From Patescibacteria group bacterium (GTDB lineage: Bacteria; Patescibacteriota; Minisyncoccia; UBA6257; 2-01-FULL-56-20), in assembly GCA_028865305.1 (NCBI GenBank), contig JAGWKM010000006.1, positions 1 through 39,270 on the forward strand: 39,270 nt of DNA, read 5' to 3'. This document shows positions 1 through 39,270 of this stretch, in pieces. Every line of letters starts with the position of its first letter. The first letter of the stretch is position 1. The notes beneath the pieces were generated by a model, which had not been told where the DNA came from, ran no database searches, and worked only from the letters and a program-made list of their open reading frames with translations. Made by a program: the position numbers and the translations under genes.

Positions 1-42
1 GAAACCATGTTGTGAGCCGAGATAGTAACGAGGGACTTTCAT
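1..42 (-). CDS. N-terminal 14 codons of VRR-NUC nuclease gene, continuing across the window ends
   Basis: An ATG at 42 overlaps the TGA of the upstream gene (ATGA) and follows a GGAG sequence 4 nt upstream. The frame reads MKVPRYYLGSQHGF and leaves the window at position 1 without a stop. If the molecule is circular, it joins position 39270 in the same frame (T-I-Y) and then the nuclease ORF at 38923-39261, giving 129 residues. Fourteen open codons alone are weak evidence. The coupled start, the RBS and the shared strand make the join credible. The alternative is that the nuclease starts at its own GTG (39261) and this piece is something else. Confidence 0.6.
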   Translation of the reverse strand, partial: MKVPRYYLGSQHGF

Positions 43-233
43 TGGTTCTCCAATTCTTTAATACGTTGCTGGAATGAGAGACACTTTTCATCGTGCTGTC
101 TCGGCATAAATCCATAACCACAATATTCATCACAAACAATTTTCAGTTCATCTTTCGCCAGCGCAATCGCAGAGGCGAGGCGGGATTGCAGAAGCGTGGC
201 TTCTACAAATATGGCTTGATCGCGCTTGGTCAT
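39..233 (-). CDS. Small hypothetical protein, 64 aa
   Basis: I do not recognise this protein. It is mostly helical, with a charged C-terminus ending RIKELENQ. The centre carries two cysteines near H and C residues (C34, C38, then H48 and C51), a possible small metal site. It starts at an ATG whose A overlaps the TGA of a 15-codon reading frame (277-230, MTTERILNNL...), so it may be translated by coupling. Its last codons contain the GGAG RBS of the next gene, and the stop overlaps that gene's ATG. The same 17-nt end, including the Leu-Glu-Asn-Gln tail, recurs at the 757 junction. It lies in the minus-strand early unit. Confidence 0.65.
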   Translation of the reverse strand: MTKRDQAIFVEATLLQSRLASAIALAKDELKIVCDEYCGYGFMPRQHDEKCLSFQQRIKELENQ

Positions 234-278
234 TCCATCACCTCTTTAAGGTTATTCAAGATACGTTCGGTTGTCATT

Positions 279-500
279 TTAGCATACAAATAAATAATGT
301 TTTCGGGTTTCAAGATGCTCTGGGCACGGACAAGGGTTCGGTGCGCCGCTTTTGAACGGCTCATCTGCTATACTCCAATTATGAGTAGTTCCACTTGGGC
401 TTACAGTTTGGATGTAGTTCTCGACTTCTTTGGGGGAAAGTTTTGCATCCGCACAAGCCGACAAATAGCACAATCCTACGCTATAAATTTGTACGTCCAT
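279..500 (-). CDS. Small hypothetical protein, 73 aa, cysteine-rich
   Basis: This is an unrecognised 73-residue protein. It has cysteines at the N-terminal third (GLCYLSACADAKLS) and a CPCPEHL motif near the C-terminus, which could bind a metal. The segment KLSPKEVENYIQ looks like a short helix. It starts 2 nt after the stop of the gene at 503-760, so it sits in the same minus-strand operon. No clear Shine-Dalgarno sequence precedes the ATG, which suggests translational coupling. The function is unknown. Confidence 0.55.
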   Translation of the reverse strand: MDVQIYSVGLCYLSACADAKLSPKEVENYIQTVSPSGTTHNWSIADEPFKSGAPNPCPCPEHLETRKHYLFVC

Positions 501-502
501 TC

Positions 503-760
503 TTAATCTTTCGGGGGATAAATTTTCACAATATACGTTCTACCATCATCAGGCGACACCACTTCGCAAAAAAAGTAGCCGTACTCGAAGTGCATATCTG
601 TTATTTCAATATCTTTGGTCATGCGTGCCGCGAGATCGTACAAATGCGTCGGACGCGGCTTTGGAACTATGTGTAAGTTATCCAACATTGCACTTTTCAT
701 AATATCATGCTCAACAGCGTCAATGCGGGGAAAAGAGGAACGGGTTTTAGGGACGGTCAT
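503..760 (-). CDS. Hypothetical protein, 85 aa
   Basis: This is an unrecognised small protein. The C-terminal half looks like a compact beta fold (HFEYGYFFCEVVSPDDGRTYIVKIYPP) with alternating hydrophobic residues, similar in style to small phage accessory proteins. The start ATG overlaps the TGA of the upstream gene (ATGA), with GGAG 4 nt before it inside that gene's last codons. The first residues (MTVPKTR) resemble the start of the gene at position 42 (MKVPRYY), which has the same junction sequence. This hints that the junction was duplicated. Confidence 0.65.
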   Translation of the reverse strand: MTVPKTRSSFPRIDAVEHDIMKSAMLDNLHIVPKPRPTHLYDLAARMTKDIEITDMHFEYGYFFCEVVSPDDGRTYIVKIYPPKD

Positions 761-1221
761 TGGTTCTCCAATTTCTTCAAGCGTTCTTCGATTTTCTGAA
801 TCATACCTATAACATGATCGGGCGTAATCGCTTTGGTTTCCGGCTTGGCTTTGTGAAGATAGCGGGCGTTATAGTCGTCGTCTTTTTTATAATCACCATT
901 AAAATAAGTTCCATCTTTATTCCAATGTATTTCCCCAGAATCACACCCTAAAATTACCGCCGTCTCTGTTATCCCTACAACGGGGTAAATATGTCCTTTC
1001 CACAATTCCACCTTATCGCCTACCTCCGCATCTTCCAGCGAACAAGGAGGATATTGCATAACGGGGGTGAAGTGGGCTTGGAAGTCCTCGTGCGTTCGAT
1101 GAATAATATCACCCTCATTGTCTTCTAATACAACATATTGAGATGTTTTTGCGATTGCAACACAAGGATTGTATCGCTTATATTCATCTTGGTTATATTT
1201 ATTTCCTATGATAAATTCCAT
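757..1221 (-). CDS. Hypothetical protein, 154 aa
   Basis: This is an unrecognised soluble protein. The N-terminal two thirds is strand-rich with repeated turns (VGDKVELWKGHIYPVVGI...VILGCDSGEIHW), reminiscent of small SH3-like barrels. The C-terminus is a charged helix ending EERLKKLENQ. The ATG is preceded by AAAGGAAACC about 12 nt upstream, and a 31-nt spacer separates it from the gene at 1253. Its stop overlaps the next start (ATGA). The C-terminal LENQ tail and its nucleotide sequence are identical to those of the 39-233 gene. Confidence 0.7.
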   Translation of the reverse strand: MEFIIGNKYNQDEYKRYNPCVAIAKTSQYVVLEDNEGDIIHRTHEDFQAHFTPVMQYPPCSLEDAEVGDKVELWKGHIYPVVGITETAVILGCDSGEIHWNKDGTYFNGDYKKDDDYNARYLHKAKPETKAITPDHVIGMIQKIEERLKKLENQ

Positions 1222-1252
1222 TTAGTTGGTTTCCTTTCGTTAATAAAGAGGG

Positions 1253-1519
1253 TTACGAAACCACTTCTTTATGGGAATGATATGTAATAGCTCGTAATTC
1301 CGACAAGCGGGCGCGAGAAGTAGGATGGTGACGGATAATTATTTCATACGGTTTCCCCATTTCATCGAATCTTATTTTTTTATCATCAATAACCTTAAAC
1401 GGGAATACCCTAATGGTAGCAAAATTACCATCAATCGCGGTAATAAACGCTTCGTAGCCACCATAAAACACAGGTGAACCTATCTCTAAATTGTCTTGTA
1501 CTTCTATTGTTTTACTCAT
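1253..1519 (-). CDS. Hypothetical protein, 88 aa
   Basis: This is an unrecognised protein. The pattern LEIGSPVFYGGYEAFITAIDGNFATIRVFPFKV looks like a small beta barrel of the SH3/KOW style, often seen in phage proteins that bind nucleic acid or host factors; this is only a resemblance. A basic segment (IIRHHPTSRARLSELR) follows. It has an AT-rich leader and no strong RBS, like other genes of this operon. It lies between the 1539 and 757 genes, all on the minus strand with short gaps. Confidence 0.65.
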   Translation of the reverse strand: MSKTIEVQDNLEIGSPVFYGGYEAFITAIDGNFATIRVFPFKVIDDKKIRFDEMGKPYEIIIRHHPTSRARLSELRAITYHSHKEVVS

Positions 1520-1538
1520 TGTTTTATATAATAATTAG

Positions 1539-1778
1539 TTAATGTTTCGTTACCCACAGTCCGCAACGGGTGAATTCGCTGTCGGGGTCAAAGCCCATCT
1601 CACTTAAAGCATCGGCGAGGGCTAACAGAGCCGCGCCGTCAAGTCTCAAGAGGCGCATTTCCATATATCTCTTACCAACGCCAGCCGTGTACGGAGCGCG
1701 GAGGGATTTCAGCTTGCTTGCGCCCAGCGCGAGAGAGCCGGGCGGAAGGAGTTTAAGGTTAATTACTCGTTGTTTCAT
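1539..1778 (-). CDS. Hypothetical protein, 79 aa, basic N-terminus
   Basis: This is an unrecognised protein. The N-terminal part is basic and rich in Leu and Gly (KQRVINLKLLPPGSLALGASKLKSLRAPY), and the middle is a helix (LLALADALSEMGFD). Only 3 nt separate its start from the stop of the gene at 1782, so both are in one operon. There is no cysteine pair beyond a single C72, so no metal site is predicted. Confidence 0.6.
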   Translation of the reverse strand: MKQRVINLKLLPPGSLALGASKLKSLRAPYTAGVGKRYMEMRLLRLDGAALLALADALSEMGFDPDSEFTRCGLWVTKH

Positions 1779-1781
1779 CGG

Positions 1782-2078
1782 TTATTCAAATATTGTGTTA
1801 TTGGTCGTCTTACCATCCACCGCACCCATCTCTAAACCCCCCTTTTTAGCCCTTTGCTTTCGCTGTACGGGCTTTTCGGGGGTAGGGGCGGGAATATCTG
1901 CCTTTTTCGTCTTACGGCGTTTAATGGGGCGTTCCTCGAAGCGAATATCAACCACAGAGCCAAAAGGGACACAGTGGAGGGCTTTTATGCCGTCTTGGAA
2001 GTCTTTAAGCGATATATCAGCGTTGAAGTCCACGGTTATTATAGCGCGGGGACGGCGTGGGATAAATACAAAGTTCAT
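1782..2078 (-). CDS. Hypothetical protein, 98 aa, Lys/Arg-rich tail
   Basis: This is an unrecognised protein. Residues 1-50 alternate strand and helix (FVFIPRRPRAIITVDFNADISLKDFQDGIK). Residues 50-82 form a strongly basic, Pro/Ala-rich stretch (RPIKRRKTKK, then KPVQRKQRAKK), probably disordered and possibly binding nucleic acid. Its start overlaps the stop of the 2075 gene in the ATGA form, with the sequence GAACCAATGA, which also occurs at several other gene junctions here. The function is unknown. Confidence 0.65.
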   Translation of the reverse strand: MNFVFIPRRPRAIITVDFNADISLKDFQDGIKALHCVPFGSVVDIRFEERPIKRRKTKKADIPAPTPEKPVQRKQRAKKGGLEMGAVDGKTTNNTIFE

Positions 2079-2260
2079 TGGTTCAAGGGGTAATGCTTTA
2101 ATAAATACGCTTCCCCGTTATCGGGGACAGCGATCACATCAACGCGGACCGCTTCAAGGTTCTGGGCGTATCGGACCGCCTTGTCAAGGTCCGTCAGTTT
2201 CTTTATAACGGGCTTGGCAGGGTCTTTCATCGGCTCATAGTTTCGGACAAGGTAGTACAT
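2075..2260 (-). CDS. Small hypothetical protein, 61 aa
   Basis: This is an unrecognised 61-residue protein with a beta-alpha-beta look: MYYLVRNYEP, then helix LDKAVRYAQNLEAV, then strand VDVIAVPDNGEAYLLKHY. Its start codon touches the stop of the zinc-finger gene at 2260-2703, and its own stop overlaps the next start (ATGA), so it is tightly coupled on both sides. The short fold resembles many small phage accessory proteins with no known role. Confidence 0.65.
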   Translation of the reverse strand: MYYLVRNYEPMKDPAKPVIKKLTDLDKAVRYAQNLEAVRVDVIAVPDNGEAYLLKHYPLNQ

Positions 2261-2703
2261 TATGCGGCTTTCTTTTGAAGGCTACGCCGGCGTTTGTTCA
2301 GTTCTTGCTCGTAAATCTTCGCTTCGGCTTTTGCAATAGCCCCATCGCCACTTTCTCCGGCGTGCGCTCTATGCACTTTCACCCGTTCCAAAAAATCCTC
2401 ATCATACCATTGCCGCAGTTCGGATATGGTTTTTGAAGGGTCGGGATCGAACGACACGCCGACAGTTTCAACGTAGGCAGGTTCCGGCATCGGTTCCGGT
2501 GCAATCCGTTTCAGGCGCGGCGTGTAATTATAGGAGCAAGATACGATTTCACCACGTTTCACGGCTTGCAAAGCCGCTTGATACGCTTTTTCGCGTTTCG
2601 TGTCTAATACATCGTCCTTATGGCACGAGTTACACAGCCCGCCTTGCAGCTTCTTACACATAGCACCGCACGCGGGGCAAAGTTTATCTACTGTATAGCT
2701 CAT
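2260..2703 (-). CDS. Zinc-finger protein, 147 aa
   Basis: The N-terminus carries a four-cysteine zinc ribbon: CPAC at residues 9-12 and CNSC at 24-27, with C16 and H28 nearby. Such ribbons bind zinc and commonly act in nucleic-acid or protein contacts. The remainder is helical and charged (REKAYQAALQAVKRGE, then AEAKIYEQELNKRRRSLQKK), with a Pro/Glu-rich linker in the middle. The partner is unknown. It touches the genes on both sides with a 1-nt overlap, so it is part of the minus-strand operon. Confidence 0.75.
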   Translation of the reverse strand: MSYTVDKLCPACGAMCKKLQGGLCNSCHKDDVLDTKREKAYQAALQAVKRGEIVSCSYNYTPRLKRIAPEPMPEPAYVETVGVSFDPDPSKTISELRQWYDEDFLERVKVHRAHAGESGDGAIAKAEAKIYEQELNKRRRSLQKKAA

Positions 2704-2900
2704 TATACAGTCTCCCCCATTTCGGCGTATTCGTTTAATTTATAGTGTTTTTGGAATGATTCATAATCAAAATCAGGCAACGAATATACATCTATTTGGA
2801 GCGCGATCAGTTGATTGTAAGTCAAGATAGTGTCGCTATTGCCTAATGATATATGCACCGCGCCTTTGCGGGATTGATAAAGATTGAAATTTTTAGTCAT
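2703..2900 (-). CDS. Hypothetical protein, 65 aa (alternative 89-aa start at 2972)
   Basis: This is an unrecognised protein with strands (NFNLYQSRKGAVHISLGNSD) and a C-terminal acidic helix (YESFQKHYKLNEYAEMGE). I chose the ATG at 2900 because the upstream in-frame extension from the ATG at 2972 runs through a strong hairpin (2929-2991) and has a non-protein-like composition. The 2972 ATG does have a GGAG just upstream, so a 24-residue longer form is possible. The stop overlaps the start of the zinc-finger gene by one base. Confidence 0.6.
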   Translation of the reverse strand: MTKNFNLYQSRKGAVHISLGNSDTILTYNQLIALQIDVYSLPDFDYESFQKHYKLNEYAEMGETV

Positions 2901-2928
2901 TGTATTGTAAAAAATTAGGTTAAAAGAA

Positions 2929-2991
2929 CCCGCCGGACACGCAGAGCGCAGTTTCGGAGCAATACCTATCATTACTCCACGTTCCGGCGGG
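2929..2991 (-). promoter_or_regulatory. Structured 5' leader: 9-bp GC stem with branched interior
   Basis: On the minus strand, CCCGCCGGA (2991-2983) pairs perfectly with TCCGGCGGG (2937-2929) around a 45-nt interior. The interior can form two smaller arms: GGAG with CTCC enclosing an ATG, and CGC-TCT-GCG. The shape is a three-way junction in the leader of the 2703 gene. TTCTTTTAACC follows the stem, a weak U-rich tail, so it might act as an attenuator. The inner GGAG-TA-ATG (start at 2972) would be hidden in the folded form. This could be a cis-regulatory RNA; there is no match to a named riboswitch that I recognise. Confidence 0.5.
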
Positions 2992-3008
2992 AGGATAAGG
3001 GTAATGGA

Positions 3009-3164
3009 TTACCCGTTCAAAGGTTTCAGTAAAGCCAACGCAATATTTTTTCCTATACGTTTGAGAGAGCGAGTTACAAGTCTATTCCCAAACGGGGAAG
3101 GTTTTTCTGTAACGATATAGTAATATTTACCGCGTTTTTCAACATAGTTTAAGGTTTTTGCCAT
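3009..3164 (-). CDS. Small basic hypothetical protein, 51 aa
   Basis: The ATG at 3164 overlaps the TAA of the upstream gene (TAATG), and the reading frame closes at 3009 after 51 codons. The protein is basic and strand-rich at the start (AKTLNYVEKRGKYYYIVTEK), followed by LVTRSLKRIGKNIALALLK. The first part weakly resembles the arm-type DNA-binding beta sheet of recombinases, but it is too short to call. The coupled start and sensible composition make it a likely gene. The structured leader of the next gene begins 18 nt after its stop. Confidence 0.6.
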   Translation of the reverse strand: MAKTLNYVEKRGKYYYIVTEKPSPFGNRLVTRSLKRIGKNIALALLKPLNG

Positions 3165-3586
3165 TATTGCGCCGCCTCCGTTTCAGATAGTTCTTGCACC
3201 ATTTCCGAAACTTTATACAGATCGTCCGGCTCACAACCAAACAAGCGGCACAGATTCACCCGCTCACGGACGCACGCTTTATGCATACGTTCCGCTTTGC
3301 GGCTATCGGTATCATATCCTAATTCACCGCAGAAGTTCTCAAACGTGCCGATTGCGCTTGTCGCATCCAGCGCGACACATTCCAGCACGCCAAGCATTGT
3401 AACGGGGCTATTCTTTACATTATTCCAAAAGTCTATGGTATAGCTTTTGCCGTTCGCGGGATTGTGGAACGTGCATTTATAATGGTGACGGCAATTCTTA
3501 TGCTGTTTATCGGTTTCCCATGCGGGCGCATCAAAGCCCATATGTACGGCGCTAAATTTCAGCGCGAGTATATCAGATTTTTCCAT
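3164..3586 (-). CDS. Conserved-looking phage protein, 140 aa
   Basis: The start is the ATG at 3586, preceded by AAAAGGA 7 nt upstream; the longer frame to 3688 overlaps the previous gene and is unlikely. The sequence resembles a widespread phage protein of unknown function: a NPANGKSYTIDFW segment, then helices, then FCGELGYDTDSRKAERMHKAC and a final RLFGCE...LYKVSEMVQEL helix. The resemblance is from memory and no role is established. It contains several cysteines and CRHHYKC near residue 35, which may bind metal. Its stop overlaps the start of the 51-aa gene. Confidence 0.7.
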   Translation of the reverse strand: MEKSDILALKFSAVHMGFDAPAWETDKQHKNCRHHYKCTFHNPANGKSYTIDFWNNVKNSPVTMLGVLECVALDATSAIGTFENFCGELGYDTDSRKAERMHKACVRERVNLCRLFGCEPDDLYKVSEMVQELSETEAAQ

Positions 3587-3611
3587 TTTTGTAAATCCTT
3601 TTAATAATAGT

Positions 3612-3851
3612 TTATAAAAACATCCCGATATTTTTCGCGTCCGCTTTCCCCTCATCTGTAGATGGTTCGCACTGAAAGGCGAGTTCACGGAACATCGCCG
3701 TTAAAAATGCCTTAGGAAGCATAAAATTGTCTTCCGCGCCCTCAACATCCATTGCGCTATATGCTTTATCTATTGCTTTCTTGGCATACTTTTGTATATC
3801 AAGGTCAGTAAGCATTGCACTTACCTTTTGTTCAAACGATTCGCGAGTCAT
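3612..3851 (-). CDS. Hypothetical helical protein, 79 aa
   Basis: This is an unrecognised, mostly helical protein (SFEQKVSAMLTDLDIQKYAKKAIDKAYSAM, then LPKAFLTAMFRELAFQCE). It may be a small dimeric helical factor. The ATG follows a purine-rich AAAAAAAGGATAAAGGAA leader, the best RBS-like sequence in this part of the operon. It is the second gene downstream of the minus-strand early promoter, so it should be expressed early. Confidence 0.65.
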   Translation of the reverse strand: MTRESFEQKVSAMLTDLDIQKYAKKAIDKAYSAMDVEGAEDNFMLPKAFLTAMFRELAFQCEPSTDEGKADAKNIGMFL

Positions 3852-3878
3852 TTCCTTTATCCTTTTTTTAATAGTTAC

Positions 3879-4019
3879 TTAATTCACCGCTTTTTGAAAC
3901 AAAACTCTGTCCCAGCCGGAACCAGAAGGCACAATTTCCCAGCCATGCGCCTTATACCATTCAGCTTTTTTCAAACCAGCCAGCGTTGAAATATCAACAC
4001 TTTTATATTTATACTGCAT
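3879..4019 (-). CDS. First gene of minus-strand early unit, 46 aa
   Basis: The ATG at 4019 opens a 46-residue frame that closes at 3879. It is the first gene after the minus-strand promoter (4066-4096), with a leader of about 40 nt containing AAAAGGATTATGAAAA. The protein reads as one short helix (STLAGLKKAEWYKAHGWEIV) followed by a turn-strand segment (PSGSGWDRVLFQKAVN). The same ATTAAAAGGATT leader precedes the 3164-3586 gene. The function is unknown. Very small first genes in early phage units often target host proteins, but nothing here shows that. Confidence 0.6.
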   Translation of the reverse strand: MQYKYKSVDISTLAGLKKAEWYKAHGWEIVPSGSGWDRVLFQKAVN

Positions 4020-4047
4020 TTTTCATAATCCTTTTAATATTGTTTAC

Positions 4048-4058
4048 TCTCACGTGAA
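4048..4058 (-). promoter_or_regulatory. Candidate operator copy 1 (TTCACGTGAGA)
   Basis: The minus strand carries TTCACGTGAGA, centred on the palindrome TCACGTGA. It sits about 7 to 18 nt downstream of the -7 box of the minus early promoter, across the expected transcription start. The identical 11-mer lies in the plus early promoter (4954-4964) in the same orientation relative to transcription. CACGTG was seen at only one other place (33594-33609). This suggests one protein controls both divergent units. Confidence 0.6.
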
Positions 4059-4065
4059 CACAATA

Positions 4066-4096
4066 CAAACATACAACATTCATAAGCCAAAGTCAA
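4066..4096 (-). promoter_or_regulatory. Minus-strand early promoter, Bacteroidota type
   Basis: On the minus strand, TTG (4096-4094) is followed by exactly 20 nt and TATGTTTG (4073-4066). This fits the Bacteroidota -33/-7 consensus TTG...TAnnTTTG. The first bases (TTGACTTT) and the GTTGTATRTTTG end match the plus early promoter. It drives the minus-strand unit that begins with the gene at 4019. Confidence 0.8.
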
Positions 4097-4269
4097 GGCC
4101 TAAACAAGACTTTCTTTGAGATGTTGTACGATTGTCGTAAATACCTATCAAGAGGGGTGAATGCGACAGACTATCATTATAAGCCAGTTACTACAGAAGC
4201 ATCGTTTATTATGGCTGAGAGTACGTCAACAAGTCTGGGTGTGATAATATCCCCTATTTACTTCATATT

Positions 4270-4379
4270 TGACCATCTTTACCCAATGACCATCCTAATT
4301 TTGACCATCCTTGCTCAATTAACCATTATTTTATCACTATTGATAATAACTGTTTAACGTCAAGTTAACAATAACCATG
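4270..4379. repeat. Iteron-like repeats and AT-rich stretch: candidate replication origin
   Basis: TGACCATC occurs at 4270-4277, 4287-4294 and 4302-4309. Related TAACCAT copies lie at 4320-4326 and 4372-4378. The first four copies are spaced 15 to 18 nt apart. Between the last two lie an AT-rich segment and an inverted repeat TTAAC-GTCAA-GTTAA (4354-4368). The cluster is in the divergent intergenic region. Short directly repeated sites beside AT-rich DNA are the usual form of an iteron origin; the winged-helix protein at 7622 would be a candidate binder. The stretch 4097-4513 holds no gene that I can support. Confidence 0.45.
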
Positions 4380-4422
4380 TGCGGGTATATGGAGGGGTGG
4401 TAAAGGGAGGTAAGCATTCTTT

Positions 4423-4452
4423 TGTGTGGGGTGAAGTTGAATAACCCACACA
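4423..4452. other. 8-bp perfect hairpin in intergenic region
   Basis: TGTGTGGG (4423-4430) pairs perfectly with CCCACACA (4445-4452) around a 14-nt loop. No T-run follows on either strand, so it is not a classic terminator. It lies between the iteron cluster and the terminator of the zinc-finger gene and could be a protein site or an RNA structure. Confidence 0.4.
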
Positions 4453-4513
4453 TTCTCACTTGTAGAAGGAACTTATTTCAGCCCGGCGGCAGGAAAATCC
4501 CACACGGAAAAAT

Positions 4514-4551
4514 GAAGAAAAAACAAAAAAAAGAAGTGACGCGCTACGTCA
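4514..4551 (-). terminator. Intrinsic terminator of the zinc-finger gene
   Basis: On the minus strand the sequence TGACG-TAGCG-CGTCA (4551-4537) forms a 5-bp hairpin and is followed by a long T-rich run: CTTCTTTTTTTTG then TTTTTTC. The hairpin starts at the stop codon (4549-4551) of the gene at 4549-4737. The position and T-run fit an intrinsic terminator that ends this single-gene unit before the iteron region. Confidence 0.7.
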
Positions 4552-4737
4552 GGTGGATCGGAGGGATCTCATGGGGCGCGTTCCGAGTTGACGGTCAATT
4601 TCCCGTTGTTCTTTGATCTTTTGGATTATACGGCAGGATAGGCAGACTTGTCCGCTTCGGGTGAAGTGTTCGGCAGGGTACTCGGCTTGGCATTTCCTGC
4701 ATCTTCTCGGCGGGAGGGTTTTGTCCTTACGTCTCAT
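4549..4737 (-). CDS. Single-gene unit: zinc-finger protein, 62 aa
   Basis: This basic 62-residue protein has a CRKC at residues 13-16 and CLSC at 32-35, a four-cysteine zinc finger with 15 residues between the pairs. A charged helix follows (RIIQKIKEQREIDRQLG). Small Zn-finger proteins of this size often bind DNA or modify host transcription. It has its own promoter (4743-4773) with only 5 nt between the -7 box and the ATG, a palindrome inside that promoter, and its own terminator. This isolated, controlled setting between the two divergent units makes it the best candidate here for an early regulator. That role is inference. Confidence 0.75.
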   Translation of the reverse strand: MRRKDKTLPPRRCRKCQAEYPAEHFTRSGQVCLSCRIIQKIKEQREIDRQLGTRPMRSLRST

Positions 4738-4742
4738 GCTTT

Positions 4743-4773
4743 CAAAAATACGTGTTCAGGACACGCTTGTCAA
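4743..4773 (-). promoter_or_regulatory. Promoter of the zinc-finger gene, with internal palindrome
   Basis: On the minus strand TTG (4773-4771), 20 nt, then TATTTTTG (4750-4743), a full match to TTG-N20-TAnnTTTG. The spacer contains the near-palindrome CGTGTCCTGAACACG (4765-4751), with five perfect outer base pairs, a probable operator. Only AAAGC separates the -7 box from the ATG, so the transcript is leaderless or nearly so. Confidence 0.75.
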
Positions 4774-4781
4774 TACCTTCG

Positions 4782-4799
4782 TGTCAAGTATGCTTGACA
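4782..4799. repeat. 18-bp near-perfect palindrome
   Basis: TGTCAAG-TATG-CTTGACA has seven perfect base pairs around four bases. It lies just upstream of the zinc-finger gene promoter, in an AT-rich region. It is not followed by a T-run. It is a likely binding site for a dimeric regulator; the protein is unknown. Confidence 0.5.
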
Positions 4800-4947
4800 T
4801 TTAGTAAAATAAATATAAAATAAATTATGGAAAATAGCTGTTTCTGGCATGGAGATTGCTGTATTATGTATGATTATGCAATGATGTATAAATAGAGTGT
4901 CGTATTCACCCTCCTCTGGTAGATACGCGACAAAGATGGGGAGGGTA

Positions 4948-4978
4948 TTGACTTTCACGTGAGAAGGTTGTATATTTG
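4948..4978 (+). promoter_or_regulatory. Plus-strand early promoter, Bacteroidota type
   Basis: TTG (4948-4950), exactly 20 nt, then TATATTTG (4971-4978), a full match to the Bacteroidota consensus. Only CACCG separates the box from the ATG at 4984, so the transcript should be leaderless or nearly so. The spacer contains TTCACGTGAGA (operator copy 2). Upstream inverted repeats ACCCTCC/GGAGGGT (4908-4914 and 4940-4946) border the -33 element. Confidence 0.8.
4954..4964 (+). promoter_or_regulatory. Candidate operator copy 2 (TTCACGTGAGA)
   Basis: This 11-mer lies in the spacer between the -33 and -7 boxes of the plus early promoter and is identical to the copy in the minus early promoter. A protein bound here would block RNA polymerase. 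The core TCACGTGA is a perfect palindrome, fitting a dimeric binder. Confidence 0.6.
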
Positions 4979-4983
4979 CACCG

Positions 4984-5178
4984 ATGATTAAACGTATATG
5001 GTATCGGCTCACAAAGAAGTCTTTTTTCTTTCAGGGAAAGAAATACTATATCGTGAAGAAGCGGCTACGCCGTCATCGTCTTGTGATGTTCTGGCGGTGG
5101 GTGCGGCGCGGGTTCAAGCCGCCGAAGAAGTGGACTGTTGAATTTGAAACTCTGTATGGAGTGCGTTGTGATTCGTAG
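4984..5178 (+). CDS. First plus-strand early gene: very basic 64-aa protein
   Basis: The protein is strongly basic and aromatic (KRIWYRLTKKSFFFQGKKYYIVKKRLRRHRLVMFWRW...), which suggests nucleic-acid or membrane contact, but it matches no family I recognise. The start is fixed by the promoter, whose -7 box ends 5 nt before the ATG. There is no room for a Shine-Dalgarno sequence. As the first gene of the plus early unit it should be among the earliest expressed. It overlaps the next gene by 23 nt. Confidence 0.65.
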   Translation: MIKRIWYRLTKKSFFFQGKKYYIVKKRLRRHRLVMFWRWVRRGFKPPKKWTVEFETLYGVRCDS

Positions 5179-5392
5179 ATTTTGGTATTGGCTCGTAGGA
5201 AAGAATATGCCGCCGTGTGTGTGCGGGCATCCGAAGGATAAGCATGATCCATATTGTTGGACGTGGGTTGATGGTGTTTATAGTTACCAAAAAGAGCTAT
5301 GTGCTTGTAGAAAATATCATCCCGATTGGAACTCCCGGAAACCGCTCCTCGATCAGGCGCAGGCGACTATTGATGAATTGGTGAAGAAATGA
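5156..5392 (+). CDS. Small zinc-binding protein, 78 aa
   Basis: The protein has a metal-binding pattern common in small phage proteins: CVCGH at about residue 21, a histidine and cysteine in the next 12 residues (KHDPYC), and a closing CACRKYH. The C-terminus is a short helix (LLDQAQATIDELVKK). The frame is open back to a TTG at 5138. I prefer the ATG at 5156, although a GTG at 5168 would reduce the overlap with the upstream gene. Its stop overlaps the next start (ATGA). Confidence 0.65.
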   Translation: MECVVIRRFWYWLVGKNMPPCVCGHPKDKHDPYCWTWVDGVYSYQKELCACRKYHPDWNSRKPLLDQAQATIDELVKK

Positions 5393-5565
5393 AATGCCCT
5401 CATGGTATAAAAAATAAACACGATTGCCGGGAGTGCCATAAGCTGTATATGAGAGAGTGGAGAAAAAAAAGAATTACTTCGCTCAAAGCGGCGTATAAAA
5501 AAGGGTATGGGGATGGTGTGAAGAATTGTCGCCCGCTCGTAGGGACATTACCTGTTGGCGGGTGA
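5389..5565 (+). CDS. Small Cys/His protein, 58 aa
   Basis: The ATG overlaps the stop of the upstream gene (ATGA) and opens 58 codons. The N-terminus carries a metal site: C3, H5, H11, C13, C16 and H17 (KCPHG, then HDCRECHK). A basic helix follows (MREWRKKRITSLKAAYKKGY). It looks like a truncated finger of the kind seen at the front of phage HNH proteins, but no catalytic part is present. The function is unknown. It is the third of several small metal-binding proteins in the early region. Confidence 0.6.
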   Translation: MKCPHGIKNKHDCRECHKLYMREWRKKRITSLKAAYKKGYGDGVKNCRPLVGTLPVGG

Positions 5566-5682
5566 ATAGGCGCATAATGACGGGACGGGTATTGTAGTGG
5601 TTTTCGAAGGGGAAGTTTGGGTTGCCTCATGTTCCCTGAATAGTGCGCCGAATTTTCTTTAACTATTATTTGAAAGGTAAAA

Positions 5683-5967
5683 ATGAGAAATGAAGGAATG
5701 AATGCTGTGGCTCAAAAACCAATATCACGCACATCGCAGGAGTTGTCTGGGATAAACGACCAGATAGGTCGGTGTAAGTCTCTTGTTCGTGAACTCTATA
5801 AGGTGAAGTCTCGTATTATAGGAGAGCGACCATCTGACGGTACTGAAAAACGTCCACAGGTGGATGCTGATAATTTAGTGAATTGTCTTGTCGCGGCGAA
5901 ACTTGAACTAGCAGAATCCCTCTCGGAGTTTGAAGTTATTCTGTCTGAATTATCCGAAGCTGTTTGA
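5683..5967 (+). CDS. Hypothetical coiled-coil-like protein, 94 aa
   Basis: This is an unrecognised protein made of two long helices (QELSGINDQIGRCKSLVRELYKVKSRII and NLVNCLVAAKLELAESLSEFEVILSELSEAV), probably a helical hairpin or dimer. The RBS-like AAAGGTAAAAATG precedes the start. A 117-nt gap separates it from the 5389 gene, and a hairpin with a T-run follows its stop. A second ATG lies at codon 6. The role is unknown. Confidence 0.65.
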   Translation: MRNEGMNAVAQKPISRTSQELSGINDQIGRCKSLVRELYKVKSRIIGERPSDGTEKRPQVDADNLVNCLVAAKLELAESLSEFEVILSELSEAV

Positions 5968-5981
5968 TTGTTCTCGGTTCT

Positions 5982-6064
5982 GTGGGTGGCGGTTAATCCT
6001 TCTCATTTGGGATGTGGGTAATAATTGCGAGAGTTAGAAAATCCATAGCCGCCCCCACTTTTTA
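5982..6064 (+). terminator. Long hairpin with T-run, probable terminator
   Basis: GTGGGTGGCGGTTA (5982-5995) pairs with TAGCCGCCCCCAC (6046-6058), giving two 5-bp blocks split by a bulged T, and is followed by TTTTTAT. A second, inner stem TCTC/GAGA is possible. It lies between the stop at 5967 and the start at 6076. It may end part of the early transcript or act as an RNA element. The T-run is short, so strength is uncertain. Confidence 0.5.
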
Positions 6065-6075
6065 TGGAGTGATGA

Positions 6076-6660
6076 ATGGAAGAATCGTTTTGGGAAAAAG
6101 TACAGAAATATCTTGCCGCACGAAAAGATGTGAAGGATGTTGTTGATAATTATGAACGAAATAATCCAATGCCCGAAGAAAAAACTTGCGCCTGCATGGT
6201 TCCTGTAAAAGACCTTAAATGGTATTCCAATCATGGCTGGAAGTTCTGCCCTATGTGCGGCAAACCGCTCAAAGAAAAAGAATGGGAGCCGGAGGTTGGT
6301 AAAACGTATTGGTATATATGGAATACAGGAAAGGTTGCTTCGCTTTGTACCTCTTTTATCCATGATTCAGCCCTGAAAGGCCTCCACGCCGCAGGCGCCC
6401 TATTCGATACCCGCGAAGCCGCAGAAAAACATCTCTCGATGGTTAAGTGCGTGGATAGCCGGAGAGAATTGCCGAAGAAAGGTGAATGGGTATATATAGC
6501 GGCGTATGGAACGATTGTGCGGATGCCAATAACGGCAGATAACGAGACATCTTATGCAAGTTATATTCTCTGGCGGCTCGGTTTCGCCCAACCCGACACT
6601 CCCGAAGGTCGCGCACTCTTGGAAAAAAATATCCGTGAACATAAGGAGTGGTTTGAGTAA
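6076..6660 (+). CDS. Zinc-ribbon protein, 194 aa
   Basis: Residues 36-64 hold a zinc ribbon: CAC at 37-39 and CPMCGKPL at 58-65, the form often seen in small phage proteins. The rest is soluble with a possible WYI-type strand (GKTYWYIWNTGKVASL), a short segment FDTREAAEKHL that resembles small phage accessory domains, and a C-terminal helix. The RBS GGAGTGATG lies before the ATG. I cannot assign a function. It is in the early region, ahead of the coiled-coil genes. Confidence 0.7.
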   Translation: MEESFWEKVQKYLAARKDVKDVVDNYERNNPMPEEKTCACMVPVKDLKWYSNHGWKFCPMCGKPLKEKEWEPEVGKTYWYIWNTGKVASLCTSFIHDSALKGLHAAGALFDTREAAEKHLSMVKCVDSRRELPKKGEWVYIAAYGTIVRMPITADNETSYASYILWRLGFAQPDTPEGRALLEKNIREHKEWFE

Positions 6661-6666
6661 AAATAT

Positions 6667-6674
6667 TATATTTG
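6667..6674 (+). promoter_or_regulatory. Weak promoter: isolated -7 box TATATTTG
   Basis: TATATTTG is identical to the early promoter -7 box and ends 4 nt before the ATG at 6679, matching the near-leaderless arrangement of the other promoters. No TTG is found 20 nt upstream (AAGG there), so it would be weak or need an activator. Confidence 0.35.
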
Positions 6675-6678
6675 CATC

Positions 6679-6882
6679 ATGCTTGTAAAAGTACCAGATG
6701 AAAAAGACGTTGTGCGCCCGTTCGCGGGTTCGGAGTTGTCCCGACCAGCCGATCCCGTGCCGGAAGCCGCAGAACAGGTAAAGCCCGTCACGGAGCATTA
6801 CACGGGTTCGGGATGGACCTTCGGGTATTCACATATTCCACAGGATAAATGGGATGCGATTTTTAAGAAAAATAGAAAATGA
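6679..6882 (+). CDS. Hypothetical protein, 67 aa
   Basis: This is an unrecognised short protein. The first two thirds is Pro/Glu-rich and probably disordered (SRPADPVPEAAEQVKPV). The end is aromatic (GSGWTFGYSHIPQDKWDAIFKKNRK). The start lies 4 nt after a -7-like box, so it may be made from its own transcript. It overlaps the coiled-coil gene by 29 nt. Confidence 0.5.
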   Translation: MLVKVPDEKDVVRPFAGSELSRPADPVPEAAEQVKPVTEHYTGSGWTFGYSHIPQDKWDAIFKKNRK

Positions 6883-7252
6883 GTTGACCGACTTGCGCCA
6901 GACGCAGGACAAGATAGCGACGACGCTCGATGAGGTGTTGAATCAACAGTTGACGATAGTGTCGCATCTGTACGATATAAAAATGGCACAGTACGACCAA
7001 CTGCACTCACTCAATGATGTAAAAAAAATATGCGATGAGATAAAAGAAGAGCAACGCGCTCTCGCGCATATTCAAGAGCGCACCCTCGCCGCGCTCGAAC
7101 GCATCGCCAAGTGCCAAGAAACGATACTCCGTCTCGAATCTCTAAAAGTCACGCACAACCAATCATCGCTCGTCGAGTGGCGCAGTAAAATAGTTGACAC
7201 GGTGAATAACGCTCTCGTAACCAATGGAACAGATAGAGCCGAAGAAAAATAA
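6854..7252 (+). CDS. Coiled-coil protein, 132 aa
   Basis: The protein is almost entirely a long amphipathic helix (residues about 5-95, with heptad-like leucine and isoleucine spacing in IATTLDEVLNQQLTIVSHLYDIK and LAALERIAKCQETILRLESL), so it probably forms a dimeric or trimeric rod. The C-terminus is a polar tail. The start ATG lies inside the previous gene. No family is recognised. It is placed between the small unknown genes and the replication/packaging genes. Confidence 0.6.
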   Translation: MRFLRKIENELTDLRQTQDKIATTLDEVLNQQLTIVSHLYDIKMAQYDQLHSLNDVKKICDEIKEEQRALAHIQERTLAALERIAKCQETILRLESLKVTHNQSSLVEWRSKIVDTVNNALVTNGTDRAEEK

Positions 7253-7538
7253 TCTTCCCGCGCCCGTCGAGGGAGCGATTGATCGCTTCCTTACGGACGA
7301 TAAAGAAGAAAAAATTTACGAAAACATTTACGGGCTTGCCGTTGACCCCGAAAAACGGGGCAAGCATACGGTCGAAGCCGCACGCTTTCTTATCGAGCAA
7401 AAATATGGAAAATCAGGCAGGCGCGACAAAGGCACGGTCATTAACGTCCAGATCAGCGGCTACCCGAAAGTCGAAGAAGGATACGCCGAAGTCCTGCCGA
7501 ATACGGACGAGCCAAGCCCTGAACGTGGGGAACCGTGA
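7224..7538 (+). CDS. Hypothetical protein, 104 aa, small-terminase-like candidate
   Basis: The helical middle (KIYENIYGLAVDPEKRGKHTVEAARFLIEQKYGKSGRRDKG) resembles helices of DUF5681-like proteins and some small terminase-associated proteins, where repeated helices end in QKYG or similar. A strand-rich tail follows (TVINVQISGYPKVEEGYAEVLP). This is a resemblance only. It is one of several small genes between the coiled-coil gene and the large terminase at 9125, so it could be the DNA-recognition subunit. It overlaps both neighbours. Confidence 0.55.
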   Translation: MEQIEPKKNNLPAPVEGAIDRFLTDDKEEKIYENIYGLAVDPEKRGKHTVEAARFLIEQKYGKSGRRDKGTVINVQISGYPKVEEGYAEVLPNTDEPSPERGEP

Positions 7539-7632
7539 GTATTTATACGGCGACGAACTGACTGTCTCGGAACGGCTCTATAACTCTCTTGTCATCGAAG
7601 GCGCACTCATCGAACGTCTTGATGCCGACTAA
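7525..7632 (+). CDS. Possible 35-aa protein between 7224 and 7622 genes
   Basis: A GTG at 7525 opens 35 codons reading GNREYLYGDELTVSERLYNS then LVIEGALIERLDAD, a sensible acidic helical sequence. It overlaps the 7224 gene by 14 nt and the 7622 gene by 11 nt, the same style of overlap as other genes here. GTG starts are less common in this genome and the frame is short, so this remains tentative. Confidence 0.35.
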   Translation: MGNREYLYGDELTVSERLYNSLVIEGALIERLDAD

Positions 7633-8539
7633 ACAACAACGCGATTTTTACTTCATGGGTCGCAGGATGCGCCGCACCCTCCATGTGGAGGTCACGCTCT
7701 GGGCTGACCTCGCCAGACAACATTATCGCGTCCAACTCCTCCTCGACCGCCTTGTTCTCGGCGCGGATGACGAAGGTCGGCTGTCGGGCGACCCGCTCCG
7801 CCTCAAAAAAGACCTGTTCCCGTGCGACCCGCTTTTCCACCCCAGACGTATCGAGGAAAGTCTCGTCATCCTCGAAAACCTACCGTACCGCGCAGGACAA
7901 CCGACCCTCCGCAGATATACCGTCGGGAACATCCGCGTCCTGCAACTGAACACCCTCCTGTGGAACACATGGAATAAAATAATAGGGAGGGATTTCAGAG
8001 GTTCCCGCTACCCAGACGACCCCGCCGTACCCGTCCCCGAACGAACACCCGCGTTCGCTCCCGCGCACGCAGAGGAAAATTGCCGCCTCGTGGCGAAGTA
8101 TTGGAATGAATCTGTGTGTTTGAAACCAACGGCTTCGTGGACTTCGCCCCGACTGAATGCGGTCATCGCCGACCTGTGCGAGGGAAATACGCCGGGACGG
8201 CATAAGAAACGATGGACGAGACCGATGCTCCTGAACGCGATGTATAACTTTGCCCTGATAACACAAAACCCGCTTGCGCGGCTCGATCTCATCGGCATCA
8301 CTATCGAAGAATTTTTTGAAGACCACGCATCGCGATTCATAAAAAAATCAACATCCGAGATATACGGACTATCAGAAAAACTATCGAAAGCGCAATATGA
8401 ACGGTTCAAATTCCCAAACACAGAGACAGTTCTCGCTGGAAATAACGGACAAGACGATGAAGCAGAAATACGAGAATTGCCAGAACGAGATGCAGTCCGT
8501 AATGCGAACGTACAAGCATTGTCTCGACGAAATGGATAA
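7622..8539 (+). CDS. Winged-helix replication-initiation-like protein, 305 aa
   Basis: Residues about 20-115 match the pattern of phage replication proteins of the O/DnaD-like type: a helix (WADLARQHYRVQLLLDRLVL), then ADDEGRLSGDPLRLKKDLFPCD, then a helix pair ending LENLPYRAG and a strand segment YTVGNIRVLQLNTL. That layout is typical of a winged-helix DNA-binding domain used in initiation. The remainder is helical and unknown. No helicase or polymerase gene is seen, so replication would rely on the host, with this protein recognising an origin. The start is ATG 7622; an upstream TTG start is unlikely. It overlaps the next gene by more than 80 nt. Confidence 0.65.
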   Translation: MPTKQQRDFYFMGRRMRRTLHVEVTLWADLARQHYRVQLLLDRLVLGADDEGRLSGDPLRLKKDLFPCDPLFHPRRIEESLVILENLPYRAGQPTLRRYTVGNIRVLQLNTLLWNTWNKIIGRDFRGSRYPDDPAVPVPERTPAFAPAHAEENCRLVAKYWNESVCLKPTASWTSPRLNAVIADLCEGNTPGRHKKRWTRPMLLNAMYNFALITQNPLARLDLIGITIEEFFEDHASRFIKKSTSEIYGLSEKLSKAQYERFKFPNTETVLAGNNGQDDEAEIRELPERDAVRNANVQALSRRNG

Positions 8540-8651
8540 GCTGCAAGCCAAGATGGACGGGATTATGGAGCAAGCCGTCCTTGAAGGCAAGACGGTGGGT
8601 GTGGTGGTGCGCCCGAAGCCCGAACTCATCACCGGCGCAGCCATTCAATGA
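8397..8651 (+). CDS. Coiled-coil protein, 84 aa (or 64 aa from ATG 8457)
   Basis: The protein is a charged helix (KQKYENCQNEMQSVMRTYKH, then CLDEMDKLQAKMDGIMEQAVLEGKT), probably a coiled coil, with a short strand tail. It overlaps the 7622 gene by 143 nt when started at 8397, which is unusual. The ATG at 8457 gives a shorter 64-residue form with an 83-nt overlap and a GGACAAG sequence near it. I list the longer form because its frame is open, but the true start is uncertain. Its stop overlaps the next ATG. Confidence 0.55.
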   Translation: MNGSNSQTQRQFSLEITDKTMKQKYENCQNEMQSVMRTYKHCLDEMDKLQAKMDGIMEQAVLEGKTVGVVVRPKPELITGAAIQ

Positions 8652-8878
8652 TCCCCGCAATATTACGCCCCTCCGAGCCGGAACGCTGCGCGTTTCACTT
8701 GTGCGACGCGCCGCGCCGCGCCGGTGACCGCCATTGCGAGAAACATATAAAATATCTTGAGGAGTATGAAAAGAAAAAACAACGCTTCGGGCTGAAACCT
8801 ATGACGCTCGAAGAACGCAAGTTGAAGATGGAGCATGGACTGAATAAAAAAATCGGGAGGAAAAATGCAACTCCCTGA
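8648..8878 (+). CDS. Small Cys/His protein, 76 aa
   Basis: Residues 14-33 hold a zinc-finger-like set (CAFHLCDAPRRAGDRHCEKH), with C14, H17, C19, H29, C30 and H33 spaced as in small phage fingers. A charged helix follows (YLEEYEKKKQRFGLKP...LEERKLKMEHGL). It starts with an ATGA overlap. The function is unknown, but fingers of this kind often accompany phage packaging or recombination genes. It overlaps the next gene by 14 nt. Confidence 0.6.
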   Translation: MIPAILRPSEPERCAFHLCDAPRRAGDRHCEKHIKYLEEYEKKKQRFGLKPMTLEERKLKMEHGLNKKIGRKNATP

Positions 8879-9053
8879 ATCGCCGCAGAATTGGTCGTAT
8901 GAACATCTCATCATTACGCTCCCCGCATGGATACGGGCGATCATCTACGAGTTCGTGCGCTCCCGCGTTCAGGAAGCTGAACGTCGCGGCTACCGTAAAG
9001 GGTATGACGACGGCGTGAGCAAAACACCTGACAGAAATATCATTGCCGAATAG
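8865..9053 (+). CDS. Hypothetical protein, 62 aa
   Basis: The ATG follows a strong GGGAGG at 4 nt spacing, one of the clearest Shine-Dalgarno sites in this genome. The protein is helical (WIRAIIYEFVRSRVQEAERRGYRKGYDDG), with an arginine-rich helix and a GYRKGYDDG turn typical of short phage accessory proteins. It is the last gene before the late promoter at 9087. The function is unknown. Confidence 0.6.
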   Translation: MQLPESPQNWSYEHLIITLPAWIRAIIYEFVRSRVQEAERRGYRKGYDDGVSKTPDRNIIAE

Positions 9054-9086
9054 CCACACTCTCCGACAAATAGTCGCACACCTCTC

Positions 9087-9117
9087 TTGACTTCGTAAAA
9101 AAAGGAACGTATATTTT
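9087..9117 (+). promoter_or_regulatory. Late promoter before the terminase
   Basis: TTG (9087-9089), exactly 20 nt, then TATATTTT (9110-9117), one base from the TAnnTTTG consensus. The first bases TTGACTT match the early promoters. Seven nt separate the box from the ATG at 9125, so the leader is very short. It should drive the structural gene block. Confidence 0.75.
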
Positions 9118-9124
9118 TTACCGC

Positions 9125-10648
9125 ATGAATAGTGTGGTAACTGATACGATTCGGTTCCAACCGAAACAAGAATTATTGTGGCGGCTTATTGATGAAGACC
9201 GACACGATGAAGAAGGTGTTGCGGTCGGAAAAATTATCGGGTACGGCGGTTCGGCGGGAGGGGCAAAATCCTATGCTCTCCGCAACTGCCTCCACGCTTA
9301 CTGCTGCAAATACCCAAACTCCAATGTTCTCCTCTTCCGCCGTCACTACGACGACATCCGCAAGAATCATATCGAGCCGATGCTCGCCGAGCATCCCGAC
9401 CTCCAGACATTTTATCACAAGACGGAAAAGACCATCCGCTACCCGAACGGCTCTCTTTTTGAGTTCGGGTTCGCCGATAACGAAGACGACATCTACAAGT
9501 TTCAGGGACAGGAATACGCCCGTATCGGCGCAGACGAAGCGGGGCTGGCGACAGAGAAACAGTTGAAATTTTTACTCTCCCGCAACCGCGCTCCCAAGCG
9601 CAAGACCGCCAAAATGATAATGACGTTTAATCCGGGCGGTCACTCTCACCGCTACTTAAAACGTCTTTTCATAGACCGCATCTACGAGAACAACGAACAC
9701 CCGAACGATTATGTGTTCATCCAAGCCCATATGTGGGACAACGTGGAATGGGTCAGGCACACGCTCGACGCGATGGGGATAACGGCGGAAGAGTATTACT
9801 CGTGGAGCGACGACAACCGCCGGGGCTTTACGCTCCAATACGCCGACTACGCGCATCAGCTTTCCCGCCTCGACGAGTACATGAAACGGGCGTATCTCTA
9901 CGGAGATTGGAACACTTACGAAGGGCAGTTCTTCGGGAAGTTCTACCGCGATATTCATGTTATGGAGCCGTTTCCCATCACGGCAGAAGATAAAGAGCAT
10001 CAGAACTATACCATCGTCGGCGGGATGGATTACGGCAACACGACCGTCATCGAACTCCTTGCCCGCGACCGCAACGGCACGATCTACAACTTCGCCGAAC
10101 TGCACATGGAAGAACTCACCATGTCACAAAAAGCCAAACGCGCCGGAGCGTGGCTTGCCTCGATAGGAATGGACGGTGTGCCGATATACGCGGACGTTAC
10201 CATGATGGGGGCGTTCCACAGGGACACGGGAAATACAGACACCGCCGCAGAACTGTTCCGCGCCGAAGGGATAAACCTCATCCCCGTCTCGAAGCAGAAG
10301 ATGGGCGGCAAGACGTTCCGTATCGGGTGCAACGACCTTATCAGGGATGCGCTCTATTGGGAACGCGAGAACGGCGAACTGACGGTAAAGCCGAAATTGT
10401 ACTTTTTCCCGCAATGCGCGTCCATTATCAAGACCTTACCGGAACTGATGACGGACACGGCGAACATCGAGGACATCGAGCAAGGTCAGGATGTGTTAGA
10501 CCATGACTACGACGCGCTCAAATATGGTATCATCCATCTCCATACGCCGCCTCCCGCACCCCGCTCCGAGATCGGGCGGTATGCGCGGCAGGTGTTTATG
10601 AAGGTGAAGAAGTCCATGCACGGCACACAATACGCGAGGTTTCAATGA
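9125..10648 (+). CDS. terL: Large terminase subunit, 507 aa
   Basis: This is the ATP-driven motor that packages DNA into the prohead. The ATPase half shows a Walker A motif GYGGSAGGAKS at residues 39-49, a Walker B ending in ADEAG at about 136-140, and a coupling motif MTFNPGG at 166-172. The nuclease half has GGMDYG near residue 300, a second acidic segment YADVTMMG near 356, and HDYDALKYG near 460, the expected RNase H-like metal residues. The length is normal for the family. It is preceded by its own promoter and its stop overlaps the portal start (ATGA). Confidence 0.95.
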   Translation: MNSVVTDTIRFQPKQELLWRLIDEDRHDEEGVAVGKIIGYGGSAGGAKSYALRNCLHAYCCKYPNSNVLLFRRHYDDIRKNHIEPMLAEHPDLQTFYHKTEKTIRYPNGSLFEFGFADNEDDIYKFQGQEYARIGADEAGLATEKQLKFLLSRNRAPKRKTAKMIMTFNPGGHSHRYLKRLFIDRIYENNEHPNDYVFIQAHMWDNVEWVRHTLDAMGITAEEYYSWSDDNRRGFTLQYADYAHQLSRLDEYMKRAYLYGDWNTYEGQFFGKFYRDIHVMEPFPITAEDKEHQNYTIVGGMDYGNTTVIELLARDRNGTIYNFAELHMEELTMSQKAKRAGAWLASIGMDGVPIYADVTMMGAFHRDTGNTDTAAELFRAEGINLIPVSKQKMGGKTFRIGCNDLIRDALYWERENGELTVKPKLYFFPQCASIIKTLPELMTDTANIEDIEQGQDVLDHDYDALKYGIIHLHTPPPAPRSEIGRYARQVFMKVKKSMHGTQYARFQ

Positions 10649-12666
10649 CGCAAGAAGAAATCATGCGTTCAAACGGAGTGGAAGGGATGGACAGCCCCTA
10701 CGGGAATGGCGTGTCGAAACTCCAACCCGATCAGGCGATATTCGACCAAGATACAGCCATGATGCCCGTGACGGGACGCGAAGGGATCATGCAAAAAGTG
10801 TTCCTCCTCGAAACCGCCATCAACGTATGGAACGAGATATTTGCGCGGTACAAGGAGAATTACGACCTTTTCTACTCGAAGCAATGGACGGACGACGAAG
10901 TTGATCTTATCCGCAGGCAGGGACGGGAGCCGCTTGCGTTCAACAAAATAAACCCCGTCATCCGCAACGTCTTGGGACGCTTGGTCTCGACACAGCAACA
11001 ATGGAAGATCGCGCCGAAGGTTGACCCTTCCATGCCGAACCCGAAAGACCCTGAAAAGATACGCAAGGCGGAACTGCTCGAAAAAGCGTTAAACGGTATA
11101 GCGTATGCGTCGGGCTACTCGACCCAAGAGGAAAAACTCATCGAGGCGGACGGCATCATTGGAGGCATCGGGTGGGCGGCTATCAGGATAAATAACCTTG
11201 ACGACGCTTATCAAGAGCTACGTTTGGAGTGGAATGACCCGAACGAGATCGTTTATGACCCGACGTGCCGCAAGCCCGACCTCTCGGATGCGCGGTGGCT
11301 TGCCCGCAGGATATACCTTACCGTCCCCGAAGCACTTGAAGCGTTCCCCGACGCGCAGGACATAGTAAGGAATTGGTCGCGCTCGACCGACCCGTACTTC
11401 GCGTTATGGAATACGGAGTGGTTCGACACGGGCAACTCCATCAATTACGATCAATTTCTCATCCCTATCATAGAGTTTTACGAGCGTCGCAGGTTCACGG
11501 TGTTCGTCCTGACCGACCTTAACAGCGATGAAGGGATAAAGACCGAGTTTGCAACAATGGAGGACGCGGAAGCGGAATTGCAGCGCAGAAGCGCACAATA
11601 CCAACAGCAAGCGATGATGGAGATGGTTCAGGGGCTTCCCGAAGTCCCGTTTGCGCCTTTAACCATCGTCCCAAAGACCGTCAACCGCATCGTCGAGACC
11701 TGTTTTTTACAGTTGGAGATGCTGGACGAGAAGGTATTAGACCAAGATTGGTACCCTTACGTCCCGTTCTTCCCGCATTTCACACGCGGACGGTTCCAAA
11801 GCGTCGTCGAGATGATGAAAGACACGCAAAAAGCGTTCAATCGGTGGATAACATCGGTGGATTACGTTATTGCGGTCGCCGCAAAAGCGGGCATAGCCTA
11901 TGACCAGACCCGGTTCGCTCCCGGCTGGACGCCACAACAGGTATCAGAGGAATATTCCCGTCACGGCGCGATGATCCCCGTGCAGGGCGACCCGAAAACA
12001 GCGTTTGCGCCGCTTGAAAGCAATATTTCCATCACAGGCGCGTATGCAGACCTTTTAGCGCAGGCGGAACGGCAGAATAATCTCCTGTTCCCACAGCCCG
12101 CGTTCTCGTCGCCGATGCCGGGTGTCGGCGGCGGTGCGCCCGACCAGAGCGGTGTGGCTCTTAAAGAGCAGAAAACAGCCGCAGATATGGGGACGGAGCT
12201 ATGGTTCGATAATTTTTTACAGTACCGTCGTCGGTTAGGCGAGTGCGCCATCGAAGCCATTCAAAAATGGTCTGACAAGCCAATGCTCGTTCAATGGATG
12301 GGCGTGGACGGCGCGGCACAGTACCAGACTTTAAATAGCGACATCAACAGCGAGGATTCCATCTACGGCGAACGGTTCATGGTCGCCGTGACCGACACGG
12401 ACTACTCGCCCACGTTGCGGATGCAGGCGGTAATGGAAGCGACGATATTAAGTCAGTCGCCTATCGCGGCGATAAATCCGATGTTCGCCCTCGAATGTGA
12501 AAAGATAAAAATTGAGAGCGGGAATATCCCCGAATCAATGAAACAGAGATTGTTAGCAACGCTGAACGCGCCTCCGCCACCCATGAATGGAGCGGCAGGC
12601 GGTCCGGCACAACCATCGGGGTCGCCCCCCGTATCACCTTCACCTGCTCCGCCGATGGCGGGATAG
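10645..12666 (+). CDS. Portal protein, P22 gp1-like, 673 aa
   Basis: The portal forms the dodecameric ring for DNA entry at one vertex. The sequence has the P22-type portal signs: a YENYDLFYSKQW segment near residue 75, NKINPVIRNVLGRLVSTQQQW near 100, then WNDPNEIVYDPTCRKPDLSDARW, a typical strand-loop of this family. The length is close to P22 gp1 (about 725). The C-terminus is Pro/Ala-rich and probably disordered. It starts 4 nt inside terL. It places the phage in the P22-like, short-tailed group; no tape-measure protein is present. Confidence 0.9.
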   Translation: MTQEEIMRSNGVEGMDSPYGNGVSKLQPDQAIFDQDTAMMPVTGREGIMQKVFLLETAINVWNEIFARYKENYDLFYSKQWTDDEVDLIRRQGREPLAFNKINPVIRNVLGRLVSTQQQWKIAPKVDPSMPNPKDPEKIRKAELLEKALNGIAYASGYSTQEEKLIEADGIIGGIGWAAIRINNLDDAYQELRLEWNDPNEIVYDPTCRKPDLSDARWLARRIYLTVPEALEAFPDAQDIVRNWSRSTDPYFALWNTEWFDTGNSINYDQFLIPIIEFYERRRFTVFVLTDLNSDEGIKTEFATMEDAEAELQRRSAQYQQQAMMEMVQGLPEVPFAPLTIVPKTVNRIVETCFLQLEMLDEKVLDQDWYPYVPFFPHFTRGRFQSVVEMMKDTQKAFNRWITSVDYVIAVAAKAGIAYDQTRFAPGWTPQQVSEEYSRHGAMIPVQGDPKTAFAPLESNISITGAYADLLAQAERQNNLLFPQPAFSSPMPGVGGGAPDQSGVALKEQKTAADMGTELWFDNFLQYRRRLGECAIEAIQKWSDKPMLVQWMGVDGAAQYQTLNSDINSEDSIYGERFMVAVTDTDYSPTLRMQAVMEATILSQSPIAAINPMFALECEKIKIESGNIPESMKQRLLATLNAPPPPMNGAAGGPAQPSGSPPVSPSPAPPMAG

Positions 12667-12690
12667 CGGTGAAACATCGAAAGGCATACA

Positions 12691-13701
12691 ATGAATATCA
12701 ATCAAAGCGTAACCGAAACACCCGAAGCCCCCGTCTCCCAAGAGGAACTTATCCGCTTGGCGAACGAACCCGCAGACGATCTCACGCCCGAACAAGTCGC
12801 GGCGTTTGAAGCGTCGCGGGCAAGCGCACGGAAAACGGAACCCGAACCAGAGACCGAAGGAAAACCCGCAGAGGAACCTGCGGTCGAGGAACCGACGGAA
12901 CCCGAACCCGATAAGCCGCTTCTTTCGTATGAATACGGAGGAGTGAAATACGATTTCACGCCCGATAAGCTCAATGAGATGATAGACGCGGCGAACCGCG
13001 TCGGCTCGATGCACGCCGATTATACGCGCAAGACACAGGACTTGGCGGCAAAGAGAAAAGACGTTGAGCGGTTCGAGAAGATGGTGTACCGGGAACCCGC
13101 GCTCAACGAGATATTCCGTTTGAAACTCGCATACCCCGAATCGCCCATCGAGGACATCGTAGCCCACGTCGGGAAGCGGTATATGCCGCAACCCGAACCC
13201 GAAAAGTACACTATTGACCCGAACGACGGGTCGAAGCTACTCAACGACAAATGGGTTACATGGCACGACGAAGAACTGTTACGAAAGACGCAACGCCCGC
13301 AATCGCGTACCCCGATACAACAAGAGCCGACCAGGCAAGAGCCGTCCGCTCAACTATCGCCGATGGTACTCGCCAATCTGAAAACAGTAGATACTACCTT
13401 CCGTCTATCGCTGAATCAGAAATACGGAGCAGGCGTGACGACACAAGAAGCCCGCGAAGCGGTCTATACCAAACTCGACGATGCGCTGGCGCAGATGGGA
13501 TTGTCGGCAGAGCGCGACGACCTCTCGCCCGAACAGATCGAGGCGGCATACCTTCGGGCGTTCCCCCAAGCGCGGGGCAAAGCGCAGGAAGCAAAACAAC
13601 CCAAAGCGAAACCGACCATGCCCCAAAGCGGCAGGAACGCGGCACAACAAAAAGTCAAGGTCGCGTTTGACCCGTCGGTCACGGATTCGTTTTTCCCATA
13701 A
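12691..13701 (+). CDS. Scaffolding protein, 336 aa
   Basis: Position between portal and coat, together with a charged, helix-rich and low-complexity sequence, fits a scaffolding protein that directs capsid assembly and is then lost. Residues 30-75 are an acidic, Pro/Glu-rich stretch. The middle helices (NEMIDAANRVGSMHADYTRK...LAAKRKDVERF) and the C-terminal helical segment with a basic tail (KPKAKPTMP) match the usual scaffold style. There is no enzyme motif. The end VAFDPSVTDSFFP may contact the coat protein, which is inference. It starts 24 nt after the portal stop. Confidence 0.75.
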   Translation: MNINQSVTETPEAPVSQEELIRLANEPADDLTPEQVAAFEASRASARKTEPEPETEGKPAEEPAVEEPTEPEPDKPLLSYEYGGVKYDFTPDKLNEMIDAANRVGSMHADYTRKTQDLAAKRKDVERFEKMVYREPALNEIFRLKLAYPESPIEDIVAHVGKRYMPQPEPEKYTIDPNDGSKLLNDKWVTWHDEELLRKTQRPQSRTPIQQEPTRQEPSAQLSPMVLANLKTVDTTFRLSLNQKYGAGVTTQEAREAVYTKLDDALAQMGLSAERDDLSPEQIEAAYLRAFPQARGKAQEAKQPKAKPTMPQSGRNAAQQKVKVAFDPSVTDSFFP

Positions 13702-13715
13702 TTTTTACATAATAC

Positions 13716-14888
13716 ATGGCTATCAATCTTTATACCGGAAATCTCGGTTATCAGCAAGAACCTAACAGTTTTGTAAGGTACGTTGATAAAGACGTTTATT
13801 TACGGCAACCGTACGCGACACCCGTTCATCAGATCACGCAGAATGACATGAACCGTATCGCGGTAACGAACTTTAAGTATGAATGGCAACGTGATTCGCT
13901 CCGCGACCAATTCATGCAACTCATCGCCACCTACGCGGGCGGCGGGACGATGACGACCTACACGGACGCAACCAATATCTCGTTCTTTCAGGTTGGCGAC
14001 CAGATCGTCAACACGGGGACACAAGACGTGCTTGTCGTCACGGCGATAGACGCTGTGAACAGCATCGTCTCGCTTTCCGCGCAGGATGGAACAACGGTCA
14101 TTACCGCAGGTCAGGTTGGCGACCAGATCGAATATCTGGCGACACCCATCTCGCAGGGCGGACTAGTCCAGCAAGCGGTGAACACCGCCATTGACCTGCC
14201 GTTCAACTATACGACCACGATCACGACCCCGCTCAAAGTAGATACGACCACATTGCGGTCGAAACTCTATCAGGGCAATCAGTGGACGTACCTGCACGGC
14301 AAGAAGATATTTGAACACAAGTGGCAGTATGAGAACTCCGCCATTTGGAGCAAAATATCTGCGGCGGCGGACACGAACGGGGACTACAAGACCACGATGA
14401 ACGGTCTGTGGTATCTCCTCAGCGATCATGTGAGCTATGCTCGCGGCGGGTTCTCATACGCCGTCATGGATGCGTGGCTCCGCGATCATGTGTTCCGTTA
14501 CGGTTCACGGCAGAAGATTGTTTTTATGAACAATAAATTTGCCTCCGACCTTAACGGCTCGTTCTTCCAGACCATCCGCCTGAACTTGGGCGAGGAGAAG
14601 TTCAACGATCAGTTCAAGCTGAACTTCACGACATGGACTTCCGCTTACGGAACCGTCACCATTATCCTCATGCCGCAGATGCAGCGCACCCAGCGTGCGA
14701 ACAACACGGTATTGGGTATGGCGATGGCGGTCGAACCGCGCCTGTTAAAGGGTGCGACGCTCGAACCGACGTACCTGATGGATAACATCCAGAACCCGCG
14801 CTCACTCTCGCGTGAAGCGGCTCTGGTAGCCCAGCTTGGCGTTATCTACGGCGACAGCAACATCGGCTCCATCCTTTACGAATCGTAA
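13716..14888 (+). CDS. Major capsid protein, SU10/DUF5309-like, 390 aa
   Basis: This is the main shell protein. The pattern FKYEWQRDSLRDQ..., FQVGDQIVNTGTQDVLVVTAIDA, then a long helix (QWTYLHGKKIFEHKWQYENSAIW) and late strands (PQMQRTQRANNTVLGMAMAVEP) agrees with coat proteins of the SU10/DUF5309 group of HK97-fold capsids. The VGDQI segment occurs twice (near residues 88 and 130), fitting the inserted beta domain of that group. Position after scaffold and length support the call. The N-terminal 20 residues are short, so no cleaved delta domain is present. Its stop overlaps the next start (TAATG). Confidence 0.85.
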   Translation: MAINLYTGNLGYQQEPNSFVRYVDKDVYLRQPYATPVHQITQNDMNRIAVTNFKYEWQRDSLRDQFMQLIATYAGGGTMTTYTDATNISFFQVGDQIVNTGTQDVLVVTAIDAVNSIVSLSAQDGTTVITAGQVGDQIEYLATPISQGGLVQQAVNTAIDLPFNYTTTITTPLKVDTTTLRSKLYQGNQWTYLHGKKIFEHKWQYENSAIWSKISAAADTNGDYKTTMNGLWYLLSDHVSYARGGFSYAVMDAWLRDHVFRYGSRQKIVFMNNKFASDLNGSFFQTIRLNLGEEKFNDQFKLNFTTWTSAYGTVTIILMPQMQRTQRANNTVLGMAMAVEPRLLKGATLEPTYLMDNIQNPRSLSREAALVAQLGVIYGDSNIGSILYES

Positions 14889-15067
14889 TGGGACAATTAG
14901 CAAAAGCGGCGGCGAAGCATCCCGGCTTCGCCGCTGTTGAAAACAAGATAGAACGCGAGGGCTATTCCAAAAAAGCCGCAGGAGCTATCCTCGCTTCTAA
15001 AACGCGCAACGCCTCTGCGGCGGCGAAGCGTTCAAACCCAGCATTGAAAAAAGTGAAAGGTAAGTAA
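14888..15067 (+). CDS. Small basic protein near capsid gene, 59 aa
   Basis: The ATG overlaps the coat gene stop (TAATG) and the frame closes in a TAATG overlap with the next gene. The sequence is Lys/Ala-rich with KHPGFAAVENKIERE, YSKKAAGAILASKTR and AAKRSNPALKKVKGK, a short family seen in many phages near structural genes. It may be a small virion or DNA-binding protein; no role has been shown to my knowledge. It is too short for the usual ORF cut-off, but both coupled junctions make it convincing. Confidence 0.75.
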   Translation: MGQLAKAAAKHPGFAAVENKIEREGYSKKAAGAILASKTRNASAAAKRSNPALKKVKGK

Positions 15068-15516
15068 TGCCAAAGAAAACACAAGACATCGAGATAAACG
15101 CTCCGAACATTGACCCGATGGAAGTTGACGGCGAGGGACGGTTCAAGATACCCGTCCTTTTCATCAGCGACCCGAAGCACGTCCGCGACGACGGCACGAC
15201 CATCAAAGAACCCTTGACGGAGTTCTATTCGTGCTATCTCGATGATCGCGGCAATCCCATCGGTGACGAGAACAACCATGCGGCGAAACAGAGGGCGTTC
15301 CATCTTCCGTATTTCTGCAATACCCCAGAGGACTTGCAGGAGATAGAAGAAGCCATCGCTCTGCATCCGAACATCATGCGGAAATCAATCACCCGCATTG
15401 ACGGCTTGGATGCTTACGCATATCTCAAACAGCGCAAGCAGGTGACGCAGAAGATCGGCGGCTCCGCCCCGATGACGCATACGCCGGCTACGCGAGTTCC
15501 GTCCCTTGCGGGATGA
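15067..15516 (+). CDS. Hypothetical protein, 149 aa, between coat and adaptor genes
   Basis: This is an unrecognised protein. It has a strand-rich centre (RFKIPVLFISDPKHVRDDGTTIKEPLTEFYSCYLDD) and a helical segment (EDLQEIEEAIALHPNIM), then a Lys-rich linker. It lies exactly where head-closure or decoration proteins often lie, between coat and connector genes, so a minor head protein is possible. It is linked to both neighbours by start/stop overlaps. The C-terminal 20 residues look disordered. Confidence 0.6.
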   Translation: MPKKTQDIEINAPNIDPMEVDGEGRFKIPVLFISDPKHVRDDGTTIKEPLTEFYSCYLDDRGNPIGDENNHAAKQRAFHLPYFCNTPEDLQEIEEAIALHPNIMRKSITRIDGLDAYAYLKQRKQVTQKIGGSAPMTHTPATRVPSLAG

Positions 15517-16127
15517 CAACGGCGCAGGGAATCGCCTCGATGCGGATGCGAATGAACGATCAAGGCGACGACACACAGACAAGCGGCGGCGCGGCAAACG
15601 CGCAATATTTCTTTGCCGATGCCGATATTGCCGTCGCTCTGTCTGCGGCGCAGAACTCCATCTTTTCGACGCTCGTTGACACGAACAAGTTGAACGAGTT
15701 GAAGAACCTGATGGCGACTGCCACGTCGTCCCCGTTACCGTCGAACTTCTTCAAACCCCTCTCCGCACAGGTTACTGTCGGAGGAGTGGCGGCAAAGGCG
15801 ATGGTGTTCGACGACCCGTCGAATCAGGCGTATCTGACGAACACGACGCTCTATGCCGTGAATATCTACGGCTCCGTCGTGGTGACGACCCCTGCGGCAA
15901 GTACGTTCTCGATACTTTATATCTCGACCCCGACTGATTTTACGGTAGGGGATGCGACAGATCATCAGGAGTTCACCGAATCGTTCTACGAAGCGATGCT
16001 CTCGATGGCAGAGTTCTATCTCGTCTATAAAGACGCGGCGCAGGTGAGAACCGTGATGCGCCGCAAGTTCGGCGAGGAAGATATACAGATGTTCCCCGTG
16101 TACGGATATTTACAGGGAGCGAGATGA
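15513..16127 (+). CDS. Adaptor-like neck protein A, 204 aa
   Basis: This is the first of five consecutive proteins with the same outline: an N-terminal helical part (ADIAVALSAAQNSIFSTLVD), a beta part ending in an FSILYISTPTDF strand, and a C-terminal helix (FTESFYEAMLSMAEFYLVYKDAAQVRTVMRRKF). Head-tail adaptors of the P22 gp4 and related families are helical with such inserts, and they build rings below the portal. The position just after the coat block fits. The call is structural inference; sequence identity to named families is not evident. Confidence 0.6.
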   Translation: MTTAQGIASMRMRMNDQGDDTQTSGGAANAQYFFADADIAVALSAAQNSIFSTLVDTNKLNELKNLMATATSSPLPSNFFKPLSAQVTVGGVAAKAMVFDDPSNQAYLTNTTLYAVNIYGSVVVTTPAASTFSILYISTPTDFTVGDATDHQEFTESFYEAMLSMAEFYLVYKDAAQVRTVMRRKFGEEDIQMFPVYGYLQGAR

Positions 16128-16750
16128 CCTACGCGCAGATGGTTCAATTCCTGAAAGTGTGCCTTGATGAAATAGGCGGCGTCGCCGTGTTTTACAATGA
16201 CCCCGCCGATTACGACGACGCGTTGAGCGAGGGTCAGCGCGGGGTGCTTATGGAATTGATAGGTCTGAACGAGGTAGAGCGTTACCGCGCTCTCGTCGTT
16301 CGGGAATCCATCGCGGACGGCGGAACGCTGACGCACCATTGCGTGCGCCCCGAAAGCGTGTATGATGCGGCGAACGGACTGACGGCGAACTTGCGAAGTG
16401 AAGCGGACTTTAATACATATTTCAATGTAACGACCCCCGACTTCGAGCAGGCGTATGTGGCGAACGACACGCTCCATACCCAGCCGGGCGGCGGAACATA
16501 CGAGATAGTGTATATCCGCGAACCCGCCGCTATCGGAAGCGGGCAGACATCGGAACTGTCGCCTGTGGTGCATGAACTCGTATGCCTTCACGCGCTCCAG
16601 ATCCTACTGCATAAAGACATTGATGCGTCGGGCTTGGAGATGATCGAGGCATACCGTAATAAACTTGAAGTGTATAAAGCGGGCAAGAAGCCGCCTGAAC
16701 AAACGGCGCAAGGATTCCAGCCCGTAGATATTCCGTATTCGCAACGATGA
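16124..16750 (+). CDS. Adaptor-like neck protein B, 208 aa
   Basis: It has the same outline as the neighbours: N-terminal helices (TYAQMVQFLKVCLDEIGG and DALSEGQRGVLMELIGLNEVERYRAL), a strand ending YEIVYIREPAAI, and a C-terminal helical part (VVHELVCLHALQILLHKDIDASGLEMIEAYRNKLEVYKAGKKPP). It starts in an ATGA overlap and ends in one, so it is translated in step with the others. It is likely a ring-forming neck protein between portal and nozzle, by context and shape only. Confidence 0.6.
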   Translation: MTYAQMVQFLKVCLDEIGGVAVFYNDPADYDDALSEGQRGVLMELIGLNEVERYRALVVRESIADGGTLTHHCVRPESVYDAANGLTANLRSEADFNTYFNVTTPDFEQAYVANDTLHTQPGGGTYEIVYIREPAAIGSGQTSELSPVVHELVCLHALQILLHKDIDASGLEMIEAYRNKLEVYKAGKKPPEQTAQGFQPVDIPYSQR

Positions 16751-17451
16751 CACAGATACAAACAATAAGCGAAGCGAAGCTGCAACTTTCGCAGATGATA
16801 ACAACGCCGCTCTTGGACGATCAGACATTGCGCTGGCTTGTGAATTGGGGGCGCAGAGATGTTTCCTATCGCCTCCTTCCCTACAAGCGCGAATACTTCC
16901 GGCAAGTAGGAGTGTCTATCACGGACGGCAATCAGATACCGTATAATATCGTCGGTTCACGGTTAGAACGGGTGCTGAACGCGAGCCTTGTGGAACTGCG
17001 CTATCTGAAACCCAAAGAGTTCTTCGATCTCTTGGGAGGAATAGGCGGAGGCGCAACGACGACCAATCCCGCGACAACGGGTTCTCCCATTTATACGATT
17101 GCCGCCGACGCTACCCATGCGCGGGTATTCAAGACCTCTCCGTCGGCTCTTGTTTGCACGATGGATTATTACGCGCTTCCAACCGATCTTGCGACCGACG
17201 GGACGGATGCGAACACGGACTTGGGCGTTCCGGCGGGATATGACGAAAGCGTTGTGAAATATGTAGTGGCGCAATCGCTTCTTAAACTCAACGAGCAAGA
17301 CAAAATGACGACCGTTTATAAGGCATACGTTGATTCGTTTGGCGGACTGATGGGCGCGGACGGATTGCAAACATTAGCTCGCCGCGTTTCGATGCAGTCA
17401 CTTCCGCTTCCCGCGCCGCTTCCGCCGCAACAGAGAGGAGAAGCGCAATGA
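16747..17451 (+). CDS. Adaptor-like neck protein C, 234 aa
   Basis: N-terminal helices (TISEAKLQLSQMITTPLLDDQTLRWLVNWGRRDVSYRLLPYKREYF) are followed by strands and the recurrent motif CTMDYYALPTDLA, then a C-terminal helix (ESVVKYVVAQSLLKLNEQDKMTTVYKAYVDSFGGLM). This matches the layout of proteins A, B, D and E around it. The tail is Pro-rich and disordered (SLPLPAPLPPQQ). It is a probable head-tail connector component; overlaps link it to both neighbours. Confidence 0.6.
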   Translation: MTQIQTISEAKLQLSQMITTPLLDDQTLRWLVNWGRRDVSYRLLPYKREYFRQVGVSITDGNQIPYNIVGSRLERVLNASLVELRYLKPKEFFDLLGGIGGGATTTNPATTGSPIYTIAADATHARVFKTSPSALVCTMDYYALPTDLATDGTDANTDLGVPAGYDESVVKYVVAQSLLKLNEQDKMTTVYKAYVDSFGGLMGADGLQTLARRVSMQSLPLPAPLPPQQRGEAQ

Positions 17452-18077
17452 CCGGAACGGATTACGTCTCACAGGTGGCGAATTTCACAAAGACGCAGTT
17501 CGCATCGAGCGAACTCGGCGTAGGAACGCTGTTGAAGTTCGTGAACGCGGCGCGGATAGATATGTTCAACGCTCTGGTCGAGATAGCGCCGTGGAAATTC
17601 ATGTCGTACAAGAGCGCGGCAAATCCCGTTACGTTCGTCGTTGCAGACCGTTTCGTGCGTGAAGAAGTGGTGCTTGTGGACGGCACACCCGCGATCCCGT
17701 GCCGTCAAGTGGCGAAAGAGGAATTGTATCAATACACGATCAATTCATACAACAATCCGACCGCGACCGCGCCGATCTATTATCTCGATAACCTGACGAT
17801 CACGTCGCTTCCGGCAGGCGGCACACTCGATATTTATTACATACAGCTTCCCGCCGACCTCGCCTTGACGGATACGGAGAACGCCATACCTCCAGAGGCG
17901 TGTTTCCTTGTTATTCAACGGGCGGTCGTGATGTGTTACGAAAAGATGGGGATGCTTGCGGCGGCGGATATGGTGATGGAGGACTTCAAGTCGCAAATGA
18001 AAGTGTTCTCATCGGAGTATTATGCTTCGGCGAAAAACCGTCGCACGAACTTCGAAACCAAAACAGACATTCGTTAA
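17448..18077 (+). CDS. Adaptor-like neck protein D, 209 aa
   Basis: It shows the clearest version of the shared outline: helical start (YVSQVANFTKTQFASSELGVGTLLKFVNAARIDMFNALVEIAP), then PVTFVVADRF and EEVVLVDGTPAIPC strands, then LDIYYIQLPADLALTDTENAIPP and a helical end (FLVIQRAVVMCYEKMGMLAAADMVMEDFKSQMKVF). The LPADL/TDT...IP motif is common in tail completion and adaptor proteins. It is the best candidate for the P22 gp4-like adaptor. An ATGA overlap precedes it. Confidence 0.65.
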   Translation: MTGTDYVSQVANFTKTQFASSELGVGTLLKFVNAARIDMFNALVEIAPWKFMSYKSAANPVTFVVADRFVREEVVLVDGTPAIPCRQVAKEELYQYTINSYNNPTATAPIYYLDNLTITSLPAGGTLDIYYIQLPADLALTDTENAIPPEACFLVIQRAVVMCYEKMGMLAAADMVMEDFKSQMKVFSSEYYASAKNRRTNFETKTDIR

Positions 18078-18093
18078 TCATTAAGGAAAGAAA

Positions 18094-18282
18094 ATGAGCA
18101 AAGATACGGTAGTAAAAAATCTGAATGACGCGATAAAGTGGCTCGAAGCCAACGTATGCGCGGCGAACAAAGATGCGGCGGATCATATCGCCCATGCGCT
18201 TCACTCGATCACGGGCATCATTCATCCGATACATCAGCCGACGATAACCGATACGGCTCTTAACGCACCCGCAGCCAAATGA
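18094..18282 (+). CDS. Small helical protein, 62 aa
   Basis: This is an unrecognised short protein, mostly one helix (KNLNDAIKWLEANVCAANKDAADHIAHALHSITGII) and a proline/threonine-rich tail. It has an RBS-like AAGGAAAGAAA just before its ATG. It lies between neck protein D and E and overlaps the start of E (ATGA). It could be a small virion or assembly protein. Confidence 0.55.
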   Translation: MSKDTVVKNLNDAIKWLEANVCAANKDAADHIAHALHSITGIIHPIHQPTITDTALNAPAAK

Positions 18283-19037
18283 CGTACAGCGACCTCTATT
18301 CGCGGTTTCGCGGCGAGAACCGGCTTTACACAGCCGACCCCGTTATCACGCCCCGATGGTTCATGCAACAGGCGATAGACGCTATCAACCTGATGCAGGA
18401 CGAGACGGCGTTCGTGAAAATGACGGACAGCGTCGTCATCCCCGCGAACGGAGGGACGCTCACATCGCCCGTGCAATATCCCCTGTACGAGAAACATATC
18501 GAATCGGTCTATGACGACACCGCCTCACAACAGTATGGCATCATGGAGTTCCAGCAGTTCAAGCAAATGCTCTCCGCCGTCTATCCGCAGGCGAACATAC
18601 AACGCATCGTCCCCACGCTTGCGCGTCGCAAGTTCGTGAGTACGCAGACCTCGTGGGTGTCGTTCTTCAACCGTCAGATATACGTCGCGCCGACACCGAC
18701 GACGCAACTGACGCTCACGGTTCAGTACATCCCGCGACTGCCGGAGTTCTCGGCGGACGAACCGTTCTGGAACGCATGGGACATCGGGAACACGAACGAC
18801 ACATCGTTCTCCGCCGCGTTCACAGGAACGTCCATCTGGCGCGAGTACAACGATTACGTCCGCGCCATCATCGCCCGCGTGAGTTCCAAATACTTATGGG
18901 GTGTCGGCTCGAAGCAGACGATAGTCCAAGCGCAGAAATGCGACGCGGACTTTGAAAAGACCATCGCGCAGATGAAAGCGTTGCGTCCGAATATGGCTCG
19001 CGGCGTACAGATACAAGCTAACGACGGAGTGTGGTGA
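18279..19037 (+). CDS. Adaptor-like neck protein E, 252 aa
   Basis: It has the same outline again, slightly longer: N-terminal helices (TYSDLYSRFRGENRLYTADPVITPRWFMQQAIDAINLMQDETAF), strands, the motif LTVQYIPRLPEFS, and a C-terminal helical stretch (IWREYNDYVRAIIARVSSKYLW...ADFEKTIAQMKALRPNMARG). It stands directly before the nozzle-like gene, so it may contact the nozzle or the last ring of the neck. Its stop overlaps the next start (TGATG). Confidence 0.6.
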   Translation: MTYSDLYSRFRGENRLYTADPVITPRWFMQQAIDAINLMQDETAFVKMTDSVVIPANGGTLTSPVQYPLYEKHIESVYDDTASQQYGIMEFQQFKQMLSAVYPQANIQRIVPTLARRKFVSTQTSWVSFFNRQIYVAPTPTTQLTLTVQYIPRLPEFSADEPFWNAWDIGNTNDTSFSAAFTGTSIWREYNDYVRAIIARVSSKYLWGVGSKQTIVQAQKCDADFEKTIAQMKALRPNMARGVQIQANDGVW

Positions 19038-22000
19038 TGCCCGTAAGCGGCAAATACCAGATAGAGAATATCGGTACGGAAGCCATGCCGTTCAAAAGCA
19101 TGGTGACTGCGGTCGCTCCCCATCTCATCGAGAGCGGGCAATGCGTTGACGCGCTGAACCTGCAACAGGTCATCAAAGGTCAATGGGAGGGACGGCTCGG
19201 CTCGGATGTATTCAAGTTGACGCAGGCGTTCGGATCATTCACAAGCGTTCCGTTGGAAGCGCGGCTTATCACCGAATACTACACAGAAACGGGTTCACCC
19301 GGCACAGGTTATCCCGGCATCGAAACAACGGGTAACGAATATCTCGTGGTGTTCGTGAACATGGTATCGGGCGGCGCTATCGTCGTGATGAAACAGTCCG
19401 ACTATTCGTTCGTTAAAAAATGGGAAGTAACGGGGGACGGACTGCTCGACACGGATGGACTGCACACAGCGGCGGTCGTTCAGGAAACGGTGCTTATACC
19501 AAAAGCGCGGCAAGCGCACGGGAAAGTTATTCTTCCCTTACCCACGAACAAAAATATTTCCGTATGGATAGAGAACGGGTCGTGGAACGCCGCGAAGGTC
19601 TCGACAAAAGATTTTGATTCAGGAAACGCCTCGAACGTCGGCATGGGAATAGACATCGTAAAGATAGATGCCCGGCAAGCATCCGGGCAGGAGAACGATG
19701 CAAGCGTCGGCGTTCAGGCATCTCTCGTATTAGCGGCGTGGACACCGCAGAGATCAAAAGCGCAGGCGACGGATGCGTCAACGTGGACGGGGTCCGGTAG
19801 TGGGGGCGCTATAATTATAAACCGTGCCGATACGTCCGAAGGCGTTGAATATGTAGACATAGCGCAAGACCCCGTGCGCGACCCGAACGGGCAACTGACG
19901 ACGATTCAGGACGTAAAGCTGACGTACTACCCCAGAACGTCCCCTGTCACGGGACTTGGATATGCGGCGGCATCGGACATCTTTTACCGTCCGCCGAACC
20001 AAGTGCAGAACTTTGACGCGCTGGCAACAGACACGCACAGAAAGAATATTCCCGAAAGCCGTTGGGGGTACGAACTTGTGTGGAAATATGCGGACGGAAC
20101 ATATTCTAATCCGTCGGCTGATCTCTGGGTTGGAGACGCGGAGTTCAGCGCATTACAGTCAACAGATGCCGCGAACCTTCACGCTTCCTTTTCATCCGGC
20201 GTATATGCCGAACCCGTTTCAGGGCTGTCCGGCTCGACACTCGCCTCGCCGTGCCTTTCAACCGATACAACCATCACCGTTCAATCGGGAGATCACGCCA
20301 AATTCCCCGCTATTCCTCCGCCGGGCGGCTCAACGGGTTCTAATGCTATCGGAGGGTTTCTTGTCATCGTGAGCGACGGCGTGAACTCCGAAGTGATGCT
20401 CTGCACCAGCGCGGCGACAGATGCGCTTGCCGTAACCCGTTCGTCGGGGTTAGGGTATAATTATGCGTTCGCCGCAGGCGCGACAGTCAAGGCGTATTAC
20501 GCCGCGACGAGTAAAGCTACGCCCGCGTCGTCGTTCTTGACCGGATCAGCCGGAACGCTTGCGGCGCTCAAAAAACAGATGTACCCGCCAACGTATGCCC
20601 ATTACAGCGATGACGTTTATATAACAGCATACAACGAGACGACTGATTCCTACGGGACGTTTCTGCAAACGGAATTGGGCGGTATCGGAAGCGGCGCGGA
20701 ATTTGAAACCTCTAATCTCGGCAGAAATTGGCAGATGCCGACCGTCTATGCCACCGGAGGGCTGGTGGACGCAAATAATGTCCTTCGGCGCTATATCGGA
20801 TTTACACTCGACCTCTCGGCGGTAAGCGGCTCAAGCGCACAGGCAGGCGCAACGCCGACGGCATACCCAAAGTTCGCAGGAGGCGATCCTTATATAGGAA
20901 CATACGGCGAAAACGCTTATGAGAACAACCCGAATGTGGTGCGCGTTACGAACAAACAAGATGACTTAGCTCAAGCGCTCTTGACGACGGCGGGACCGTT
21001 CGACCAACTGATACTCAAAGGGTACTATGATTGGGAGTTTTTCCGCAACGTAGGGAGCGCCATCCCCGACAAAGGGTTGCGCGTGAAGTACACGGATCAA
21101 TACGGAAACCCACAATATAAAGATTTTTCTGCCGCGTTCTCATGCCGGAAGTTGTTACCCGCGACGAGAATACTCTGGGATTGGCAGTTATCGCAGACCT
21201 TCCCTGCGTCGGCATTATTCCAATGTCCGCGTATTCAACTGAAAATCTCCGCGACGGACATCCCCGCGAACGCGACAGATCTCTTGATATTCCGCACCCT
21301 GAACTCGCTCGACCCCGCGTTCAACGCGACCGTGTTCGGGTTAGCGCAGACCATTCCCGTCGTGCAGAACCAAGACTTGACGTTCTTCGACAACGTAAAA
21401 GACAATCCGACGGGGAACGCGGGCGACCAGAACGTAGATTTTTCCGTGTCACCGCAGGACTACGCGGGACTGCGGAACGGCTTGGCATCGCAATTTATCG
21501 AACTGAAAGGCGAGCGCGTGTTCTATGCGAACAACACGGAATCGTATCTCCCGCTCTCGCCTCGCAGTTCCATAATGAACACGGACGATACGAAGCCCAT
21601 GAACACGGACTGCCGTATCGTGGCGATCACCTCGACCGATACCAATGCGTTCCCGCATACCGCGTTCACGCTTTACAACGGCTCGAACGGCACAACGGCA
21701 ACGCGGTATCTCTTGGTGTATCGTGATATAAACAACAAGACCTCTTTACCTGTAACGGTATATGTAAAAGACGGGCGCGGCTCGTCGAGCGACGCTTACG
21801 TCATCAACGGGTATTTCTTGGGACACGGCAACGACGATTCCATAAAATACCTTGACGTATATCGGTATGATTACAACTCTGCGGCGGGTGATTTTTACAT
21901 CCTTGTCTCATCGCTCCAAAAATCCGACGGTGGCGTGTTCTATGATGACACGAAACAGACGACGAACGCCGTGAAGCATTACGCCATCGGCGGCAATTTT

Positions 22001-23497
22001 AACCTTACGGGTACGCTTGCCGTCACGCACGGCTCGGCGGCTGTCGTGGGAACAAGTACCTTGTTTAATACCGAATGTTATGCGGGCGAAACCCTTATCA
22101 TCGCGGGAGTAAAATATACCGTGCTTTCCGTGACGGATAACACACACCTGACGCTCTCGTCGAATTACGCGGGAACGACCGCATCGGGTTTGACGGTGGC
22201 GCAACAGCAGGCGTTTGGAGTATGGCAGACCATCATAGATTCGTCGGGAGTGAGATACAGCGAACCGTTACGACCCGAATTTATTCTCGGCACGTCCTTA
22301 CAGGATGTGACACGCGGCGACGGTGAAGGGATAACGGGACTTGATATAATCAAAGACAATATCATCGTGTTCAAGCCGAACTCGATGGGGCGCATAATGA
22401 TTGACACGAACATCAACAGCCCCCAGATCGAACGGCTCGAAACCATCTCCCTCGTGGAAGGGTGTATTGCGCCGTGTACGTTGCAGAACGATAACGACCT
22501 TTTGTTTTATCTCTCTGAAAAAGGGTTGAGGATGTATGACGGCTCGCGGATGCACCAGATAGACAAATATGTGTATTCCGACATTCAGACCGTCGCACGG
22601 TATTCTGACGTGACGATGTTCACATCCGTCTGGGTTCCTCACTATCAGCAATATTGGCTCTCGCTCAACACGGACACAAAGGACATTGCGACGACGAACG
22701 CGGTGCAGTTACTTAATACCGACACATCTCTCGTCCTCCAAACAGGCATTGGCGCGACGCTCCCGCAATCGCCGTCGCTCGTGAGCGCGTTCTCCATTAC
22801 GGACGGAACGCATACAGATTATGGGTATCTGACGTACAACGGAACGGACACGGTAACGATAGTCCGTTACGGTTCGACGCATACGTTCGCCATTGGCTCG
22901 ACGGTGAAGATCGTCAACTCCGCGACATACGTTTATGTGTTCGACATCAACGACGACGTGGTCTCGCGGTTCCTGTTCCCGAACAGAAAAATTTATCTCT
23001 GCGGGCGGGACGGAGAGATCAGGAGCGCGGTGACGATGAACCCCGCAGGCGCGGCGGGTGCGACATTCGCTCCCGTGATGGAAGAGGACGGCGGCGTAGC
23101 CGGCACGACCGCGACCGACGGAGGGGTGGACGCATCGAACGCTTACTCGTTCCCCGTGAATGTGTCGTGGATAGGAAAGAAATACATCGGTGAAACATCC
23201 GAACACGTTAAACGCCTGCGCCGTAGCCGCATCCGCGCACGGCAGAACTCGGCGGCAAGCGTGTTGCTGTACAGCGCAATCGCCGTCAACACAGGCATAG
23301 AACCCGCGAACGCGGTTGCAGACGCAGTTCCGCGTTACAGCAAAGTATCGGGCGGTGCGGTGGACGTGAACCTCGATTTTATCGGGCTTGACGTTCAGCG
23401 CGGTCTAGACATCCAGCCGACGATAACGTGCGGGGCGCAGAGTTTTATCCTGAAAGGATTGGAGTTGTACTTCCACGTTAAGCGGATGAACCAATGA
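19037..23497 (+). CDS. Giant tail nozzle / stabilisation-like protein, 1486 aa
   Basis: The ATG at 19037 is chosen because it overlaps the previous TGA (TGATG). The sequence is strand-rich throughout. Residues about 1090-1230 (GLDIIKDNIIVFKPNSMGRIMIDT...RLETISLVEGCIAPCTLQNDNDLLFYLSEKGLRMYDGSRM) match the repeated beta-propeller style of P22 gp10 and T7 gp12-type nozzle or hub proteins. Length is about twice the usual nozzle protein, so it may include extra propeller blades or a second domain. It is likely the tube end of the short tail and the platform for fibres. It ends MNQ in an ATGA overlap. Confidence 0.75.
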   Translation: MPVSGKYQIENIGTEAMPFKSMVTAVAPHLIESGQCVDALNLQQVIKGQWEGRLGSDVFKLTQAFGSFTSVPLEARLITEYYTETGSPGTGYPGIETTGNEYLVVFVNMVSGGAIVVMKQSDYSFVKKWEVTGDGLLDTDGLHTAAVVQETVLIPKARQAHGKVILPLPTNKNISVWIENGSWNAAKVSTKDFDSGNASNVGMGIDIVKIDARQASGQENDASVGVQASLVLAAWTPQRSKAQATDASTWTGSGSGGAIIINRADTSEGVEYVDIAQDPVRDPNGQLTTIQDVKLTYYPRTSPVTGLGYAAASDIFYRPPNQVQNFDALATDTHRKNIPESRWGYELVWKYADGTYSNPSADLWVGDAEFSALQSTDAANLHASFSSGVYAEPVSGLSGSTLASPCLSTDTTITVQSGDHAKFPAIPPPGGSTGSNAIGGFLVIVSDGVNSEVMLCTSAATDALAVTRSSGLGYNYAFAAGATVKAYYAATSKATPASSFLTGSAGTLAALKKQMYPPTYAHYSDDVYITAYNETTDSYGTFLQTELGGIGSGAEFETSNLGRNWQMPTVYATGGLVDANNVLRRYIGFTLDLSAVSGSSAQAGATPTAYPKFAGGDPYIGTYGENAYENNPNVVRVTNKQDDLAQALLTTAGPFDQLILKGYYDWEFFRNVGSAIPDKGLRVKYTDQYGNPQYKDFSAAFSCRKLLPATRILWDWQLSQTFPASALFQCPRIQLKISATDIPANATDLLIFRTLNSLDPAFNATVFGLAQTIPVVQNQDLTFFDNVKDNPTGNAGDQNVDFSVSPQDYAGLRNGLASQFIELKGERVFYANNTESYLPLSPRSSIMNTDDTKPMNTDCRIVAITSTDTNAFPHTAFTLYNGSNGTTATRYLLVYRDINNKTSLPVTVYVKDGRGSSSDAYVINGYFLGHGNDDSIKYLDVYRYDYNSAAGDFYILVSSLQKSDGGVFYDDTKQTTNAVKHYAIGGNFNLTGTLAVTHGSAAVVGTSTLFNTECYAGETLIIAGVKYTVLSVTDNTHLTLSSNYAGTTASGLTVAQQQAFGVWQTIIDSSGVRYSEPLRPEFILGTSLQDVTRGDGEGITGLDIIKDNIIVFKPNSMGRIMIDTNINSPQIERLETISLVEGCIAPCTLQNDNDLLFYLSEKGLRMYDGSRMHQIDKYVYSDIQTVARYSDVTMFTSVWVPHYQQYWLSLNTDTKDIATTNAVQLLNTDTSLVLQTGIGATLPQSPSLVSAFSITDGTHTDYGYLTYNGTDTVTIVRYGSTHTFAIGSTVKIVNSATYVYVFDINDDVVSRFLFPNRKIYLCGRDGEIRSAVTMNPAGAAGATFAPVMEEDGGVAGTTATDGGVDASNAYSFPVNVSWIGKKYIGETSEHVKRLRRSRIRARQNSAASVLLYSAIAVNTGIEPANAVADAVPRYSKVSGGAVDVNLDFIGLDVQRGLDIQPTITCGAQSFILKGLELYFHVKRMNQ

Positions 23498-24888
23498 GCG
23501 GTCATTTTACATGGAAAGAAGTTCGGGACGGTCATACGCCGCGTGGCGCGACCGACATGAACGACCAGATAAAGAAACTTGTCGGTCAGCTTAACGATAA
23601 ATTCGACAAGCTGGAACAACCCGCGTCCGTACAAGCCGCAACGCCTACGCCCGCACCCATTGTAACGAACAACACGACGATCAAGGAGAACCCGTTCAAG
23701 CAGGCGTGGTATAAATTCCGTGCGCTTCTGAACAACGATGTACGGCAAGTGTACGTTGATTCGCCGCTCACGCTCACCCCCTTAGGAGAATACGGCGTGG
23801 AACTCGGCATAAGCGTCTCGCAGAATAAGTCGTCTTTTCTCCCCGCGACATTCGGAGGATGGACGTGCCTCAACGAAGTGATGCCCGTGCCTTTATGGGG
23901 CAACGCCGAGACAAAGTTCCGGCTGGAGATGCGTTTTGCATACGCGGGCGGCAGCCGGAGCATCGTGTTCCGGTTCTCGCCGAATCCGAACAACACCGAC
24001 GGCTCGGATTTCGTCATCGAGGCGAACAGCGACGGCACGTCAACGAACGCCGCGCTCTGGTGTTTGAAATGCACGAACGTCAACGAAGTAACGATGCCCG
24101 CGCCTCCCATAAATACGTTGTGCTGTCTCTACGTCGAATTTGACGCGACCAATCCCGGAACAGGGAAGGCGCAATGGCTCGTGGGGCTTGACACAGGGAA
24201 TGGCGCGGTGGCGCAGACGCTGACAAACGTCAACAACGGCGGCGTTGCGACCATACCCCAAGCGATGCGGCTCACGTTCGGCGCGAACTACTCGACCCCT
24301 TCATTCGGGACAAGCACGCAAGGCGTGTTCCCTCCGCTTCCATTCGACGGCGTTATATGCGAGCGCAGAGGGTTCATAGACACGACGGGGAGTTTCACGA
24401 CCGAGCCGAGCTACACAAAGACGCGCTTCTGGTACGATCCCGCACACACGCGGGGAAGCACGTTCGTCGAGAGCGTGCCGTGTACGTTGTCGCAGGGTTC
24501 GTCGGGACAGAAATTGATAGGAAGCTGTTATACATACATCCTGACGGGTAATTCGGGCGTGTATATTTATCCCGATACGGTGCAGAACCTAAGCGGGTTG
24601 ACGCAGATAGGGTACGTCCCGACATACGGATTTCCGGGAACGCTTCTTATTTCGTCGGTACAGCCGATCTCTATGCCGTTGCCCCATTATAACGTGACTG
24701 CGCTGGTCGTAACACCGAACCTTGCGATATTGAAAAACCTTGCATATCCCGAAGAGGACAGGTACGCGCTGTTCAATATTCCGGCGGGGAACGCGAATCC
24801 GCTTGTCTATCCGCAGCCGACGGAATCACAGATGCACACGCTCAAAGGTATAACGACCGTCGAGCAATTCATAGGGGCGAATCAATGA
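23494..24888 (+). CDS. Tail protein with N-terminal coil and beta body, 464 aa
   Basis: The first 45 residues form a charged helix or coil (MNDQIKKLVGQLNDKFDKLE) after a short strand, typical of a trimeric fibre or tail-spike attachment region. Residues about 80-290 form strands in a jelly-roll-like pattern (FRLEMRFAYAGGSRSIVFRF, CCLYVEFDATNPG). There is a short acidic/hydrophobic C-terminus. It lies between the nozzle and the fibre proteins, so it is probably part of the tail tip or a fibre base. No catalytic motif is visible. Confidence 0.6.
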   Translation: MSGHFTWKEVRDGHTPRGATDMNDQIKKLVGQLNDKFDKLEQPASVQAATPTPAPIVTNNTTIKENPFKQAWYKFRALLNNDVRQVYVDSPLTLTPLGEYGVELGISVSQNKSSFLPATFGGWTCLNEVMPVPLWGNAETKFRLEMRFAYAGGSRSIVFRFSPNPNNTDGSDFVIEANSDGTSTNAALWCLKCTNVNEVTMPAPPINTLCCLYVEFDATNPGTGKAQWLVGLDTGNGAVAQTLTNVNNGGVATIPQAMRLTFGANYSTPSFGTSTQGVFPPLPFDGVICERRGFIDTTGSFTTEPSYTKTRFWYDPAHTRGSTFVESVPCTLSQGSSGQKLIGSCYTYILTGNSGVYIYPDTVQNLSGLTQIGYVPTYGFPGTLLISSVQPISMPLPHYNVTALVVTPNLAILKNLAYPEEDRYALFNIPAGNANPLVYPQPTESQMHTLKGITTVEQFIGANQ

Positions 24889-26324
24889 GACGCGTACTCT
24901 TTATCATGTTCGTGATATCAGGAATATGTTCTGCACAAATCTATTCCGTGCCTCCGTATTACATGGAAACGCATCAGACGCAAGACAGTCTTTTATACCA
25001 GCAGCCCGATGACAGCGCTGCGACTGCCCCGACCGTAACACAGTTGCCGTATAATTGGTGCTGGTGCTGGTGGCGACCCGCGAACACTCCGTATATGTTT
25101 GTGTGCTGGAAAGACACGAACGGGATTCAGTACGACACCGTGCGGAAGTTGTCATCCCTTCCTCCGTCCGGCACAGCAGGCGGCGACCTGACGGGAACAT
25201 ATCCCAATCCGACGGTCGCAAAGATAAACGGGGTTACGTTGGGAACGACAACCGCTGCGAGCGGAAACGTGCTTATCGGCAGCGGCACGCAATGGGTGTC
25301 CCATGCTATCGGAGGTGATGCCGTGATGGACGCAAGCGGTTCGATAACGAACGCAAAAATGCAGAACATCAAGTGGAAATCAGGGACACCGACCACAGGG
25401 CAAATTCCCGTGTATGATACCGCTGCGGCGAATACCCAATGGACGGCGCGAACCCTTGCGGGGGATGTATCGGTCAACGATACGGGCTATGTCAATTTAT
25501 CCGCAACAGGCGTAGGCGCGGCAACGTATGGCGACGCGACGCACGTCCCCCAGATACACGTTGACGTGAAAGGGCGCATCACAAGCGCATCGAACGTGGC
25601 GATAACGGGAAGCGGCATAACGCAGATATATGCAGTAGCCCCCGTGCAAGTGAACGGGACAGACACCGTCGCGTTGACGAACGGCACGAACGCGCAGATA
25701 CTTGTGGATTCGCAAGCCGTAAAATGGAAATCGGTTTCCGTAAGCGGAGACGTGGGGCTTGCGAACACGGGCGTAGCTACGGTAACGGGCTGGAAAACCG
25801 TATCACTCAACAGTACGACAGCGACGGCGGGACATCTGATGATCGCATCGAACAGCACATGGACGAGCGAGGCGATGAGCGGCGACGTAACGATGGACTC
25901 CACAGGGAAAACGACGTGGAGCGCGTCGTACACGAAGTCGTATTTTGCCGGAGGACTTTCTTCGACGCTTGCCGCGAATGTAACGAAATTTTATCCGCTC
26001 AACGGACAATCACCGGGAAGCGGCACGGATTCGAGCGGTTCTGACTTTCGGACGACGATGGCGGACGCGGGAACGATGGCAGCCGTATATGTTACTGCCC
26101 GTAATGCGCCGGGCGCGGGACAGACATATACGCTGACGCTTTATAAGAATGGCTCGGCAACGACGATGACCGTGCAACTTGCCGGTGCTTCGCAGGTGAC
26201 GGGCAGCGACGTAACGCACACGCAGACGTATGCAGCCGGAGATGAATTTACATGGAAGATCGTATCATCGGCGACGGCGCAGACGTTGCGCGGCATCAAT
26301 TACACTATTCGGACAACCCCATAA
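24885..26324 (+). CDS. Fibre-like protein with signal peptide and repeats, 479 aa
   Basis: Residues 1-17 form a Sec signal peptide (RRVLFIMFVISGICSA|Q), unusual for a phage fibre. A W/C-rich patch WCWCWW follows at 58-63. The body opens with GGDLTGTYPNPTVAKINGV, a repeat familiar from phage tail fibres. Four units of the form W-x3-(A/T/V)-x-(G/A/S)-G-D-(A/V) recur (IGGDAVMD, LAGDVSVN, VSGDVGLA, MSGDVTMD). A DUF-like strand domain ends the protein. It may be a fibre or a secreted host-surface protein. It is linked by TAATG to the next gene, which also has a signal peptide. Confidence 0.65.
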   Translation: MRRVLFIMFVISGICSAQIYSVPPYYMETHQTQDSLLYQQPDDSAATAPTVTQLPYNWCWCWWRPANTPYMFVCWKDTNGIQYDTVRKLSSLPPSGTAGGDLTGTYPNPTVAKINGVTLGTTTAASGNVLIGSGTQWVSHAIGGDAVMDASGSITNAKMQNIKWKSGTPTTGQIPVYDTAAANTQWTARTLAGDVSVNDTGYVNLSATGVGAATYGDATHVPQIHVDVKGRITSASNVAITGSGITQIYAVAPVQVNGTDTVALTNGTNAQILVDSQAVKWKSVSVSGDVGLANTGVATVTGWKTVSLNSTTATAGHLMIASNSTWTSEAMSGDVTMDSTGKTTWSASYTKSYFAGGLSSTLAANVTKFYPLNGQSPGSGTDSSGSDFRTTMADAGTMAAVYVTARNAPGAGQTYTLTLYKNGSATTMTVQLAGASQVTGSDVTHTQTYAAGDEFTWKIVSSATAQTLRGINYTIRTTP

Positions 26325-28039
26325 TGACAATGAAAAAAATAGCGTTTCTTCTTTTCTTCGCGGCTGTGGCTTTCGCGCAAACGACCGTGAACCTGCATCC
26401 CGACTATTCGGGCAACACCGCCTTTATGAATAATCTCGGAACGCATTGGCTGCAAACTTCATCGGGCGGCGCGACGACGTGGCTTCATCTCCCGTCGGGA
26501 AAGATGTGCCTTAATACTGACAACGGGTATGTTTATGTATGGAACGACAGCACGGCAACGTGGACGCAAGTGACGACAACGGGAACTGCGGCGATATACG
26601 GACTTGTTCCTGCACAGATACACGGTGGCGATACGGTAGGAGTGAATCTCGTGGCTGGCTCAGGCATCACTATCAGCGCGGGTGCAACGGCAGATACGAT
26701 CATAGGGACGTCAAGCGGGCTTACCCAGCTCTATGCAAAATCACCCGTAGTTATTGCAGGGACGGATACGGCGACACTTCCTGTTTTATCTATTGCAGGA
26801 ACACATAATACAAATCTCGGATTCGGGGCGAATGGAAGCCGCACAAGCGGCTCTTACAATGTTTGTATAGGTGATAGCGCGGATTATAAGGATACGTCAG
26901 GAAGTTACAATGTGGCAATCGCGCCGTTCGCTCTATACAGTGTCCGTACATCAAACGTGCATGGCGATTCCAACATAGCCATAGGGTTTCAATCGTTATT
27001 CGCAAACGCACTTTCGGGTAAGAGCGCACAAGCTCCGGGCGAGAACGTCTCTATCGGCATCAATGCGATGTACTCCGATACTGCAAGTAATCATTGTGTT
27101 GCGATAGGCGATTATGCAGGGCAAGGTATGCTTACCCGCGATGATGTTGTCGTGATAGGCGACCATGCGGCGTATAACGCAGATAAAATGAATGTTGTTG
27201 CTGTCGGATATTATGCCCTTTATACGATGGGTGGCATAGGTGCAACTGACCCGGATGTTGTTGCCATTGGCTATCGCTCTCTTTACAATGCAACGGGAAC
27301 GGCTAATACTGCGGTAGGATGGAATAGTGCCGAATCGGAAACAGGTGGCAATTATAATACAGCAATCGGCTCTTCGGCACTTTACGGAATAGGTGCTACT
27401 TATTCAGGTAATGATGGAACAGCCGTAGGTGCTAATGCGCTCGCGGGCGTTACAACGGGAGGAGAAAATACGGGAATAGGAAGTGGCGCAGGAGCGGGGA
27501 TAACGACAGGAAGTAATAATACTTCGCTCGGTTCGACAGCAGGGCAGAACAATAATACGACAGGTTCTAATAACACCTGCATAGGATATAACGCCAACAC
27601 GCATTTTTCTACGTCGAATCCGCAGGACAGAACCGCTCTCGGCGCGAATTCCGATGTAACGACCGATAGTACAGTTCAACTTGGCGACGCACATTTGCAA
27701 TTTGTGAACACGGTGGGAACATACAAGGGCGCGGCGGGACTTATCTTGCATTACCGCGCACTCAACGGAACGAACACAATCGCCGCAACGGATTATTTCG
27801 TGACGGATTCGACAAACGCCTCAACGCTCCATCTGCCCTCCACGCCCGTATCTGGTCAAATCTTTTGCGTAAAATTCAACGGCGCAACGGGTGAATCCAT
27901 GACGCTTGACGCGGGCGGGACAACGAAGATAGACAACGGAACATCGGTGACGCTTTCCTACTCGACGGGATTTTCGGTTCTTAGCGGCGTTACGGTCATT
28001 GGCGATGGCACACAATATTGGATAATAGGAGCGTACTGA
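26324..28039 (+). CDS. Trimeric-adhesin-like protein with signal peptide, 571 aa
   Basis: The start ATG 26324 overlaps the previous TAA (TAATG); ATG 26330 is also possible. Residues 3-18 are a signal peptide (KKIAFLLFFAAVAFA|Q). Residues about 160-440 hold many degenerate copies of the GxN...AIG..AL...G...T unit (for example TGIGSGAGAGITTGSNNTS, SLGSTAGQNNNTTGS), the head repeat of YadA-like trimeric adhesins. The C-terminal 100 residues are a strand domain also seen in the 30232 gene. A trimeric rod with a terminal binding domain is the best reading. It is followed by the endolysin (TGATG). Confidence 0.7.
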   Translation: MTMKKIAFLLFFAAVAFAQTTVNLHPDYSGNTAFMNNLGTHWLQTSSGGATTWLHLPSGKMCLNTDNGYVYVWNDSTATWTQVTTTGTAAIYGLVPAQIHGGDTVGVNLVAGSGITISAGATADTIIGTSSGLTQLYAKSPVVIAGTDTATLPVLSIAGTHNTNLGFGANGSRTSGSYNVCIGDSADYKDTSGSYNVAIAPFALYSVRTSNVHGDSNIAIGFQSLFANALSGKSAQAPGENVSIGINAMYSDTASNHCVAIGDYAGQGMLTRDDVVVIGDHAAYNADKMNVVAVGYYALYTMGGIGATDPDVVAIGYRSLYNATGTANTAVGWNSAESETGGNYNTAIGSSALYGIGATYSGNDGTAVGANALAGVTTGGENTGIGSGAGAGITTGSNNTSLGSTAGQNNNTTGSNNTCIGYNANTHFSTSNPQDRTALGANSDVTTDSTVQLGDAHLQFVNTVGTYKGAAGLILHYRALNGTNTIAATDYFVTDSTNASTLHLPSTPVSGQIFCVKFNGATGESMTLDAGGTTKIDNGTSVTLSYSTGFSVLSGVTVIGDGTQYWIIGAY

Positions 28040-28557
28040 TGGCAACATTTGATACAGCTTTCAACATACTCTTACAAGTCGAAGGCGGTTATAACGTAAC
28101 AGCAGGCGACACAGGCGGCGCGACGAAATACGGCATCAGCCAAGCGTCGCACCCGCAACTTGATATAGAGAATTTAACGATAGACCAAGCCAAGCAAATT
28201 TATCTCGATGAATATTGGAATCCTTTACTATGCGATCATCTCGACCCGTTAGTGGCTATTCCCTTGTTCTGCGAAGCGGTGAACGCGGAGGGGGCGGGAG
28301 CCAAAGGCGTGATAGTGAAACTCTTGCAACAGACCGTCGGCGCGGTAGAGGACGGGTTCATGGGGCAGGAAACGGTTTCTATCACGAACCAGCAGAAACC
28401 AAAGAACGTCTCGATATACTTAAACGCACTTTTCGCTATGCGGTATGCGACGCTGAACAACTACGCAACATTCGGCAAGGGCTGGATGGCGCGGCTATTC
28501 AAAGTCTATGGTTTAACGAAAGATGCACTAACCCTAACGACAAATAATCAACGATGA
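28039..28557 (+). CDS. Endolysin, GH108 type, 172 aa
   Basis: The protein starts FDTAFNILLQVEGGYN followed by DTGGATKYGIS, the hallmark of the glycoside hydrolase 108 peptidoglycan muramidase family, with the catalytic glutamate E15. The rest gives a helical C-terminal part (IYLNALFAMRYATLNNYATFGKGWMARLFKVYGL), as in the GH108 PG-binding helical region. No signal peptide is present, so it needs a holin. The start ATG 28039 overlaps the previous stop (TGATG). It sits in a lysis block with two membrane genes. Confidence 0.9.
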   Translation: MATFDTAFNILLQVEGGYNVTAGDTGGATKYGISQASHPQLDIENLTIDQAKQIYLDEYWNPLLCDHLDPLVAIPLFCEAVNAEGAGAKGVIVKLLQQTVGAVEDGFMGQETVSITNQQKPKNVSIYLNALFAMRYATLNNYATFGKGWMARLFKVYGLTKDALTLTTNNQR

Positions 28558-28817
28558 AATCAACACATATTTACGGTTGGATTATTTCCATCATAGCAAC
28601 ATCTCTCGTAACGCTATGGGCTTCGCAACTCGCCCATGTCCGCGACGAGGTTTCTCAACAAGAAGTGGCGCAACTCGTGGATGCTAAAACCGCATCGCTC
28701 ACGGAGAAAGTTGATAACTTGACGAGAACCGTGCAGTCAATAGATTCGCACGATTCCGTTATCGTCGAGCAGTTAAAACATTTCCGCGTCAAGGCGACGT
28801 GGTATTCGGTGCAATGA
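28554..28817 (+). CDS. Membrane protein with coiled coil, i-spanin-like candidate, 87 aa
   Basis: Residues 8-24 are a single membrane helix (GWIISIIATSLVTLWAS) and the rest is a charged coiled-coil helix (HVRDEVSQQEVAQLVDAKTA, then SLTEKVDNLTRTVQSIDSHD). A short N-terminal anchor with a long outer coil is the inner-membrane spanin form. It follows the endolysin by an ATGA overlap. A nested or separate o-spanin was not seen. The identity is by topology and position only. Confidence 0.6.
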   Translation: MKSTHIYGWIISIIATSLVTLWASQLAHVRDEVSQQEVAQLVDAKTASLTEKVDNLTRTVQSIDSHDSVIVEQLKHFRVKATWYSVQ

Positions 28818-28876
28818 GCGGTTTAGCCGATTATATTAAACAATTGCAGAAACAAATAATATAGAAAGGAATCACA

Positions 28877-29221
28877 ATGGGTATTTTCAACATCATCTTG
28901 GGGCTGATAAAGAACAACAAGGCGACGACATTCGTCGGTATCTTGTCTCTCTTATCTGCGGTACTTCCGTACCTCATCCCCTCCCTCGTCCCTGCGGACA
29001 TACAAACCCCCGCGCTGACGCTCGGCACTATCATTATCGCGCTCCTGCAACACCCAAAAGACATGGCGAATTATCTCGTTGACGGGCTTGGCGCGGTTGC
29101 GGCGATCATCACGTTCGTTGCGACGAAAGAGCCGCAGACGGTAGCGACAATCCTTCTGACGATTGTGGGCGCGATTGGCGCACTTTCGACGGAACTGAAA
29201 AAGTCGCAAGTGACCGCTTGA
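28877..29221 (+). CDS. Holin candidate with three membrane helices, 114 aa
   Basis: Three membrane helices are visible: FVGILSLLSAVLPYLIPSLV (about 20-39), a central LTLGTIIIALL region and DGLGAVAAIITFVA, then ATILLTIVGAIGAL. The charged ends and small size fit a class I holin, which makes the inner-membrane hole for the endolysin. An RBS-like AGAAAGGAATC precedes it. It is directly behind the endolysin and spanin-like genes. It is named by topology; no holin family match is seen. It ends just at the next promoter. Confidence 0.6.
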   Translation: MGIFNIILGLIKNNKATTFVGILSLLSAVLPYLIPSLVPADIQTPALTLGTIIIALLQHPKDMANYLVDGLGAVAAIITFVATKEPQTVATILLTIVGAIGALSTELKKSQVTA

Positions 29222-29248
29222 CAACGCTTGAAATGGAATGTATATTTT
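29218..29248 (+). promoter_or_regulatory. Late promoter before the last plus-strand block
   Basis: TTG (29218-29220), exactly 20 nt, then TATATTTT (29241-29248). It overlaps the stop codon of the holin-like gene. AGTCGG separates the box from ATG 29255, so the leader is very short. It should drive genes from 29255 on, including the ejection block. Confidence 0.7.
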
Positions 29249-29254
29249 AGTCGG

Positions 29255-29467
29255 ATGGCTACGAATATATATATATCGCCCGTGAACGCCGGAAGCGCGA
29301 TGCTCGACGACGGCACGGTCTGTCCGCTTCCGTTCAAGACCGCCGACGCTCCCACGCAGACCAAGATAGAAGGCAGTGCGGCGTACACGAATAAATTGAT
29401 AACAAAAAATAACAACTACGTTCCCGACTACACGGACGTACAATATTTCACATCTCTTATACCATAA
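29255..29467 (+). CDS. Hypothetical protein, 70 aa
   Basis: The start ATG 29255 lies six bases after the -7 box, which rules out the longer frame from 29228. The protein (TNIYISPVNAGSAMLDDGTV, ending YTDVQYFTSLIP) looks like a small beta domain with no motif I recognise. It may be a small tail or fibre-linked protein. It overlaps the next start by one base (stop and ATG share an A). Confidence 0.55.
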   Translation: MATNIYISPVNAGSAMLDDGTVCPLPFKTADAPTQTKIEGSAAYTNKLITKNNNYVPDYTDVQYFTSLIP

Positions 29468-30219
29468 TGAAGAAACTTCTCATTCTCTTGTCCGTTCTTG
29501 TCTTGACACTTTCCGTCAAGGCGCAGATACCGACACGCAGTCAGCTTATCGGTCAATACATCGCCGCAACGGTGGGTATCAATCAGAGTTCGCTGCAAAA
29601 CTATCTCGGCACGTTCGGGATGCTTTACCCGTACCGCGTGCATACCGATACGACCATATTCGCCGATTCCGTCGCTTATACCTGTCCGTCGTTCGCATGG
29701 AACGGCGCGACCGCAACGGGCGGTCTCGACACTATCGCGGCGGTCAAGGCATATTGCGCCCATCCGTTCTGGGTTAATCCCGGAATGACCGTATCGGCGT
29801 TGGAAGTTAAAGTGGGCGTGCTTGGCGCAAGCGACACGGGCGATTTGGGCATCTATGCCGATAACGGCTACGGCTATCCCGGCGCACTCGTCATTGATGG
29901 CGGTAAATTCGCCGCAACGGCAACGGGCATAAAGATAGTTACTTTTTCCTCACCTGTGGCTCTTACCGCCAATACGCTCTATTGGTTCGTCGTGGCATCG
30001 GACACAACAACTGCGTCGTTTATCGGCGCGCCGCTTACGGCGAAACCCACTTTTCTCGGTATGAACCTTAAAGATTGGAGTTCCAACGTCGGATGGGTAA
30101 CGACCAATACGTTCGCATGGAATCCAAGCAACGCATTGGAATTGCCCGCGACATTTCCGTCAAAAGGCGCAATGACAGATGCAAAGAACGGCGTTCCCGC
30201 AATTTGGGCGTTTCACTAA
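29467..30219 (+). CDS. Secreted fibre-like protein with signal peptide, 250 aa
   Basis: Residues 1-19 form a signal peptide (MKKLLILLSVLVLTLSVKA|Q). The rest is strand-rich. The segment GDLGIYADNGYGYPGALVID with GIKIVTFSSPVALTANTLYW resembles a beta domain found in phage tail fibres and secreted bacterial proteins. It is the third signal-peptide protein in the genome. Its position after a dedicated promoter and before a small strand protein suggests a fibre module or a surface-exported protein. Confidence 0.65.
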   Translation: MKKLLILLSVLVLTLSVKAQIPTRSQLIGQYIAATVGINQSSLQNYLGTFGMLYPYRVHTDTTIFADSVAYTCPSFAWNGATATGGLDTIAAVKAYCAHPFWVNPGMTVSALEVKVGVLGASDTGDLGIYADNGYGYPGALVIDGGKFAATATGIKIVTFSSPVALTANTLYWFVVASDTTTASFIGAPLTAKPTFLGMNLKDWSSNVGWVTTNTFAWNPSNALELPATFPSKGAMTDAKNGVPAIWAFH

Positions 30220-30231
30220 TTCTTACGAACA

Positions 30232-30558
30232 ATGAACATAGCAAATCAACCGGTCAGGAGTGCGATTATCTCTGACATAAAAAGCGCAAACTACTCACAG
30301 CAGGCAGGCGACGTTGTTATCCTCTTCGGCAATACGGCGGGGATGACATTGACGCTTCTCCCTGCGGCTCGTGAGAACGGCGCGATCTTGTACGTCAATA
30401 ACGAGGGTAACGAGAACACGCTGACGATAGCCGTCGCCTCGACCGATACGATCAACGAAACAACCTCGTACACGCTTGCGGCTGACAGCGTTATCTGTCT
30501 CGTGGCGGATGCGGCGAACAATGCGTGGCGATTGGTGAGCGGACCAACGGCGTTTTAA
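30232..30558 (+). CDS. Stand-alone fibre-tip-like beta domain, 108 aa
   Basis: The protein is a compact strand domain (VILFGNTAGMTLTLLPAARE, ILYVNNEGNENTLTIAVAST, TSYTLAADSVICLVADAANN, ending AWRLV). The same pattern ends the 26324 protein (TLHLPSTPVSG..., ending YWIIGAY). Domains of this form cap many phage tail fibres. Here it occurs alone, without a signal peptide, so it may pair with a fibre protein in trans. Confidence 0.6.
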   Translation: MNIANQPVRSAIISDIKSANYSQQAGDVVILFGNTAGMTLTLLPAARENGAILYVNNEGNENTLTIAVASTDTINETTSYTLAADSVICLVADAANNAWRLVSGPTAF

Positions 30559-30559
30559 G

Positions 30560-30934
30560 ATGGGAGCGTTAACCGACCTCTTGCGCCGTTTGCAACAGAG
30601 ACAAACCATACATGGTTTGTCGTCTGCGGCAAAGTTGCCTTGGTGGGGCTATGATGCGGCATCTCCGATACGACAAGCGGCTCCTCCTTACGATCAGCAA
30701 ACATTCAATCTAATGAATGAGGGTCCTCCGCGTCCCGATTGGAGTCCGATACAGCGTCAAAGTTGGCGTTATCCGAACCAACCGATAGATGACTTGGTGT
30801 ATCGAAACAACTATCCGGGCGGCGGCTATTGGTTAGACGGTAAATGGTATCAAAATCCCGACCAAAGTCCCAATCGTGCCGTACCTATTCCAAATGCAAA
30901 GCCGAATGATAATTTGCGTCCCATTCAATATTGA
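30560..30934 (+). CDS. Hypothetical proline/tyrosine-rich protein, 124 aa
   Basis: This is an unrecognised protein, mostly disordered: Pro-, Tyr- and Gln-rich with a WWGYD motif and a GGGYWLDGKWYQNPDQ segment. It is the first of five genes (30560-37107) that by order and composition look like ejection proteins carried in the virion. Disordered Pro/Gly-rich proteins are common among such proteins. It starts 2 bases after the previous stop. Confidence 0.5.
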   Translation: MGALTDLLRRLQQRQTIHGLSSAAKLPWWGYDAASPIRQAAPPYDQQTFNLMNEGPPRPDWSPIQRQSWRYPNQPIDDLVYRNNYPGGGYWLDGKWYQNPDQSPNRAVPIPNAKPNDNLRPIQY

Positions 30935-30936
30935 AT

Positions 30937-31608
30937 ATGCCTTACGACCCGAATAGCGGTCCCGCCTACGAATGGGGTAAAGACCCGTTCTATTCCGGTA
31001 ACGCCTTCCGTTACAACACGGGAGGCGCATCGCCTACGTTACGCTATGCCGCGAACCAATTACTCACGGGTAATAACGGCACGACGTATGCAAACATGGC
31101 GGCACAGCAAGCCCAACGTGCGGCACGGCTCGGCTATACCACCTTCGCTAATAACGCGATGGCGGCAGGCGGAGGTGGGAACTACAACGTCCTTGCGGGC
31201 GGAGCGCAGAGGTTCTTAGGGAACGCCGCCCGCGAATCTATGGGCGCGTTCGGGACGGGAGCGCGTATAAATAGCGAGAATATGACGCAGGGAGGACGGT
31301 TGGCGGCAAGCGCGGACGAACTCGACCAGCGAGGGAAACAAGCGTCGCTCGATTTCATCTCACGGTTAAAACCCGAATTTATGCCGGGATGGAGCGAGTG
31401 GCAACAGAACAACTATACCCAAAACGAAGGATTCCTGCCATGGCTCGGCAAATCACTCTTAGGTGGTTCGCTTGGGTCACTAACGGGACACTTCTTTGGA
31501 GGGTTAGGAACGGGGCTTGGAAACGCGGCGGCGAATTGGTTCACAGGTGGCGATAGCAATGGCGGTGATAGGGGACAACCAATCAACGATGACACTAATC
31601 AAGGATAA
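30937..31608 (+). CDS. Glycine-rich ejection-protein candidate, 223 aa
   Basis: The ATG 30937 is chosen over the upstream TTG. The protein has a Gly/Ala/Asn-rich middle (AAQQAQRAARLGYTTFANNA then MAAGGGGNYNVLAGG) and a Gly-rich end (GGSLGSLTGHFFGGLGTGLG) that could be a membrane or amphipathic segment. Small Gly/Ala-rich virion proteins of this kind are injected with DNA in P22-like phages (compare gp7). Function is inferred from position and composition. Confidence 0.55.
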   Translation: MPYDPNSGPAYEWGKDPFYSGNAFRYNTGGASPTLRYAANQLLTGNNGTTYANMAAQQAQRAARLGYTTFANNAMAAGGGGNYNVLAGGAQRFLGNAARESMGAFGTGARINSENMTQGGRLAASADELDQRGKQASLDFISRLKPEFMPGWSEWQQNNYTQNEGFLPWLGKSLLGGSLGSLTGHFFGGLGTGLGNAAANWFTGGDSNGGDRGQPINDDTNQG

Positions 31609-31610
31609 CA

Positions 31611-32198
31611 ATGCCCTTTGGCGGTAATTCAAACACAAGCATAACACCTGCCGATTTAGAAATGATGAAGTTGGTAGGTGCGGCGGCGAACACCGCGTAT
31701 AACCAGCGCGAAGCGAGTGTACGCGCCGGTCTTGCGCAGGCGGTAAGAGAGAAAGCGAACAATGAAATAAGCGCGGGGAACGTATTGCAGACCGCGCTGA
31801 ACCTTCACAGCAGTATATACAACTATAACCTTCAAGCTATAAACGATGTTCGCCAGCGACAAGAAGATTTGCGGACGCTTCATGCGATGGGTAAATTAAG
31901 CGATGCTGATTATCAAACACAATACGGTCAGTTGGATAAGTACGCGAACCAACTCGCTTCGCAGAATAACGCAAGAAGCGAACTGATGCAGGGATTGGTG
32001 AACAGGAGTATCAATGGTCAGCTTGGCGAAGGATACTTAGGCAATCAAGACGTAAAGATAGACGCGAACGGCAACCCTATTCCCGGTAAGAGTTTGCCCG
32101 GCAAATGGGACTTTTTCACGCCGAAAGAATTTAGGATGCCGGAGTTCGGCGGTCAGCGTTCGCCCGATACATCTCCGTATCAAGATGAGGAACAGTAA
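31611..32198 (+). CDS. Helical ejection-protein candidate, 195 aa
   Basis: Residues 13-130 form long helices (LEMMKLVGAAANTAYNQREASVRAGLAQAVREKA, then YNLQAINDVRQRQEDLRTLHAMGKLSD). The C-terminus is Pro/Gly-rich and disordered. This helical, coiled style matches small ejection proteins. It is one of a set of four consecutive genes before the giant protein. Its stop overlaps the next start (TAATG). Confidence 0.55.
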   Translation: MPFGGNSNTSITPADLEMMKLVGAAANTAYNQREASVRAGLAQAVREKANNEISAGNVLQTALNLHSSIYNYNLQAINDVRQRQEDLRTLHAMGKLSDADYQTQYGQLDKYANQLASQNNARSELMQGLVNRSINGQLGEGYLGNQDVKIDANGNPIPGKSLPGKWDFFTPKEFRMPEFGGQRSPDTSPYQDEEQ

Positions 32199-33394
32199 TG
32201 GCGTTCTTTAATGGAGCGGCAAGTACATATACGCCCGGCGAAGGCGGTCTCTCGGCAGAGGAGCAAATGCAACTCCTCGCGCAGCTATCCCAGCAGGATG
32301 ACGCGGCGCGGCGCAAGGGGCGCACACCCGTTTCGACGGGTATAAGCAGGGCAGGCGGAATCGGTAATAACCCGTTTGTTGTTAAAGTGCATCCATTTTT
32401 CGCGCCTGACACAACCAAAATACCCCCGCAGTATCAACACATTCCGGCGGATTCGTCGAACAACCCCATGTTTCCCGGCAATGACAGGGCAATTCCCGCA
32501 CATGATAGTCTGACCGCGCCCGAACGCGATCAGATACAAAACATGGGAGGAAACTATTCGCAGGGGATTGATACCATTCAAACCCATCAACCCGTCTATG
32601 GGTGGAACGCTTCTACGGGGAAAATGGAACCGCAACAAGGAAGCGTACCGGGAACGACCTATGTAACGCATCCCCAGAATTTACAACCGAGATTCCCGAC
32701 GGGGGATGAACTGCCAACGGCTCCTACTCTTTACGACGAGAACGGGATGCCGACGACACCGTTAATACCGATGGGTAATTTCGATTGGGATGCCGTCCCC
32801 AAAGCGGAACAGCCAAAGATGCTCGGCAAGTCTGCGGCAATAGTAAAGTCATATAATCCTGTCTCGGAGCAGTCCCTGAAAGACAGGCAGAATCAGTTTG
32901 ACCGCTACACGCCGACGCTGGCAGATAAAGGTACGGTGATGAAGTGGCAACAGGCGCAGGGAAATGAACCTGCGTATAAAGACCCAAAGACGGGCGCGGA
33001 ATCCGACGAACATAAACGCTGGGCTGAAAACAAACAGCAGGCGATGGACGACCAAGCGAACGCCGTGCAGGATTTCAATACCTACGTCAACGGCGTTGAC
33101 CATACGGCGGAACAGTTAGACCATCAATTCATTGATAATCCGCGAAACCTTGCGGATATAGACCCTCAAACGGGTCAGCCGTATATCCATGATACGCAAT
33201 CGCTGAAAAAATTTGCTCCCGCAGATTACAAAGCTATGATTAAAGCGTACCGCGACCACGTTGACTACTACCTTAAAAGCGGAAATTCCGCGCCGATAAC
33301 TGTACCCGGCACGAACAAACAAGTGTTAAGAGCAGACATGGCGAAGGCATACGACAGTTACGGACGCATACTGTTCGGTACGGATTGGAAGTGA
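32198..33394 (+). CDS. Ejection-protein candidate, 398 aa, mostly disordered
   Basis: The protein has a short N-terminal helix (LSAEEQMQLLAQLSQQDDAARRK), then a long Pro/Gly/Asn-rich disordered region (residues 40-215), then a helical C-terminal part (HKRWAENKQQAMDDQANAVQDFNTYVNGVDHTAEQLDHQF...). No enzyme motif is visible. Position and composition fit a virion protein injected with DNA or structuring the inner core. It ends 2 bases before the giant gene. Confidence 0.55.
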   Translation: MAFFNGAASTYTPGEGGLSAEEQMQLLAQLSQQDDAARRKGRTPVSTGISRAGGIGNNPFVVKVHPFFAPDTTKIPPQYQHIPADSSNNPMFPGNDRAIPAHDSLTAPERDQIQNMGGNYSQGIDTIQTHQPVYGWNASTGKMEPQQGSVPGTTYVTHPQNLQPRFPTGDELPTAPTLYDENGMPTTPLIPMGNFDWDAVPKAEQPKMLGKSAAIVKSYNPVSEQSLKDRQNQFDRYTPTLADKGTVMKWQQAQGNEPAYKDPKTGAESDEHKRWAENKQQAMDDQANAVQDFNTYVNGVDHTAEQLDHQFIDNPRNLADIDPQTGQPYIHDTQSLKKFAPADYKAMIKAYRDHVDYYLKSGNSAPITVPGTNKQVLRADMAKAYDSYGRILFGTDWK

Positions 33395-33396
33395 CG

Positions 33397-36300
33397 ATGG
33401 ACTTACCCAATGCGTTCGTGTCCTCCATCATCCCCGACAACGCAGACCTCGCCGCGAACAATGGTGAGACAGCAAAAACAACAGGAAAGTTTCGCGGGGC
33501 AGGGGAAGATGTAGGGAATAAAGATTGGATAAAAGAACACAACGTCCCTCCCGCAAAAGGCAGAGAAATATCACCCGGTCAGGTCAATGCGAATGTTCCA
33601 CGTGAAACATCGCCGTCGTTCTGGGATAACCTATGGAACGGCGCGGCTCCTCTCGTGCAGATACACCCTACTCCTATCAATCAGTTATTCGGCGCACCGA
33701 TAGACCAAGTGAAACAAGGGGCGGCTGAGCTCGGCACGAACCCGCTTGCGGGGGCGGCGCGGATGTTGAATGGGGCTGTCGGAACGGGGCTGAACCTGAC
33801 AGGTATTCCCGTTGCCATGAACTACCTTCCCGATGCGACCAAGAACGCCCTGATGCTTCCCGTTACAGGAGCCGCAAAACTCGAAGACTACGGAGAGCGT
33901 GGGCTTGGCTGGCTTGCCGATAAGTTGGGTATTGACGGGAATATGGGCATGAATCCGCAGACCGCCGCAGAAGCCACAGGAGCCATGCACGAACTGAACC
34001 AGAACTCGGCGGGGTTATTAGGTGCGCTTCTCACGGGAAAGATAACGGCAGGGCTGAAAGGCAATTACTCCAACCCTTACGACCCGAACTACAAACTTAT
34101 GGGTAAAGGAACTCCTTCGCCAGACCTTACCCCGTTCGTTCCCGAATTTAACCCCACCGGCGCAGACGTATCGAGCGGGATTCCGCCGTTCGCTGGGGCA
34201 TGGAACCCGCAGACGGGGGCGATGATGGACGCTTCGTTCCGCAACATGGACGTTCCTTACACGCCCGCAGGCAGGCAGATAAACGCCCCTGTCGTGAGTA
34301 ATTGGCTCGATGCGACGCTCCCGCCTATGGGAAGCGAAGCCAGACCTTTCCAGCTTCCCGATGTTACAGTAACGCCGGATGCCGGACCGAGCAACCCCGT
34401 CGCGGTAAACGAGGGTGTGCGGAGTTCGGCTCCGGTTGTTGAAGCGTCGAATGGTGCGCCCGCCGCGCCCGATAAACCGATGACGTGGAGTGAGTTCGTG
34501 CGCTCGGAGGAAAAGGTTGATCCCAGAACCATCAAAGCCAACACGCCCGACCATGTTCGATTGTATAAAGCATACGGGAATTATCGTCGCTCGTTTAACG
34601 CATTGCACGATGACGCAACTGATCGTATGGCACAAGAAATAGAAGAAAAAAAAAAGGAGGTAGCTGATGCCATTGATAAAGGGCAAGTCCAAGCAGGTAC
34701 GCAGTCAGAACATCAAGGAAATAGTAACGTCGTACAACCAAACGGGGAAGATAGGCAACAGCCGTCCACCCAACAAACGCCGGGCGTTAGCCCAAGCGGC
34801 GGCAATAGCGTACAGGATGCAGCGGGGCAAGTAACCCCAGAAACTACGCCTACGCCGCAAGCAAACCCTGTTAGCGATGAGATTAAAGGGAAGATAGACG
34901 ACGCTATCGAAAAGACCAAAGCAGATATACAGGCGCATTTGAAGGGCGGCGGCAATCAGTTGTCATCTTTTATTCCTCTCGACCCTGTACTGTTCGGGCA
35001 TTACACGAAACTCGGCGCGTTATACATAGGCAAAGGGATAGTGAATTTTGCTGATTGGTCGGCACAGATGGTCGCGGATGCTGGCGAGGCGATAAAGCCC
35101 CACCTGAAAAAGATATGGGACGCGGCGCAGGAACAGGTAAAAAGCGGTCTACCGTTCGTACAGCAAGAGAAGCCATCGGGGTTTGCGGCGAATATCAATC
35201 TCGACAAGCTGACCTCATCGGACGAGATAAAAAGCGCCATCCTCGATTATGTTCATTCCCATCCCGAAGAAGTGGCGGAAGCGCGGGCAAAGCGGACGCT
35301 CGAAGAAATCAAATCAGGCGCATCCAAGATGAAAATTCCTACGGTGAAAGTGGGGACATCCGGGAAAGCCGCGACATCGGAGGAGCAGTATTACATCGCT
35401 ACGCGCATGAAAGAAGCGTCGGAGGAAGCGGTAGCGGCAGTAAAGAAAGCCCAAGAGACGGGGAGCGACGACGACAGAATAGATGCAGAGAAGAAAACAG
35501 CCCAAGCCAACGCATTATGGAACGCCGTCATCGGGTTTCGCGCAGAGGCAGGGCGTTCGCTCCGTGTCTTGGCAGACATCAACGACATCCTCGACCTTGA
35601 CCCGCTCAATCCTATCCGTAAATTTTTACTTAATGCCATCCGCACGTCGCAGGACGAACTCGCCGCAGACATGGCGACGCTCGACCCGACGGCTCCCGAC
35701 TTCACGGAGAAAGCCCGTGAGATCATCCGCCGCCATTACAAGTTCAACATCTGGGACGAACTCTCGCGCATCATCCAAGCCGGCTATCTCACAAGTCCCG
35801 CGACCATCGGCAAGATTTTAGCGTCGCACGGAGTATTTTTAACAGTTGACCAGATAGCCAAGTTCCCGTCTGCGGTAGCAGATTATTTTGTATCGAGGTT
35901 GTTTGATTCTCCCCGTCAGGTTTCCATCCCTACGATGGAGAGTGAGTGGCGGAGCGTGAAAGACGCGGCGACCAAAGGCATCAGGGACGGGTTGAAGATA
36001 CTCGTCAAGGGGAATAAGACCAATGAGGACATCGGCGTAGAGAATATCAACCGCATAGACATAGAAGAACAGTATCAGAATATGCGGCGCATCCCGACAC
36101 GCTGGAAACTCGTCAACAGCTATATAAACACAGTAGGGAATGTGCATGAAGCGGCATACCGACCCTTGCGTCAGTTTGCTCTGACCGAAGCCATGAGCGA
36201 GGAAGCACGGCTCAAAGTGATAAACGACGGGGGCGACGCGAAGTATTGGTACGACCATCCCACGCCTGAAATGGAAGCGAACGCGATAGCCGCAACGGAA

Positions 36301-37107
36301 GAAGCCATCTTTACCAACCAGAACGGTATCTCGGACGCGCTCTCGGCGTTCAAGAAGAAGCTACCCGGCGCAGGTCGCCCCGTCGCTACGGCTGTCATCC
36401 CGTTCACGGTCATCCCTGTCAATGTGGTAGCTCGTGCATTAGACTATTCGGGTATAGGCGGTCTTTACAACGGCATGAAAGCGGCGCGGATGCTCTTTGC
36501 CAAAGCGGGGATAGACCCTGCGTTCCAACGTCAACTGTCGCTTTCTCTCGGACGGGGCGCGACGGGGATAGGATTACTCGCCATCGGTTCGATGTTGGCA
36601 CAGAAGAACTTGCTCACAGGGTACAGCCCAAAGAGTTTTGAAGATCAGGGACGGCTCACCGTAGGCGATAAAGAAGCGCAGGTGAACCAAGCCGTGAACC
36701 CGATAGGAAACATTCTGACGCTTGGAGCCACGCTTCAAGAAGCGAATGACGGCAAGAATGTTAATTGGCTGAAAACGGCAGGACAAACGATGAATGACCT
36801 TCCATTGGTGCGGTCTTCAAAAGAGATAGCGGACATGGCACAGGGAAGTTCGGCGGCGATAGGTTCGTTGGCGGGTGGTATCATTCCTGCGGGTGTAGCT
36901 GGTCTGGCGGGACAGATGGACGATTCAGAGCGCAACCGTAAGACCATCATGGACTACATTCAGAACCGTACTCCGATATGGCGGCAATCGTTACCATCGA
37001 AGGACATCCCCGAAACCAACCGATTATTCGACCCGTTCAACACACGGCAAGCCGGTGAGACTGCGCCCCGCAAAGAGCGTCCCTTCAAAGCAAAGAAACT
37101 GCGCTAA
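33397..37107 (+). CDS. Giant virion/ejection protein, 1236 aa
   Basis: The start ATG 33397 follows the previous stop by 2 nt. The protein has a disordered N-terminus, a helical region, a Gln/Pro/Asn-rich linker (about 424-505), a GYLT/DPVLFGHYTKLGALYIGKG-style domain near 540, long helices to about 900, then Gly/Ala-rich possible membrane segments near 985-1020 (AVIPFTVIPVNVVARAL). This layout is common for large phage internal virion proteins and MuF-polyvalent-associated proteins, and the gene order matches P22 gp16 or T7 gp16-like proteins. It may form the DNA channel. Its linker region contains a nested gene, a slippery A10 run and, near residue 66, a parS site. Confidence 0.7.
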   Translation: MDLPNAFVSSIIPDNADLAANNGETAKTTGKFRGAGEDVGNKDWIKEHNVPPAKGREISPGQVNANVPRETSPSFWDNLWNGAAPLVQIHPTPINQLFGAPIDQVKQGAAELGTNPLAGAARMLNGAVGTGLNLTGIPVAMNYLPDATKNALMLPVTGAAKLEDYGERGLGWLADKLGIDGNMGMNPQTAAEATGAMHELNQNSAGLLGALLTGKITAGLKGNYSNPYDPNYKLMGKGTPSPDLTPFVPEFNPTGADVSSGIPPFAGAWNPQTGAMMDASFRNMDVPYTPAGRQINAPVVSNWLDATLPPMGSEARPFQLPDVTVTPDAGPSNPVAVNEGVRSSAPVVEASNGAPAAPDKPMTWSEFVRSEEKVDPRTIKANTPDHVRLYKAYGNYRRSFNALHDDATDRMAQEIEEKKKEVADAIDKGQVQAGTQSEHQGNSNVVQPNGEDRQQPSTQQTPGVSPSGGNSVQDAAGQVTPETTPTPQANPVSDEIKGKIDDAIEKTKADIQAHLKGGGNQLSSFIPLDPVLFGHYTKLGALYIGKGIVNFADWSAQMVADAGEAIKPHLKKIWDAAQEQVKSGLPFVQQEKPSGFAANINLDKLTSSDEIKSAILDYVHSHPEEVAEARAKRTLEEIKSGASKMKIPTVKVGTSGKAATSEEQYYIATRMKEASEEAVAAVKKAQETGSDDDRIDAEKKTAQANALWNAVIGFRAEAGRSLRVLADINDILDLDPLNPIRKFLLNAIRTSQDELAADMATLDPTAPDFTEKAREIIRRHYKFNIWDELSRIIQAGYLTSPATIGKILASHGVFLTVDQIAKFPSAVADYFVSRLFDSPRQVSIPTMESEWRSVKDAATKGIRDGLKILVKGNKTNEDIGVENINRIDIEEQYQNMRRIPTRWKLVNSYINTVGNVHEAAYRPLRQFALTEAMSEEARLKVINDGGDAKYWYDHPTPEMEANAIAATEEAIFTNQNGISDALSAFKKKLPGAGRPVATAVIPFTVIPVNVVARALDYSGIGGLYNGMKAARMLFAKAGIDPAFQRQLSLSLGRGATGIGLLAIGSMLAQKNLLTGYSPKSFEDQGRLTVGDKEAQVNQAVNPIGNILTLGATLQEANDGKNVNWLKTAGQTMNDLPLVRSSKEIADMAQGSSAAIGSLAGGIIPAGVAGLAGQMDDSERNRKTIMDYIQNRTPIWRQSLPSKDIPETNRLFDPFNTRQAGETAPRKERPFKAKKLR
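33594..33609. promoter_or_regulatory. Perfect parS-type site TGTTCCACGTGAAACA
   Basis: The 16-mer matches TGTTNCACGTGAAACA, the bacterial chromosomal parS consensus bound by ParB, at every defined base. It lies within the giant ejection gene (coding about Asn-Val-Pro-Arg-Glu-Thr at residues 66-71). A chance match to 15 fixed bases in this genome is roughly 4 in 100,000. The phage has no visible ParA/ParB. Confidence 0.75.
34646..34667 (+). other. Slippery A10-G run with -1 stop at TGATG: candidate frameshift site
   Basis: Ten As (34646-34655) precede G. In the main frame the codons AAA AAA AAG include A AAA AAG, the dnaX-type slippery heptamer. A -1 slip at codon 420 would read GGA GGT AGC TGA, ending the product at 423 residues, and that TGA (34665-34667) shares its A with the ATG of a nested gene. 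TGATG junctions are used elsewhere in this genome. Either programmed frameshifting or a sequencing error in the run is possible. Confidence 0.5.
34667..34834 (+). CDS. Nested 55-aa protein inside the giant ejection gene
   Basis: ATG 34667 opens 55 codons in the +1 frame. GGAGG (34656-34660) stands 6 nt before it, the best Shine-Dalgarno of the genome. The protein reads MPLIKGKSKQVRSQNIKEIV then GKIGNSRPPNKRRALAQAAA and IAYRMQRGK. It matches the outline of a small phage family (MPL.KGKS...  ..TGKIGNSRP..  ..A.AIAY...) that I recognise but whose function is not known to me. It is highly basic, so it might bind DNA. In the other frame this stretch is a low-complexity linker, which fits the nested gene being the constrained one. 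Confidence 0.75.
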   Translation: MPLIKGKSKQVRSQNIKEIVTSYNQTGKIGNSRPPNKRRALAQAAAIAYRMQRGK

Positions 37108-37328
37108 TCGCCGTTATATATCCTCGACCTCATCTCCCGCAGTTGTTCCCACGTCAGCCCCGTTCGTTTCGGGCATACGTCCCGGTGATCCGTATGGATG
37201 TTTGGGTTGAACTCGGTCTCATCGCTACTGACTTCATTCGCCGCGACAGGTCGCCATCTCCCGTTGTCTTTAAGGAACGTGAGGCGTGTGCGGCAACCAG
37301 ATTTACAATAGATAGGGTTACTCGCCAT
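37104..37328 (-). CDS. Last gene of minus unit: Cys-containing protein, 74 aa
   Basis: The protein starts ASNPIYCKSGCRTRLTFLKDNG, with C8 and C12, H45, H48 and C52 (IHTDHRDVC), a possible zinc site. The end is a helix (TWEQLREMRSRIYNG). The function is unknown. Its stop codon (37104-37106) overlaps the plus-strand stop of the giant gene (37105-37107), so the two units converge with no gap. It overlaps its upstream neighbour by 11 nt. Confidence 0.65.
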   Translation of the reverse strand: MASNPIYCKSGCRTRLTFLKDNGRWRPVAANEVSSDETEFNPNIHTDHRDVCPKRTGLTWEQLREMRSRIYNGD

Positions 37329-37422
37329 CGCGCTCCTCCATCATGGATTTCAAGAGCCACAATGCAAAAGCAACGAGGATGAATCCCGCGCCTACGAGTT
37401 TATTGAAGAAGTCCTGGGTCAT
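37318..37422 (-). CDS. Single-helix membrane protein, 34 aa
   Basis: ATG 37422 opens a 34-residue protein with one membrane helix (LVGAGFILVAFALWLL) and a charged C-terminus (KSMMEERDGE). The longer frame from 37551 overlaps the upstream gene by 80 nt, so the short form is preferred. Tiny membrane proteins like this can act in lysis, or alter host membranes; this one is unassigned. It is next to two other membrane genes. Confidence 0.5.
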   Translation of the reverse strand: MTQDFFNKLVGAGFILVAFALWLLKSMMEERDGE

Positions 37423-37471
37423 TTTGTTATAAACGGCACTCCCCTTTGCCTGAGCAGTACCTCCCCGTAAC

Positions 37472-37723
37472 TCATTTTCCGCCCTCCACTTTGAACGACC
37501 GCGCCCGTAATTGCGCTCGGCAATCTTCGTTCGCACGGACGTAATAATCATATTCCTGCTGTGTCATGTCGTTTATTAACGTATGACATAGCCGCACATA
37601 TTCCGTGTCGTTACAGATAGAATCGTGCTGTGCCGGAGCGCACCCGTCGAAGCCGAAGAAACAAAGCGTAATGATAAGCCCTGCGATTGCGCCGAGCATA
37701 AGGGATTCAAAAAGTTTGTTCAT
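37472..37723 (-). CDS. Membrane or lipoprotein-like protein, 83 aa
   Basis: The N-terminus has a hydrophobic helix (LMLGAIAGLIITLCFFGF) followed by DGCAPAQHD, where C28 could be a poor lipobox cysteine. The rest is polar and helical with two further cysteines. An outer-membrane lipoprotein (o-spanin-like) or an anchored periplasmic protein are both possible. It is linked to the 37720 gene by an ATGA overlap. Confidence 0.55.
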   Translation of the reverse strand: MNKLFESLMLGAIAGLIITLCFFGFDGCAPAQHDSICNDTEYVRLCHTLINDMTQQEYDYYVRANEDCRAQLRARSFKVEGGK

Positions 37724-37908
37724 TTTCTTTCAGTAAATATGTATACACCTATTGCCACAAAAAGACCGACATCGGAAATCGTTATCGCAAAAACGAGGAC
37801 AGATTGTAAATTTACATCCGCAGGCGGTGGTATTTGTATTTCAAACCACACGAGAACGGGTAAGAGAATCGCGGTACATATAGATTGAATGAGTTGTTTT
37901 TCGTTCAT
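37720..37908 (-). CDS. Two-helix membrane protein, holin-like, 62 aa
   Basis: ATG 37908 follows an AAGGAAAATTAGG RBS; the longer frame is unlikely. Two membrane helices are seen: SICTAILLPVLVWFEI and VLVFAITISDVGLFVAIGVYIF, with a short Pro-rich turn between. The charged ends and size fit a small holin or antiholin, a second holin candidate besides 28877. It begins a run of three membrane-protein genes in the minus unit. Confidence 0.55.
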   Translation of the reverse strand: MNEKQLIQSICTAILLPVLVWFEIQIPPPADVNLQSVLVFAITISDVGLFVAIGVYIFTERK

Positions 37909-37922
37909 CCTAATTTTCCTTT

Positions 37923-38324
37923 CTATGTTAATAAATACTCGTACCAAAAATCGGCATAGGGTTTCCCGCGCAGTGGGGAGATAGTGCGGGCGGCGGCTTG
38001 AATAGCTTGCCAGCGTAACGGAAAAGTATGAATGAACCATATCTTAAACAAGGTTTCGGATTCACCTATATTCAATTCCGAATGATGCTTGCGGCACATC
38101 GCAATAAGATTATCGAGCAAATATTTTGTGTTCTTATTCCCGCGATGTTCGATATGGTGAGGGTCGAGCCGCCCTTCGCATAGACTTAGATTGCAATAAC
38201 AGCATCGCTCGTGATCGCGCCTAAGCATCACTTCTCGTGCCAGCTTATCCAACTCTCTCATTGACACCGCCTTTGCGTGGCGCACGTTGCGCGTGGTATG
38301 GTTGGGTTTTCTTTTTATCGACAT
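37923..38324 (-). CDS. HNH endonuclease, 133 aa
   Basis: This is an HNH nuclease by its motif: C42-Y-C44 near the front, then DPHHIEH (H56, H57), then LLDNLIAMCRKHH with N72, C77, H80 and H81. These give the beta-beta-alpha metal fold with a zinc pair. ATG 38324 is preferred to the upstream TTG. It overlaps the methyltransferase end by 10 nt. HNH genes beside phage packaging or methylase genes may nick DNA during packaging, act as homing nucleases, or cut host DNA. Which applies is not shown. Confidence 0.85.
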   Translation of the reverse strand: MSIKRKPNHTTRNVRHAKAVSMRELDKLAREVMLRRDHERCCYCNLSLCEGRLDPHHIEHRGNKNTKYLLDNLIAMCRKHHSELNIGESETLFKIWFIHTFPLRWQAIQAAARTISPLRGKPYADFWYEYLLT

Positions 38325-38929
38325 GATTTTAATATTTCTATACAAAGTTCCTGCGGAATTTTGCTACGTTCAAATGCGCCCTTACGTCCCTGTGTGCCTG
38401 TTTTCCCGCCACGAGGAGCGCGAACATGGCAAGTGTCTCCGTTCTTGCACATCGGGCGTGGTTTCCATAATATATTATTCGTCCATATATCCGTAGGTTT
38501 CATTCGTTCATCGCCATATTGACAATAAGTAACTGTGTGCCGGGTGAATCGTTGCATAAAATCCATCTTCCGAAGAACTCCGCGAGGATTTTCAATGAAC
38601 CAAAAACGCGGCTCAAAATATTGTATTAGTTCAAGCGTCTTTTTAACAATCGCAATACCTGTTCTTGCGGTTTCTGATTTAGGTATATAGGCGTTCTTTC
38701 CGCCCGTCCAATTATGTCCGATAGAGGCAACACTAAATCCCGTACACGGAGGGCTTGCCCAAATAATATCGGGATAAAATGGTACTTTTTTAACTTCAAA
38801 TTTTAAGATATTTTCTTGGTAGTCAATATCCGGGAACGCCTCTATATCGCAAGAGAACACGGGCATCCCTAACTTTTCAGCCGCTTTCCCGATCGATCTG
38901 CTACCCGCAAAAAGTTCAAGCACTAACAT
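38315..38929 (-). CDS. Small DNA cytosine-C5 methyltransferase, 204 aa
   Basis: The sequence shows the C5-MTase core: motif I LELFAGSRSIG at 4-14, motif IV SPPC with catalytic C62, motif VI FIENPRG with E113, and QYGD near 137-140. It transfers methyl to cytosine in DNA. At 204 residues it is shorter than typical Dcm enzymes, so the target-recognition domain is small or absent. Its neighbours are HNH and VRR-NUC nucleases, so it could protect phage DNA. ATG 38929 lies 7 nt inside the upstream gene. Confidence 0.85.
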   Translation of the reverse strand: MLVLELFAGSRSIGKAAEKLGMPVFSCDIEAFPDIDYQENILKFEVKKVPFYPDIIWASPPCTGFSVASIGHNWTGGKNAYIPKSETARTGIAIVKKTLELIQYFEPRFWFIENPRGVLRKMDFMQRFTRHTVTYCQYGDERMKPTDIWTNNILWKPRPMCKNGDTCHVRAPRGGKTGTQGRKGAFERSKIPQELCIEILKSCR

Positions 38930-39270
38930 TTCTCAATTATCTCCATAATTTGTTCAAAACTATCTACTCTGTGAATACTGCCGCGCCATGATTCATGGAA
39001 CTCCTGCTCGTCCGCCGTCAGCTTCTTCTTCGCGTCCGCCTTCAGTTCAAACAAGTAGTTGCGCCCCGCGAATCCTATGCAAAAGTCCGGCGCGCCCTGC
39101 CCTAACGTATGCGTGTGCATCACACTTGCGCCTATCTGCCGTAGCTTGCGGACGATCTCGGCTTGGTTGCGGTCAACGCGGGCGCGGTAACGCATCGGTA
39201 GTAACGAATAACTCTCTAATTGTTTTCTCTTTTTGTCCGACAATTTCCCAATCGTCAGCACATATATCGT
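38923..39270 (-). CDS. VRR-NUC family nuclease, C-terminal part in window (129 aa if circular)
   Basis: The protein has the VRR-NUC pattern: RNQAEIVRKLRQIGASVMHT with E52, QGAPDFCIG with D76, and YLFELKAD with E89-x-K91 (numbering for the joined 129-residue form). These residues form a PD-(D/E)XK-type metal site for DNA cleavage. Phages use this small nuclease family, perhaps on branched DNA. The right edge continues in frame from position 1-42 at the left edge. It overlaps the methyltransferase start by 7 nt. An internal GTG start at 39261 is an alternative. Confidence 0.8.
   Translation of the reverse strand, partial: TIYVLTIGKLSDKKRKQLESYSLLPMRYRARVDRNQAEIVRKLRQIGASVMHTHTLGQGAPDFCIGFAGRNYLFELKADAKKKLTADEQEFHESWRGSIHRVDSFEQIMEIIEKC

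Follow-up and report, generated by a model that had tools for sequence, protein, structure and literature searches.

Can a small phage gene with a perfect Shine-Dalgarno (SD) sequence of its own lie whole inside a giant gene and still be used there, and if so, how did it come to be enclosed? The question is raised by a locus in the 39,270-nt contig analysed here (the window), where a gene of 55 codons is nested in another of 1236. The features concerned are:

33397–37107, + strand: host gene for a DarB-like giant phage protein of 1236 aa, with a phrog_10089 match and no Pfam match
34600–35502, + strand: DarB-like phrog_10089 match of the host protein (residues 402–702, E 8e-12)
34646–34655, + strand: A10 run, which includes an in-frame A AAA AAG heptamer at 34650–34656
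34654–34661, + strand: Shine-Dalgarno sequence AAGGAGGT of the nested gene, a perfect SD
34667–34834, + strand: nested gene, 55 aa, phrog_2423 family, in the +1 frame of the host gene
35047–35070, + strand: FADWSAQM motif of the host protein, common to other giant phage ORFs

That a 55-codon gene with a strong SD lies wholly within the 1236-codon gene in another frame, as the original prediction had it, is confirmed by the coordinates: the nested frame, +1 relative to that of the host, runs from ATG 34667 to the last base of its stop codon at 34834, and the GGAGG of AAGGAGGT ends 6 nt before the ATG. Among 27 scanned starts (26 genes between 9125 and 37107 and the nested one) this is the longest SD, and it stands out because many neighbouring genes lack one in the same simple scan, which found no SD at 14 of the 26 starts, that of the giant gene included. 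Several of the genes between 9125 and 33394 start on ATGA or TAATG junctions.

The product of the nested gene had also been assigned to a recognisable phage family, and it does match the phrog_2423 profile (E 1.8e-10, 41.7 bits). All 21 family members of our alignment A3, 12 of them from annotated phage regions, match phrog_2423 at E ≤ 0.001, and residues M1, P2, L3, K5, G6, S8, N15 and A46 are invariant across 49 family sequences. The nested protein has in common with phrog_2423 and with PF20106 (DUF6496) the pattern MPL[IK]KG...N...QAVAIAL and its small size and basic character; searched against Pfam it matched no family at E ≤ 1, the PF20106 cutoff not being reached, while 4 of the 21 relatives match PF20106 at E ≤ 1 and the nested copy of another locus, L027, lies narrowly above its cutoff (24.8 vs 24 bits). 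AlphaFold2, given the 49 sequences, modelled two helices with a mean pLDDT of 88.4, and the small protein is predicted to be a basic two-helix hairpin; a fold search of the PDB with this model returned 51 matches at E ≤ 10 and none at E ≤ 0.001. Within the genome to which the window belongs, the nested copy is the sole family match.

The host ORF starts at ATG 33397. The only family match of its product is to the DarB-like phrog_10089, confined to residues 402–702, and no Pfam domain was found at E ≤ 1, hence no recognised LPD or enzyme domain. The part of PMC5512222 cited here describes DarB as structural in the P1 virion head, and an ejection function would be plausible for the giant protein of the window. 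For this protein and the portal, tblastn on the phage collection found no relatives, and a search with the gene preceding the host gene likewise found none. A match of the N-terminal 422 residues to L023, covering residues 75–124 only and lying in a tape-measure-like ORF, was taken as chance. Searches for relatives in the phylum or its kin returned the window's own contig and one match (E 5e-4) from 379 genomes, and the own contig only from 101 genomes. As these searches brought up no close relative of the window's phage, conservation is seen only at a distance. The genome to which the window belongs, as a single 39-kb contig, comprises 2.0 Mb in 388 contigs and has 8.07% contamination; the listed genomes of the source phylum and family measure 0.4–1.1 Mb, and among the 379 sampled genomes the nested family occurs only in the window's own. 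Given the contamination, the discrepant genome size and the absence of the family elsewhere in the sample, the organism that hosts the window's phage is uncertain.

Comparison with other phage-like loci, suggested alongside the original prediction, recovered the nested arrangement in nine of them (L027, L065, L067, L080, L097, L164, L186, L264 and L265). In L027, where it was detected by a profile search of five records, the small gene is in the same +1 phase and has AGGAGGTG 6 nt before its ATG. Ten of 223 distinct family genes, a proportion that is not a population frequency because the loci were picked by similarity to queries, are fully contained in open frames of 700 or more codons on the same strand, and all ten share the +1 phase; each of the other four frames, one on the same strand and three antisense, gives 0 of 223 at that length. 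Antisense open frames, whose lengths served as a measure of chance, reach at least 300 codons over the frames of 5 of the 223 genes, with a maximum of 604. The census covered the + strand of 258 oriented loci, drawn from among the matches listed in wider scans (in one scan the best 80 of 430), and genes identical over 90 bases were counted once; second fetches and window copies (L022, L028, L031–L034, L044, L201–L204 and L213) were left out. Three family genes in short same-strand hosts were not counted as nested (L135, 240 codons; L053, 178; L179, 191), and the L179 host frame matches its near relative L175 in three frames, so that open frames of that size may be chance. All ten nested loci are metagenomic contigs, and in five the fetched locus cuts one end of the host, at 5' in L097 and at 3' in L164, L186, L264 and L265. 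When whole records were searched, the nested copy was the sole family member in those of L027, L065, L067, L080 and L097. Among 14 records with giant genes of the FADWSAQM type, only that of L027 (the same as L044) has a nested copy; the other 13, which may be fragments, have no family member at all.

In annotated phages, genes of phrog_2423 and PF20106 are usually separate, whereas the window copy is embedded. The family gene is a separate CDS in all 12 annotated phage regions (L030 and L049–L059), which include phages of Pseudomonas, Vibrio, Thalassomonas, Enterobacter, Prochlorococcus and Synechococcus, and in three of these (L030, L049 and L059) it overlaps the preceding gene by 11–20 bases. 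Over the gene, the frame in host phase is stop-free in 7 of 102 distinct free-standing copies (at most the first 44 codons; mean 3.2 stops) and in 7 of the 7 copies then taken as nested, including the later excluded L135, although nested copies are recognised by their open host frame and its openness is therefore no independent test. Stops in most free-standing copies do imply that an open host-phase frame is not the default. For 12 of 168 family genes, an upstream frame in host phase stays open for 80 codons or more and overlaps the small gene by exactly 11 bases before it ends, and extending such an upstream gene would carry it on in the nested-type phase. At L002 (6001–7413) and L014 (1215–2561) the family pattern forms the beginning of far longer ORFs, with 481 and 462 open codons, and these in-frame long ORFs are a further architecture beside the separate and the nested. 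On L168, a contig assigned by binning to a Thermoplasmata archaeon, positions 21–1334 encode the C-terminal portion of a giant protein like that of L065 (50.6% identity), and a free-standing small gene with an SD follows about 3 kb further on (4455–4598); this contig begins inside the giant gene, and an upstream nested copy would fall outside the view. Similar small genes with no SD and similar upstream bases occur at L179 (4763–5338), L144, L150, L157, L158, L162, L163, L166, L173, L175 and L177, mostly in Bacteroidota-type MAGs.

The ten giant hosts are a heterogeneous set. At E ≤ 0.001, BLAST ties the window to L027 and L065, L080 to L264, and L164 to L186, and leaves L067, L097 and L265 alone; the gene after the L067 host matches the C-terminal half of the L027/L065 giant, and from these ties and this match about five host groups can be counted. 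A weaker tie joins the window and L097 (E 0.004), and remote kinship among some host groups is possible. The DarB-like phrog_10089 occurs in the hosts of the window, L027, L065, L080 and L186; the L080 host also has LPD38 (E 2.1e-34), that of L186 InPase and LPD23, and that of L097 phrog_9880. The L067 and L164 hosts have no match in PHROGs or Pfam, and those of L264 and L265, which were searched against Pfam only, have none there.

Whether the nested frame is used was judged by its start and by its conservation. Length alone is uninformative, as the ten hosts hold 29 other ATG-initiated ORFs of at least 43 codons in the +1 frame. None of these 29 has an SD match of at least 5 bases, and among five such ORFs in the +2 frame one does. 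Matches of at least 5 bases precede 7 of the 10 nested starts vs 39 of 541 other +1-frame ATGs of the same hosts, and those of at least 6 bases precede 5 of 10 vs 9 of 541. By the same test no SD was found at the nested starts of L097, L164 and L186; the last two come from Bacteroidota MAGs, and Bacteroidota rely little on SD sequences. In all 45 pairs of loci, the nested proteins are more similar to each other than are the host-frame products over the same stretch, with mean identities of 51.7% vs 30.0%. It is very improbable, then, that a captured gene has fallen silent here and survives as a relic only because the host frame keeps it open: the three starts with no SD would suit such a relic, and both the enrichment of SD sequences at nested starts and the better conservation of the nested protein speak against it. 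The prediction that the main-frame product over the nested gene is a linker was also supported, this stretch being poor in hydrophobic residues. The overlap is poorer in order-promoting residues than the host mean in all ten hosts, and falls in the lowest 11% of host windows in nine; L067 is at 43%, its overlap being hardly poorer in hydrophobic residues than the rest of the host. From these comparisons, the small gene is very probably translated by internal initiation while embedded in the linker of the giant gene, and our confidence is slightly tempered by the 13 of 14 host-type records that lack the gene and by the possible remote kinship of hosts. Compatible with an embedded, translated gene, and a real though distinctly less probable alternative to repeated capture, is a history in which nesting arose once and then spread by domain shuffling of the giant genes. 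It would accord with the one common phase, with the similar host read-outs over the nested gene, with weak ties such as that between the window and L097, and with the well supported branches of a FastTree phylogeny (47 columns), which force only two or more changes. That tree is poorly resolved; on it the ten nested tips need 9 changes, against a shuffled mean of 9.9, and 71 of 500 shuffles were as low. The roughly five host groups, moreover, have no mutual BLAST matches at E ≤ 0.001, and the single phase is explainable by the availability of starts, as the hosts hold 541 ATGs in the +1 frame vs 59 in the +2 frame. Changes on the tree, weak as it is, and the dissimilarity of the hosts together favour several captures.

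The A10 run raises the separate question of whether the host frame is read straight through. It is the longest homopolymer in the window, where about 0.15 such runs would be expected by a first-order estimate. The sequence confirms that A AAA AAG lies in the host frame and that a −1 slip there would lead to a TGA on the nested ATG: the slip would add GGS and stop at 34665–34667, for 423 aa in total. In the other shifted frame the stop is a TAG at 34661–34663, and both stops fall within six bases of the nested ATG. One-base stop/start junctions do recur in the window, as had been claimed (TAATG at 14888, 15067 and 32198). The further proposal, that slippage yields a 423-residue form and a coupled 55-aa product, was not supported. 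Neither the run nor the junction is present at any of the nine other nested loci; A AAA AAG does occur in L067, 38 bases upstream, and TTTAAAA in L164, and neither yields a TGATG-type junction. A stimulatory RNA structure was not found at 34610–34760, where folding resembles that of shuffled sequences (z-score −0.04), so that among the marks of programmed −1 frameshifting the slippery heptamer is present, and a stimulatory structure and conservation in relatives are not. The strong SD of the nested gene also makes coupling unnecessary. Slippage at the A10 run, whether ribosomal −1 or transcriptional, that would end the host at TGA 34665 or TAG 34661 after about 423 aa and couple the nested translation to it, appears unlikely on this evidence. 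We consider it quite improbable that the run length itself is an assembly or sequencing error, in which case the host would end just before the nested gene and the latter would be an ordinary separate gene. A run of 9 or 11 A would indeed end the upstream frame at TAG 34661 or TGA 34665; however, no stop interrupts the nine other hosts along the nested gene, codon scores of the window's host frame remain positive across the overlap, and past the nested gene the next in-frame ATG, GTG or TTG, a TTG at 34939, lacks an evident SD. In L024, L026 and L027, in addition, the related giant genes are single ORFs of 1552, 1404 and 1347 aa; a continuous giant protein is thus normal, and uninterrupted reading of the window's host is credible.

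Taken together, we favour a model in which a small phage gene, elsewhere usually separate, sits whole in the +1 frame within the linker of a giant multidomain gene. Some ribosomes would read the 1236-aa protein straight through, and others would initiate internally at AAGGAGGT to make the 55-aa protein, the linker tolerating the sequence that the other frame of the small gene imposes on it. Embedding in giant genes probably happened more than once, and may have come about when the small gene inserted into a linker or when the genes flanking it fused across it. What points to this model is family membership, full containment, the enriched SD, the stronger conservation of the nested frame and the nine further loci in the same phase, all of them properties of sequence. 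In its fullest form, the account we find somewhat better than even is that a separate gene was repeatedly captured whole in the disordered linkers of unrelated giants, always in the +1 frame, and is still functional; the small gene would be old and the linker newly forced, a reverse overprinting, and in the window the A10 run may add a 423-aa form. Such nesting looks like a recurrent and real way of packing one gene inside another, and conserved phage genes inside giant ORFs are likely to be skipped by gene callers.

Lambda Rz1 is one of the embedded phage genes already known, and intermediates between a separate and an embedded gene have so far been missing. Lambda Rz/Rz1, as set out in the part of PMC6139136 cited here, offers the closest architectural likeness, a small gene wholly within the +1 frame of another phage gene, and the nested gene of the window has the same layout, wholly inside, on the same strand and in the +1 frame. 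The Rz and Rz1 products are partners (PMC6139136, same part). According to that part of PMC6139136, spanin families do not combine embedded members with separated or overlapped ones, and the routes proposed to embedded spanins are duplication with deletion, or stop loss. The phrog_2423 family differs in that some of its members are separate genes and others lie embedded in giant hosts that differ: besides separate genes, this one small family includes genes with a slight overlap, in-frame fusions and genes fully embedded in several differing hosts, and with four architectures in one family the routes to embedding become directly comparable. No paper on the family motif, phrog_2423 or DUF6496 was found in the open-licence PMC literature, and among the papers listed there on overlapping genes no title or abstract concerned this family or genes nested in polyvalent phage proteins. 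The hosts of L080, L186 and the window resemble the polyvalent and DarB-like phage proteins treated in the cited part of PMC5512222, which are giant and multidomain; the main text of that paper uses 'overlap' 0 times and 'nested' only for a hairpin fold, and embedded genes go unmentioned there. Finally, the locus resembles the overprinted virus genes described in the part of PMC8903798 cited here in that two proteins come from one stretch of DNA. Overprinting in its usual sense gives rise to a novel nested protein; in the present case the nested gene is a member of a widespread family, and it is probably the host linker that adapted.
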